A stretch of DNA of 43,603 nt from Candidatus Gastranaerophilales bacterium (GTDB lineage Bacteria; Cyanobacteriota; Vampirovibrionia; Gastranaerophilales; Gastranaerophilaceae). A model generated the notes under the pieces. It saw only the letters and a list, made by a program, of their open reading frames with translations, was not told the origin of the DNA and did not search any database. How positions within the stretch are numbered: position 1 is the stretch's first letter; every line of letters begins with the position of its first letter. The stretch covers positions 1 to 43,603 of the forward strand of contig CALUQS010000017.1 in NCBI GenBank assembly GCA_944322975.1, read 5' to 3'. Of this stretch, positions 1 through 43,603 are shown piece by piece. Both the position numbers and the translations under genes were made by a program.

Positions 1-45
1 AAAAACAATGCATCACAGAACTTCCGACGGCTAATGTTTAGAGTT

Positions 46-65
46 GTTGGGCAAGTATGCCCAAC
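46..65. repeat. Hairpin with tRNA D-arm-like context
   Basis: A perfect 7-bp inverted repeat, GTTGGGC and GCCCAAC, flanks a 6-base loop. The context from 41 (gagttgttgggcaag) resembles the gagttggtagagcaag block at 396-411, which is an inverted copy of part of the tRNA-Phe D-arm. It may be a more diverged member of the same local repeat family. No T-run follows, so it is not an obvious terminator. The remaining bases of 1-108 hold nothing else that I recognise. Confidence 0.4.
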
Positions 66-108
66 CGACAATTTATTCTATAGACAACGAACTGGACATT
101 AAAATACA

Positions 109-193
109 TTTTTTGAGAGGTGAGAACCAAGGTTCGATTCCGAGAAATAAAAAAAAACACCCGAAGGTGTTTTTTAAAGTGGTGCCACGTCTC
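109..193 (-). repeat. Repeat copy 1: T-arm mirror, terminator and tRNA-Phe 3' end
   Basis: This 85-base block recurs almost unchanged at 227-310; the differences are aa/tt at 129-130, one a/c change and one A-run indel. It contains an 18-base T-arm-like sequence on the plus strand (127-144), a bidirectional hairpin terminator (152-175), and at 180-193 the last bases of tRNA-Phe including CCA on the minus strand. It therefore duplicates the 3' end of the neighbouring tRNA plus its terminator, without the tRNA body. The offset between copies is about 118 bases. Confidence 0.8.
152..175 (-). terminator. Rho-independent terminator, duplicated copy
   Basis: The stem is A-run plus CACC pairing with GGTG plus T-run, with loop CGAA. 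It has U-tracts in both directions. It is identical in core to the tRNA-Phe terminator at 267-292 and lies downstream of it on the same strand, so it looks like a duplicated second stop. Confidence 0.75.
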
Positions 194-203
194 ACTCTGC
201 CGA

Positions 204-232
204 AAAAAACAAGACTAAATGTCTTGTTTTTT
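204..232. terminator. Bidirectional hairpin terminator between the two repeat copies
   Basis: A 12-bp stem (AAAAAACAAGAC with its exact complement) encloses a 5-base loop taaat and ends in a T-run on either strand. It differs in sequence from the flanking CACC/GGTG terminators. Three terminator-type hairpins therefore lie within about 140 bases downstream of tRNA-Phe. Confidence 0.75.
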
Positions 233-310
233 GAGAGGTGAGAACCTTGGTTCGATTCCGAGCAATAAAAAAAACACCCGAAGGTGTTTTTTAAAGTGGT
301 GCCACGTCTC
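227..310 (-). repeat. Repeat copy 2, overlapping the tRNA-Phe 3' end
   Basis: This is the second copy of the 85-base block at 109-193. Here the minus-strand bases at 297-310 are the genuine 3' end of tRNA-Phe. Plus-strand bases 245-262 are an exact inverted match (18 bp) to the tRNA's T-arm at 308-325, so the trailer of the tRNA transcript is complementary to its own T-arm. Confidence 0.8.
267..292 (-). terminator. Terminator of tRNA-Phe
   Basis: The hairpin CACC-CGAA-GGTG is extended by A and T runs and starts 4 bases beyond the encoded CCA end of the tRNA on the minus strand. It is the first transcription stop for the tRNA gene. Confidence 0.85.
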
Positions 311-372
311 GGAATCGAACCAAGGACACAGGGATTTTCAGTCCCTTGCTCTACCAACTGAGCTAACGTGGC
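297..372 (-). tRNA. tRNA-Phe (anticodon GAA), CCA encoded
   Basis: Read on the minus strand this is a complete 76-base tRNA. It has acceptor GCCACGT paired with ACGTGGC, a D-arm with AGTTGGTAGAGC, anticodon stem AGGGA/TCCCT with loop CTGAAAA (anticodon GAA), a five-base variable loop, and T-arm CTTGG-TTCGATT-CCGAG. Discriminator A and a genomically encoded CCA follow. It delivers phenylalanine to UUC/UUU codons. The gene is intact, but its flanks carry partial copies in both orientations (see the repeat entries). Bases 345-359 (D-arm) and 308-325 (T-arm) each have a perfect inverted match in the upstream leader or the downstream trailer. Confidence 0.97.
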
Positions 373-453
373 ATGGTGATATTCAATTTTTTGTGGAGTT
401 GGTAGAGCAAGCTCTACTTTAATCTAAAACCGTTCCGTTGCACTCCACTGGGG
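362..453 (-). repeat. 92-base tandem unit, copy A (upstream of tRNA-Phe)
   Basis: The unit begins with the 5' acceptor region of tRNA-Phe (minus strand, 362-372) and is repeated at 454-543 with few changes. Inside it, 393-399 (GTGGAGT) pairs perfectly with 442-448 (ACTCCAC). That 7-bp stem, the length of a tRNA acceptor stem, encloses the self-complementary gtagagcaagctctac (402-417). Bases 397-411 are a perfect 15-base inverted copy of the tRNA-Phe D-arm at 345-359. Confidence 0.8.
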
Positions 454-543
454 GCTAACGTGGCATGATGATATTCAATTTTTTGTGGAGTTGGTAGAGC
501 AAGCTCTACTTTAATCTAAACCGTTCCGTTACACTCCACCGGA
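454..543 (-). repeat. 92-base tandem unit, copy B
   Basis: This is the second tandem copy of the unit at 362-453, about 90 bases long because of one lost A and small changes at its end. The 7-bp outer stem (485-491 with 533-539) and the D-arm mirror (489-503) are conserved. A third copy appears to start at 544 (gtcaacgtgg) but is lost after about ten bases. The rest, up to the trxA promoter, is AT-rich without recognisable features. Confidence 0.75.
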
Positions 544-631
544 GTCAACGTGGTTCCCGTTTCTTTATAATAGCAAAACAATATTTTGAGTCAATAATTT
601 TTTTCTTTTCATTTTTAATCTGTTATATTAA

Positions 632-660
632 TTGACTTTTTGCTAAAATTACTTTATACA
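632..660 (+). promoter_or_regulatory. Sigma-70-type promoter of trxA
   Basis: A -35 box TTGACT (632-637) and a -10 box TATACA (655-660) are separated by 17 bases, the ideal spacing. They lie 28 bases before the trxA start codon. Confidence 0.75.
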
Positions 661-688
661 TTTATAATAGGTTTAAGGAGGAGCTATT

Positions 689-1012
689 ATGTCAAACGCA
701 TTAGATATTAATGATTCAACTTTTGAATCAGAGGTGATAAATTCTTCTGAGTTAACTGTTGTTGATTTTTGGGCGCCGTGGTGCGGTCCTTGCAGAAAAC
801 TCGGGCCGGTGCTGGATGAAGTTGCGCAGGATTACGAAGGCAGATTAAAAATTGTAAAACTAAACACAGATGAAAATCTTAAAACAGCTAAAGAATATTC
901 TGTTAGCGGTTTGCCTACTTTGTTGATTTTTAAAGACGGCAAAGCAGTGGAAAGACTTGTCGGACTGGTTCCTAAATCTACCATAACCTCTAATATAGAA
1001 AAACATCTGTAA
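689..1012 (+). CDS. trxA: Thioredoxin
   Basis: This 107-residue protein is a standard-length thioredoxin that reduces disulfides of cytoplasmic partner proteins. The active site W-C-G-P-C is at residues 31-35, preceded by the beta-strand VVDFWAP, and the cis-proline loop SGLPT is near residue 77. The start is fixed by the strong AAGGAGGAG ribosome site at 675-683 and the promoter just upstream. The gene is monocistronic, with a bidirectional terminator after it and a convergent neighbour. No thioredoxin reductase is nearby. Confidence 0.97.
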   Translation: MSNALDINDSTFESEVINSSELTVVDFWAPWCGPCRKLGPVLDEVAQDYEGRLKIVKLNTDENLKTAKEYSVSGLPTLLIFKDGKAVERLVGLVPKSTITSNIEKHL

Positions 1013-1029
1013 TTAATAAATTTATAATA

Positions 1030-1065
1030 AAAAAGGATTGTAATTTATTTTACAATCCCTTTTTT
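1030..1065. terminator. Bidirectional terminator between trxA and the convergent gene
   Basis: A 14-base stem (A-run plus GGATTGTAA and its complement) encloses a short loop, with T-runs on both strands. It ends 13 bases before the stop codon of the opposing gene, so it serves trxA and probably the minus-strand gene as well. Confidence 0.85.
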
Positions 1066-1077
1066 ATTGTTATTTTT

Positions 1078-3891
1078 TTACTTTTTAATTTCTGATTCCT
1101 TAGCTGCTTTTTGCTGTGCACGCTGTGACAACACCTTTTTACCTGTTAATCTTGACATAAACCTGAAGAAATCACCCTTAAAGCCTTTTTGTGTAACATT
1201 TTTATACTCATGCTCAAGGATTTCTTCTCTTGTTTGCGGTGTTACAGGCATGCCTATGGCTTTTCTGTTTACATATTCACCAACAAGCGTTGAAACAGTG
1301 TTAACCGTTTGTGCACCGAACAGGCTGGAGTTATAAAGATTTCTGAATGTATTATTAAACAGATTTATAAACATTACATTGTAGAATTGTCTTGAAGTTT
1401 CCTGAACAGCTCTTTCTTTAGCTTTTAGAATTGCGCCCTGTTTGTTTTCTCCGTTAGATTTTTGCATAACCATATTGTGGTTGTCTGTCATCAGGAACCA
1501 TGCTGTTGCGGCTGTTGATGTATTTTTAGCGAGAGCCGACAGGTCGGAATTCGACAGGCTGGACATTGTTGCTGTGTTAAAGCCTTTGTTGAATTGCAGG
1601 TTCATGTATTTTGCAAAATCTTCTTTGCTGTAATCAATTTTTGCAATTCCCTGATGCGGGCCAAATACCGGAGGAAGTTTAATGACAGGATCTTTGGTGA
1701 TTCTCTTTATTGCAGCAGCAACCATTTCATTTTCTTTTGTCCATTGCGGCAGCTTAACATCAGGATTAATTAATTTTGAAATAGGTTTTGCAACATGTTT
1801 ATACGGAAGCGTTATCGTTCCCCACATAAATTTAAACGGCTCTGTAATAAAGTCAGCAACCTCTTTTACAACAGGTATACCTTTTTTGCCAAGATAAAGC
1901 ATATCAGCATTAACAGATTCTTCAACAAGTCGTTTATATCTGTCTGCCGCTTGAGGATTAGCAGTTCTTAATGCTGCTATTGCCTCTTCAAACAGTTTAA
2001 GATTTTGCGCTCCGTCATCGACTTTAAATCTGTTATCAAAAGTAAAGGCATATTCTTTTGCATTTTCGTTTATGAATTTTTTTGCGATGTTATAGTTTGC
2101 ACTAATAACTTTGCCGTTTTCGTCAATTATAAGGTCTTTTAACTGTTTTGCCTGTTGAGCGTGGTTATTTGCCTCCATCGTCTGTAAAAGTTCATTTATG
2201 TTGCGTGTTATGACAACTTTGTTTCTTTCTGAAATAAAGCGTTGTGCTTCATTGTATTCAGAAATATTTTTAAAGGAGGTTTTTAGTTTTAAATTTGAAA
2301 TATGTTCAAAACCTTTTGCAAAGTTATCTAAACCTGCCTGCTTTAATACATTTGAGAATTCTTTTGATATTGATTGAACCTTGTTAGACTTTTGATAGTT
2401 TTGGATAACATTTTCAAAATATGAACCGACAACTTCATCATATTCTTTTAATTTAGTGATTATTTTGTTGTAATCATGTTGTGATATTTTATAGTCCACT
2501 CTTGTTAAAGAATTAAACCATTTATCATATTTGTTTGAAAGCACTTTAAAATAATCGTTAATTTTAACATTTTTAGCAATTTTTATATTTTTGGCATGTT
2601 TAAGCCCGAAACCGAGAATAATTACTCCGGCAAACCATTTTGCCAGTGTAGAGAAGGTGAGCAAAGGTTTTGAATCATTAACTGTTTTTATTTTTTCATT
2701 AACGGATTTTCCGGTCATATTGATATTACTCATCTGAGCAAGCGGCATATCTGCCATTTTAAAGCCATGGAACACTTTAGAGCCTTTAAATGTCGGGATA
2801 AACTCGGCTGTTTTGTCTTCTATCTGACCGTGTTTTGGAGGTTGATAATCAGCAGGAAGCAAGCCTTCTTTCTTGTTCATTTCAATGGCTTCTTCTCTGT
2901 TAATCATATGGATTTTTTTACCGTTAGACAATCTTGAGAATGCCTCGGTAATAAGTACTGTCAAGGCTGTAACCCCGACAAAAGTAGCTTTGCTCTTATT
3001 TATCCATTTAGACAGTGCGCCAAGAGTAATCAACTGCAAATAAGCGTTGGAAAGTACACGTTTTGTTTCCTGATTAAAACGCAATTTTCTTTCTTTGTCA
3101 GCCTTTTGCGGGTCATCATCGCATAATCTTGAGAGGTTATAGGCATCATTAGCAAGAAAATACGCGGGGATAAATCCTGTGACAATTCTTGTCAACGCTC
3201 TTTCATGAACTGCGTTATAATTGCCTGATTTTGCGTCAAACATCTTTAGTGCATTGGACATCAGCCCTGCGCTGCGGATTTTATCATTATCGTATTTGTA
3301 TTTTTGGGCAGACTCCATATATCCGATAAAAGAATTAACAATATCCGGATTATCAATAGAGTTCATCTTTTTTTGCAGAGCGTTTGCGGTTTGTTCTGCG
3401 GCTTGTCCGTTAACTTTAGCAGTATTGCTGCCCATAAAAGATTTTTTCAATGATTTAAGTATGCGAAAAGGCAACTCGGTAACAGGTGATGCCATTGCGT
3501 CTATAAGTTGTTTTGTCCAGTTTTTTTCTTTTATAACAACCGTAGTATCATTTTGAACTTTTATTATATGTTTGCCGATTTCCTGCCACTCGCTGGTATC
3601 AGACTCAAGCACAACAGGCGCTTTACCGATATATTTTTCCAAAAGTTTTAAACTGTCGCGAAGATTGTACCTGTGTTCATTGTACAAGCCGAAGGTCTTC
3701 TTTAGCTGTTGAGCGGAAATTCCCTTAAAAGAAACGCCTTTAAAGGAAGAATTAACTGACTCTCTCATTAAAGGCGTTTGTTTATTATAAATATCAATAT
3801 TCTCAGAAAGTTTATCTTTTGTCACAAATGACTTTTGCTTGTGACTAAGTCGATTGCTCTGAATTATGTTCGGTTTTTGATTTACTATCAT
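1078..3891 (-). CDS. Very large unknown protein with N-terminal FKG motifs and hydrophobic segments
   Basis: This protein has 937 residues from the chosen ATG. An upstream in-frame GTG at 3918 is possible, but the ATG at 3891 has AAGGGTAGGA in front of it. I recognise no catalytic family. The first ~45 residues are polar and disordered-looking, followed by SSFKGVSFKG (residues ~48-57). A helical region follows. Hydrophobic stretches lie near residues 233-251, 281-319 and 411-431 and suggest membrane association. The middle third is lysine/glutamate-rich and probably coiled. Another apolar patch near 680-710 precedes a basic C-terminus. A similar FKG motif after a disordered N-terminus occurs in the unknown protein at 28332-29579. 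The gene stands alone. A lineage-specific surface or structural protein is a guess only. Confidence 0.8.
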   Translation of the reverse strand: MIVNQKPNIIQSNRLSHKQKSFVTKDKLSENIDIYNKQTPLMRESVNSSFKGVSFKGISAQQLKKTFGLYNEHRYNLRDSLKLLEKYIGKAPVVLESDTSEWQEIGKHIIKVQNDTTVVIKEKNWTKQLIDAMASPVTELPFRILKSLKKSFMGSNTAKVNGQAAEQTANALQKKMNSIDNPDIVNSFIGYMESAQKYKYDNDKIRSAGLMSNALKMFDAKSGNYNAVHERALTRIVTGFIPAYFLANDAYNLSRLCDDDPQKADKERKLRFNQETKRVLSNAYLQLITLGALSKWINKSKATFVGVTALTVLITEAFSRLSNGKKIHMINREEAIEMNKKEGLLPADYQPPKHGQIEDKTAEFIPTFKGSKVFHGFKMADMPLAQMSNINMTGKSVNEKIKTVNDSKPLLTFSTLAKWFAGVIILGFGLKHAKNIKIAKNVKINDYFKVLSNKYDKWFNSLTRVDYKISQHDYNKIITKLKEYDEVVGSYFENVIQNYQKSNKVQSISKEFSNVLKQAGLDNFAKGFEHISNLKLKTSFKNISEYNEAQRFISERNKVVITRNINELLQTMEANNHAQQAKQLKDLIIDENGKVISANYNIAKKFINENAKEYAFTFDNRFKVDDGAQNLKLFEEAIAALRTANPQAADRYKRLVEESVNADMLYLGKKGIPVVKEVADFITEPFKFMWGTITLPYKHVAKPISKLINPDVKLPQWTKENEMVAAAIKRITKDPVIKLPPVFGPHQGIAKIDYSKEDFAKYMNLQFNKGFNTATMSSLSNSDLSALAKNTSTAATAWFLMTDNHNMVMQKSNGENKQGAILKAKERAVQETSRQFYNVMFINLFNNTFRNLYNSSLFGAQTVNTVSTLVGEYVNRKAIGMPVTPQTREEILEHEYKNVTQKGFKGDFFRFMSRLTGKKVLSQRAQQKAAKESEIKK

Positions 3892-4079
3892 ATTTCCTAC
3901 CCTTATGTACTTTCGCACAATAATAGAGGTTTTTCAATCCATTATAAAAAATTTTTAACTTAATTTAATAATGCCGCGAAAACCCGACAATAGCATAAAA
4001 TTAATACATCAAAATTTTTGCTAATGTATATTTATCAACGTAACATATTGTAACATTTATTTTAAGCACAAAAACTTAT

Positions 4080-4484
4080 TCAAATATTCTCATCCAGCAT
4101 AAAATAATATGAATCCGGATTGTTAACAAGAGTTCTTTTAGAAAGGTAATTAACACCGAGATTATGTGCAATAAAAGCTATATTGTAGGTAGCCGAAACT
4201 ATAACAACAGGAATATCAGAATACTGTTTAAATGTTTTTATCTGTTTAACAAGCCATTCACCTGCAAACTCCGGAGAAAAATCCGTTTCCATCTGCAAGT
4301 CGGTAATAATTAAATCGTAAGGATTATCTAAAGACTCCTGAACCAAAATTAAAGCATCTTTTGCATTATTACAAATATTAAAGTCCAATTCGTATTTGTC
4401 ATAATTTTTTAACAAAGACGAATGGAAACGCTGCCATTCACTGCTGTCTTCTGCTATAAGAATTCTTTTTACATCTTTTTCCAT
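4080..4484 (-). CDS. Stand-alone response-regulator receiver domain
   Basis: The protein has about 134 residues and consists of a single CheY-like receiver domain with no output domain. Acidic residues follow the first strand (ILIAEDSSEW). The phospho-acceptor Asp lies in DLIITDLQM, the switch Ser/Thr in VVIVSAT, and the conserved Lys in YLSKR. It probably relays phosphate to or from a partner encoded elsewhere, since no histidine kinase is present in the window. An in-frame TTG at 4499 is an alternative start. I prefer the ATG at 4484 because a TATAAT box overlaps the TTG region (about 4489-4494). With that box the mRNA leader would be very short. Confidence 0.8.
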   Translation of the reverse strand: MEKDVKRILIAEDSSEWQRFHSSLLKNYDKYELDFNICNNAKDALILVQESLDNPYDLIITDLQMETDFSPEFAGEWLVKQIKTFKQYSDIPVVIVSATYNIAFIAHNLGVNYLSKRTLVNNPDSYYFMLDENI

Positions 4485-4603
4485 AACTCTATTATACAAA
4501 AAATTAAAGCTTTCCGGTAATACAAATCAATTCTTATGTCTAATTTATTGCGATTAAAAATATGTAATGATGTGTCAGAAAGAATGTTATGTGAAAAAGA
4601 TAT

Positions 4604-4774
4604 ATGAAAATAATGAATCTATTTAAAAACTTAAAAAACAGAATAGAAGAAATAGATGCTAAAACAAAAAAAATGAGTAGTGAAAACAATTACTCATCAA
4701 ATCCATTTGCTGCTAAACAGCAAAAAACTTATGTCTGGATAGAAAAGCCTCCGGATAATAAGTCTGACAACTAA
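4604..4774 (+). CDS. Small unknown protein, 56 residues
   Basis: The reading frame runs from ATG at 4604 to TAA at 4774, starting MKIMNLFKNLKNRIEEID and ending in WIEKPPDNKSDN. The first half is a basic amphipathic helix and the second is polar. The composition looks protein-like (a single Trp, no stop-rich bias), and the TAA shares two bases with the opposing aroA stop codon, a tight convergent arrangement typical of real genes. A second ATG at 4613 is in frame. No strong ribosome site is visible. Function unknown. Confidence 0.5.
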   Translation: MKIMNLFKNLKNRIEEIDAKTKKMSSENNYSSNPFAAKQQKTYVWIEKPPDNKSDN

Positions 4775-6042
4775 GCCAGAGATTCAATAAGTTGTAAAAA
4801 TTCCGGAAAAGATATATCTACCCATTGAAACTCTTTTATACAAACAGGTTTATTGCAGATTAGACCAGCCACATATAAACTCATTGCCAATCTGTGGTCA
4901 TGGTAGCATTCTACTTCCGCATCGCCTTTAAGGTTTGTTTTACCCTCAATAATGAATCCGTCAGGTGTTTCTTCAATTTGTACCCCGATTTTTTGAAGCT
5001 CCGACACAAGACATTTTATCCTGTCGGATTCTTTATTTCTCAAATCCTGTGCATCTTTTACCACTGTTGTACCCGAAGCCTGGGATGCCAGTACAGCAAT
5101 AACAGGTAATTCATCTATAAGCCTCGGGATAATTGAACCTTCTATATTCACAGCTTTAAGGTTTGATGTTCTTATCCTTAAATCACCGGTTTCTTCATTG
5201 CATTCCGTCCTTTTGTCGAGAATTTGAATATCTGCACCCATCTGTTGCATAACATCAATTATGCCTGTTCTTGTCTGATTCAGTCCGACATTTTTTATCA
5301 CTATATCAGAATCCGGTACAATAGCAGCAGCAACCATAAAAAAGGCAGCAGAAGAAATATCTCCGCAAACCGTTATATTTTTAGGCGTGAGCTTAGATTT
5401 TTTTATTTTAGTTACATTGTTTTCTGTTACAATATCTGCATCAAGGTATTTTAACATTCTTTCTGTATGGTCGCGCGACACATAAGGCTCTGTAACTTTA
5501 GTTTCTCCTATTGTGTTCAACCCTGCCAGTAAAATACAAGACTTAACCTGCGCCGAAGCAATAGGGGTTTTGTAATCTATCGGGAATAATTCCGCCCCTT
5601 GAATAATTAACGGGGCTTTGTAATCATTGTGTTTAAATTTTGCACCCATTAACTCCAGCGGAAGTATAACTCTTTTCATTGGACGTTTGCTTAAACTTTC
5701 ATCACCGAACAGAGTGGATTCTATCTCTCTTGAGGCGAGAATACCTGAAAACAATCTCATAGAGGTGCCTGAATTTCCGCAATCAAGTTTGTAACGGCCT
5801 TTTTTAAAGGCGTTGCGAGAATCAATGCGTATATGTTTTTCTGCCAAAAATTCTACATCACATCCGAGAGTTTTTATAATATTTAGTGTGCTGATACAAT
5901 CTGCGCCTGTTGAAAAATTCCGCACCTCACAAACACCGCCGGTTAAAGCCGAAAACATCGCACTTCTATGGCTTATTGATTTATCAGGAGGTATAACAAC
6001 ACTGCCTGTTAACCCTTTTGATTTGGAAACCGTTATATTCAT
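4771..6042 (-). CDS. aroA: 3-phosphoshikimate 1-carboxyvinyltransferase (EPSP synthase)
   Basis: This enzyme transfers the enolpyruvyl group of PEP to shikimate-3-phosphate, the sixth step of the shikimate pathway to aromatic amino acids and chorismate. At 423 residues it has normal family length. The N-terminal PPDKSISHRS motif (K21, R26) binds phosphate, GNSGTSMRL forms the PEP site, and SSAAFF, the RLIDELP segment and the C-terminal DHRLAMS are all present. The gene starts 2 bases after the symporter stop codon without its own ribosome site, so translation is probably coupled to it. No other aromatic pathway genes are nearby. Confidence 0.96.
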   Translation of the reverse strand: MNITVSKSKGLTGSVVIPPDKSISHRSAMFSALTGGVCEVRNFSTGADCISTLNIIKTLGCDVEFLAEKHIRIDSRNAFKKGRYKLDCGNSGTSMRLFSGILASREIESTLFGDESLSKRPMKRVILPLELMGAKFKHNDYKAPLIIQGAELFPIDYKTPIASAQVKSCILLAGLNTIGETKVTEPYVSRDHTERMLKYLDADIVTENNVTKIKKSKLTPKNITVCGDISSAAFFMVAAAIVPDSDIVIKNVGLNQTRTGIIDVMQQMGADIQILDKRTECNEETGDLRIRTSNLKAVNIEGSIIPRLIDELPVIAVLASQASGTTVVKDAQDLRNKESDRIKCLVSELQKIGVQIEETPDGFIIEGKTNLKGDAEVECYHDHRLAMSLYVAGLICNKPVCIKEFQWVDISFPEFLQLIESLA

Positions 6043-6044
6043 TT

Positions 6045-7391
6045 TTATATTATATCTTTATAAGACTCTTCACTTGTGAGCATGTCATAGTTGAGTTCGT
6101 TTTCATTGTCGGCTATTACAGCTGTTACTACAGCGTCAGAGGTAATATTAAGCATTGTTCTGAACATATCAACTATTCTGTCAACCGCAAACAAGAAGGC
6201 AAAACCTTCTACCATCTGTGTCGGGGTCAAACCAAGACCGTTTAAAACAAGCGCAATAGTAATAATACCGCCGCCAGGGATACCGGCACATGTACTTGAG
6301 GCAACTATCGCCAGTACTGCTATTTGTATTATCTGTAAAGGATCAACAGTAATGCCGTAGGCTTGGGTCAAAAATATTACGGCAATTACCTGAAACATAG
6401 CTGTCGCATCAAAGTTCAGGGTAACACCTAACGGCAAAACAAAACTGCATACTTTATGAGATATCCCTCTTTTTTCGCAGCAGGCAATAACAAGCGGCAG
6501 AGTTGCGGAACTGCTTGCGGTACCGAAACCTACCATCATTGCTTCTGCTATTGCAGCAAAAAACAATCTTACGGGAACTTTAGAAAATACTTTCATCACA
6601 ATAGGATAAACAACAAGCAATTGTATTGCAAAACCTATAAATATAGCAAGGAAGTATTTAGAAATACTTGAAAATACAGACAATCCGAAGGAAGAAATTG
6701 ATGTTGCCATCAAAGCAAAAATACCCGGCGCTGCTAAATACATTATACCGTCTGTTACTTTCATTGTTGCAGCAAATATTGATTCAAAGAAAGAAACAAC
6801 AGGTCTGTTTATTTCTCCTACTTTTGCAAGGGCTATTGCAAAAATTACAACGAATATAATAATCGGGATTGTATCTCCTTTAGAAAATGCTTCTATAGGG
6901 TTTGCAGGGATAAGATTTATAAACATTTGCCCCAGATGACCTTGCTGCTGAGCAATGGCATCACTGACAATTTTTTGGGTTTCAGCAGCTGATTCTGCAC
7001 TTATAAAGGATTGAACACCATCCCCCGGGTGCAGTCCGAAAGCAAGTGTTAAACCTATAACAACAGCTGCAATTGATATTATAGAATAGTAAAATACCAT
7101 CTTTATCCCGAATGCACTAAGCTGTTTGTTATCGCCGATGCTGGATATGCCAATTACAATTGCACTAAAGATTAACGGAATGATAACCATTTGAATTAAT
7201 CTTATAAAAGCTTGTCCGATAAAATTTAACACTGCATAAATTGCATTATAAATTGCAGTGGGTTCATGGCTGGCATTGTAGGCATGCATTGCTATACCCA
7301 GAATAATACCGGCAATTAAACCTAAAAAGATATGCCCGTTACGCTTTAATCCCAGACCGAGTGCAATTAAAATTTGCATATGTAATTTCAT
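6045..7391 (-). CDS. Dicarboxylate/amino acid:cation symporter (DAACS family)
   Basis: This 448-residue membrane carrier of the GltP/DctA/TcyP fold takes up acidic amino acids, C4-dicarboxylates or cystine with Na+ or H+. The family signatures are present: SSSATLP (293-299, first re-entrant loop), LNFDATAMF (325-333, the NMDGT site with Ala in place of Gly), AGIPGGG (369-375, second re-entrant loop) and DRIVDMFRTMLN (404-415). Arg411 sits where acidic-substrate carriers hold the side-chain carboxylate. The exact substrate cannot be read. The ribosome site GAGAGGA precedes the ATG. It is followed directly by aroA, with no obvious metabolic reason. Confidence 0.92.
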   Translation of the reverse strand: MKLHMQILIALGLGLKRNGHIFLGLIAGIILGIAMHAYNASHEPTAIYNAIYAVLNFIGQAFIRLIQMVIIPLIFSAIVIGISSIGDNKQLSAFGIKMVFYYSIISIAAVVIGLTLAFGLHPGDGVQSFISAESAAETQKIVSDAIAQQQGHLGQMFINLIPANPIEAFSKGDTIPIIIFVVIFAIALAKVGEINRPVVSFFESIFAATMKVTDGIMYLAAPGIFALMATSISSFGLSVFSSISKYFLAIFIGFAIQLLVVYPIVMKVFSKVPVRLFFAAIAEAMMVGFGTASSSATLPLVIACCEKRGISHKVCSFVLPLGVTLNFDATAMFQVIAVIFLTQAYGITVDPLQIIQIAVLAIVASSTCAGIPGGGIITIALVLNGLGLTPTQMVEGFAFLFAVDRIVDMFRTMLNITSDAVVTAVIADNENELNYDMLTSEESYKDII

Positions 7392-7428
7392 AATATATCC
7401 TCTCTTATATAAGAATTTATTTTAGACA

Positions 7429-7458
7429 AGTATAGTTATTCTACTATTTTTTATACAA
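7429..7458 (-). promoter_or_regulatory. Probable promoter of the symporter-aroA operon
   Basis: On the minus strand, TTGTAT (7453-7458) and TATACT (7429-7434) are separated by 18 bases. They lie about 38 bases before the symporter start, in the 100-base gap after the TPR gene. The match is reasonable, but the region is very AT-rich. Confidence 0.45.
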
Positions 7459-7491
7459 TATTACAAGAATCCGCTTTTAACATATATTGTT

Positions 7492-8337
7492 TTAGTGGTG
7501 AAGAACAAGCCCGAGCCCCTTTTGTGCTTTATAATTATACGGGTCGGTTTTTATAACCTGTTCATAATAATACCGTGCTTTAGCCGGATTGTTTTGTTCT
7601 TTATACAGCTGTGCCAGCAACAAATATATATTTTCATAGCCTGTGTATTGTCCGAATTTTTCGGATTTCTCCTTAAGTGCTTTTAACAGATAATCTTGAG
7701 CAACATCATATTTTTTTTGTCTTAAATACATGTAGCCTTTAGTTTCGTATAAAGCTTTTTTACTCTCTTTAGGCGCATAAAGCGCTTCACACATTTTTAT
7801 ATATTTACTTGAGTTTTCTCTATCATTTAAAGCTGCATATATTCTTGCACTGTAACAGGGTATTCTGGTTTGGCTTTGTTTGTAATATTTAAGAGCCTTT
7901 TCATATTCACCTTTTTCTAAGTAAATTAACGAATACCAGAAATTTTTATCAACCCACGGCTGTTCAACAGGCATGGCAAAAGCAATTATTCTGCAGGTGA
8001 TTCTGTCTATTATATTATTTTTAAAATCTGCACAAATACCGTAATCCTTGTATTTTATAAAAGAATCAACAGCTTGCTTTGCTTCATCATAACGTCCCAT
8101 ATTAATCAAAACAAAATACAAGGCTAACGGCGCATGATACTTAATAGTAACAGGATTAGACATATAGTTTACATAAGTAACCATATCTCCTTTTTCAAAA
8201 GCTTTTGCTGCTTCAGTTTCTGCCTGATAGGCTTTGTACTGAGCATCGAACGGATTAATCAGATATGCAATAATTCCGCCAAAAACAGATATAAAAATTA
8301 ATATAAGTGAAATAACGATTTTTAGACGTGATTTCAT
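7492..8337 (-). CDS. Membrane-anchored TPR protein (paralogue 2 of a tandem pair)
   Basis: The protein has 281 residues. One N-terminal hydrophobic segment (residues ~6-28) is followed by INPFDAQYK and then TPR-like helix pairs, the clearest being the last three (KALKYYKQS, DVAQDYLLKALK and KARYYYEQVIKTDPYNYKAQKGL). It is probably an inner-membrane-anchored scaffold facing the periplasm or cytoplasm; its partners are unknown. It is 12 bases downstream of a clear paralogue (shared INPFDAQYK, MSNPVTIKYHAPLALY-type block, CRI/CRA segment and C-terminus), which indicates tandem gene duplication. The ribosome site is weak, so translation may be coupled. Confidence 0.82.
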   Translation of the reverse strand: MKSRLKIVISLILIFISVFGGIIAYLINPFDAQYKAYQAETEAAKAFEKGDMVTYVNYMSNPVTIKYHAPLALYFVLINMGRYDEAKQAVDSFIKYKDYGICADFKNNIIDRITCRIIAFAMPVEQPWVDKNFWYSLIYLEKGEYEKALKYYKQSQTRIPCYSARIYAALNDRENSSKYIKMCEALYAPKESKKALYETKGYMYLRQKKYDVAQDYLLKALKEKSEKFGQYTGYENIYLLLAQLYKEQNNPAKARYYYEQVIKTDPYNYKAQKGLGLVLHH

Positions 8338-8349
8338 ATAAAACTATCT

Positions 8350-9192
8350 CTATTTCTTATTGCTTTTATTGTTTAAAAGGTCTAACCCTATTTTTGCCTT
8401 GTAATTATACGGGCTGATTTTTAAAACACGTTCATAATACTCACGGGCCTTTTCAGGTTGTTTCATTTCTGTATAAACCTGTGCCATAAGCAAATATGAT
8501 TCATTATTTCCTCTAAACTTTTCAACATTTTCAGAAGGAGCAATTAAAGATTTATTCAGATATTCAAGAGCTTTATCGTATTTTTTTTGCTTAAAGTTAT
8601 AATATGCTCTTGTTCTGTAAAGGATAGCAATGTTAGTCCTTTCAAGAAATTCAAACTCACAATCATTTAAATTTTTAGTGGCTTTAGAAAAATCACCAAG
8701 AGCGGAATATAAGTTTACGTTATAGCAGACATTTTGTTTTTTTACTTTATTGTTATACTCTAAAGCTTTTTCATAATCGCCTTTTTCAAAATAAATTACA
8801 GACATCCATTTGTTTTTATCAATATGAGGACCCTTCACAGGGGCAATTATATCCAATGCTCGGCACATAAACCTTTGAGGATATGTCATAGGCCCGCAGG
8901 CAGTGTAGTCTTTAAAACGAACAAAAGATTTAACGGCTTTTTCTGCTTCATCATAACGTCCTAAAGTGATTAATGTTACATACAACCCGATAGGCGCATG
9001 GTATTTTACCGTTACAGGGTTATTCATATATTTTACATATGCATCCATATCATCTTTTTTAAATGCTTCCTGCGCTTTCGCCTCTAAATCAAAAGTTTTA
9101 TACTGGGCATCAAAAGGATTTATAAGATAAAATACAAAACAAATTAAAGCAAATATAACAAGCCCTAACGCTATTAAAACTTTCTTTAACAT
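8350..9192 (-). CDS. Membrane-anchored TPR protein (paralogue 1 of a tandem pair)
   Basis: This 280-residue protein has the same architecture as its downstream neighbour: an N-terminal membrane segment (residues ~3-24), a conserved block ending NPVTVKYHAP, and C-terminal TPRs (KALEYNNKVKK, KALEYLNKSL, KAREYYERVLKISPYNYKAKIGLDLL). It has a strong AGGAGG ribosome site four bases from the ATG. It follows queF by 51 bases and may be co-transcribed with it, but an AT-rich stretch with TATAAT-like sequences could hold its own promoter. Function unknown. Confidence 0.83.
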   Translation of the reverse strand: MLKKVLIALGLVIFALICFVFYLINPFDAQYKTFDLEAKAQEAFKKDDMDAYVKYMNNPVTVKYHAPIGLYVTLITLGRYDEAEKAVKSFVRFKDYTACGPMTYPQRFMCRALDIIAPVKGPHIDKNKWMSVIYFEKGDYEKALEYNNKVKKQNVCYNVNLYSALGDFSKATKNLNDCEFEFLERTNIAILYRTRAYYNFKQKKYDKALEYLNKSLIAPSENVEKFRGNNESYLLMAQVYTEMKQPEKAREYYERVLKISPYNYKAKIGLDLLNNKSNKK

Positions 9193-9243
9193 AAAACCTC
9201 CTGTTATAATTTTATATTATAAACCAATATAATATATTTGTTG

Positions 9244-10146
9244 TCACTGTTTAATACTTCGCCTTGCGTATTTTGTATTATTTAACAAACAGACAGCCCC
9301 GCTAAAAGTACAGTTAGTGCTCCATCTTACAGGACAAATATCGATTCCTCCCCGTCTTGTGTATAAAATACAAACAAAAAGTTCATCTGTATTCTTATCC
9401 AACAAATCATACAATCTTTTATAAATCATTTCACAGCATTCTTCGTGAAAATGATATTCTTGCCTGAAGGAACACAGATATTTTACAAGACTTTCTTCTT
9501 TAATATGTTTATCAGATTTGTAATAAATAAAAATATCGCCAAAATCAGGCTGATGCGTAACACGACAATTTGACCTTAAAGAATCAAAAAACAAATAATA
9601 CTCTTTTGGCAAATTCAATTGCCCGGTTTCTAACAGTTCAGGTGTTTCTTTAAAAACATCTATATTTAATTTTGATTCATCAACATAGTCCAGAATGTTT
9701 TCAAAGTTATCAAAAATTAATTCACGTTGAGTGTTGTTTTTTAAAAAAGCAATTTCCACATCTGTTTTTAGCAAGTTTGTAAGATCTTTTTTTATTATAT
9801 TAGCGCACACATTCAAACCGTCTTGAATATTTTCACCGAATCTGCTCATATTAAACGAATTAAAATATAGTTTTAAAGATTTTGACTCTACAATAAACTC
9901 GCTGTTACAACTGTATTTTAATTTTAGCAGTGCGGTATAAGGCAGCCCTTTTTTTGTCATAGAAGAAAATTCATACGCATGCCAGACATCAAAGCCGTTG
10001 AATGGCAAATTGTCGTTATAAATACCGTATTGCATACGGTTATCCTCTCTGGGCACTGCTACCAGAAAAGACGGATTGTAAAAAAAACTACCGTCAACTT
10101 TTTTGCCTAAAAATTTTGAAGCTGCTACATCTGTTTTGTTTTGCAT
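9244..10146 (-). CDS. queF: NADPH-dependent 7-cyano-7-deazaguanine reductase (long form)
   Basis: This enzyme reduces the nitrile preQ0 to the amine preQ1, the precursor of queuosine in tRNA. At 300 residues it is the bimodular form, with a degenerate N-terminal tunnelling fold and the active C-terminal half. ESKSLKLY (87-94) is the family's NADPH-binding signature. Cys194 in SNCRVTHQPDFGD is the nucleophile, with Asp201 as acid. HEECCE (234-239) and DICPVR complete the pattern. No queC, queD, queE or tgt is nearby. It sits 35 bases after rfbH and has no visible ribosome site, and a TATGATATAAAT stretch just before the ATG could be a -10 region. Confidence 0.92.
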   Translation of the reverse strand: MQNKTDVAASKFLGKKVDGSFFYNPSFLVAVPREDNRMQYGIYNDNLPFNGFDVWHAYEFSSMTKKGLPYTALLKLKYSCNSEFIVESKSLKLYFNSFNMSRFGENIQDGLNVCANIIKKDLTNLLKTDVEIAFLKNNTQRELIFDNFENILDYVDESKLNIDVFKETPELLETGQLNLPKEYYLFFDSLRSNCRVTHQPDFGDIFIYYKSDKHIKEESLVKYLCSFRQEYHFHEECCEMIYKRLYDLLDKNTDELFVCILYTRRGGIDICPVRWSTNCTFSGAVCLLNNTKYARRSIKQ

Positions 10147-10181
10147 AATCTAATTTATATCATAAATAAAAAATCTATTTT

Positions 10182-11540
10182 TCAGATTTCTTTTACAAAA
10201 CGGTGAATCACACAACTCGTTCTTTCAATTTCATTTTCACCAAGAGCAGGAAAAACCCCTACCCAGAAAGTATTATTCATTATAAATTCCGTATTAGGCA
10301 ATAGTTTATAATGTTCTTCTCCCAATTCTTTGGAAAACAACAGACTTCCGCCGGCTATTCTTAACGGAATATCATTTTCAACTATCATAGGCTGCCGAAG
10401 GATGTTCCCGGCAAAAAGCTGTCTTGTCCCTATGTTATTTTTTTCCAGATATTCAACAAGCTCCTGTTTGCTAAACGGAGCGTCTTTTCTTACAGAAATC
10501 AAATACCCGAACCACGATGGCTTACAACCCTTTTGGTTTTCAGGCAAAATCAAATAATTTGTTAAATCAGAGAGTTTTTCCGTTAAATATTTTGCATTGT
10601 TTTCTCTTATTTTTAAGAAATTATCAAGTCTGTCAATTTGCGCACACCCGATAGCCGCCTGCCAGTCAGTAATCTTAAGATTATAACCAATGTGTGAATA
10701 TGTATATTTATGGTCATACCCAAACGGCAGCAGTCCAAGCTGCTGAGAAAATCTTTTGCCGCAAACCCCGTCCTTTCCCGGAGGACAACAGCAATCACGC
10801 CCCCAATCCCTGAAGGACATCAAAATTTTGTGAAGCTGTGCATTATTTGTTACAACAGCTCCGCCTTCGCCCATGGTCAAATGATGTGCGGGATAAAAAC
10901 TAAATGTTCCGATATCGCCTATTGTACCGGCTTTTTCTCCGTTATAATCTGCACCTAACGCATCACAAGAGTCTTCAATTAACCAGAGGTTGTATGTTTC
11001 ACAAATATCTTTAACCTTTGCAATATCAAACATATTGCCGAGTGTATGGGCAATAAAAATTGCTTTTGTCTTATTGCTGATTGCCTCTTCTATTTTTTCT
11101 GTATCGATATTATATGTTCCTACCTTGCAATCGACAAATACAGGCACAAGTCCGTTTTGAATAATCGGATTAACTGTTGTTGGAAACCCTGCCGCGACTG
11201 TAATAACCTCATCTCCTTTTTTTAATGCCCGTTCACCGAGTTTATGAGAGGTTAAAGCCGACAAAGCAAGCAGGTTTGCACTAGAACCTGAATTAACCGA
11301 CAGAGCATATTTTACCCCTAAATATTTTGCAAATTTTGTTTCAAATTCTCTGTTAAAACGCCCTGAAGTAAGCCACATATCAAGCGAGGCGTCTATCATA
11401 TTTTCCAGCTCTTCCTCTCCCAAAAACTTGCCCGAGGCGGGTATGTAGTCAAATTCACGCTTGCCGGCGTGTACAGCTTCAAAATATTCTTTTGCAGCCT
11501 GTTTAACCTTATTTCTTAGTTGTATTTCTATCTCGCTCAT
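10182..11540 (-). CDS. rfbH: CDP-6-deoxy-L-threo-D-glycero-4-hexulose 3-dehydratase (E1)
   Basis: This PMP and [2Fe-2S] enzyme starts C-3 deoxygenation of CDP-4-keto-6-deoxyglucose on the way to 3,6-dideoxyhexoses (paratose, abequose, tyvelose, ascarylose). It has the aminotransferase fold, but the PLP lysine is replaced by His (SFYPAHH, residues 219-220), the hallmark of E1. The iron-sulfur motif C-X57-C-X1-C-X7-C fits exactly (Cys192, 250, 252, 260), with an extra Cys at 251. The start at 11540 is chosen because it forms an ATGA overlap with the rfbG stop and has GGGGA upstream; an in-frame ATG at 11558 is less likely. The reductase partner (E3) is not in the window. Confidence 0.95.
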   Translation of the reverse strand: MSEIEIQLRNKVKQAAKEYFEAVHAGKREFDYIPASGKFLGEEELENMIDASLDMWLTSGRFNREFETKFAKYLGVKYALSVNSGSSANLLALSALTSHKLGERALKKGDEVITVAAGFPTTVNPIIQNGLVPVFVDCKVGTYNIDTEKIEEAISNKTKAIFIAHTLGNMFDIAKVKDICETYNLWLIEDSCDALGADYNGEKAGTIGDIGTFSFYPAHHLTMGEGGAVVTNNAQLHKILMSFRDWGRDCCCPPGKDGVCGKRFSQQLGLLPFGYDHKYTYSHIGYNLKITDWQAAIGCAQIDRLDNFLKIRENNAKYLTEKLSDLTNYLILPENQKGCKPSWFGYLISVRKDAPFSKQELVEYLEKNNIGTRQLFAGNILRQPMIVENDIPLRIAGGSLLFSKELGEEHYKLLPNTEFIMNNTFWVGVFPALGENEIERTSCVIHRFVKEI

Positions 11541-12607
11541 GCGTATTTTTCCCCGCAAAATTCTTCATATTCTTTAATTTGCTGCATTGTATAATCATAC
11601 ATATTTTCTTTATGATAGTATTTTTTGTACCAGTCAACAGTATTTTTAATAGCCTTATCCGCTGATAATGCCGGCGTCCAGCCAAGTTCCTCTTTTGCTT
11701 TTGTTATATCAAGCATCAACAGTCCTGCTTCATGAAAAGTTTTTTTCTCTCCAACTATCACTTTCCCTTTTCCGTAGTTGTCTACAACCTTTTGAGCAAC
11801 CTCTGCAACCGTAAGCACACTGAGTTCTATAGGGCCAAAGTTGTACGCCTGTGCATAAAGTTTTCCGTATTCCAAAAGTTTTTGCCCTAAAAGCAGATAC
11901 CCGCTCAGCGGTTCCAGCACATGCTGCCACGGACGGACTGCAGCAGGATTTCTTATTTCTATCGGTATACTGTTATTTATTGCTTTAATACAATCCGGAA
12001 TAAGTCTGTCCCTCGCCCAATCTCCGCCTCCTATTACGTTTCCGGCGCGTGCAGTCGCCAGCGCAAAAGATTTTTCATCTTCTAAAAATGACCGTCTGAA
12101 AGATGATGACAAAATTTCTGAGCACCCCTTTGATGAAGAATACATATCGTACCCGCCCATGGGGTCATCTTCTTTATAACCGGTTGTGACTTCTTTATTT
12201 TCGTAACACTTATCCGTTGTTACATTAACAAAAGCCTTAACTGAATCACACTGCCTTGCAGCCATTAAAACATTTAATGTGCCTATAACATTAGTTTCAT
12301 AAGTTAAAACAGGTTCATCATAAGAGCGTAAGACCAGAGGCTGTGCTGCAATATGAAAAACAATATCCGGCGAAAAATCATTAAAGGTTTTCTTTAGCTT
12401 ATCTCTATCAAGGATATTGGCAAAAATAGTGTTTATACGATGTTTAAGCCCGAGTTCAGTGTACATTGAAGGTTCTGTATCAGGCAGCAAAGCATAACCA
12501 AGCACATCAGCACCGAGAGATTGCAGCCACAGAGTCAGCCAGCTGCCTTTAAAGCCGGTACTGCCTGTTACCAGCACTTTTTTATTTTTGTAGATGTTGT
12601 TAAACAT
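11537..12607 (-). CDS. rfbG: CDP-glucose 4,6-dehydratase
   Basis: This short-chain dehydrogenase-type enzyme converts CDP-glucose to CDP-4-keto-6-deoxyglucose using bound NAD+. It has 356 residues. The Rossmann GSTGFKGSWL motif is near the N-terminus, the catalytic YxxxK appears as MYSSSKG, and the TDKCYENKE segment is typical of CDP-glucose dehydratases. It overlaps the rfbF stop by 8 bases and the rfbH start by 4, so the three genes are translated as a unit. Its ribosome site is AAAGGA, 8 bases before the ATG. Confidence 0.95.
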   Translation of the reverse strand: MFNNIYKNKKVLVTGSTGFKGSWLTLWLQSLGADVLGYALLPDTEPSMYTELGLKHRINTIFANILDRDKLKKTFNDFSPDIVFHIAAQPLVLRSYDEPVLTYETNVIGTLNVLMAARQCDSVKAFVNVTTDKCYENKEVTTGYKEDDPMGGYDMYSSSKGCSEILSSSFRRSFLEDEKSFALATARAGNVIGGGDWARDRLIPDCIKAINNSIPIEIRNPAAVRPWQHVLEPLSGYLLLGQKLLEYGKLYAQAYNFGPIELSVLTVAEVAQKVVDNYGKGKVIVGEKKTFHEAGLLMLDITKAKEELGWTPALSADKAIKNTVDWYKKYYHKENMYDYTMQQIKEYEEFCGEKYA

Positions 12608-13394
12608 TAACAGAATCCTTTAACCACAAAGCCCACGGTGCTTTACCATTAATCCACAAGTCGGTAAGAAGTTTTTTATCTCTGACAGTATCCATAGGCT
12701 GCCAGAAACTTTTGTGTTTGTAAGCATTTAATTGTCCGTCTTTTGCAAGGTTTTCTAACGGTTCCTGCTCAAAAATTCTGTCTTCTGAACCGTCAATATA
12801 ATCAAACACCTCAGGATTGCAGACAAAAAAACCACCGTTTACCCAGGAGCCGTCTCCTTTGAGTTTTTCTCTAAAAGAATTAACCGTATTATTTTCATCA
12901 ATATCAAGAGCACCGAATCTTCCGGACGGCTGAACAGCCGTAACCGTAGCTATTTTACCTGACTGATTGTGGAAATTAATCAACTCATTAATATTTACAT
13001 CAGCTACTCCGTCACCGTATGTTAAGAGGAACTGTTCTTTGCCTACATAATTTTGCGCTTTTTTAATTCTACCGCCGGTTTGGGTATGCTGACCCGTATA
13101 CAGCATTGTAACCTTCCAGGGTTCGTTATGAGTTTTATGTACTTCTACTGAATTGTTAGACATATCAACAGTGATATCTGAATATCTATTGTAATAGTTG
13201 ATAAAATAGTCTTTTATCACATGTGATTTGTAACCGGTAAGCACAATAAAATCATTAAATCCAAAATATGAATAAATTTTCATAATATGCCACAAAATTG
13301 GTTTACCGCCGATTTCGACCATAGGTTTTGGTTTTAAATCAGTTTCTTCACTCAATCTTGTACCGTATCCGCCGGCAAGAATCAGAACTTTCAT
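12600..13394 (-). CDS. rfbF: Glucose-1-phosphate cytidylyltransferase
   Basis: This enzyme makes CDP-glucose from CTP and glucose-1-phosphate, the committed first step of the CDP-dideoxyhexose route. It has 264 residues. The nucleotidyltransferase signature LAGGYGTRLSEETDLKPKPM opens the protein, followed by VEIGGKPILWHIM, the metal-binding YGDGVADV and the sugar-binding VNGGFFV segment. It is the first gene of rfbF-rfbG-rfbH, with GAGG before the ATG and a good promoter at 13424-13452. Confidence 0.96.
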   Translation of the reverse strand: MKVLILAGGYGTRLSEETDLKPKPMVEIGGKPILWHIMKIYSYFGFNDFIVLTGYKSHVIKDYFINYYNRYSDITVDMSNNSVEVHKTHNEPWKVTMLYTGQHTQTGGRIKKAQNYVGKEQFLLTYGDGVADVNINELINFHNQSGKIATVTAVQPSGRFGALDIDENNTVNSFREKLKGDGSWVNGGFFVCNPEVFDYIDGSEDRIFEQEPLENLAKDGQLNAYKHKSFWQPMDTVRDKKLLTDLWINGKAPWALWLKDSVNV

Positions 13395-13423
13395 ATACGC
13401 CTCGTGAGTTATATTACTTCTTT

Positions 13424-13452
13424 ATAATAGAGTATATATAGCCTGATTACAA
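13424..13452 (-). promoter_or_regulatory. Promoter of the rfbFGH operon
   Basis: On the minus strand, TTGTAA (13447-13452) and TATTAT (13424-13429) are 17 bases apart and about 30 bases before rfbF. They occupy the only gap between rfbF and the preceding minus-strand gene. Confidence 0.6.
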
Positions 13453-13457
13453 CCAAT

Positions 13458-14204
13458 TTAAATTTTTACTTTAGAAAAAGCATTATATCCGTTAAAAGCT
13501 TTAAAAGACAGAGGCAGCGGATTTATAGTTGTTATGTTTTCTTTTATTTGGGTTTTTCTTATTTGTACGGCTTCTTCATGAGTAACATGTTTTTGTATTT
13601 TTGAAGCAGCAATATTTCTTACATAAGGAGTAACAATATTACATGCCAGCACTGATGCTGCGATTGCAGATATAACACCGACGTTATCCTTATGGTCTTC
13701 GAGTTTTGCCAGTGCTGCTTTAGCTAAATTCTTTACTCCGGCTTGTTCATCTGTACTGAGGTTTTTAAAAGCACTAATAGAGTCAATATCTCCTAAAAGT
13801 TTTGTCAGGTTAGTTTTGAGTTCTTCTTTTGTAAAAAAATTTTGCCAGCTTTGAAAATCAAATGCTCCATGATTTTTCGGGTTTAATTTTGCAATAGCTT
13901 TTGCAACATCATCCGTAAGCAATACCCCTCTTTCAACAAGTTTATCAGCACCTCTTTTTATAAACTCACAGATAGAATAATACATACCTATATTAACAAC
14001 GGCATCAGCTGCTTCTTGCGGCAACAAAAATCTTTTTTGTTCTTTATCAATACTTTTGTCACCTAAAACCACACCTATTTGAGCAGCAGACCCGAGCACC
14101 CAGCCGAGTGCACCAAGGTGAACAAGCAGTTTTCCATTATCTTTTGAATAATGATCAAACATATATTGAGAGACTTTTTGTACAACATCAGAAGGCTTTA
14201 TCAT
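13458..14204 (-). CDS. Unknown membrane protein, partner of the gene at 14201-14743
   Basis: This 248-residue protein is not from a family I can name. Hydrophobic stretches lie near residues 28-48 (HLGALGWVLGSAAQIGVVL), 70-84 and 180-200 (VGVISAIAASVLACNIVTPYV), so it has about two to three membrane segments. A charged loop follows the first (DKSIDKEQKRFLLPQEAADAVVNIG). It ends LPLSFKAFNGYNAFSKVKI, with an FKxF that recalls the FKG motif of other unknowns here. Its ATG overlaps the stop of the preceding gene (ATGA), so the two products are likely made together and may form a complex. Confidence 0.75.
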   Translation of the reverse strand: MIKPSDVVQKVSQYMFDHYSKDNGKLLVHLGALGWVLGSAAQIGVVLGDKSIDKEQKRFLLPQEAADAVVNIGMYYSICEFIKRGADKLVERGVLLTDDVAKAIAKLNPKNHGAFDFQSWQNFFTKEELKTNLTKLLGDIDSISAFKNLSTDEQAGVKNLAKAALAKLEDHKDNVGVISAIAASVLACNIVTPYVRNIAASKIQKHVTHEEAVQIRKTQIKENITTINPLPLSFKAFNGYNAFSKVKI

Positions 14205-14743
14205 AGATTAGCCTCCTTGTTGTTATGCTTTTCCATACATTTTTGAAAAACACCGGTCATGTACTTTGTCAAAGGGGCATCACATAAAAAGTTCGTAGCA
14301 ACCATTGCAATAGTTGCAAGTAGTGTGCCCATTGCTTTTCTGTGTCTTGTCATACGTTTAGTTAATTCCACATCAGAAATCGGGAATATGTTATTTTTTG
14401 TAAAGACAGGGGTTAAACATCCGTATTTTTTGTCCGGAATAATTTTTTCTACAATTTTTTTATCTGCATCTGCAAATACTTTCTGAAATTGAGAATATCT
14501 GTTTGCAGCCCAAATTCCGGCGTATCGTACTATAACACCTACAGTAGTGCCTGCAATAATTTTTGCGATTGTACGCGCTGCGGAGATTTTTCTTGTGTCC
14601 TCATCTACATCTTTGTTATACAAATCAATAAAAGGCTGTGTTGCCAGAGCAGTTGCACCCAGAATCAAACGCTGTTCCGGTGAATGCAGCGCCTTGCCTG
14701 CCCATGTTAAACCGTTTTTAACTTTTTCGTTTGAGATAATCAA
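14201..14743 (-). CDS. Unknown membrane protein, coupled to the gene at 13458-14204
   Basis: The protein has about 180 residues. It begins MIISNEKVKNGLTWAGKAL and has hydrophobic stretches around LILGATALATQPFIDLY, IAKIIAGTTVGVIVRYAGIWA and MGTLLATIAMVATNFL. The loop DVDEDTRKISAARTIAK between the first two is charged. The TTG at 14743 has AAAGG nine bases upstream; a GTG at 14761, giving six more residues, is possible, so the start is uncertain. It is the first gene of a two-gene operon with a promoter-like pair at 14806-14835. Family unknown. Confidence 0.7.
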   Translation of the reverse strand: MIISNEKVKNGLTWAGKALHSPEQRLILGATALATQPFIDLYNKDVDEDTRKISAARTIAKIIAGTTVGVIVRYAGIWAANRYSQFQKVFADADKKIVEKIIPDKKYGCLTPVFTKNNIFPISDVELTKRMTRHRKAMGTLLATIAMVATNFLCDAPLTKYMTGVFQKCMEKHNNKEANL

Positions 14744-14805
14744 ATACAAACAACCTTTCACACTTAAGCGAAACTATTTCTATCCAAAATAGTTTGAAAA
14801 TTTTC

Positions 14806-14835
14806 ACTATACACAAAATTAATAAAACAAAACAA
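14806..14835 (-). promoter_or_regulatory. Probable promoter of the 14743-13458 gene pair
   Basis: On the minus strand, TTGTTT (14830-14835) and TATAGT (14806-14811) are 18 bases apart, with TGTG directly before the -10 box. They lie about 60 bases upstream of the preferred start. Confidence 0.45.
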
Positions 14836-14839
14836 GGTT

Positions 14840-15050
14840 AATAATTTACAAAAATACCGCATATTGTTAAAAGTTTGTTATATTTAATTACAGAAATGTC
14901 GTAGCCGATGCGGGGTTTCCTAGTGCTAGTGTTTCTGTTTTTGTTTGCCTTCTGATTAGGAGTTACTCTTCAAAAACGACTCCCAATACCATACCAAGAC
15001 AAAAAACTGGAAAACATATACCAGAAAAGGATTTTAAACATCTCTTGTTT
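14840..15050. other. Gene-free divergent intergenic stretch with paired segments
   Basis: The gene-free interval runs from 14762 to 15078. Besides the minus-strand promoter it contains, on the plus strand, an ACAGAAA (about 14890) that can pair with TTTCTGT at about 14934-14940 just before a T-run. It also holds an internal ctagtgctag palindrome and a GGAGT/ACTCC pair (about 14960-14987). It is GC-richer than its surroundings. A small RNA or a leader of the plus-strand gene at 15079 is possible. I could not match it to SRP RNA, 6S RNA, tmRNA or a known riboswitch. A TATAAT at 15052-15057 lacks a good -35 box. Confidence 0.35.
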
Positions 15051-15078
15051 TTATAATCTTTTGATATATTATTTGAAT

Positions 15079-15831
15079 ATGAAAATTAATTCGTTTCTAT
15101 CACTTATTTTTAACACCCCCGTCCACCCTGTAAAAATGGACTGGAGAGGGAAACAAACAAAGATTCAATCACCATTTACACTATATGATAATAATTTAGG
15201 TAAACTCAAGATTAAAGTTAAGGATAGATTTATTAATGAAGCCCGTCGCGATGAAATAGAAATAGCAATAAATAAATCGGGATTTTCCAGACCGCTGGCA
15301 AAAGAAACTCTCAACATATTCGAAAACAAGAATATTTTCGGAAAAAATATAGAAGTACAAGAAAAATTTCGCAACAAAAATCTGCGTCTGGGAGAATTAA
15401 TGAGGCTGATGAGTGTTGCGCAAATGAACGAAAACAAATCTCCCTTAATGCGTATATTTTCAAGGAATTCTGCTGTTTATTTTCACGCAAAATATAAATT
15501 TCAGCCGGATATTGATGAATATTCAACGATAAACAATGTAATAAACCCTATTTTACTGGAAAAACATCCTTTATTAACAGAATTCGCACAGGAAGCACAA
15601 CAATACAAAGACGAAATCTGGACAACCGATTCCTTCAACGATGAATGGTTAGACAGGGTAAATGACTTTTTAGACAGATACATACAAAAAGTAATTGAAT
15701 ACAAACTACCTGTACAACAACATCCGATAAACTCTTATATAAACATGAAACTTACACGTGAAAACCTTCTGAAAAACAGAGATTTTTTCAATCAGTTGTT
15801 TACTAAACACGGGATTGATTACACAATTTAA
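15079..15831 (+). CDS. Unknown protein with weak GNAT-like pattern
   Basis: The protein has 250 residues from the ATG at 15079; an upstream TTG in frame is unlikely. It opens with a short apolar segment (FLSLIFNTPVHPV). Residues ~100-145 contain FRNKNLRLGELMRLM, then NSAVYFHAKYKFQPD, an order reminiscent of GNAT motif A plus the 'yekxGF' strand of N-acetyltransferases, but the pyrophosphate-loop glycines are missing. The C-terminal third is helical and charged. The gene is monocistronic and convergent with rpiB, with only 19 bases between the stops. Treat the acetyltransferase suggestion as weak. Confidence 0.72.
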   Translation: MKINSFLSLIFNTPVHPVKMDWRGKQTKIQSPFTLYDNNLGKLKIKVKDRFINEARRDEIEIAINKSGFSRPLAKETLNIFENKNIFGKNIEVQEKFRNKNLRLGELMRLMSVAQMNENKSPLMRIFSRNSAVYFHAKYKFQPDIDEYSTINNVINPILLEKHPLLTEFAQEAQQYKDEIWTTDSFNDEWLDRVNDFLDRYIQKVIEYKLPVQQHPINSYINMKLTRENLLKNRDFFNQLFTKHGIDYTI

Positions 15832-15850
15832 ATCAGGTTATCTATGGTTT

Positions 15851-16288
15851 CTATAAGTCCTCTATCATTTCTACTCTGCGGGAGTGTCTGTCGCCAAGAA
15901 AGTCTGTATTCAGCCAGGTTTCTGTTATATCTTTTGCCAGTTGTTCACCAACTATTCTTTCTCCCAGGCAAAGGATGTTAGCATTATTGTGCAATCTCGA
16001 CATTCTGGCAGAACAAGTATCTGAGACAACAGCAGCTCTTATGCCTTTTACTTTGTTGGCCGCAATTGACATTCCTATACCTGTACCGCATATCAAAAGC
16101 CCCATCTCATATTCGTTTGAGGCAACTTTTTGTGCGACTTCCTTTGCTATAAGCGGATAATCACAAGATTCTGTTGTATAGGTGCCGGCGTCAAAAATTT
16201 TTATGCCTTTGTTTTTTATAAAGTCTATTAATTTGTTTTTAAGGTTAAAACCGGCATGGTCACTACCTATAATAATTTTTTTATCCAT
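15851..16288 (-). CDS. rpiB: Ribose-5-phosphate isomerase B
   Basis: This enzyme interconverts ribose-5-phosphate and ribulose-5-phosphate in the non-oxidative pentose phosphate pathway. It has 145 residues, typical for RpiB/LacAB. The GSDHAGF motif (Asp10, His11), the active-site Cys67 in ICGTGIGMSIAANK and the SRLHNNANILCLGER segment are all present. The ribosome site CGGAGAAA is well placed. Single-gene unit. Confidence 0.96.
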   Translation of the reverse strand: MDKKIIIGSDHAGFNLKNKLIDFIKNKGIKIFDAGTYTTESCDYPLIAKEVAQKVASNEYEMGLLICGTGIGMSIAANKVKGIRAAVVSDTCSARMSRLHNNANILCLGERIVGEQLAKDITETWLNTDFLGDRHSRRVEMIEDL

Positions 16289-16397
16289 AGTTTCTCCGAG
16301 GTTTTGTAAACATTTGTTAATCTTTAATTCAAATTCCTAAAGTTTTTTTCCGGTGCTGCCGATAAATATAATGTGAAGCTTAATAAAGGATATGCAA

Positions 16398-16604
16398 ATG
16401 CTTAATGAAATTATTGATGGTGTAAACGAACTTGAAGAATTAATGTGTGAATACTCGGAAATGAATTCTTTACTGTTTTCTCATAACAAGATATTCATGA
16501 TTGCGAGCAATTCCCTTTATAACACTCCCGAGTATAATTATCAACCATACACGTTTAAGTACGGTGATTACGGAATTGATAATTATTTAAAAAGTTACTC
16601 TTAA
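16398..16604 (+). CDS. Small acidic unknown protein, 68 residues
   Basis: The start is chosen at the second of two in-frame ATGs (16392 and 16398), because AAAGGA at 16385-16390 sits seven bases before the latter and only one before the former. The sequence begins MLNEIIDGVNELEELMCEY, an acidic amphipathic helix, and ends in a tyrosine-rich tail (PEYNYQPYTFKYGDYGIDNYL). A TATAAT at 16367-16372 could be its -10 box. No family recognised. It is convergent with the kinase gene, with 10 bases between stops. Confidence 0.65.
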   Translation: MLNEIIDGVNELEELMCEYSEMNSLLFSHNKIFMIASNSLYNTPEYNYQPYTFKYGDYGIDNYLKSYS

Positions 16605-16614
16605 AATCCATATA

Positions 16615-17157
16615 CTATCCTTCGTGTTGTTCAGAAATGAACAGACTCTTTATTTCTTTTGCAAGTTGAGTTGTTTCAGCTTGCAAATTTTCATATGTAG
16701 AGTCATTGTGTATTACGTAATCCCAATCTTTTACGTCATCTAAATCCACCTCAGTAACGTCTGTTTCTCCGACCAAAGTTCCTCTTTGGGCTCTTGTTTC
16801 TCTTGAGGCTTCTACTCTTATGGTTATTGCATTTGCCTGTTTAAAATATTCAAGTTCTCTTTTTACTCTTACATCAGGAACTATTATGTTACCCGGCATT
16901 TTTATTACTTTTTTTATCCAGTAGTCTTTATCTTCACTTCTTCGCTTATTGCCGAGGTTAATTAAATCCTGTCTGTATATTGCTTTATTTTGTTCTATTT
17001 CATCAAAAGTAAGGCCTTTTTGTTCGCCGTATTCTATTTTTATAGCATCACCCAGACCGATTCTTTTAAAGCCTGTTAAGTTTTGTAACAGGATTTTTGC
17101 GGCTGTATCCTTTCCGCTGTACTGCTTTCCGGAAAGTATAATAATTTTGTCTGCCAT
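16615..17157 (-). CDS. P-loop kinase of the animal phosphomevalonate kinase type
   Basis: The protein has 180 residues. The P-loop is GKQYSGKD (10-17). The order of further blocks matches the animal-type phosphomevalonate kinase family (Pfam P-mevalo_kinase) unusually well: KIEYGEQKGLTFDEI, then YRQDLINLGNKRR, a IIVPDVRVKRELEYFK strand with Arg/Lys, RVEASRETRAQRG, and an acidic DWDYVIHND C-terminal strand. In animals that enzyme makes mevalonate diphosphate. Whether this bacterium has a mevalonate route is unknown, and a nucleotide or other small-molecule kinase role is equally possible. No isoprenoid genes adjoin it. The ribosome site is GGAGA, 11 bases from the ATG. Confidence 0.82.
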   Translation of the reverse strand: MADKIIILSGKQYSGKDTAAKILLQNLTGFKRIGLGDAIKIEYGEQKGLTFDEIEQNKAIYRQDLINLGNKRRSEDKDYWIKKVIKMPGNIIVPDVRVKRELEYFKQANAITIRVEASRETRAQRGTLVGETDVTEVDLDDVKDWDYVIHNDSTYENLQAETTQLAKEIKSLFISEQHEG

Positions 17158-17258
17158 ATTTTAGCAATCTCCGTTGTCTTTTTGTTTTTATGAATTTATA
17201 TTATTATACACCAATATTTTGTATAGATTTAGTGTGCGGAATTGGGGTCACAGAAAAA

Positions 17259-17447
17259 ATGAAAGTTAATAACATAGATGTAGGGTTTAGATTACGCAGC
17301 CTTTTGCCTCACAACAATGCAGAAAACTTTGTCAGGGCAAAACAAAAATACGCTGACGCTGAATATATTGTTCAAATGAAAGATTCTATCAACAGTTCGT
17401 CTGCTTCGCGTTCTAATCAAGTGTTGAGAGATTTGGGACTGTTTTAA
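17259..17447 (+). CDS. Small unknown protein, 62 residues
   Basis: The frame from ATG 17259 encodes MKVNNIDVGFRLRSLLPHN, a basic middle (RAKQKYADAEY) and a Ser-rich tail ending VLRDLGLF. Upstream in-frame starts exist but look non-coding. GGGG at 17244-17247 is a distant ribosome site. Its 3' end overlaps the 3' end of recG by 35 bases, and that convergent overlap makes the call less certain. No family recognised. Confidence 0.45.
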   Translation: MKVNNIDVGFRLRSLLPHNNAENFVRAKQKYADAEYIVQMKDSINSSSASRSNQVLRDLGLF

Positions 17448-19812
17448 ATTTTTCGTCCAATTCTTTTAAAAGGATTTTGTCAACAGGAGTATTTTCGTGA
17501 ATTTTCACGTATTCAAAAGCTTCTTTTCTTGCCAGTTCGAGGATTTTTGTATCTTTTATAATATCTGCCAGCGCAAAATTAAGCATACCGCTTTGTCTTG
17601 TTCCTAAAAACTCACCGGGGCCGCGGAGTTCCAGGTCTTTTTCAGAAATAATAAAGCCGTTATTTGTTTGTTCCATTATTTTGAGCCTGTCCATGGTTGT
17701 CTGGCTTGAATTTGCAGGAACAAGCAGACAATACGACTGCAGCTCGCTGCGTCCTACACGTCCGCGAAGCTGATGCAGCTGCGAAAGGCCGAACCTTTCA
17801 GCGTTTTCTATCATCATCACGGTTGAGTTAGGAACATCTACACCGACCTCTACAACAGTGGTACTGACGAGTATGTCAAACTCTTTATTTTTAAATTTAT
17901 CCATCACATCTTCTTTTTCCGCATTAGAAAGTTTCCCGTGCAAAAGTCCGATTTTTAAATCAGGAAAAACTTCACTGGCGAGTCTTTCAGCTTCTATTGT
18001 TGCAGCTTTGGCTGACAGAGTCTCGCTTTCGTCAATAAGCGGATAAACAACATAGCACTGATGACCGTTGTTTATTTCGTTACGCATCATTTTATAGGCT
18101 TGATTACGCTGTGACGGCTTTATTATATACGTTTTAATGGGTTTTCTGTTTTTGGGCATCTCATCTATTACAGAAAAATCTAAATCTCCTTGCGTCGTCA
18201 GGGCAAGCGTTCTCGGAATAGGGGTGGCTGTCATTGTAAGAACCTGAGGATTTTTGCCTTTAACCATAAGCTGAGAACGTTGTTTTACGCCAAAACGGTG
18301 CTGTTCATCAATTACTATAGCGCCGAGTTTGTTAAATTCCACATTATCCTGAATAAGAGCGTGGGTACCTATAGCTATATTTATCTGTCCGTTTTTAAGA
18401 TCTGTTTCGAGTTTTTTACGGACTTTTGTTCCGTTAGTGCCTGTAAAAAGCCCGACACTTATGCCAAAAGGTGTAAGCCAGTTTACAAAATTATTAAAAT
18501 GCTGCTGGGCAAGAATTTCTGTAGGGGCCATTAAAGCACCCTGATAACCGTTTTCAATGGCTGATAAAAGCATCATACACGAAACAACGGTTTTTCCGCT
18601 GCCGACATCGCCTTGCAAGAGTCTTTGCATTGGTTTTTCGGAACTTATATCCTTTAATATTTCTTCCACTGCTTTATTTTGCGCATTTGTAAGTTCAAAG
18701 GGCAGACTATGTCTAAATTTATCAACAAGCCCGTCTTTTTTTACTTTTAAAGCCAGCGCTTTTATGTTTTTATTATTTGTTTCTCTCATAAGGGCCAGTT
18801 TTAGCTGCATTAAGAAAAATTCTTCAAAAACAATTGTATATCTTGCGTGTTCCAACAGTTCTTCTGTTTCCGGAAAATGAATCTGTCTCAGGGCTTTGCC
18901 CCTGTTTAGCAGGTTGTTGCGCTGCATAATCTCCTGAGGTATAACATTTTCGATTCCCGGTTCAAATTGTTCAAGCGCGTTAAAAATAGCTCTTCTTAAG
19001 GTTTTTATGCTTAAGCCGTCCACAAGCTGGTATACAGGGACTATTCTGGCAATATTAAGATTGCTTTTGCTGTCAAATTCTCCGGAAAGAACCTGATACT
19101 CAGGTTTGTCTATAGTATAAGTGCCGGAATATTTATCTATTTTTGCTTTGCCTGAGATTATAATGTTTGAGCCTTTTATAAACTGGGACTTGTATCTTTC
19201 AAGCAGAAATTTATTGGCTTTCGCGTAAAAAAAGTTTAGCTTTATAATGCCGGTTTCATCATTGACAGAAAGTTTTATTATTCCGAGATTGTTTCTTGTG
19301 TTATATGCGCTTATTGTTTTTATTGTGCCGATAACAGTGACGTTTGCACCTTCTTTAATATCTTTTATCAGTGTTCTTGACGAGTAATCAATATGGCGTT
19401 TAGGAAAATAAAATAACAAATCTCTTGCACTGAATATATTGAGGCGGTTAAGCAGATGCCCGATTTTAGGCCCGACGCCTTTTACATAGATTACATTGGT
19501 ATCAGCAGGATTGTCAGAAGTTTTTATTTCATCTGTCTTTTTTATTTCACCGTCTTTAGTGATTTCTTCTCTCAGGGTATAAACAAGCCTTTGTACGGAT
19601 TTTCGACGGACAGGCATGGATGACATTTGATAGGTTTCAAACTCTTTTATTAATAACAGCCATTTTGGGTTTTTCTTTGATTGTTTATACAATTTATGCA
19701 ACTGTTGGAGTATAAACCCCGAAAAATTGCTCTGCCTGCCCCTTATATCTATATATTGATTTTTTTGTTCGACTTCGATAGCCTGTCTGATTTGTTGAAT
19801 GTTTTCTATCAT
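17413..19812 (-). CDS. recG: ATP-dependent DNA helicase RecG
   Basis: This superfamily 2 helicase reverses stalled replication forks and processes Holliday junctions and D-loops. It has 799 residues. The first ~105 residues are an extension beyond the E. coli enzyme, of the kind seen in cyanobacteria. The wedge OB-fold domain spans about 145-245. Motif I GDVGSGKT is at 401-408, motif II DEQH at 502-505, and motif III TATPIPRT follows. Then come the helicase C-terminal domain (VSTTVVEVGVDVPN, QLRGRVGR) and the TRG wedge-linked region. It is translationally coupled to the upstream cyclase by a TAATG overlap, an unusual partner. Confidence 0.97.
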   Translation of the reverse strand: MIENIQQIRQAIEVEQKNQYIDIRGRQSNFSGFILQQLHKLYKQSKKNPKWLLLIKEFETYQMSSMPVRRKSVQRLVYTLREEITKDGEIKKTDEIKTSDNPADTNVIYVKGVGPKIGHLLNRLNIFSARDLLFYFPKRHIDYSSRTLIKDIKEGANVTVIGTIKTISAYNTRNNLGIIKLSVNDETGIIKLNFFYAKANKFLLERYKSQFIKGSNIIISGKAKIDKYSGTYTIDKPEYQVLSGEFDSKSNLNIARIVPVYQLVDGLSIKTLRRAIFNALEQFEPGIENVIPQEIMQRNNLLNRGKALRQIHFPETEELLEHARYTIVFEEFFLMQLKLALMRETNNKNIKALALKVKKDGLVDKFRHSLPFELTNAQNKAVEEILKDISSEKPMQRLLQGDVGSGKTVVSCMMLLSAIENGYQGALMAPTEILAQQHFNNFVNWLTPFGISVGLFTGTNGTKVRKKLETDLKNGQINIAIGTHALIQDNVEFNKLGAIVIDEQHRFGVKQRSQLMVKGKNPQVLTMTATPIPRTLALTTQGDLDFSVIDEMPKNRKPIKTYIIKPSQRNQAYKMMRNEINNGHQCYVVYPLIDESETLSAKAATIEAERLASEVFPDLKIGLLHGKLSNAEKEDVMDKFKNKEFDILVSTTVVEVGVDVPNSTVMMIENAERFGLSQLHQLRGRVGRSELQSYCLLVPANSSQTTMDRLKIMEQTNNGFIISEKDLELRGPGEFLGTRQSGMLNFALADIIKDTKILELARKEAFEYVKIHENTPVDKILLKELDEKFKTVPNLSTLD

Positions 19813-20894
19813 TATTCCGTTATTCTTAAAACTTCGTAAATATTGATTTTTTTTGATTTTCCTTTGATTGATACTTCTCTTATTTTTATAACATCAACGA
19901 TTTGAGATATTTTATTGTAGGTGTTTTCACTTATGAGTATATGGGTTTTATAGATTTTATTGTAATCTTCAATCCTGCTGGCAATATTGACAGCATCACC
20001 TATAACTGTGTATTCAAAGCGGTTCTGTGTGCCGACGTTGCCTATAAACGCTTCGCCGGTATTTATGCCTATTCCAATATCTATTTTGGGTTTGCCCTGC
20101 TCCAGCCAGCGTTGTTTTATGTCTTTTACTTTGTTTCGTAACTCATAGGCACATTTTACCGCGTTTTTAGCGTGGAATTTATCCTGAGCAGGGTCACCGA
20201 AAACAACTAAAACCGCATCGCCTATAAATTTGTTTATAACTCCGTTATATTTTGATATTACGGGTTCAAGCTCGCTGAAATATTCGTTTAAAAGCTGTGA
20301 GACATCTTCGGCTTTTCTTGTTTCCGACAGTGCTGTAAAACCGCGGATATCAGCAAACATCACGGTTATTTCAGCCCTTTTTCCTCCGAGCTGCGTGGCA
20401 GCCTCGCTTTTTAAAATTTTGTTTTTTATGTCTTTTGAGATGTATTTGCTCAATATATTCTCTATTTTTTTATTAACATTATTTTTAAATACAGCGTTAT
20501 ATGTTCTCGCAAATACAACAGCAGCAGCAATGGAGACAAGCGGACCTGTTAAGTTAACCAATATATGATTATCAAAAGCAATTTTGTAGGCTATAAAATA
20601 CGCAATAATAAAGAAAATTATAAAAATTAGTGATTGCAGATGACCGGCCCAAATAACAACCGCAAAGGTTACAGCAGCAGCTGTTATTGTGACAAGCAGC
20701 CTTGTATGTTCTTTTATAATAAAAAATTGTTTTTCAGTTCCGGTTTGATTTTGTTTTGTAATGCTGATTTGCTGTCTGTTAATAAGGTAATTATCCAATT
20801 TTTTATCAAGGTACTTGTAACAGATATTGTTTATCGTATAAATTACGCTTAGCAGTGAAATTATAAAAATTAACAGCAGACTCTTTTTATTCAT
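19812..20894 (-). CDS. Membrane-anchored class III adenylate/guanylate cyclase
   Basis: The protein has 360 residues. A signal-anchor lies at 5-22, then a ~45-residue probably extracytoplasmic segment, then membrane helices around 66-84, 88-108 and 112-132, and a C-terminal cyclase homology domain at 170-350. Metal ligands are Asp182 (FADIRGF) and Asp226 (FIGDAV). Lys222 and Thr296 (YTVIGD) occupy the base-recognition positions in a combination common in class IIIb adenylate cyclases, and Asn303 and Arg307 are the transition-state residues. It should therefore be active, probably making cAMP. Its stop overlaps the recG start. No cAMP receptor gene is in the window. Confidence 0.92.
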   Translation of the reverse strand: MNKKSLLLIFIISLLSVIYTINNICYKYLDKKLDNYLINRQQISITKQNQTGTEKQFFIIKEHTRLLVTITAAAVTFAVVIWAGHLQSLIFIIFFIIAYFIAYKIAFDNHILVNLTGPLVSIAAAVVFARTYNAVFKNNVNKKIENILSKYISKDIKNKILKSEAATQLGGKRAEITVMFADIRGFTALSETRKAEDVSQLLNEYFSELEPVISKYNGVINKFIGDAVLVVFGDPAQDKFHAKNAVKCAYELRNKVKDIKQRWLEQGKPKIDIGIGINTGEAFIGNVGTQNRFEYTVIGDAVNIASRIEDYNKIYKTHILISENTYNKISQIVDVIKIREVSIKGKSKKINIYEVLRITE

Positions 20895-20984
20895 AAGTTA
20901 ATTGTACTTACATATTAATCTTTTTGCAAATTCCGTATAGTCCGCTAATAGCTGTCCGGCGTAAAAAATTAACAGACCGGCAGG

Positions 20985-21018
20985 CTTTATAAAAACAAAC
21001 CCGATTGTTTTTATAAAG
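20985..21018. repeat. 14-bp perfect inverted repeat between divergent genes
   Basis: CTTTATAAAAACAA (20985-20998) and its exact complement (21005-21018) enclose the loop ACCCGA. An imperfect GC-rich pair (about 20951-20985) adjoins it. It lies 91 bases upstream of the cyclase start and 148 bases before the divergent Ycf45-like gene. It could be a terminator or attenuator in the cyclase leader, or a dyad operator. A second small dyad, TACTAC-acag-GTAGTA, lies at about 21029-21044. Confidence 0.6.
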
Positions 21019-21165
21019 ATATGTAAATATACTACACAGGTAGTACATATAGATAATGCCGTTGATTAAAAAAGATGTTATAATATAAATGTAAGTTATA
21101 TTCATAATCAAAACAGGGAGATTCAACACACAAAGTATCAGCCGATTGAAAGGGCATAAAATTAT

Positions 21166-22755
21166 ATGAACAAAGTACAATTTCACAGTGACCTGGATAG
21201 GTTAATTGAAATTCTACCGCCAAAGATTACAAAATGTTTAAGCCACGAAGCATTAGATGACGTAATTGAACTGGTATTAGATTTAGGCAGACAGCCCGAA
21301 ATACGGCATGCCGACGGCACAATAGATTATCTCGGCGACGAAAATGTTGTTGATGAAGATATAAAATATATTACTGACAGAGTACAGGAGTTTACAAAAG
21401 ATAACCGTTCGGGGATTCCCGGTACATTACACAGAATAAGCGCAATAAGAAACAGACAGGGGAAAATTGTTGGTCTTACTTGCAGAATAGGGAGAGTTGT
21501 AACAGGGACCATTGCTTGCATTAAGGATTTTGTCGTACAAAATAAGAGTATTTTGTTCTTAGGACGACCGGGTGTTGGAAAAACAACAAAATTAAGAGAA
21601 ATCTCAAGGCTTGTTGCTGATGAGCTGCACAAACGTGTAGTTGTTGTTGATACATCAAACGAAATTGCCGGCGACGGAGATACTCCGCATCCTGCAATAG
21701 GGCACGCAAGACGTATGCAGGTTACACAACCCGAGTTTCAAAAAGACATTATGATAGAGGCTGTTGAAAATCACACCCCTGAAGTTATTGTTGTGGACGA
21801 AATAGGGACTGAAGCAGAAGCGCAGGCAGCCAGAACTATAGCAGAGCGGGGTGTTATGCTTATTGCTACGGCACACGGCAATTCTCTGGAAAACTTAATA
21901 AAAAACCCTGTACTATCAGATTTAGTCGGCGGTATTCAATCTGTAACGCTGGGGGACGACGAGGCCAAAAGAAGAGCGTCTCAAAAAACAGTTCTGGAAC
22001 GCGAAAAACAACCAACTTTTGATATTGTTATAGAAATCATAGACAGAAATACTCTTGCTGTTTACCCTGACACTGCAGAGGCTGTTGATTGCATTTTAAG
22101 AGGCTGGCCGATTAAACCCATTATAAGAAAAGTTGATATGACACAACCGCAAGAGCCGAACCTTGTTGAAAAAATCAATCAACTTGATAACAAAATTACA
22201 TCGGCAAACAATGCACTAAATTTCAGTTTTTCACGTGACAAATATGTTAAAGAGGTTAAAGGCTATAAAAAAATATACATATATGCTGTAAGCCGTTCTA
22301 TTATGGATAAATCAATAGAACGTCTTAACCTTAATGCAGAACTGACAAAGAACATCGACGATGCTGACATAATTATAGCGCATAAAAATTTTGCTAAAGG
22401 CGGCAACAAAATATTGAGTATTGCCAATGAATACAGACTTCCGATTTATTATGTGCGTTCAAATTCCACTTCCCAGGTGCAAAAAGTTTTAAAAGAAGCG
22501 CTGGGGCTTAAAGACGACAACAGAATAGTTTTTCATGATGAAACAGAAGAAGCCCTTGATGAAGCAAAAGAGGCAATCCAAAAAGTTATAGAAACAGGCG
22601 AGTCTGTTGAACTTTCTGCGCAAAACCAGCATATAAGAAAACTTCAGCATGACCTTGTTGACCAGCACAATCTTTCTTCGATTAGCGTAGGCGACGGGGA
22701 AGACAGACATTTGAAAATATTAGGTGAAAAAGATTTTAAACAAGATATTGTCTAA
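21166..22755 (+). CDS. Ycf45-type AAA ATPase with C-terminal R3H domain
   Basis: The protein has 529 residues. The N-terminal ~110 residues are the domain shared with cyanobacterial/plastid Ycf45 and the SpoIIIAA group. The P-loop is GRPGVGKTT (133-141), Walker B is VIVVDEIGTE, and a sensor region TAHGNSLENL follows. After a linker and a second alpha/beta region comes a C-terminal R3H domain (HIRKLQHDLVDQHNLSSISVG), which binds single-stranded nucleic acid. This is a conserved cyanobacterial-lineage protein of unproven role, and it supports the taxonomic placement. A GAAAGGG ribosome site lies somewhat far (about 13 bases) from the ATG. Confidence 0.9.
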   Translation: MNKVQFHSDLDRLIEILPPKITKCLSHEALDDVIELVLDLGRQPEIRHADGTIDYLGDENVVDEDIKYITDRVQEFTKDNRSGIPGTLHRISAIRNRQGKIVGLTCRIGRVVTGTIACIKDFVVQNKSILFLGRPGVGKTTKLREISRLVADELHKRVVVVDTSNEIAGDGDTPHPAIGHARRMQVTQPEFQKDIMIEAVENHTPEVIVVDEIGTEAEAQAARTIAERGVMLIATAHGNSLENLIKNPVLSDLVGGIQSVTLGDDEAKRRASQKTVLEREKQPTFDIVIEIIDRNTLAVYPDTAEAVDCILRGWPIKPIIRKVDMTQPQEPNLVEKINQLDNKITSANNALNFSFSRDKYVKEVKGYKKIYIYAVSRSIMDKSIERLNLNAELTKNIDDADIIIAHKNFAKGGNKILSIANEYRLPIYYVRSNSTSQVQKVLKEALGLKDDNRIVFHDETEEALDEAKEAIQKVIETGESVELSAQNQHIRKLQHDLVDQHNLSSISVGDGEDRHLKILGEKDFKQDIV

Positions 22756-22772
22756 GCAATGCAGTTTTAATT

Positions 22773-22839
22773 TCCTGTACAAAAACAGCTACAGCTGCTG
22801 CCTCCTCGTAATGAACAGGGGAGTTTGTTTCGTACAGGA
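22773..22839 (+). other. Structured 3' region after the Ycf45-like gene
   Basis: Starting 18 bases after the stop codon, TCCTGTAC (22773-22780) pairs with GTACAGGA (22832-22839). Inside, AAACA/TGTTT and CTCC/GGAG segments can pair too, so the 67-base segment could fold into one long hairpin. There is no T-run, so it is not a classical terminator. It may be a stability element or a small RNA. The rest of 22756-22979 is AT-rich and holds no clear promoter match. Confidence 0.45.
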
Positions 22840-22979
22840 TATTATCGTCTGTGGTAATATTTTTTACATTTAAACTCCGGTAATATTTTGTAACGTAAAA
22901 AAGCTTTATTCTCACTTTTTTTTAATTTGACTTATAATAGATATATTATTTTGCCCGTTAAAAATAGAAAGGCGGCGTT

Positions 22980-25190
22980 ATGCAGAAAAATGCCAGAAAA
23001 CAACAACTCTTATCCATCTTTTTTTTACTTGCAATAATGAATGCCTCTTCTGTTTTTGCCGATGAAAATGTTGTAAACGTAAATTATGATAATTCTTCAT
23101 ATTCACAGCAGGGTGGCATTTATTACAATAACGGTTTGAGTTTTTTAAAATCGAATAAATATTCAGAAGCCATAACCGAATTCAGAAAAGCTTTAAGAGA
23201 AAACCCGACAGACAAATCAGCCCGCATACAGCTTGTTAACACTTACCTTGAAAGGGCACAGTATTATAACAACAAGGCAATGGATTATAATAAAGCAGCC
23301 AATGACCTTCGTTCCGCCATTTTTTATATGAAATATTACAATAACGAACCGGCAGAGGCTAAATATGTAGCTGATATCAATACTATGGAAGAGAACCTTG
23401 CAACTATTTTATATGCAATAAACGCTGACCAAACCCCTAAAGGTCATCTTACTATGGGAAAATCTCTCAGAGCACAGGGCGAATTTGCCGCGGCAATGAC
23501 AGAGTTTCAAAAAGCCGTCAATGATACTTCCTGCAGAAAAGATGCGCTTGCAAATATCGGCGAAATCTATTATGTACTTAACCTTAACAATCAGGCTGTG
23601 GATAATTTAAAAGAGGCTATTTCGCTTGACAGCAAAAACAGCAATCTGCACTTAAAACTTGCCGGAGCTTATGAAAGACTCGGCAAAATCGACCTTGCAG
23701 CAGAAGAATATAACCTTGCGCTTTCTAAAACAGGCAAAAACGATGAAATTCTTATGTCACTTGAAAACATCTGGCGGCAAAAAGTTTCCGACAATCCTGA
23801 AGACGCAGAGGCGCATGCCAATTTAGGCGCTGTATTGCAAAAGAAAAAAGATTATGAAGGAGCTCTTGCCCAGTACAAAAAAGCAGAATCTATAAATCCC
23901 TCAAACACTAACACCCGTTTAAATATGGGGACTTTGTATCAGGAGCAAAAAGATTATGAAACTGCTATCGAGGCTTATGACACAATAACAAATTTTAATC
24001 CTAATTTTATGCTTGCTTACCTTTATAAAGCCCAGTGTTATAAGGCTATGGGGAAAAAAGATGCCGCTATTGAAAACTATAAACTGGCGCTTAACCTTGA
24101 CCCTGCAAATCAGGATATCAAAAACGAATTGTATAATATGTACGAATCAAGCATGACAACAGAAGAAAAGCTTGAATATTTAAAAACACAAATTGAACAG
24201 GAGCCCAAAAACGCAGGTCTTTTATACAACTATGCGTATGAACTTCATAAAGCAAACAGAATTGCCGAGGCTATACCTTATTACAATCAGGTTATAAAAT
24301 TAGCCCCAAAAAATGAAAACGCATATATTAACCTTGCGCAGGCTTATATGCAGCAGAGCAGCTATGACAAGGCCCGTGCCCTGCTTAGCGATGCTCAGGG
24401 GCTGTTTCCTGAAAATCAAACAATAAAAAAACAGCTTGCGTCAATAGATGCAGAGACTGTTTCCCTTCTTTATAACGATGCGTCAACACTTTACGCGCAA
24501 AAAAAATATCAGGAAGCAATAAATGTCTATAACAAAATTTTGCCTGTTACACCCGAGGCTCTTCTCGGTATAGGCGCTTGCTATCAGGCAATGGGCAACA
24601 ACAAAATGGCGGCTCAGTCTTATGCAAAATCTTTGCAGCTTGACCCTAAAAATGTAGAAACTGCGTATTTTACTGCTCTTGCTTATGCTAACGATAATGA
24701 TTATGCAAACGCAAAGCTTTATGCCAAAAAAGCTCTTGCTATAAATCCCCAGCATAAATCAACAAAGGATTTGCTGGCATATGTAACAGAGCAGGAATCT
24801 ACTGCAAAAATGGACGAGGCGCTTTCGCTGATAGAAAAACAGCAGTATACACAGGCTCTTACCGTTTTAAATAATGTAATAAAATCTGATGCTCAAAATG
24901 CAGATGCTTATTACTACAGGGCAACTGTTTATGACGCGCAAAAAAAATACCAGCTTGCTATAAACGACTACAAAAAAGCGCTGCAATACAATCCTAAATT
25001 GACAATCACAAATTATTCGATTGCAATTGACTACGATTATCTTGCGCAATACTCTAATGCGCTCGAATACTATAAAAAGTATCTTTCAGAAACAAAAAAA
25101 GCAGCAGAAACAAACGACTATACCAGATATTCTCAAAAGAGAATACAGGAACTCAATAGCTATGACAAATCTGCCTCTTCAAAAAAATAA
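22980..25190 (+). CDS. Secreted multi-TPR protein
   Basis: The protein has 736 residues. A signal peptide (basic start, apolar 10-25, probable cleavage after SVFA, residue ~27) is followed by roughly fourteen tetratricopeptide repeats of consensus length 34, for example YSEAITEFRKALRENPTDKS and YEGALAQYKKAESINPSN. There is no cleavage-site lipobox and no catalytic domain. It is likely a periplasmic or surface scaffold for a protein complex. The ribosome site AAAGGCGG precedes the ATG. Its last 29 bases overlap the start of the dus gene, so the two may be co-translated, although no functional link is evident. Confidence 0.9.
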   Translation: MQKNARKQQLLSIFFLLAIMNASSVFADENVVNVNYDNSSYSQQGGIYYNNGLSFLKSNKYSEAITEFRKALRENPTDKSARIQLVNTYLERAQYYNNKAMDYNKAANDLRSAIFYMKYYNNEPAEAKYVADINTMEENLATILYAINADQTPKGHLTMGKSLRAQGEFAAAMTEFQKAVNDTSCRKDALANIGEIYYVLNLNNQAVDNLKEAISLDSKNSNLHLKLAGAYERLGKIDLAAEEYNLALSKTGKNDEILMSLENIWRQKVSDNPEDAEAHANLGAVLQKKKDYEGALAQYKKAESINPSNTNTRLNMGTLYQEQKDYETAIEAYDTITNFNPNFMLAYLYKAQCYKAMGKKDAAIENYKLALNLDPANQDIKNELYNMYESSMTTEEKLEYLKTQIEQEPKNAGLLYNYAYELHKANRIAEAIPYYNQVIKLAPKNENAYINLAQAYMQQSSYDKARALLSDAQGLFPENQTIKKQLASIDAETVSLLYNDASTLYAQKKYQEAINVYNKILPVTPEALLGIGACYQAMGNNKMAAQSYAKSLQLDPKNVETAYFTALAYANDNDYANAKLYAKKALAINPQHKSTKDLLAYVTEQESTAKMDEALSLIEKQQYTQALTVLNNVIKSDAQNADAYYYRATVYDAQKKYQLAINDYKKALQYNPKLTITNYSIAIDYDYLAQYSNALEYYKKYLSETKKAAETNDYTRYSQKRIQELNSYDKSASSKK

Positions 25191-26175
25191 TCGGAATTTT
25201 CAATTAAAAATAGGCAATGTTGTCTTAAAAAGCCCCGTAATGCTTGCACCTATGGCCGGTATTACAGATTTGCCATACAGGCAGCTGATACGCAAATATT
25301 CTAAAAACAGCCTTTTAACTACCGAGATGATAAGTTCTGAGATGCTTATGCAAAACAGAAAAGACGGCGGCAAGATACTGGAAAATAAAGAAAATGATTT
25401 CCCGCTTTCTTATCAGCTTTCAGGACACAAACCCAAAATGATGGCTGATGCAGCAAAAAAGCTTATGCAGATGGAAAGAAAGCCGTCGATAATAGATATA
25501 AATATGGGCTGTCCCGTACGCAAAGTTGTGTGCGGAGGAGACGGCTCTGCGCTTATGCGGACACCTGATATTGCCGCTGACATTGTTAAAGCAATAAAAG
25601 ATACGGTTGATATACCGGTCAGTGTTAAATTCCGTCTTGGCTACACTTCCGGAGAGATGAATTTTATGGAATTTGCAAAGCTTATGGAACAATCAGGGGC
25701 AGATTCAATAACAATCCATTGCCGCACACGCTCGCAGATGTACTCGGGAAGTGCTGACTGGCAGGCTATCTCAGGCATAAAAAAAGAGATTAATATACCG
25801 CTGTTTGCTAACGGGGATATAACAACTCCGCAAAAAGCAAAAGAGTGTCTGGAAATAACAGGTGCTGACGCAATAGCGGTCGGACGTGCTACCTTAGGCG
25901 CGCCTGATTTAATTCACCGCATTGAGCAGTATCTTTTAACCGGCGAAGATATTGAACAGGCTGATATAAAAACTAAAATAAATCTCGCAATCGAACATTT
26001 GAATGCGGAGGTTGATTTTAGAGGGGTAAAAAACGCAATTCCGTTTATGAGAAAATTTTATCCTTATTACATAAAAGGACTACCCAATGCCGCCGCCTTA
26101 AGAGGTAAACTGATGAGCAGTTCAGATTATGACGTTATTGTTGATGAACTGCATAAAATATCGCAAGATTTGTAG
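25162..26175 (+). CDS. dusB: tRNA-dihydrouridine synthase (DusB type)
   Basis: This flavin enzyme reduces uridines in the tRNA D-loop. It has 337 residues from the ATG at 25162, which has AGGA 11 bases upstream and makes a natural N-terminus; longer frames run into the TPR gene. It is a TIM barrel with APMAGITDLPYR (29-40), NMGCP (114-118, catalytic Cys117), SVKFRLGY, HCRTRSQMY, and the FMN-binding NGD and VGRA segments (LFANGDI, AVGRATLG). The DusB subtype is inferred from the NMGCP/K-V pattern. It is followed after 2 bases by the GIY-YIG gene. Confidence 0.93.
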   Translation: MTNLPLQKNNRNFQLKIGNVVLKSPVMLAPMAGITDLPYRQLIRKYSKNSLLTTEMISSEMLMQNRKDGGKILENKENDFPLSYQLSGHKPKMMADAAKKLMQMERKPSIIDINMGCPVRKVVCGGDGSALMRTPDIAADIVKAIKDTVDIPVSVKFRLGYTSGEMNFMEFAKLMEQSGADSITIHCRTRSQMYSGSADWQAISGIKKEINIPLFANGDITTPQKAKECLEITGADAIAVGRATLGAPDLIHRIEQYLLTGEDIEQADIKTKINLAIEHLNAEVDFRGVKNAIPFMRKFYPYYIKGLPNAAALRGKLMSSSDYDVIVDELHKISQDL

Positions 26176-26177
26176 AT

Positions 26178-26468
26178 ATGGATAAAAAATATTATACATA
26201 CATAATTCTTACTGTTGATAACAAGCTTTATTGCGGCTATACCGATGACCCGCAAAAACGCTTTGAAAAACATAAAGCGGGAATAGCCGCAAAATATACC
26301 CGCGCCCATAAACCTTTAAAGATGGTTTATATAAAAGAATTTGAAACAAAATCAGAGGCAATGAAAGAAGAATGCCGTATTAAAAAACTCGGACGAGTGC
26401 AAAAAGAAGAATTGATTTCAGCCAATATGACAGGTCAGAGCTTTTCTCCTTTTAGCGTCCGCAATTAA
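26178..26468 (+). CDS. GIY-YIG nuclease domain protein (YhbQ/UPF0213 type)
   Basis: This 96-residue protein is a single GIY-YIG domain. YTYIILTVDNKLYCGYTDD is the signature strand pair (YTYI standing for GIY, YCGY for YIG). Arg28 (QKRF) and Glu65/66 (MKEECRIKKL) match the catalytic Arg and Glu positions. Family members are small DNA-repair or DNA-processing nucleases of uncertain role. The gene begins 2 bases after dus and is probably co-transcribed with it. Confidence 0.88.
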   Translation: MDKKYYTYIILTVDNKLYCGYTDDPQKRFEKHKAGIAAKYTRAHKPLKMVYIKEFETKSEAMKEECRIKKLGRVQKEELISANMTGQSFSPFSVRN

Positions 26469-26480
26469 TAATTTCATATA

Positions 26481-26510
26481 TTCAACTGCATCGAATAAAA
26501 TAACTATAAT
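26481..26510 (+). promoter_or_regulatory. Probable promoter ahead of pgk
   Basis: TTCAAC (26481-26486) and TATAAT (26505-26510) are 18 bases apart. A start near 26517 would give a leader of about 135 bases that includes a terminator-like hairpin at 26555-26576. Confidence 0.45.
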
Positions 26511-26554
26511 ACAAACCTCTCATATCAGTAGCCGCATAGGACAAGCGAGATTCC

Positions 26555-26576
26555 ACTAAGACATCCTTAGTTTTTG
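26555..26576 (+). terminator. Small hairpin with T-run in the pgk leader
   Basis: ACTAAG and CTTAGT enclose a 5-base loop, and five T residues follow. The stem is short, so it could be a weak terminator of the dus/GIY-YIG transcript, the end of a ~60-base RNA, or an attenuator for pgk. Confidence 0.45.
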
Positions 26577-26651
26577 TAAATATCGTCTTTACTATTTATC
26601 ATGTTTTTAAGAAAATATGTTTGTACGGATGATATAAAAAAGAGGTGCACT

Positions 26652-27857
26652 ATGAAAAAATCAATTCATGATTTAGCCGACATTAAAGGCAAAAGAGCTC
26701 TCGTTCGTGTTGATGTTAACGTACCTATGGACGAGAATAAACACATCACTGATGACACAAGAATCAGAGCCATCTTGCCTACATTACAATTTTTAAAAGA
26801 TAAAGGTGCCAAAATTATTCTTATGGCTCACCTTGGCAGACCTAAAGGAGAATGGAAACCTGAAGAATTTTCTTTGGAACCGGTTGCAAAATATATGTCT
26901 AAACTCCTGGGAGAAGATGTATTATTTGTAAAATCACCGGTTGGTCAGGGCGCTGACAAAGAATTGGAAGCACTTAAGGACGGACAGGTTGCGCTGTTAG
27001 AAAATATCCGTTTCTACAAAGCAGAAGAAGCTAAAGATGACGATATGACTTTTGCTAACGAACTTGCTAAACTCGGTGACTTTTATGTTAACGATGCTTT
27101 TGGCGCTGCTCACAGAAACCACACATCAACAGCTAAACTTGCTAAAGTATTGAAACCTGCTGTTTCCGGTCTTTTAATGGAAAAAGAAATCAGATGCTTA
27201 TCACAGGCATTGGATAATCCTGTAAGACCGTTCACTGCTGTAGTTGGCGGTGCAAAAGTTTCTTCTAAAATCGGTGTTTTAGAAAACTTAATTGATAAAG
27301 TGGACAATCTTATCATAGGCGGCGGTATGGCTTATACATTTGTAAAAGCTAACGGCGGCAAAATAGGTAACTCTATTTGTGAAGATGACCAGATGGATGT
27401 TGCCAAAGCTATTGAAAATAAAGCAGCTGACAAAGTCGTAATAATTTTTATGTCTACTGACTTCCTTTCTACTGACGATTTTTCAGGCAAAGGAACTAAC
27501 AAAATTACTTCTATCAACGAAATCCCTGACGGATTTGAAGGTGTTGATGCAGGTCCTGAATCAGTTAAAAAATTCTCAGAAGTTATTGAAAATTCAAAAA
27601 CTATTCTTATGAACGGCCCTGTCGGAGCTTTTGAAAATCCGGCTTTTGCTAACGGAACAAAAGCTGTGTTAGAAGCTATTGTGGCCGCAACCAAAAACGG
27701 CGCTGTTTCTGTAATCGGCGGCGGCGACTCGGTTTCTGCTGCAAAACAGTTCTGCAAAGCTGAAGATTTCACACACGTATCAACCGGCGGCGGTGCCTCT
27801 CTTGAATTTATCGAAGGGAAAGTACTTCCAGGCGTTGATGCATTAGATAATAAATAA
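26652..27857 (+). CDS. pgk: Phosphoglycerate kinase
   Basis: This glycolytic enzyme forms ATP from 1,3-bisphosphoglycerate. At 401 residues it has bacterial length. RVDVNVPMD is the signature near the N-terminus. HLGRPKG binds substrate, KVSSKIGVLENL and GGGMAYTF belong to the nucleotide half, NGPVGAFE and GGGDSVSA are the ADP/phosphate loops, and STGGGASLEF is near the C-terminus. The ATG at 26652 has AGAGGTG upstream; the open frame continues further 5' but without a ribosome site. The gene is followed by a strong terminator. The codons are richer in preferred forms than in the neighbouring unknowns, as expected for a highly expressed gene. Confidence 0.98.
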   Translation: MKKSIHDLADIKGKRALVRVDVNVPMDENKHITDDTRIRAILPTLQFLKDKGAKIILMAHLGRPKGEWKPEEFSLEPVAKYMSKLLGEDVLFVKSPVGQGADKELEALKDGQVALLENIRFYKAEEAKDDDMTFANELAKLGDFYVNDAFGAAHRNHTSTAKLAKVLKPAVSGLLMEKEIRCLSQALDNPVRPFTAVVGGAKVSSKIGVLENLIDKVDNLIIGGGMAYTFVKANGGKIGNSICEDDQMDVAKAIENKAADKVVIIFMSTDFLSTDDFSGKGTNKITSINEIPDGFEGVDAGPESVKKFSEVIENSKTILMNGPVGAFENPAFANGTKAVLEAIVAATKNGAVSVIGGGDSVSAAKQFCKAEDFTHVSTGGGASLEFIEGKVLPGVDALDNK

Positions 27858-27876
27858 CAAATTAAAATATAAGAAA

Positions 27877-27908
27877 TCCCCCCGTTAACATTAAAGTTAA
27901 CGGGGGAT
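27877..27908. terminator. GC-rich terminator after pgk
   Basis: CCCCCGTTAAC pairs with GTTAACGGGGG across a 6-base loop, flanked by A/T-rich tails. It sits between the convergent pgk and the gene at 27935 and can act on both. Confidence 0.8.
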
Positions 27909-27934
27909 TATTTGTCTGAGTAGTACAAAAACTA

Positions 27935-28210
27935 TTAACCCGCGTTTCTGTAAACATGAATTGCTCTATCAGCATTCAAATATTTTATTACAGCGTTATG
28001 AGAATTATCCTTTTGCCCTAATACATGGACTTTAAAATTCTCAGGATTATCATAAATTCCCGGAAAATTGTCAGCTGCACTTGCTGCTTTTTTAACCGGC
28101 GGCATTCTTTTTAGCTGTCTGTCAATATTTTCCAAAGCAGCTTTTGCTGCTCTTTCCAACTCTGCACCGGATGGAATGTAAAAAGACGACACTCTGTTTA
28201 AACTCGGCAT
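27935..28210 (-). CDS. Small unknown protein, 91 residues
   Basis: A well-placed AAAGGAG ribosome site and a natural start (MPSLNRVSSFYIPSGAELE) support this gene. The N-terminal half is a basic/alanine-rich amphipathic helix (ERAAKAALENIDRQLKRM). The C-terminal half looks like two strands (FKVHVLGQKD and RAIHVYRNAG). No membrane segment and no family recognised. It lies downstream of the unknown gene at 28332-29579 on the same strand. The 121 bases between them carry AT-rich inverted repeats (TTGTTTAT/ATAAACAA near 28258-28275). Confidence 0.75.
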   Translation of the reverse strand: MPSLNRVSSFYIPSGAELERAAKAALENIDRQLKRMPPVKKAASAADNFPGIYDNPENFKVHVLGQKDNSHNAVIKYLNADRAIHVYRNAG

Positions 28211-28331
28211 AGTAAACTCCTTTAGAAACTTTAAATTATTTGTAACCCTTCACACTTTGTTTATAAATAAACAATTTTTTTAATCAAAAATTTACTATTT
28301 TTGTAATAATTGTTACAAATATTTAATTATT

Positions 28332-29579
28332 CTAAAAAGCTGTTTGCATTCCGTTTGGCAGAGTTGCGTTGTATTCCGGTACCATAATCATAAACGGAGA
28401 GGCGAATGTAACGTGGTCATTGTCTATACAGATTAGTTCTTTTGTCGGTTTGTCGTATCCTGATGCATTTTTACAATCAATATCAGAAAGAAAGTAATTG
28501 TCGTTACCAAGGGTGTCGATATAATACATTCCGAGTGCTTTAAAATCCGGCATGTAATTATTTACCTCCGAGGCAGAATCAAATCTGTGATTTACGCATT
28601 TATGCTCCTGATATTTGTAGATACAAACGTTTTTATCGTGGTCATAATAATATAACGGGGCGATATTACGGCATTTATTAAGAGTTAAATAACCGTCTAT
28701 TAATGCCAATGCGCCTAATGAAAACGGTTCATTAAGACTTTTTTTAGCAGGGTCTGCCATTTTAAAAACATATTTTGCGTCCGGAGTGTAAACCCCAAAA
28801 ACGTTTTTATCTGTTTTACCCTGCGTAAAATACTCAAAATTATATGTTTTCCCCTTTATAGTTAAAGGCGGAATATTTGTATTTGTTTTAAATCCCTGAT
28901 ACTGATAAAAAGATTTCAAATAATCGTATATGCGTTCAAAGGTTTCCTCATCAATATCAGATGGCAGTTTGCCTATTTTTAGCGCTCTGTTGCCGTGGAT
29001 TTTTTCATACTTATTTATAAGTGCGCTTTCTCGCCAGTCTGGGCGTAATTTTAGCAGCGGTTCAACAGAATTTTCGTTTTCATAACGCTGTCTTAAATAG
29101 TTTTCAAACGCTTCTCTGTAAGGATTGTTATATATAAAAAATCTTAAATATTCTGAATTATCACCCAGAAGAGTTCTTAAAGTTTGATAATTTTTCATAG
29201 CATCACGCGGTCTGCCGGCTATAGAATGAATCAGATCATAGCTTAAATCTTTATCGTTTAATATATCAGCGAACAACTCATTCATGGCTTTTTCATTGGT
29301 TTTTATTTTTAAAAAAGCTTCGAGCGGGTCTGTTTTATCGTGATTTACGTACCAGGTATATTCGTTTCTTAACTGTTCAAGTGTTTTTTCGTCATCTGCT
29401 GCTTTGCCTTTAAAATTAACCCCTAAAGCTGATAAGTTAGAGGCAAAAACTTTTTGCGGCTCATTTTGTTGAGAAACTTGAGTTTTTTCACCAATATTGC
29501 TAAAACTTTTTTGTGTTACATTTTTTTCTTTTGATTCGACAGCTTTATTGCCGGAAATATTGTTATAAAAAATTTGCAT
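28332..29579 (-). CDS. Unknown protein with N-terminal FKG motif and possible kinase-like C-terminal fold
   Basis: The protein has 415 residues. Residues 1-50 are polar and disordered-looking, then LGVNFKGK (FKG at 56-58). A helical region (~65-225) follows. From ~245 the order recalls small-molecule or protein kinases: a strand with an invariant-like lysine (YVFKMADP, Lys273), a long helix (EPFSLGALALIDGYLTL), a strand-hinge (NVCIYKYQEH), then YIDTLGNDNYF (Asp355, Asn359/361) and ICIDNDHVTF (Asp386, Asp388), which could be catalytic-loop and metal sites. The spacing differs from canonical kinases, so this is inference. No signal peptide is evident. Monocistronic or paired with 27935. Confidence 0.78.
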   Translation of the reverse strand: MQIFYNNISGNKAVESKEKNVTQKSFSNIGEKTQVSQQNEPQKVFASNLSALGVNFKGKAADDEKTLEQLRNEYTWYVNHDKTDPLEAFLKIKTNEKAMNELFADILNDKDLSYDLIHSIAGRPRDAMKNYQTLRTLLGDNSEYLRFFIYNNPYREAFENYLRQRYENENSVEPLLKLRPDWRESALINKYEKIHGNRALKIGKLPSDIDEETFERIYDYLKSFYQYQGFKTNTNIPPLTIKGKTYNFEYFTQGKTDKNVFGVYTPDAKYVFKMADPAKKSLNEPFSLGALALIDGYLTLNKCRNIAPLYYYDHDKNVCIYKYQEHKCVNHRFDSASEVNNYMPDFKALGMYYIDTLGNDNYFLSDIDCKNASGYDKPTKELICIDNDHVTFASPFMIMVPEYNATLPNGMQTAF

Positions 29580-29667
29580 TGCCTTTTGACCTTTTTTCTT
29601 TTATTCGATAAAAAAATCTTGAACAATGCAAATTGTTATTTTTTTTATAAAACTTAACAAAATTTAA

Positions 29668-31200
29668 TTATTTTATTAAGCTGTGCCCTGTCATTTCCTC
29701 CGGCTGTTTGATACCTAACAGTTGAAGCACCGTCGGAGCCACGTCACACAAAGCACCTGTATCTTTAAGCTGATATTTTCCGTTTCCGTTGATTAAGATA
29801 AACGGCACAGGGTTAGTAGTATGAGCAGTGAATGGTGCGTGTGTTTTTGCATCTTCCATGTATTCAGAGTTTCCGTGGTCTGCTGTTAATAGCATAATAA
29901 CGTTGTTTTCTTTTGCTTTTTGAGCAATTTTACCAACACAGGCATCAACTGTTTCACAGGCTTTAACGGCAGCCTCAAACACCCCTGTATGACCTACCAT
30001 ATCAGGGTTTGCAAAATTTACAAGAATAAATCCATACTGCGGGTCATCTAAAGCTTTTAAAACATTTTCACAAACCTCAGGTGCACTCATTTCCGGCTGA
30101 AGGTCATAGGTCGCAACCTTTGGAGACGCAACAAGTGCTCTTGTTTCAAGCTTGCCTGATTTTTCTTCTCCGCCGTTAAAGAAGAATGTGATATGAGCGT
30201 ATTTTTCAGTTTCTGCTGTTCTAAACTGTTTAATTCCGTTGGCGTCAAGCACATCACCTAAAATATTGGTCAATTTTTCAGGCGGATATGCTATAGGAAG
30301 CGGGAAAGTTTCGTCATACTGCGCCATGCAGACATAGTACAGATTTTTTCTGACAGCTTTTCTTTCAAAGCCGGAAAATTCTTTAAAAGTCATAGCGCGT
30401 GTTATCTCGCGTGCTCTGTCAGGTCTGTAGTTAAAGAAAATTATTGCATCATTGTCTTTTATGCGAGAATCCGGGTCTGCATTTGTGATTGTCGGCTCTA
30501 CAAACTCATCTGTAACATCTTTTGCATAAGACGCTTTGATTGCTTGGTCGGAATTTGCTGCTTTTTCTCCTTCTCCAAGTAACAGTGCGTTGTAAGCTTT
30601 TTCTACTCTTTCCCATCTGTTGTCTCTGTCCATTGCCCAGTATCTTCCTGAAATTGTAGCAATTTGAGGAAGGTTGTATTTTTTTAGTTCAGCCTCAAGC
30701 TCTGCCAAAAATTCTACTGCGCTTTTCGGCGGAGTGTCTCTGCCGTCTAAAAAGGCGTGGACATATACACGTTTTAGCCCGTTATCTGCTGCCATTTTTA
30801 TCAGGGCTTTTAAATGGTCAAAAGAGCTGTGAACACCGCCTGTAGAAACAAGCCCGTAAAGATGAAGAGACGAGTTGTTCTTTTTTACGTGTTCTATAGC
30901 AGCTTTAAACTCTTTGTTTTCAAAGAATTTTCCTTCTTTGATTTCTTTGTTGATTCTTGTCAAATCCTGATAAACAATTCTGCCTGCGCCGAGGTTAAGG
31001 TGACCGACCTCAGAGTTGCCCATTTGTCCGTCAGGCAAGCCGACGTATTCGCCTGAGGCATTAATTTGGGTATAGACTTCTTCATTTTTTAACCTGTCAA
31101 AATTAGGGGTATTTGCTGTTTTAATAGCATTTTTCGGAGAATCTTTACTTATCCCCCATCCGTCCATAATGCATAACAGCACTCTTTTATTGTCTGTCAT
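29668..31200 (-). CDS. gpmI: 2,3-bisphosphoglycerate-independent phosphoglycerate mutase
   Basis: This enzyme interconverts 3- and 2-phosphoglycerate using two Mn2+ ions and a phosphoserine intermediate. It has 510 residues. Asp13 and Ser63 (GQMGNSEVGHLN) form the metal/phosphoserine site. HAFLDGRDTPP and YRPDRARE belong to the inserted phosphotransferase domain, and NFANPDMVGHTG and LTADHGNSE carry the remaining metal ligands. The ribosome site GGGAG precedes the ATG. Together with pgk it gives consecutive glycolytic steps within 5 kb on opposite strands. Confidence 0.97.
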   Translation of the reverse strand: MTDNKRVLLCIMDGWGISKDSPKNAIKTANTPNFDRLKNEEVYTQINASGEYVGLPDGQMGNSEVGHLNLGAGRIVYQDLTRINKEIKEGKFFENKEFKAAIEHVKKNNSSLHLYGLVSTGGVHSSFDHLKALIKMAADNGLKRVYVHAFLDGRDTPPKSAVEFLAELEAELKKYNLPQIATISGRYWAMDRDNRWERVEKAYNALLLGEGEKAANSDQAIKASYAKDVTDEFVEPTITNADPDSRIKDNDAIIFFNYRPDRAREITRAMTFKEFSGFERKAVRKNLYYVCMAQYDETFPLPIAYPPEKLTNILGDVLDANGIKQFRTAETEKYAHITFFFNGGEEKSGKLETRALVASPKVATYDLQPEMSAPEVCENVLKALDDPQYGFILVNFANPDMVGHTGVFEAAVKACETVDACVGKIAQKAKENNVIMLLTADHGNSEYMEDAKTHAPFTAHTTNPVPFILINGNGKYQLKDTGALCDVAPTVLQLLGIKQPEEMTGHSLIK

Positions 31201-31265
31201 AAGTTATCTCCCGTTATCTATATTCCTCTGTTTTTATTATCCACGCTAAAGAAATTTTATCCATA

Positions 31266-31380
31266 ACAGGAAATAATTTCCTGTAGTCAACTGACACCGC
31301 CAACAACTTCTAACCTGAGTTGTTGGCGAGTTTAAGGATGCCCCCGGGTACAAGCGAAGTCCCGCTCAGAAATTCCTTAA
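31266..31380 (-). other. Intergenic region with three stacked inverted repeats (hydG-gpmI)
   Basis: Within 115 bases there are three inverted repeats. The first is ACAGGAAAT/ATTTCCTGT (31266-31284, 9 bp around one base). The second is CGCCAACAACT/AGTTGTTGGCG (31298-31328, 11 bp, 9-base loop). The third is TTAAGGA/TCCTTAA (31332-31380), enclosing a GC-rich core in which CGGG/CCCG and AGCG/CGCT can also pair. None has a T-run. It may be a structured RNA between hydG and gpmI, a leader element of gpmI, or a repeat element. Confidence 0.55.
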
Positions 31381-31383
31381 GTC

Positions 31384-32805
31384 TTAAAATCTAAAATCAC
31401 GTTCTCCGTGTTCAATTTTTACAAGATCCTCAGCAACGGCTGCTTTGATTTTTTCACCGCTTTCCAGAATTTCCATCTCGTGTTTAATAAACTTTTCACC
31501 GAGCGATTTTGTTTGCTCAGAGGCATAGTCCTCAAGATATTCTTTTAATGTGATTATTGCATTTGGATGACAAAAATTGTGTATCTGTTGTTGTTTACAA
31601 ACATCCATAAATCTTTCGCCTGTTCTGCCGGCTCTATAGCAGGCTGTGCAAAAACTCGGCAAATATCCAAGTTCCATAAGCCATTTTATAACCTCATCAA
31701 GAGGACGTCTGTCTGATATATCGAACTGAGCAGAATCTTCGCTATCGGGCATAGGGTTAAAATATCCGCCTACACTTGTTTTTGAGCCGCCTGACATTTG
31801 AGAAATACCCAATTTCAAAAGTCTTTCTCTGCAAGCTTCTGATTCTCTTGTTGATATAATCATGCCGGTATATGGAGTTGCAATACGTATGCAGGCTACG
31901 ATTTTGGCAAAAGTATCGTCATCAATACCGTTGTCAAAGGCGCTGGGGTCAATGTCGTCTGCTTTTTTAATACGAGGAACGCTGATTGCGTGAGGTCCAA
32001 CACCGAAAGCTGCTTCTAAGTGCTCTGCATGCATCATAAGAGCGGTAAATTCGTATCTGTATAATTCCAGACCGAACAAAACACCCAGGCTTACATCATC
32101 AATGCCAGCCTCCATTGCTCTGTCCATTGCCTCTGTGTGATAAGCATAATTGTGTTTAGGTCCTGTCGGATGCAGTCTTTCGTAGGTTTCTTTGTTGTAT
32201 GTTTCTTGAAAGAGTACATATGTCCCTATTCCCGCTTCATGCAGTTTTTTGTAATTTTCAACGCTTGTCGCAGCTATATTTACGTTTACACGGCGGATTG
32301 CCCCATTTTTATGTTTTACGGAATAAATTGTTTTTAAGGATTCCAGAATATACTCTATAGGATTATTTACAGGATCTTCTCCGGATTCTATTGCGAGTCT
32401 TTTATGCCCCATATCTTGCAGAGCTATAACTTCATTTTTGATTTCTTCCTGTGTGAGTTTTCTTCTTGGGATATGCTTATTTTGATGGTGATAAGGGCAA
32501 TAAACACAGCCATTTACACAATAGTTTGAAAGATACAAAGGAGCAAAAAGTACAATTCTGTTGCCGTAATAATCCTGTTTTATCTCCATTGCAAGCTCAT
32601 AGATTTCTTTGTTTTTTTCCTCTATTTCGCAATCAAGTAATACAGCGGCTTCTCTATGTGTAAGCCCTTTTTTTTGTTTTGCTTTTGACAAAATCTTATC
32701 TATTAATTCAACATTATTTTTATTTTTTTGCGCATATTCTAAAGTTTCTAAAATTTCTTCGTGGCTAATAAATTCTTCTGCCTTATGTGATTTTGGATTA
32801 TACAT
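31384..32805 (-). CDS. hydG: [FeFe] hydrogenase H-cluster radical SAM maturase HydG
   Basis: This enzyme splits tyrosine by radical SAM chemistry to supply CO and cyanide ligands for the [FeFe]-hydrogenase active site. It has 473 residues. The SAM cluster motif is CVNGCVYC (Cys96, 100, 103). The C-terminal second cluster motif C-X2-C-X22-C is exact (CTACYR to HNFC), which separates HydG from the related ThiH. The start at 32805 is preferred over an in-frame ATG at 32868, because the extra 21 codons cover a promoter and AGGGG precedes the chosen ATG. hydE, hydF and hydA are absent from the window. Confidence 0.95.
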   Translation of the reverse strand: MYNPKSHKAEEFISHEEILETLEYAQKNKNNVELIDKILSKAKQKKGLTHREAAVLLDCEIEEKNKEIYELAMEIKQDYYGNRIVLFAPLYLSNYCVNGCVYCPYHHQNKHIPRRKLTQEEIKNEVIALQDMGHKRLAIESGEDPVNNPIEYILESLKTIYSVKHKNGAIRRVNVNIAATSVENYKKLHEAGIGTYVLFQETYNKETYERLHPTGPKHNYAYHTEAMDRAMEAGIDDVSLGVLFGLELYRYEFTALMMHAEHLEAAFGVGPHAISVPRIKKADDIDPSAFDNGIDDDTFAKIVACIRIATPYTGMIISTRESEACRERLLKLGISQMSGGSKTSVGGYFNPMPDSEDSAQFDISDRRPLDEVIKWLMELGYLPSFCTACYRAGRTGERFMDVCKQQQIHNFCHPNAIITLKEYLEDYASEQTKSLGEKFIKHEMEILESGEKIKAAVAEDLVKIEHGERDFRF

Positions 32806-32842
32806 TAGACCGTTTCCCCTTTTTGTCCTTTTAGATAATTCA

Positions 32843-32869
32843 ATTATATCACGCGGATAAAATGTCAAA
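32843..32869 (-). promoter_or_regulatory. Extended -10 promoter of hydG
   Basis: The minus strand reads TTGACA (32864-32869), 14 bases, then TGATATAAT, i.e. an extended -10 box (TG-n-TATAAT, hexamer 32843-32848). The spacer is short, which an extended -10 can tolerate. It lies 38 bases before the chosen hydG start and rules out the longer reading frame. Confidence 0.6.
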
Positions 32870-32944
32870 CTCCAAATTTATATTAAAAATTTTATACTAT
32901 TGTTATTTCTGGACTATAAATGACTGTTTTGATAAAATTTTGCT

Positions 32945-33460
32945 ATGAATATAATAATAAGACGTATGCAAAAATCAGATGTTCAAGAAGTTGTCAGACT
33001 GGAGGCGCTTTCTTACGGAGAGCACCACTGGTCGAAAGAGTCATTTTATAACGAACTGGAAAACAGCCTTGCTCATTATTATTGCGCATTGAATGAAGAA
33101 AATACTTTGCTCGGATATGCCGGCTGCTGGCATATATTTGAAGAGGCACATATTACAACACTTTCTGTTAACCCTGATTTCAGAAGACAGGGTGTTGCAC
33201 AAAATTTGCTTTTTGCAATTATTGATGATTGTTACAAAAACAAAATAAAATACATAACACTTGAAGTAAGAGAATCTAATATAGCTGCAATATCTTTGTA
33301 TGAAAAAAACGGATTTAAGTCTATAGGCACACGCAAAGGTTATTATCAGGACAACAATGAAAACGCACTGATTATGTTTACAGAAAATATCTGGTACGAA
33401 AAGTTCAAAACATTGTATAATAATTTAAAAGCATCTAAGGAGCCTCTGAAACAAATATGA
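32945..33460 (+). CDS. rimI: Ribosomal protein S18-alanine N-acetyltransferase-like GNAT protein
   Basis: The protein has 171 residues with a GNAT fold. The acetyl-CoA pyrophosphate loop is RRQGVA (80-85), preceded by ITTLSVNPDF. LEVRESNIAAISLYEKNGF is the RimI-type motif B region, and YYQDNNENALIM is the closing strand. RimI acetylates the N-terminal alanine of S18; a different peptide substrate cannot be excluded. Its stop codon overlaps the next ATG (ATGA), so it is coupled to bioY. The start has no clear ribosome site. Confidence 0.85.
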   Translation: MNIIIRRMQKSDVQEVVRLEALSYGEHHWSKESFYNELENSLAHYYCALNEENTLLGYAGCWHIFEEAHITTLSVNPDFRRQGVAQNLLFAIIDDCYKNKIKYITLEVRESNIAAISLYEKNGFKSIGTRKGYYQDNNENALIMFTENIWYEKFKTLYNNLKASKEPLKQI

Positions 33461-34113
33461 ACACAAAACGCCTGAAAGATGAGCTGGATACGTTTAATGC
33501 AGAAAATAAAAAACTTCGTATCACAATGGGAACACTTGTTGTAATGGGTTGGTGCGTATTTTTGATTATTATTTCAACTTTTACACAATTGGATTTTCAT
33601 CATTACATATTTAACTCCTGGAACCCTGCCGACCCCGGATTTTTAAAGACAAAACACTGTCTTTATATCCCTCAAATACCAACAATACTCTTTATTGCTG
33701 CATTAATCGGGAGCAGATTCGGTATAACATCAGTTGTTATATACATTTTGCTGGGACTGACGTGTTTTCCTGTGTTTGCCCTTGGAGGAGGGATTGGTTA
33801 TTTGTTCCAGTATAATTTCGGTTATATCCTTGCGTATGTTCCGGCAGTATTTATTGTATCATTTATGCTTAAAGACAAATTCAATTTTATTTCCACCGCT
33901 AAAGCAACTATACTCGGTGTTTTGACAATACACATAATCGGAGTATTCTATCTTATACTTATGGCAATTATTCACCGTGACGCGTTTTCGGAAGTTATCG
34001 GATGGATTTCTATGCAAAGCGGGCCTAAAATGGTTTATGACTTTATCTTCGGATATCTTGCAATCCTTCTTGCCAAACCGGTAAGACAGGTACTATGGGT
34101 ATCTATGGGCTAG
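33457..34113 (+). CDS. bioY: BioY family biotin transporter S component
   Basis: This 218-residue integral membrane protein is the substrate-binding subunit of an ECF-type biotin uptake system. After a charged ~20-residue N-terminus come about six membrane helices. The BioY signatures YIPQIPTILFIAALIGSRFG, VVIYILLGLTCFPVFALGGGIGYL and FGYILAY are present, and the C-terminal KMVYDFIFGYLAILLAKPVR matches the family. No EcfA/EcfT genes are nearby, so it may share a housekeeping module or act alone. Translation is coupled to rimI. Its 3' end overlaps the convergent DciA-like gene by 4 bases. Confidence 0.87.
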   Translation: MNTKRLKDELDTFNAENKKLRITMGTLVVMGWCVFLIIISTFTQLDFHHYIFNSWNPADPGFLKTKHCLYIPQIPTILFIAALIGSRFGITSVVIYILLGLTCFPVFALGGGIGYLFQYNFGYILAYVPAVFIVSFMLKDKFNFISTAKATILGVLTIHIIGVFYLILMAIIHRDAFSEVIGWISMQSGPKMVYDFIFGYLAILLAKPVRQVLWVSMG

Positions 34114-34676
34114 AGTTTACGCCTTTGGCTGTCATATTTTTGAACTTTTAAGTCAAGGATAATTGCATCAAACATCTTTTTTCGCTGCTGTGGAGTTGCA
34201 AAGGTGTTATTTTCTACACTTTTTTTTATTGACTCTACCTCTTTGGGGTCAAGTTCTATTTTGTCCGGGTCAAAGTTTGTTAAATCTCTTTTATACGGGT
34301 TGGGCGGTTCTTTGTATTCTGCAGTTTCCGTACTTTCCGGCTGTTTCCAGATTTTATGGGAAAAGTTTATGTCTTCAATTTCTATGCCAAGAGGGTTTGC
34401 ATATATTTTGATTTTCTTTAATATTTCCTGTTTAAACATTGTTAATTCCGCACTAACAGCAGCATTTGCACACGCAACAACAAGAACGTTTGACGGAGTT
34501 ATTGCCTGCGGGGCAGAATATTTTTCAAATTTTTTGCCGGCAATCTTAGGCCAAAATTTAAACAGGGACGCTTTTTTTACGCCCTGCCGGAGATTTGAAC
34601 TTTGCAAGACAGAGGACATAACATTTCCGAGACTTGCAAAATCCGTGTACAAAATTTCATTACTGTTTTTATCCAT
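34110..34676 (-). CDS. DciA-like (DUF721) protein
   Basis: The protein has 188 residues. Residues ~15-110 match the DUF721/DciA domain: a KKASLFKFWPKIAGKKFEKYSAP helix-turn with the conserved W-x-x-I-(A/V)-G, then the strand VLVVACANAAVSAELTMFKQEILKKI. DciA loads the replicative helicase in bacteria that lack DnaC/DnaI. The C-terminal ~70 residues are charged and probably disordered. It is the last gene of an operon with a CMP-sugar synthetase and a CopG-type regulator, with AGGG before the ATG. Confidence 0.82.
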   Translation of the reverse strand: MDKNSNEILYTDFASLGNVMSSVLQSSNLRQGVKKASLFKFWPKIAGKKFEKYSAPQAITPSNVLVVACANAAVSAELTMFKQEILKKIKIYANPLGIEIEDINFSHKIWKQPESTETAEYKEPPNPYKRDLTNFDPDKIELDPKEVESIKKSVENNTFATPQQRKKMFDAIILDLKVQKYDSQRRKL

Positions 34677-34679
34677 GGC

Positions 34680-35399
34680 TTATGCCCTGTGTTTTTGCAC
34701 CTGTCTTTGCTTGATTAATTCAGCAGCTTTTTCAAAATCCGCTTCTGTGTCTATATCGATACAAGACCCGTCAAAATACACACGCGGATTTTTCCCGATA
34801 AAGTCTTTTACCTCTTTCATAACCCGTGTTTTGATTATATAAGTGGCACCTGTTTCTCTAAGCAGCGGAAAATGTCTGTCTGTGTCCTGTCGTCTTGGTC
34901 GATGTCTGTAATCGTAAAGAGCTTCATAATCGCCTGTGTCAGGGTTTTGACGCCAAAGTGCGTGTGTTACACCAACCATTCTTGCAGAAAAGACGGAATC
35001 ACAGCCTTCAGGTTCGTGTTTAAAAAATACGTCAAAGGCATCGTCAAGTTCTTTAGAATCCCGCAGAGGACAGGTAGCTTGCAGCAAAACAACAATATCC
35101 GGTTCATAATTTTCATGTTGTTTTAGGTAATCTAAAACCTGCAACAAAACAGGCGCTGTTTTTGTTTCATCCTGTGCAAGCTCTTGGGGTCTGTCTACAA
35201 CCTCTGCATTCAATGATTGCACAACCTGCTTAATCTTCGGGCTTTCTGTTGAAACAATTGTTCTTGTGACGTATTTTGAATTTTTTGCAGCATCTATTGA
35301 ATAAGCAACAAGCGGACGACCTGCCAGCAGCTTTATATTTTTGCCCGGAATTCCCTTTGACCCGCCTCGAACAGGTATTATTGCAAGTATTTCCTTCAT
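34680..35399 (-). CDS. CMP-sugar synthetase of the NeuA family
   Basis: This 239-residue cytidylyltransferase activates a nonulosonic acid (sialic, legionaminic or pseudaminic type) with CTP. Its signature IIPVRGGSKGIPGKNI is at the N-terminus. RTIVSTES, the PELAQDET-type segment (PQELAQDETKT), LLQATCPLR and the C-terminal IDIDTEADF follow family order. The precise sugar is not readable. No synthase (NeuB type) is nearby. Three bases separate it from the CopG-like gene upstream and three from the DciA-like gene downstream. Confidence 0.9.
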   Translation of the reverse strand: MKEILAIIPVRGGSKGIPGKNIKLLAGRPLVAYSIDAAKNSKYVTRTIVSTESPKIKQVVQSLNAEVVDRPQELAQDETKTAPVLLQVLDYLKQHENYEPDIVVLLQATCPLRDSKELDDAFDVFFKHEPEGCDSVFSARMVGVTHALWRQNPDTGDYEALYDYRHRPRRQDTDRHFPLLRETGATYIIKTRVMKEVKDFIGKNPRVYFDGSCIDIDTEADFEKAAELIKQRQVQKHRA

Positions 35400-35402
35400 G
35401 TT

Positions 35403-35591
35403 TTAGTCTAATATTTCTTCCAAAATTTTAGCATTACTCAAAGCTTTTTGAGGACTTGGCAGTTTTGTACGTTTTATATAACTTCTTAAAGCTTCTCTGA
35501 CCAACTCGCTTCTGGTTCTTTGTTCACTGTCTGCCACCTGGTCAATTTTGTTTAAAAATTCGTCGGGCATTGATACAAGAATTCTTGCCAT
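35403..35591 (-). CDS. Ribbon-helix-helix (CopG-type) DNA-binding protein
   Basis: The protein has 62 residues. ARILVSMPDEFLNKIDQVAD is the beta strand plus first helix, and RTRSELVREALRSYIKR the second helix of a MetJ/Arc-type fold, which binds DNA as a dimer. The short tail (SNAKILEEILD) could bind a toxin, but no toxin gene adjoins. It leads the operon with the CMP-sugar synthetase and DciA-like genes, so it may autoregulate that operon. The ribosome site AAAGGAG is strong. Confidence 0.85.
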   Translation of the reverse strand: MARILVSMPDEFLNKIDQVADSEQRTRSELVREALRSYIKRTKLPSPQKALSNAKILEEILD

Positions 35592-35725
35592 AATTTCTCC
35601 TTTTTATGCTTCCCTATCTAAGTGTAGCAACATTCACCATAATATTATACATCAAAAGGTTATATTTTCTATATCATTTTGTGCAAACTTTATAATAATG
35701 TTACATATTAATTTTTTTAGCGGGC

Positions 35726-37120
35726 TTACACAATCTCTGTGCGTTCAAGCCAGGCAACTGACTCTATATGATAAGAATGGCAAAACATGTCAACAGGCTG
35801 GATATATTTGGTTTTAAAACCGTGTTCTTTGAGGTATTTTAAATCTCTTGCCAGTGTTGAGGGATTGCAAGACACATAAATTATAGCCTTTTGGCTAAGC
35901 TTAATTGCATAATCCAGTGATTCCTTTTCACAGCCTTTACGCGGCGGGTCAAGCACAGTTACATCAAATTTTTCATTATTTTTTATAAGCTGTTCAAATA
36001 TTTTTTTAGCGTCGCCGTTTATTGCGGTTAAATTTGTAACATTATTGAGTTTTACATTATCGGCAGCATCTTTTGTTGCACTTGGCGCCTCTTCTACGGA
36101 AACAACTTCTTTTGCTGTATCGCTTAACCAGATGCCAAAACTCGATACCCCTGAGTAAGCGTCTAATATGCGCGCTGACGGATAATTGTTTTTTACAATA
36201 TTTTTTACAATATTAAAAATATTTTTTGCAGAGCCTATATTAACCTGAAAAAAGCTGTTAGCTGAAATCTTAAAAATTTTATCGTCAATTTTTTCGATAA
36301 TATAATTTTCGCCCTGAATTTTTCTTGTGTCATTGCTCATGATAAGGTTTGTTTTAGCAGGATTGTAATTTATAAGACATCCTTTTATGTGCGCAAACTC
36401 GTCCATAAGTTTTTTTGACAGTTTTTTAAATTTTTCCATCAACTTTGTATCGTTGACTACAAAAATCACAATCAGTTCATTTTCGCTTGTGCTGTATCTG
36501 TAGACAAGGTGTTTTAAATCCCCCCTGTGCAGTTTTTCGTTATAACCGGAAATTCCGAGTTCCTGAGCATTTTGTCTTATAAATTCTGTTATTTTATCAA
36601 TTATTTTAGGCTGTATCGGGCAGAATTTGATATTAACAAGTTCGTGTGACCCTTTTTTGTAATACCCGGCAAGCAGTCTTTTAGAAACTTTTGTCTGAGA
36701 AACAGGATACTGCACTTTTGAGCGGAATGCTCTTGTCAGCGGTGAGGGAATCAACGGTTTTACTTCTATATCATCGCCCGTAATTTTCTTTACTGTTTCA
36801 AAAACAATATTTCTTTTCTGTTCCAGCTGAAAATCATAATCTATATGCTGCCATCCGCAACCGCCGCAAACGTTATGCAGGGGACAAAAGGTTTTTACCC
36901 GGTGAGGTGAAGGTTCAAGAATCTCTTCTATAACAGCATTGGCAAAATTTTTGTTGGACTTTGTTATTTTTATTTTTAGTTTGTCCTGCGGGCATGCCCC
37001 GTCAATAAAAACGGGATAACCATTGATTTTTGCAATAGAACTGCCTTCGTACACGAGTTTTTCTGCCGTAACCTCGAAAATATCGCCGCCTTTTATTTTT
37101 TGTTTTTGTGAATTTTCCAT
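35726..37120 (-). CDS. rlmD: 23S rRNA (uracil-C5)-methyltransferase, RlmD/RumA family
   Basis: This SAM-dependent enzyme methylates a specific uracil in 23S rRNA (U1939 in E. coli for RlmD; RlmC or TrmA-like specificity is possible). It has 464 residues. An N-terminal TRAM domain (~10-70) is followed by the iron-sulfur cysteines CPLHNVCGGC (Cys79, 85, 88) and a later CPIQP. A Rossmann methyltransferase domain carries LDAYSGVSSFGIWL, LDPPRKGC and the catalytic Cys in YVSCNPSTLARDL. It starts 6 bases after the glycosyltransferase stop, with no strong ribosome site of its own. Confidence 0.94.
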   Translation of the reverse strand: MENSQKQKIKGGDIFEVTAEKLVYEGSSIAKINGYPVFIDGACPQDKLKIKITKSNKNFANAVIEEILEPSPHRVKTFCPLHNVCGGCGWQHIDYDFQLEQKRNIVFETVKKITGDDIEVKPLIPSPLTRAFRSKVQYPVSQTKVSKRLLAGYYKKGSHELVNIKFCPIQPKIIDKITEFIRQNAQELGISGYNEKLHRGDLKHLVYRYSTSENELIVIFVVNDTKLMEKFKKLSKKLMDEFAHIKGCLINYNPAKTNLIMSNDTRKIQGENYIIEKIDDKIFKISANSFFQVNIGSAKNIFNIVKNIVKNNYPSARILDAYSGVSSFGIWLSDTAKEVVSVEEAPSATKDAADNVKLNNVTNLTAINGDAKKIFEQLIKNNEKFDVTVLDPPRKGCEKESLDYAIKLSQKAIIYVSCNPSTLARDLKYLKEHGFKTKYIQPVDMFCHSYHIESVAWLERTEIV

Positions 37121-37126
37121 AAATCT

Positions 37127-38494
37127 TTAAACCATCGGGCTGGCAAGCTCTTCTTCACGTGTTTCTTCAACAGAAGGTTCATCAGGATAAACAGGATTTT
37201 TTTGAAGTTTTGTCACCCCGTGTGTAGTTTTGCCCCAGTCCATTGTCTTTTTAAAGAAAATAATTTTGAATACGATAAAGACTACTACAGGGAACCAGAC
37301 ACAGCACAAAAATATCCCCGTCTGAACAGACTGAACAACACACTGCCATCTTGAAAGGTGATTGTATTTTCTTACACTGTACAACAGTCCGATTGTAAAA
37401 AAGGCGCAAACCATAACGGATACAAGCAGTGAAGAAGATACGCAATTAGGCGAATCTTTTACATATTTAAACGCCTGAAAACAAATTTCCGATATCATCC
37501 AGAAGGGAAGAATAAATTCTGTAATATAAGCAATCATGTCTATACTTACACGCAAAGACATGTCTTTTGAAAACAAAACCCCCCAGAAGTGTTCAAGATA
37601 TCTTCTTATGCTGCCTTCTACCCAGCGTCTTCTTTGCTTTAACAGCGGAACAAACTTAACAACAGCCTCTTCATATACGCAGACATCGGCGCAAAAACGT
37701 ACGTCCCAGCCTTTTATATGCAGTCTTGTAGACATATCAAGGTCATCGGTGATTGTATAGTTATTCCAGCCGTGGATATCTTCAAGAGCCTCTCTTTTAA
37801 GAAGTTCCCCGTTACCTCTAAGTTCCACGGCGCCTTTTATAGAATCTCTTCCTACCTGAAAATGAGTATCAAGTGCGTATTCGTTATCCTGACAGCGGGT
37901 AAGAAAATTTTCCTCCCTGTTTATAATAACTTTCCTTGCCTGTACAGCGCCCACGTTATCTTTTTCAAGATGAGGAACAAGCTTTGTTAAAAAGTCGGTT
38001 TTAACACGAGCATCAGCATCAAAAACAAGAATCGCTTCCCCTTTTGCAATTTTCATTGCATCGTTAAGCACAGCCGATTTACCGGGAAAAGCATGTTTAT
38101 CCCTAATCATCGCCGTAACTTTATCATATTTTTGCTCGAGTTCTTTAAGTTTTTGGGCTGTATTATCCTCGCTTCTGTCATCAATAACTATGACTTCGAA
38201 CTTTTCATAGTCCATAGCCAGAACATTTTCCACTGTTTTTTCTATAACATCCTGTTCGTTGTGTGCGGGAATCATTACGGAAACAAACGGCTTATAGTTC
38301 CAGTTAAGTTCATCCGGCTGTTTTTTACGTTTTATTTTTTGATGCTTAAGGGCAATTTGCATATAAATTGCATAAGAAAGCATGAATGCGCATAAAAATA
38401 CTATTGCCCAGAATGTTGACATAAAGTTTTGGAATATAAAAAGGAATAACCATAAAGATGCGATAAGTATGGATAAAACTATTCTTTCTATCAA
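37127..38494 (-). CDS. Membrane-bound processive-type glycosyltransferase (family 2)
   Basis: The protein has 455 residues. Two N-terminal membrane helices (6-48) precede a GT-A domain with the processive-synthase motifs: DDR (105-107), DAD (159-161), TDD (249-251) and QRRRW (287-291). Three or four C-terminal membrane helices (~315-420) follow. The arrangement resembles polysaccharide synthases such as IcaA or BcsA without a PilZ domain. It probably makes a beta-linked surface polysaccharide or a lipid-linked glycan; the substrate is unknown. The start codon is TTG (38494) with GAGGA upstream. It is coupled to rlmD. Confidence 0.9.
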   Translation of the reverse strand: MIERIVLSILIASLWLFLFIFQNFMSTFWAIVFLCAFMLSYAIYMQIALKHQKIKRKKQPDELNWNYKPFVSVMIPAHNEQDVIEKTVENVLAMDYEKFEVIVIDDRSEDNTAQKLKELEQKYDKVTAMIRDKHAFPGKSAVLNDAMKIAKGEAILVFDADARVKTDFLTKLVPHLEKDNVGAVQARKVIINREENFLTRCQDNEYALDTHFQVGRDSIKGAVELRGNGELLKREALEDIHGWNNYTITDDLDMSTRLHIKGWDVRFCADVCVYEEAVVKFVPLLKQRRRWVEGSIRRYLEHFWGVLFSKDMSLRVSIDMIAYITEFILPFWMISEICFQAFKYVKDSPNCVSSSLLVSVMVCAFFTIGLLYSVRKYNHLSRWQCVVQSVQTGIFLCCVWFPVVVFIVFKIIFFKKTMDWGKTTHGVTKLQKNPVYPDEPSVEETREEELASPMV

Positions 38495-38647
38495 ACCTCT
38501 GTCCTCAAATATGTGTCTTATGATTTAATTATATCAAAAATATTATATTGATTTGTAACAATAATAAACAATTCTTTATAAAATCGCAATATTTTAATAT
38601 TGAGATAATATAATTATATTTATAAGATATAAAAATGAGTACCTGAC

Positions 38648-39127
38648 ATGAAAAAAACCGCGATATATCCCGGAAGTTTTGACCCCATAACAAAAGGACA
38701 TTTAGATGTGCTTAATAAAGCATCAAAAATGTTCGACAGAGTTATTATAGCAGTGCTCAAAAATGATGCAAAAAAAGGGTTATTGCCCACGCAAGACAGG
38801 GTTGAACTGATAAAAGATGCGCTCAAAGAAATGAATCTGGACAATGTCGAGGTAGACAGCTTTGATGGTCTTACTATCGAATATGCAAAACAGGTCGGTT
38901 CTGATATTTTAATCAGAGGATTGAGGGCTGTTTCCGACTTTGAATACGAAATGCAGTTGTCACAGACAAATAATTCTCTTGCACCCAATATTACAACTGT
39001 ATTTTTAATAACAAAACCAAAGTACAACTTCATTTCTTCAAGTACAGTTAAAGAAATTGCAAAATACGGAGGGGATATTTCTAAATTTGTTCCCGAAAGT
39101 GTGGTAAAATATTTTAATAAAATATAA
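38648..39127 (+). CDS. coaD: Phosphopantetheine adenylyltransferase
   Basis: This enzyme performs the penultimate step of coenzyme A synthesis: 4'-phosphopantetheine plus ATP gives dephospho-CoA. It has 159 residues. YPGSFDPITKGHLD carries the T/HxGH nucleotidyltransferase motif (His18). LIRGLRAVSDFEYE and FISSSTVKEIAKYGGD (ISSS/T loop) complete the family signature. The ribosome site is weak. It is followed 16 bases later by the coiled-coil gene. Confidence 0.97.
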   Translation: MKKTAIYPGSFDPITKGHLDVLNKASKMFDRVIIAVLKNDAKKGLLPTQDRVELIKDALKEMNLDNVEVDSFDGLTIEYAKQVGSDILIRGLRAVSDFEYEMQLSQTNNSLAPNITTVFLITKPKYNFISSSTVKEIAKYGGDISKFVPESVVKYFNKI

Positions 39128-39143
39128 GAAAGGTAAAACAATT

Positions 39144-39737
39144 ATGACACAACTTAGAATTAAAGAACTCTTAGGCAGAGCAAATTTAATATTAGACAAA
39201 GGGGTTCACTTTCTCCCGGGTTTTGTCATGGTTAAAAGCTCAGAGATGGAGGCTATCTTAGACCGAATCGACGCGTCTATCCCTGAAGATATAAAAGAAG
39301 CTGAATCTATATTGAGAAGACGCGAAGAAATCCAGCTGGAAGCTCAACAAAGAGCCGAAAGAGTTATTGCCGAGGCAAGAACTGAAGCGGAAAAAATTCT
39401 GAGCGAATCTGAACTTTTAGGTCAGGTTCAAAGAGAAGCTGAAAGAATTAAAGAACAGGTTCTTGCAGAATGCCAGCAACTAAGAGACAACACTATAGAA
39501 GAAGCTAAAAAAATAAAAATTCAGGCAGAAGATGAAGCACACCGTATTAAAGAAGGTGCAGAAAACTACGCAGAGCAGGTTTTAAACAATATTGAAGGCG
39601 ACTTAACCCAGCTGCAAACAATCGTTAAAAACGGTCAATTGTATCTGGAAAAACTTAAAACCAGCGCCGGCTCAAACACTAATGCGCAGGTTTCACCGCA
39701 GCAGGAAGACTACACTGCAGCGAACTATCCAATGTAA
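39144..39737 (+). CDS. DivIVA/SepIVA-like coiled-coil protein
   Basis: The protein has 197 residues. A short N-terminal region (LRIKELLGRANLILDKGVHFLPGFVMVKSSEMEAILDRI, read in two halves) is followed by a continuous Glu/Ala/Arg-rich coiled coil (~50-165), with a polar tail. It resembles the DivIVA-related proteins found beside coaD in several phyla (SepIVA in mycobacteria, Cdv3-like in cyanobacteria), which act in septum or cell-tip assembly. Automatic annotation often mislabels such proteins as ATP synthase subunit b, but there is no membrane helix here. The ribosome site is AAAGG. Confidence 0.75.
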   Translation: MTQLRIKELLGRANLILDKGVHFLPGFVMVKSSEMEAILDRIDASIPEDIKEAESILRRREEIQLEAQQRAERVIAEARTEAEKILSESELLGQVQREAERIKEQVLAECQQLRDNTIEEAKKIKIQAEDEAHRIKEGAENYAEQVLNNIEGDLTQLQTIVKNGQLYLEKLKTSAGSNTNAQVSPQQEDYTAANYPM

Positions 39738-40868
39738 TCAGTCTGCAATTTTTCCTTCAGAAATTTTAAATATCTCAACGTCTTTTAAATATTCCTCGTC
39801 AAAATGGAGGGTATCGACAGAGGTTATAATCGTTTGAGTGTCGTTTCCGATTGCATTTAAAAGGTAATTTTGTCTTATATCATCAAGTTCTGCCAGCACA
39901 TCATCTAAAAGCAAAACAGGCGTATCAGCTATTTTTTCTTTAACAAGCTCCAGTTCCGCAAGTTTAAGACTCAGGACAACTGTCCTTTGCTGACCTTGCG
40001 AGGCAAACCTTTTTGCCTCAATATCGTTTATAAAAAACGAAACATCGTCTCTGTGAGGTCCAACAAGAGCCTGTGCGCGTATTATTTCTTCAAGCTGTCT
40101 TTCTTTAAGTTTTTCTTCAAATTTTTGGGCAATATTTTCGGCTGAAAAATTTGTCTGCAAAGAAAAATCAATATCTCCGAGTACTGTTGAATTGTAAAAT
40201 GTTGTTAAAATCTCTGCGGAAGCAATTTGTATATGTTTTTCCATCGCTATTTTTTGCAGCTCTTTTAAAAATTTTAATCTTAAAAATATAATGTTGCTGC
40301 CGGACACTGCCATCTGCGTATTAAAAACTTCCAAAAGCGAGGTATCTGCGTTTATATTTCCTTTTATTTCCTTTAAAAGATTGTTTTTTTGCGTGCGTAT
40401 TTTGTTATACTTTGCTAATCTGTCGGGATAAGCCGGATATATCTGGCTTATTGCCATATCCAGCCAGCTGCGTCTGTCATCGGGCACGCCCCTTAAAAGC
40501 AGCAAATCATTTACGGAAAAAGACACTACTGACAAATTTGTACAAAACTCTGCTGATTTTGATTTTTTTATGCCGTTAACTTTTAGTTCTTTGCGTTTTG
40601 GCGGATTTATTAAAACTTCTAATTCTTTTTCAAAATCTTCTTTTAAAACAAACGCCCTTAGTTTTGCAGCCTGTTCATTCCACATAATAAGCTCGCTGTC
40701 TGTTTTAGCCCGTGAAGAATTCAGGCATGACAGATAATACATTGCCTCAAGCAAATTTGTTTTTCCCTGTGCATTTTTGCCTATTAACAGAATTTTTTTC
40801 TTTGAAAAAGCAAGACAAAGGTCTTTGTAATTTCTAAAATTTTTAAGCTCTATTGATTTTATAAACAT
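39738..40868 (-). CDS. recF: DNA replication and repair protein RecF
   Basis: This SMC-like ATPase helps load RecA on gapped DNA. It has 376 residues. Walker A is GKNAQGKT (30-37), the ABC-type signature region is FASQGQQRTVVLSLKLAE, and Walker B plus D-loop are LLLDDVLAELD. It starts 5 bases after the GT-C glycosyltransferase stop without its own ribosome site, so it is coupled to an unrelated membrane gene. It is not in the usual dnaA-dnaN-recF cluster. It is convergent with the coiled-coil gene, with the stops adjoining. Confidence 0.95.
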   Translation of the reverse strand: MFIKSIELKNFRNYKDLCLAFSKKKILLIGKNAQGKTNLLEAMYYLSCLNSSRAKTDSELIMWNEQAAKLRAFVLKEDFEKELEVLINPPKRKELKVNGIKKSKSAEFCTNLSVVSFSVNDLLLLRGVPDDRRSWLDMAISQIYPAYPDRLAKYNKIRTQKNNLLKEIKGNINADTSLLEVFNTQMAVSGSNIIFLRLKFLKELQKIAMEKHIQIASAEILTTFYNSTVLGDIDFSLQTNFSAENIAQKFEEKLKERQLEEIIRAQALVGPHRDDVSFFINDIEAKRFASQGQQRTVVLSLKLAELELVKEKIADTPVLLLDDVLAELDDIRQNYLLNAIGNDTQTIITSVDTLHFDEEYLKDVEIFKISEGKIAD

Positions 40869-40873
40869 AATCT

Positions 40874-43060
40874 TTATTGCAACATTTTTATTTTTTCATA
40901 TATTGTTACATATCCTTCATATCTGATATTTTCGGATTTAAAATCATAAACCTGTATTATTTTAAAACCTTTGTCTTCAAAGAATTTAGGGGCAATATAA
41001 CAGCGCGAATCCATTACAACAGCGCCGTCTTTATACTGATCGCTTGTATAAAATCCTCCGCCGTGTTTTTCATATACACAGGAAAACGGGCTGTATTTAG
41101 GATAATACGCATTGCCGGCAGGCGAAAGTTTGTATTTTGTCTTTATGTCTTTTGTTTCTTTTAACAAAACAGTGCTTATCAAAATTTGTTTTGTTGTGAT
41201 TACATAATCATAATCGTCATACTTATAATTTAAAGCATTTTCCGGAAGTAATGTTTCTATTTTATACCCGTGGCTGTTTAAAATATCCAAAATGTATGTA
41301 TTATCCGTTGCGTCAGGGAAAAGCGCAATTTTAGAGCCTTTGGGCAAATTCTGGATATAATCTCTGAGATAACAATACGAATTTTTGCCGTCAAAACCCG
41401 TATACAGCGCACATCTTATACGCTCTCTTGCATGCATCAAAGTAGGGGTTTTAAGTATAACATTTGAGACATCGATTATCCCCCTGCCTGCAAGGTTTGT
41501 ACTTATTATTACAAAATATGACATAACAAAAAACAGTATTAATAATTTTATTATGTTTGTCTTTTTTATGTATGAGATAGCAAGAATCGGCGAAGAAATA
41601 ACAATTAAAAACGTCAAAAATCTTATACTGAAAACCATATAAGCAATTGTGAAGGATAAGCAGGCTACGTTTATTAAAAACATTAAGGCAAAAGCCAGTA
41701 TAACATTAATTTTTTTGCTGTGCCTTCTGGTAAAACCGAGCACAACAGAGGTGCATAACGACGGTAAAAACACAAGAAATCCGAGTATCCCGGCGCCTGT
41801 TTTAACATTAATAAGCCTGTTGTTGATTTCATTATAATCAGACATTTCAACCCCGAGATCCATGGGGATGTGCAAAAATGAAAGTATTGCCTCGCGGGCA
41901 TTTAGTATGTGTTCGCCTACGTATTCGCTGTATCGGAAACCCGAAAAATCAAACAGCATAAAGATGTATTTTATATAGTTTGCGATAAAAGCCTTAAAAC
42001 CGCCCCTGAAACCGTGTACAACACGGGCGGATTCGCTGCCGAGCGGATTGGAAAAGTGTATAAAGTTCAAAATATAGTTATAGCTTGAAAAAATCATAAA
42101 AGTTATAAACAAAAAGCCCAGATATGCAACAAGCGGCTTGTAGAACTCTTTTTTTTCTTTTTTATAAGCAAAATAACTCATTAACAAAAACGCCCCCGGA
42201 AAAGCAATCACAGCCGGAGATTTTGTCCCCATAGCCAGTGCATAAGCAAGCGCCGAAAAAACCAGCATGCCTGTTTTTCTTTCTTTAATAGCAAACAAAA
42301 ACAGTGTTATTGAAGACAACACAAGCCCTGCTATAAGCACATCTGTTTCAAGGCTTGTTATTTCAACTATTACAGAGGCAAAAGAGGTAAGTATAAATAC
42401 ACTCCACAAAATTCTTCTTTTTGTAAAGTTAAAGTATTCAAGAATGTTATAAAGGCAAAAAGCCGAGACAATATACCCGATAAAAGAAATAAAATACAAG
42501 CCTATATCATTTTTGAAAAACAAAAGATTCCACAGGTATAAAATCTCCGAGTTTATTGGCATGACAAGGTTTCTGTCATCAGAAATTACAAAGTGGTTTA
42601 AACTGCCCTGATGCATCCAGTAAGAGGCTCTGTTCAAATGATAAGTAAGGGCGTCGCCGCCTGTCACTGGCATAAAAGCGTCCAAAGCTGTAACAACAAT
42701 CATTAAAAAGACAAAACCAAAGGCCATTATCATCAAAATTTTGTCACGTTTGAGCGATTTAAAGATATCTTTAAGTTTTTCTTTTACAGCCGGAATGTAG
42801 AGCGGTCTTCCTTTTTTAAACCACAAAACGGCGGCTGCTATTAAAAAGACAAGGTTTAAAACAAGGACATTAGTTTCATTAATTGCTTTAAACAGCGACA
42901 AAACTTCAAAGGTCAAAACAACCTGAGCAAACATTGCCAGCAAGATATATAAAAACGGCGCGGGAGTGTAGGGTTTATTTTCCTTATTTTTAGGAGAAGC
43001 CACGCAGGCAATCATATATGACGATACAAACACCATAAATAATGATATAAAAAACAACAT
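40874..43060 (-). CDS. GT-C fold membrane glycosyltransferase (PMT/ArnT-like)
   Basis: The protein has 728 residues with about a dozen membrane helices in the first ~530 and a soluble C-terminal domain. The first large extracytoplasmic loop has the GT-C acidic motif (GGDALTYHLNRASYWMHQ) and a downstream MPINSEILYLW segment, as in dolichyl-phosphate-mannose or undecaprenyl-phosphate-sugar dependent enzymes. It should transfer a lipid-linked sugar to a lipid, glycan or protein on the outer face of the membrane; donor and acceptor are unknown. The start has a GGAGAGAG ribosome site. It is followed by recF. Confidence 0.85.
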   Translation of the reverse strand: MLFFISLFMVFVSSYMIACVASPKNKENKPYTPAPFLYILLAMFAQVVLTFEVLSLFKAINETNVLVLNLVFLIAAAVLWFKKGRPLYIPAVKEKLKDIFKSLKRDKILMIMAFGFVFLMIVVTALDAFMPVTGGDALTYHLNRASYWMHQGSLNHFVISDDRNLVMPINSEILYLWNLLFFKNDIGLYFISFIGYIVSAFCLYNILEYFNFTKRRILWSVFILTSFASVIVEITSLETDVLIAGLVLSSITLFLFAIKERKTGMLVFSALAYALAMGTKSPAVIAFPGAFLLMSYFAYKKEKKEFYKPLVAYLGFLFITFMIFSSYNYILNFIHFSNPLGSESARVVHGFRGGFKAFIANYIKYIFMLFDFSGFRYSEYVGEHILNAREAILSFLHIPMDLGVEMSDYNEINNRLINVKTGAGILGFLVFLPSLCTSVVLGFTRRHSKKINVILAFALMFLINVACLSFTIAYMVFSIRFLTFLIVISSPILAISYIKKTNIIKLLILFFVMSYFVIISTNLAGRGIIDVSNVILKTPTLMHARERIRCALYTGFDGKNSYCYLRDYIQNLPKGSKIALFPDATDNTYILDILNSHGYKIETLLPENALNYKYDDYDYVITTKQILISTVLLKETKDIKTKYKLSPAGNAYYPKYSPFSCVYEKHGGGFYTSDQYKDGAVVMDSRCYIAPKFFEDKGFKIIQVYDFKSENIRYEGYVTIYEKIKMLQ

Positions 43061-43206
43061 ACTCTCTCTCCGTTAATATCTCCTATAAAATTATATACTA
43101 AATAAGAAATATTTTTATACAACCGGGGAGTTAAAAAAAACAGCACAATTTAATATTATAAGACTGTGCATATTCCACTCTCACTCGTAAACTGTTTACT
43201 TTATGG

Positions 43207-43242
43207 CCGCCGGTGTACAAAAACAACCCGACGGTTTTTTTT
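43207..43242 (+). terminator. Rho-independent terminator, plus strand
   Basis: CCGCCGG (43207-43213) pairs with CCGACGG (43228-43234), with one mismatch, and is followed by eight T residues. No plus-strand gene precedes it in this interval, so it may end an unannotated small RNA starting between the GT-C gene start and this point. Confidence 0.6.
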
Positions 43243-43460
43243 ATTGCAATATATGTGATAGTTGTGTTGAATAAAACTTTAATAAAATTACAATATGATA
43301 CAAATAAAAAATGACGTTGCGCCCTACACAGCTAACTAGGTAAAGATAACATAAGAAAGCATGTCGGCATTACTTGAAGTGTCTCCATAAAAACGTAACC
43401 AACGATTAGGACACTATCAAAAAAATGTTAGTTATTAAAACTCGATTATAGCTTTATGTT

Positions 43461-43491
43461 CCACCCATTCTTTGACGCAAAGAACGGGTGG
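43461..43491 (-). repeat. 14-bp hairpin near the right edge
   Basis: CCACCCATTCTTTG and CAAAGAACGGGTGG pair across a 3-base loop. The single mismatch is A/C on the plus strand but a G-U pair in a minus-strand RNA, which suggests that a minus-strand transcript folds here. No T-run follows on either strand. Confidence 0.6.
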
Positions 43492-43603
43492 AGCCCAAGA
43501 AACTTTCCGACCTGCTGTTCCGTTCGTACAGAAAGTAACACAAACCTGTGCTCGGCAACTCGGCACGTAAAAATTGCTGAAGTATAAAGATTAATTTGGT
43601 TCA

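Follow-up and report, generated by a model that had tools for sequence, protein, structure and literature searches.

tRNA genes are classic landing sites for mobile DNA, but the known cases are large, integrase-borne and mostly located at the 3' end. tRNA- and tmRNA-targeting integrative elements (genomic islands; Islander, PMC4383910) leave a regenerated intact gene plus a displaced fragment running from a loop to the gene end, can accrete in tandem, and have been recorded with 3760 3' fragments against 159 5' fragments and with size peaks at 13.6 and 39.9 kb (PMC4383910). In Dehalococcoides, multiple copies of the 3' end of the tRNA-like ssrA gene lie downstream of it, with insertion in the T-loop, and bound large gene-bearing islands with a serine recombinase (PMC3146451), and partial tRNA genes resulting from integration are found near intact genes at kilobase-size islands (PMC9897764). 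REP elements, mobilised by RAYT, are short, dispersed and clustered GTAG-tagged palindromes with covarying stems (PMC3733652). Here, a whole family of gut bacteria (Gastranaerophilales in the named records) shows small gene-less units at both ends of many tRNA genes, and also downstream of a tmRNA gene, in which tandem copies of the nearest half of the gene have their loop replaced by a DNA hairpin and are joined to mirrored arm pieces.

The window, i.e. the whole stretch of 43,603 nucleotides that was analysed, belongs to a genome (G000; 1.78 Mb in 113 contigs) of Candidatus Gastranaerophilales bacterium. A preliminary description, made from the sequence alone, had claimed that its tRNA-Phe is flanked by inverted copies of its own arms, and this observation is correct: the block at 245-262 is an exact 18/18 inverted copy of the T-arm (308-325), and the block at 397-411 is an exact 15/15 inverted copy of the D-arm (345-359). 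The description missed, however, that both copies recur, that they sit in direct tandem units with a period of about 92 nt upstream and 118 nt downstream, and that each unit also carries a direct copy of the adjoining tRNA end (nt 1 to the D-loop upstream; T-loop to the 3' end downstream). The features of the locus are the following:

297..372 (-): intact tRNA-Phe (GAA), found by ARAGORN and by Rfam (RF00005, 69.3 bits)
567..594 (-): sigma-70-like promoter TTGACT-16-TATTAT of tRNA-Phe (10 of 12 matches, TG before the -10); the same promoter lies just upstream of the leader in genus relatives
544..554 (-): distal upstream unit, degenerate copy of the tRNA 5' end (ACCACGTTGAC)
510..543 (-): distal upstream unit, insert Y in place of the D-loop, part of a direct repeat; the same insert family occurs at Thr-CGT
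489..503 (+): distal inverted copy of the D-arm
454..464 (-): proximal upstream unit, exact copy of tRNA nt 1-11 (GCCACGTTAGC)
418..453 (-): proximal upstream unit, insert Y in place of the D-loop
411..417 (-): short direct copy of the D-stem 3' strand (GTAGAGC), next to the inverted copy
397..411 (+): proximal inverted copy of the D-arm
269..292 (-): proximal intrinsic terminator of tRNA-Phe
245..262 (+): inverted copy of the T-arm, downstream of the terminator
195..238 (+): X element (CTCTGCCGA-hairpin-GAGAGG) in place of the T-loop
180..193 (-): copy of the tRNA 3' end (GAGACGTGGCACCA)
152..175 (-): second (distal) terminator
131..145 (+): second inverted T-arm copy
109..120 (+): truncated end of a second X (TTTTTTGAGAGG); compare the distal boundary in the relative G012
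46..69 (-): REP-like hairpin (GTCGGTTGGGCATACTTGCCCAAC) at the distal edge of the array; a near-identical sequence lies beside RAYT genes in relatives (loci L397 and L403)

Read on the tRNA strand, an upstream unit consists of a copy of tRNA nt 1-11, an insert in place of the D-loop, a short direct copy of the D-stem 3' strand, an inverted copy of the D-arm and an A/T-rich linker, followed by the next unit or the real tRNA. A downstream unit consists of a terminator, an inverted T-arm, a short direct T-stem copy, the hairpin insert X in place of the T-loop and a copy of the last 14 nt of the tRNA including CCA, followed by the next terminator. As the upstream units lie between the promoter and the tRNA, they should be part of the primary transcript, whereas the inverted T-arm lies behind a terminator and should be transcribed only on read-through; both statements are inferences. 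An A/T-rich leader motif like TTGAAAATTTAATA or GACAATTGAATA stands a few bases before many tRNAs of this family (e.g. 373-396 of the window, minus strand), also where no unit is present, and is possibly a processing site. Elsewhere in the window, short SFKG/FKG-like motifs recur in otherwise unrelated predicted proteins (1078-3918, 28332-29579 and 13458-14204, and also at 1455-2297 of locus L391 of G012) and are unexplained.

A search of the other tRNA genes of this genome and of related genomes, which the preliminary description had proposed as its own check, showed that the arrangement is general. ARAGORN found 31 tRNA genes in the G000 loci examined. Of the 29 with usable upstream flank, 15 have a direct fragment of at least 11 nt of their own sequence and 7 an inverted one, while downstream these numbers are 9 and 4 of 27. 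This is not chance, as swapping flanks between tRNAs gave about 1-2% (7% for the inverted downstream class, because T-arms resemble each other). The relatives G012, G006 and G067 show the same, whereas G029 (same family) and G077 (same order), which lack X, gave one such fragment in total over all four classes (46 tRNAs). The polarity is strict: upstream direct fragments lie in the tRNA 5' half in 66 of 69 cases, 46 starting exactly at nt 1 and most ending at nt 11-20, and downstream fragments lie in the 3' half in 40 of 41 cases, 36 ending exactly at the 3' end and starting mostly 11-21 nt from it; the fragments break mostly in the D-loop or T-loop. Inverted copies are almost all from the D-arm or anticodon side upstream (26 of 27) and from the T-arm side downstream (15 of 15). 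Absence of the mirrored copies from every related strain, which had been named in advance as the sign of a one-off assembly or duplication artefact, was not observed, since the arrangement recurs across the genus and family.

The commonest insert, X, has the form (A)CTCTGCCGA-stem-loop-GAGAGG and occurs as 36 exact matches in G000, with none to the control pattern. Twenty of the 36 copies lie within 400 nt of a tRNA against 0.5 expected, and 13 of the 31 tRNA genes have one. X is found in nearly all genomes of the family: 71 of 118 relatives have it, nearly all in the same family, a few in two sister families and none elsewhere in the class, and the named records with X and with a tRNA or tmRNA beside it include 'Candidatus Gastranaerophilales' assemblies. 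Its stem covaries strongly (94.5% paired, with 85 double changes against 27 in shuffles, and slid controls at most 50% paired). X is also found outside tRNA regions, often in the loop of another hairpin as read by eye, and at locus L085 (4627-4935) three tandem X units of 122 nt with terminators were found without a recognised tRNA within the 8-kb locus, possibly reflecting a lost or undetected tRNA. Other inserts occupy the same positions: Y at Phe, Thr and Asp, Z at Pro and Thr, and W downstream in G067. Rfam covariance models detected only tRNA in the window and gave no match covering the X loci, neither to a cis-regulatory RNA (T-box etc.) nor to another known RNA family.

The arrays gain and lose whole units. 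At the syntenic tRNA-Phe-trxA locus of the genus, the number of upstream units ranges from 0 to 3 and the leader length from 19 to 282 nt, with units being 95% identical within a genome and 82% between genomes. Downstream, the fragment nearest the intact gene and the displaced one are followed by different terminators or trailers in G001, G002, G014 and G018, but by the same one in G000, G008, G015 and G020; this points to displacement in some cases and to tandem copying in others, and does not settle whether outward displacement of the native terminator or leader, as expected for a tRNA-targeting element, is a property of the arrays. Leftover inverted arms decay in G005, G009 and G021. Across the family, tRNA-Phe units occur patchily in several other genera, with different inserts, and match each genome's own tRNA-Phe variant (GCCACG, GCCGCG, GCCGCGAT). 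In one Gastranaerophilales assembly (locus L128, 2720-3110), three 126-nt units follow the tmRNA gene with the same inverted T-arm, X and 3'-end copy, so the target is the tRNA-like fold or sequence and not tRNA genes alone.

No enzyme was identified. RAYT (Y1) genes are a lead, since 13 of 41 RAYT loci in this family (L392, L396-L398, L401-L403, L407, L408, L443, L444, L448 and L454) lie within 1.3 kb of a tRNA, all 13 on its 3' side, against about 2 expected (assuming 40 tRNAs per 2 Mb and independent loci) and 1 of 20 in other families. In G002, a RAYT element sits exactly in the loop of an X hairpin in the tRNA-Phe array, the same loop-replacement pattern as that of X in tRNA loops. On the other hand, the terminal repeats of these RAYT elements are GTAG hairpins, unlike X, and a causal role inferred from copy numbers was rejected because RAYT presence does not track X number (G000 has 36 X and no RAYT hit, although this genome is incomplete), so that dependence of X on a RAYT gene is left undecided. 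A conventional element also sits at tRNA-Phe in G012, where a tyrosine integrase and an excisionase-like gene (L391 on contig C32, 3166-4182 and 4154-4345) lie directly downstream of the tRNA and the displaced fragment, of 49 nt (nt 28-76), is on another contig (L390). Ordinary islands thus coexist with the arrays and look different from them, the fragments of the units being 11-21 nt.

The effect of the units on the tRNA was examined by thermodynamic folding. Adding one upstream unit lowered the predicted probability of the native acceptor stem from 0.88 to 0.17 on average over 34 tRNAs (0.98 to 0.00 for tRNA-Phe of G000), against 0.48 for composition-matched shuffled units (Wilcoxon P about 1e-5) and 0.35 when only the 5' copy was shuffled; both the direct copy and the rest of the unit contribute. 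These values were obtained with trailers cut at the T-run, replacing a folding with a 45-nt trailer that could run past the terminator, and they are equilibrium predictions without processing, proteins or co-transcriptional order. The idea that the inverted arms neutralise the decoy in cis, so that the tRNA folds normally, was rejected because folding gave the opposite. How the cell nevertheless makes tRNA (co-transcriptional folding, leader cleavage in the A/T-rich linker) is open.

The readings offered by the preliminary description were therefore partly supported. An alternative fold of the precursor has thermodynamic support on the leader side only, the possible production of antisense fragments was not examined, and a tRNA-targeted element is the better of its suggestions. 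The explanation that fits most facts, and in which we place about even confidence, is that the arrays are built by repeated, tRNA-sparing insertion of tiny gene-less hairpin elements, followed by tandem amplification and decay. The analysis itself demonstrates the composition of the units (a copy of the nearest tRNA end with its D- or T-loop replaced by a structured X, Y, Z or W insert, next to an inverted copy of the same arm), the position of the intact tRNA next to its own leader and terminator, the gain and loss of whole units, and the spread of the phenomenon over the bacterial family. We infer from this that an insertion into a tRNA loop is resolved so that a complete tRNA is regenerated and the old end is displaced outward with the insert, as in tRNA-targeting islands but without genes, that unequal recombination between the roughly 60-nt repeats then multiplies the units, and that the elements are mainly selfish or neutral, with a Y1 (RAYT/IS200-like) hairpin transposase being the best lead for the enzyme. 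Several points weigh against this view: no enzyme is shown to act on X, no clean empty/filled strain pair shows a single insertion event (only one genome per species was available), the inverted arm copies are not explained by simple insertion and need an extra template switch, the inner and outer terminators are the same in many units, as plain tandem duplication would also give, and several different insert families sit at the same position, which one transposon would not predict.

Replication template switching is the main rival, or part of the mechanism, although as a full explanation it appears less likely. In this view, hairpins in the tRNA gene stall the fork, the nascent strand snaps back to give the inverted arm and slips back to the gene end to give the direct copy of the adjoining half, and no dedicated element moves, X hairpins being hot spots or passengers. 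It explains the direct-then-inverted D-arm with a 2-3 nt turn (GTAGAGC-TT-GCTCTAC), the mirror polarity on the two sides and the tandem duplications, but does not create the same conserved, covarying hairpin in dozens of places, nor explain why the copies are tied to genomes that have X or why inner and outer terminators differ in some genomes. Collapsed remnants of integrase-borne islands would give the same geometry (regenerated tRNA, displaced end fragment, displaced terminator), and a real integrase element sits at tRNA-Phe in G012, but this origin is unlikely, as the units contain no integrase, 5' fragments are at least as common as 3' ones, unlike in the known islands, the same X appears at many different tRNAs, and the inserts are conserved across the family.

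Similarly unlikely, though not excluded, is a regulatory strand-exchange leader, in which the decoy 5' end pairs with the tRNA 3' acceptor strand and the inverted D-arm holds the D-arm, so that units tune tRNA maturation. The folding results and the position of the units between promoter and tRNA are consistent with it, but any copy of the tRNA end would compete in this way, so the result does not show selection for a switch, orthologous tRNA-Phe genes carry 0 to 3 units without pattern, copies decay in several species, and the T-arm side lies beyond the terminator. An assembly artefact or one-off rearrangement could be suspected because the genome is fragmented and many contigs end at arrays, but it is refuted by the recurrence of the same architecture inside long contigs of many independently assembled genomes and in named MAGs. 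Many tRNA genes or X copies of G000 do lie within a few hundred bases of contig ends (contigs C1, C6, C9, C17, C58, C95, C103 and others), so the arrays probably break short-read assemblies and may make tRNA sets look incomplete. A broader reading, possible but doubtful, is that of a new class of tRNA-regenerating hairpin elements, i.e. gene-less stem-loops that insert into D-, T- and tmRNA loops, rebuild the gene end each time they land and stack outward in mirrored arrays on both sides, and whose decoy ends and inverted arms also act as strand-exchange leaders affecting maturation of the host tRNA.

The arrays are apparently compatible with essential tRNAs, offer a natural set of 0-to-n unit alleles to test how leaders with self-complementary decoys affect tRNA maturation, point to an unidentified loop-targeting insertion activity, and may help explain why assemblies of these bacteria often break at tRNA genes. 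We found no published description of this arrangement in the open-access literature on Melainabacteria/Gastranaerophilales repeats, tRNA-flanking repeats, palindromic elements in tRNA or RAYT with tRNA, subscription papers and preprints not being covered. Its parts nevertheless resemble described systems. With tRNA/tmRNA-targeting integrative elements (PMC4383910) it shares the regenerated intact gene with a displaced direct fragment running from a loop to the gene end, tandem accretion, the use of tmRNA and, in some genomes, apparently displaced terminators, but the units (about 85-160 nt, too short for a gene) neither encode nor are bounded by a site-specific integrase, occur on both the 5' (D-loop) and 3' (T-loop) sides of many tRNAs per genome, and carry inverted arm copies and a shared hairpin insert. 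The Dehalococcoides ssrA repeats (PMC3146451) are likewise multiple 3'-end copies downstream of a tRNA-like gene with insertion in the T-loop, but bound gene-bearing islands, whereas the units described here are gene-less. The partial tRNA genes resulting from integration (PMC9897764) are also tRNA fragments near intact genes, but we found no loop replacement, mirroring or 90-nt tandem units reported for them. A MITE would be expected to show a short fixed target-site duplication around a constant element, while the copies flanking the inserts are 11-30 nt of the tRNA itself and of variable length; mobilisation in trans by a cognate transposase was not assayed. As in REP elements (PMC3733652), X is a short dispersed palindrome with a covarying stem, and RAYT genes with GTAG hairpins are present next to tRNAs in these genomes, but X (ACTCTGCCGA-hairpin-GAGAGG, left base A in 145 of 153) has no GTAG-like tetranucleotide at the foot of the hairpin, and we found no copying of tRNA ends among the REP features described. 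The arrays therefore resemble tRNA-island scars and REP-like repeats in their parts, but lack a defining feature of each.
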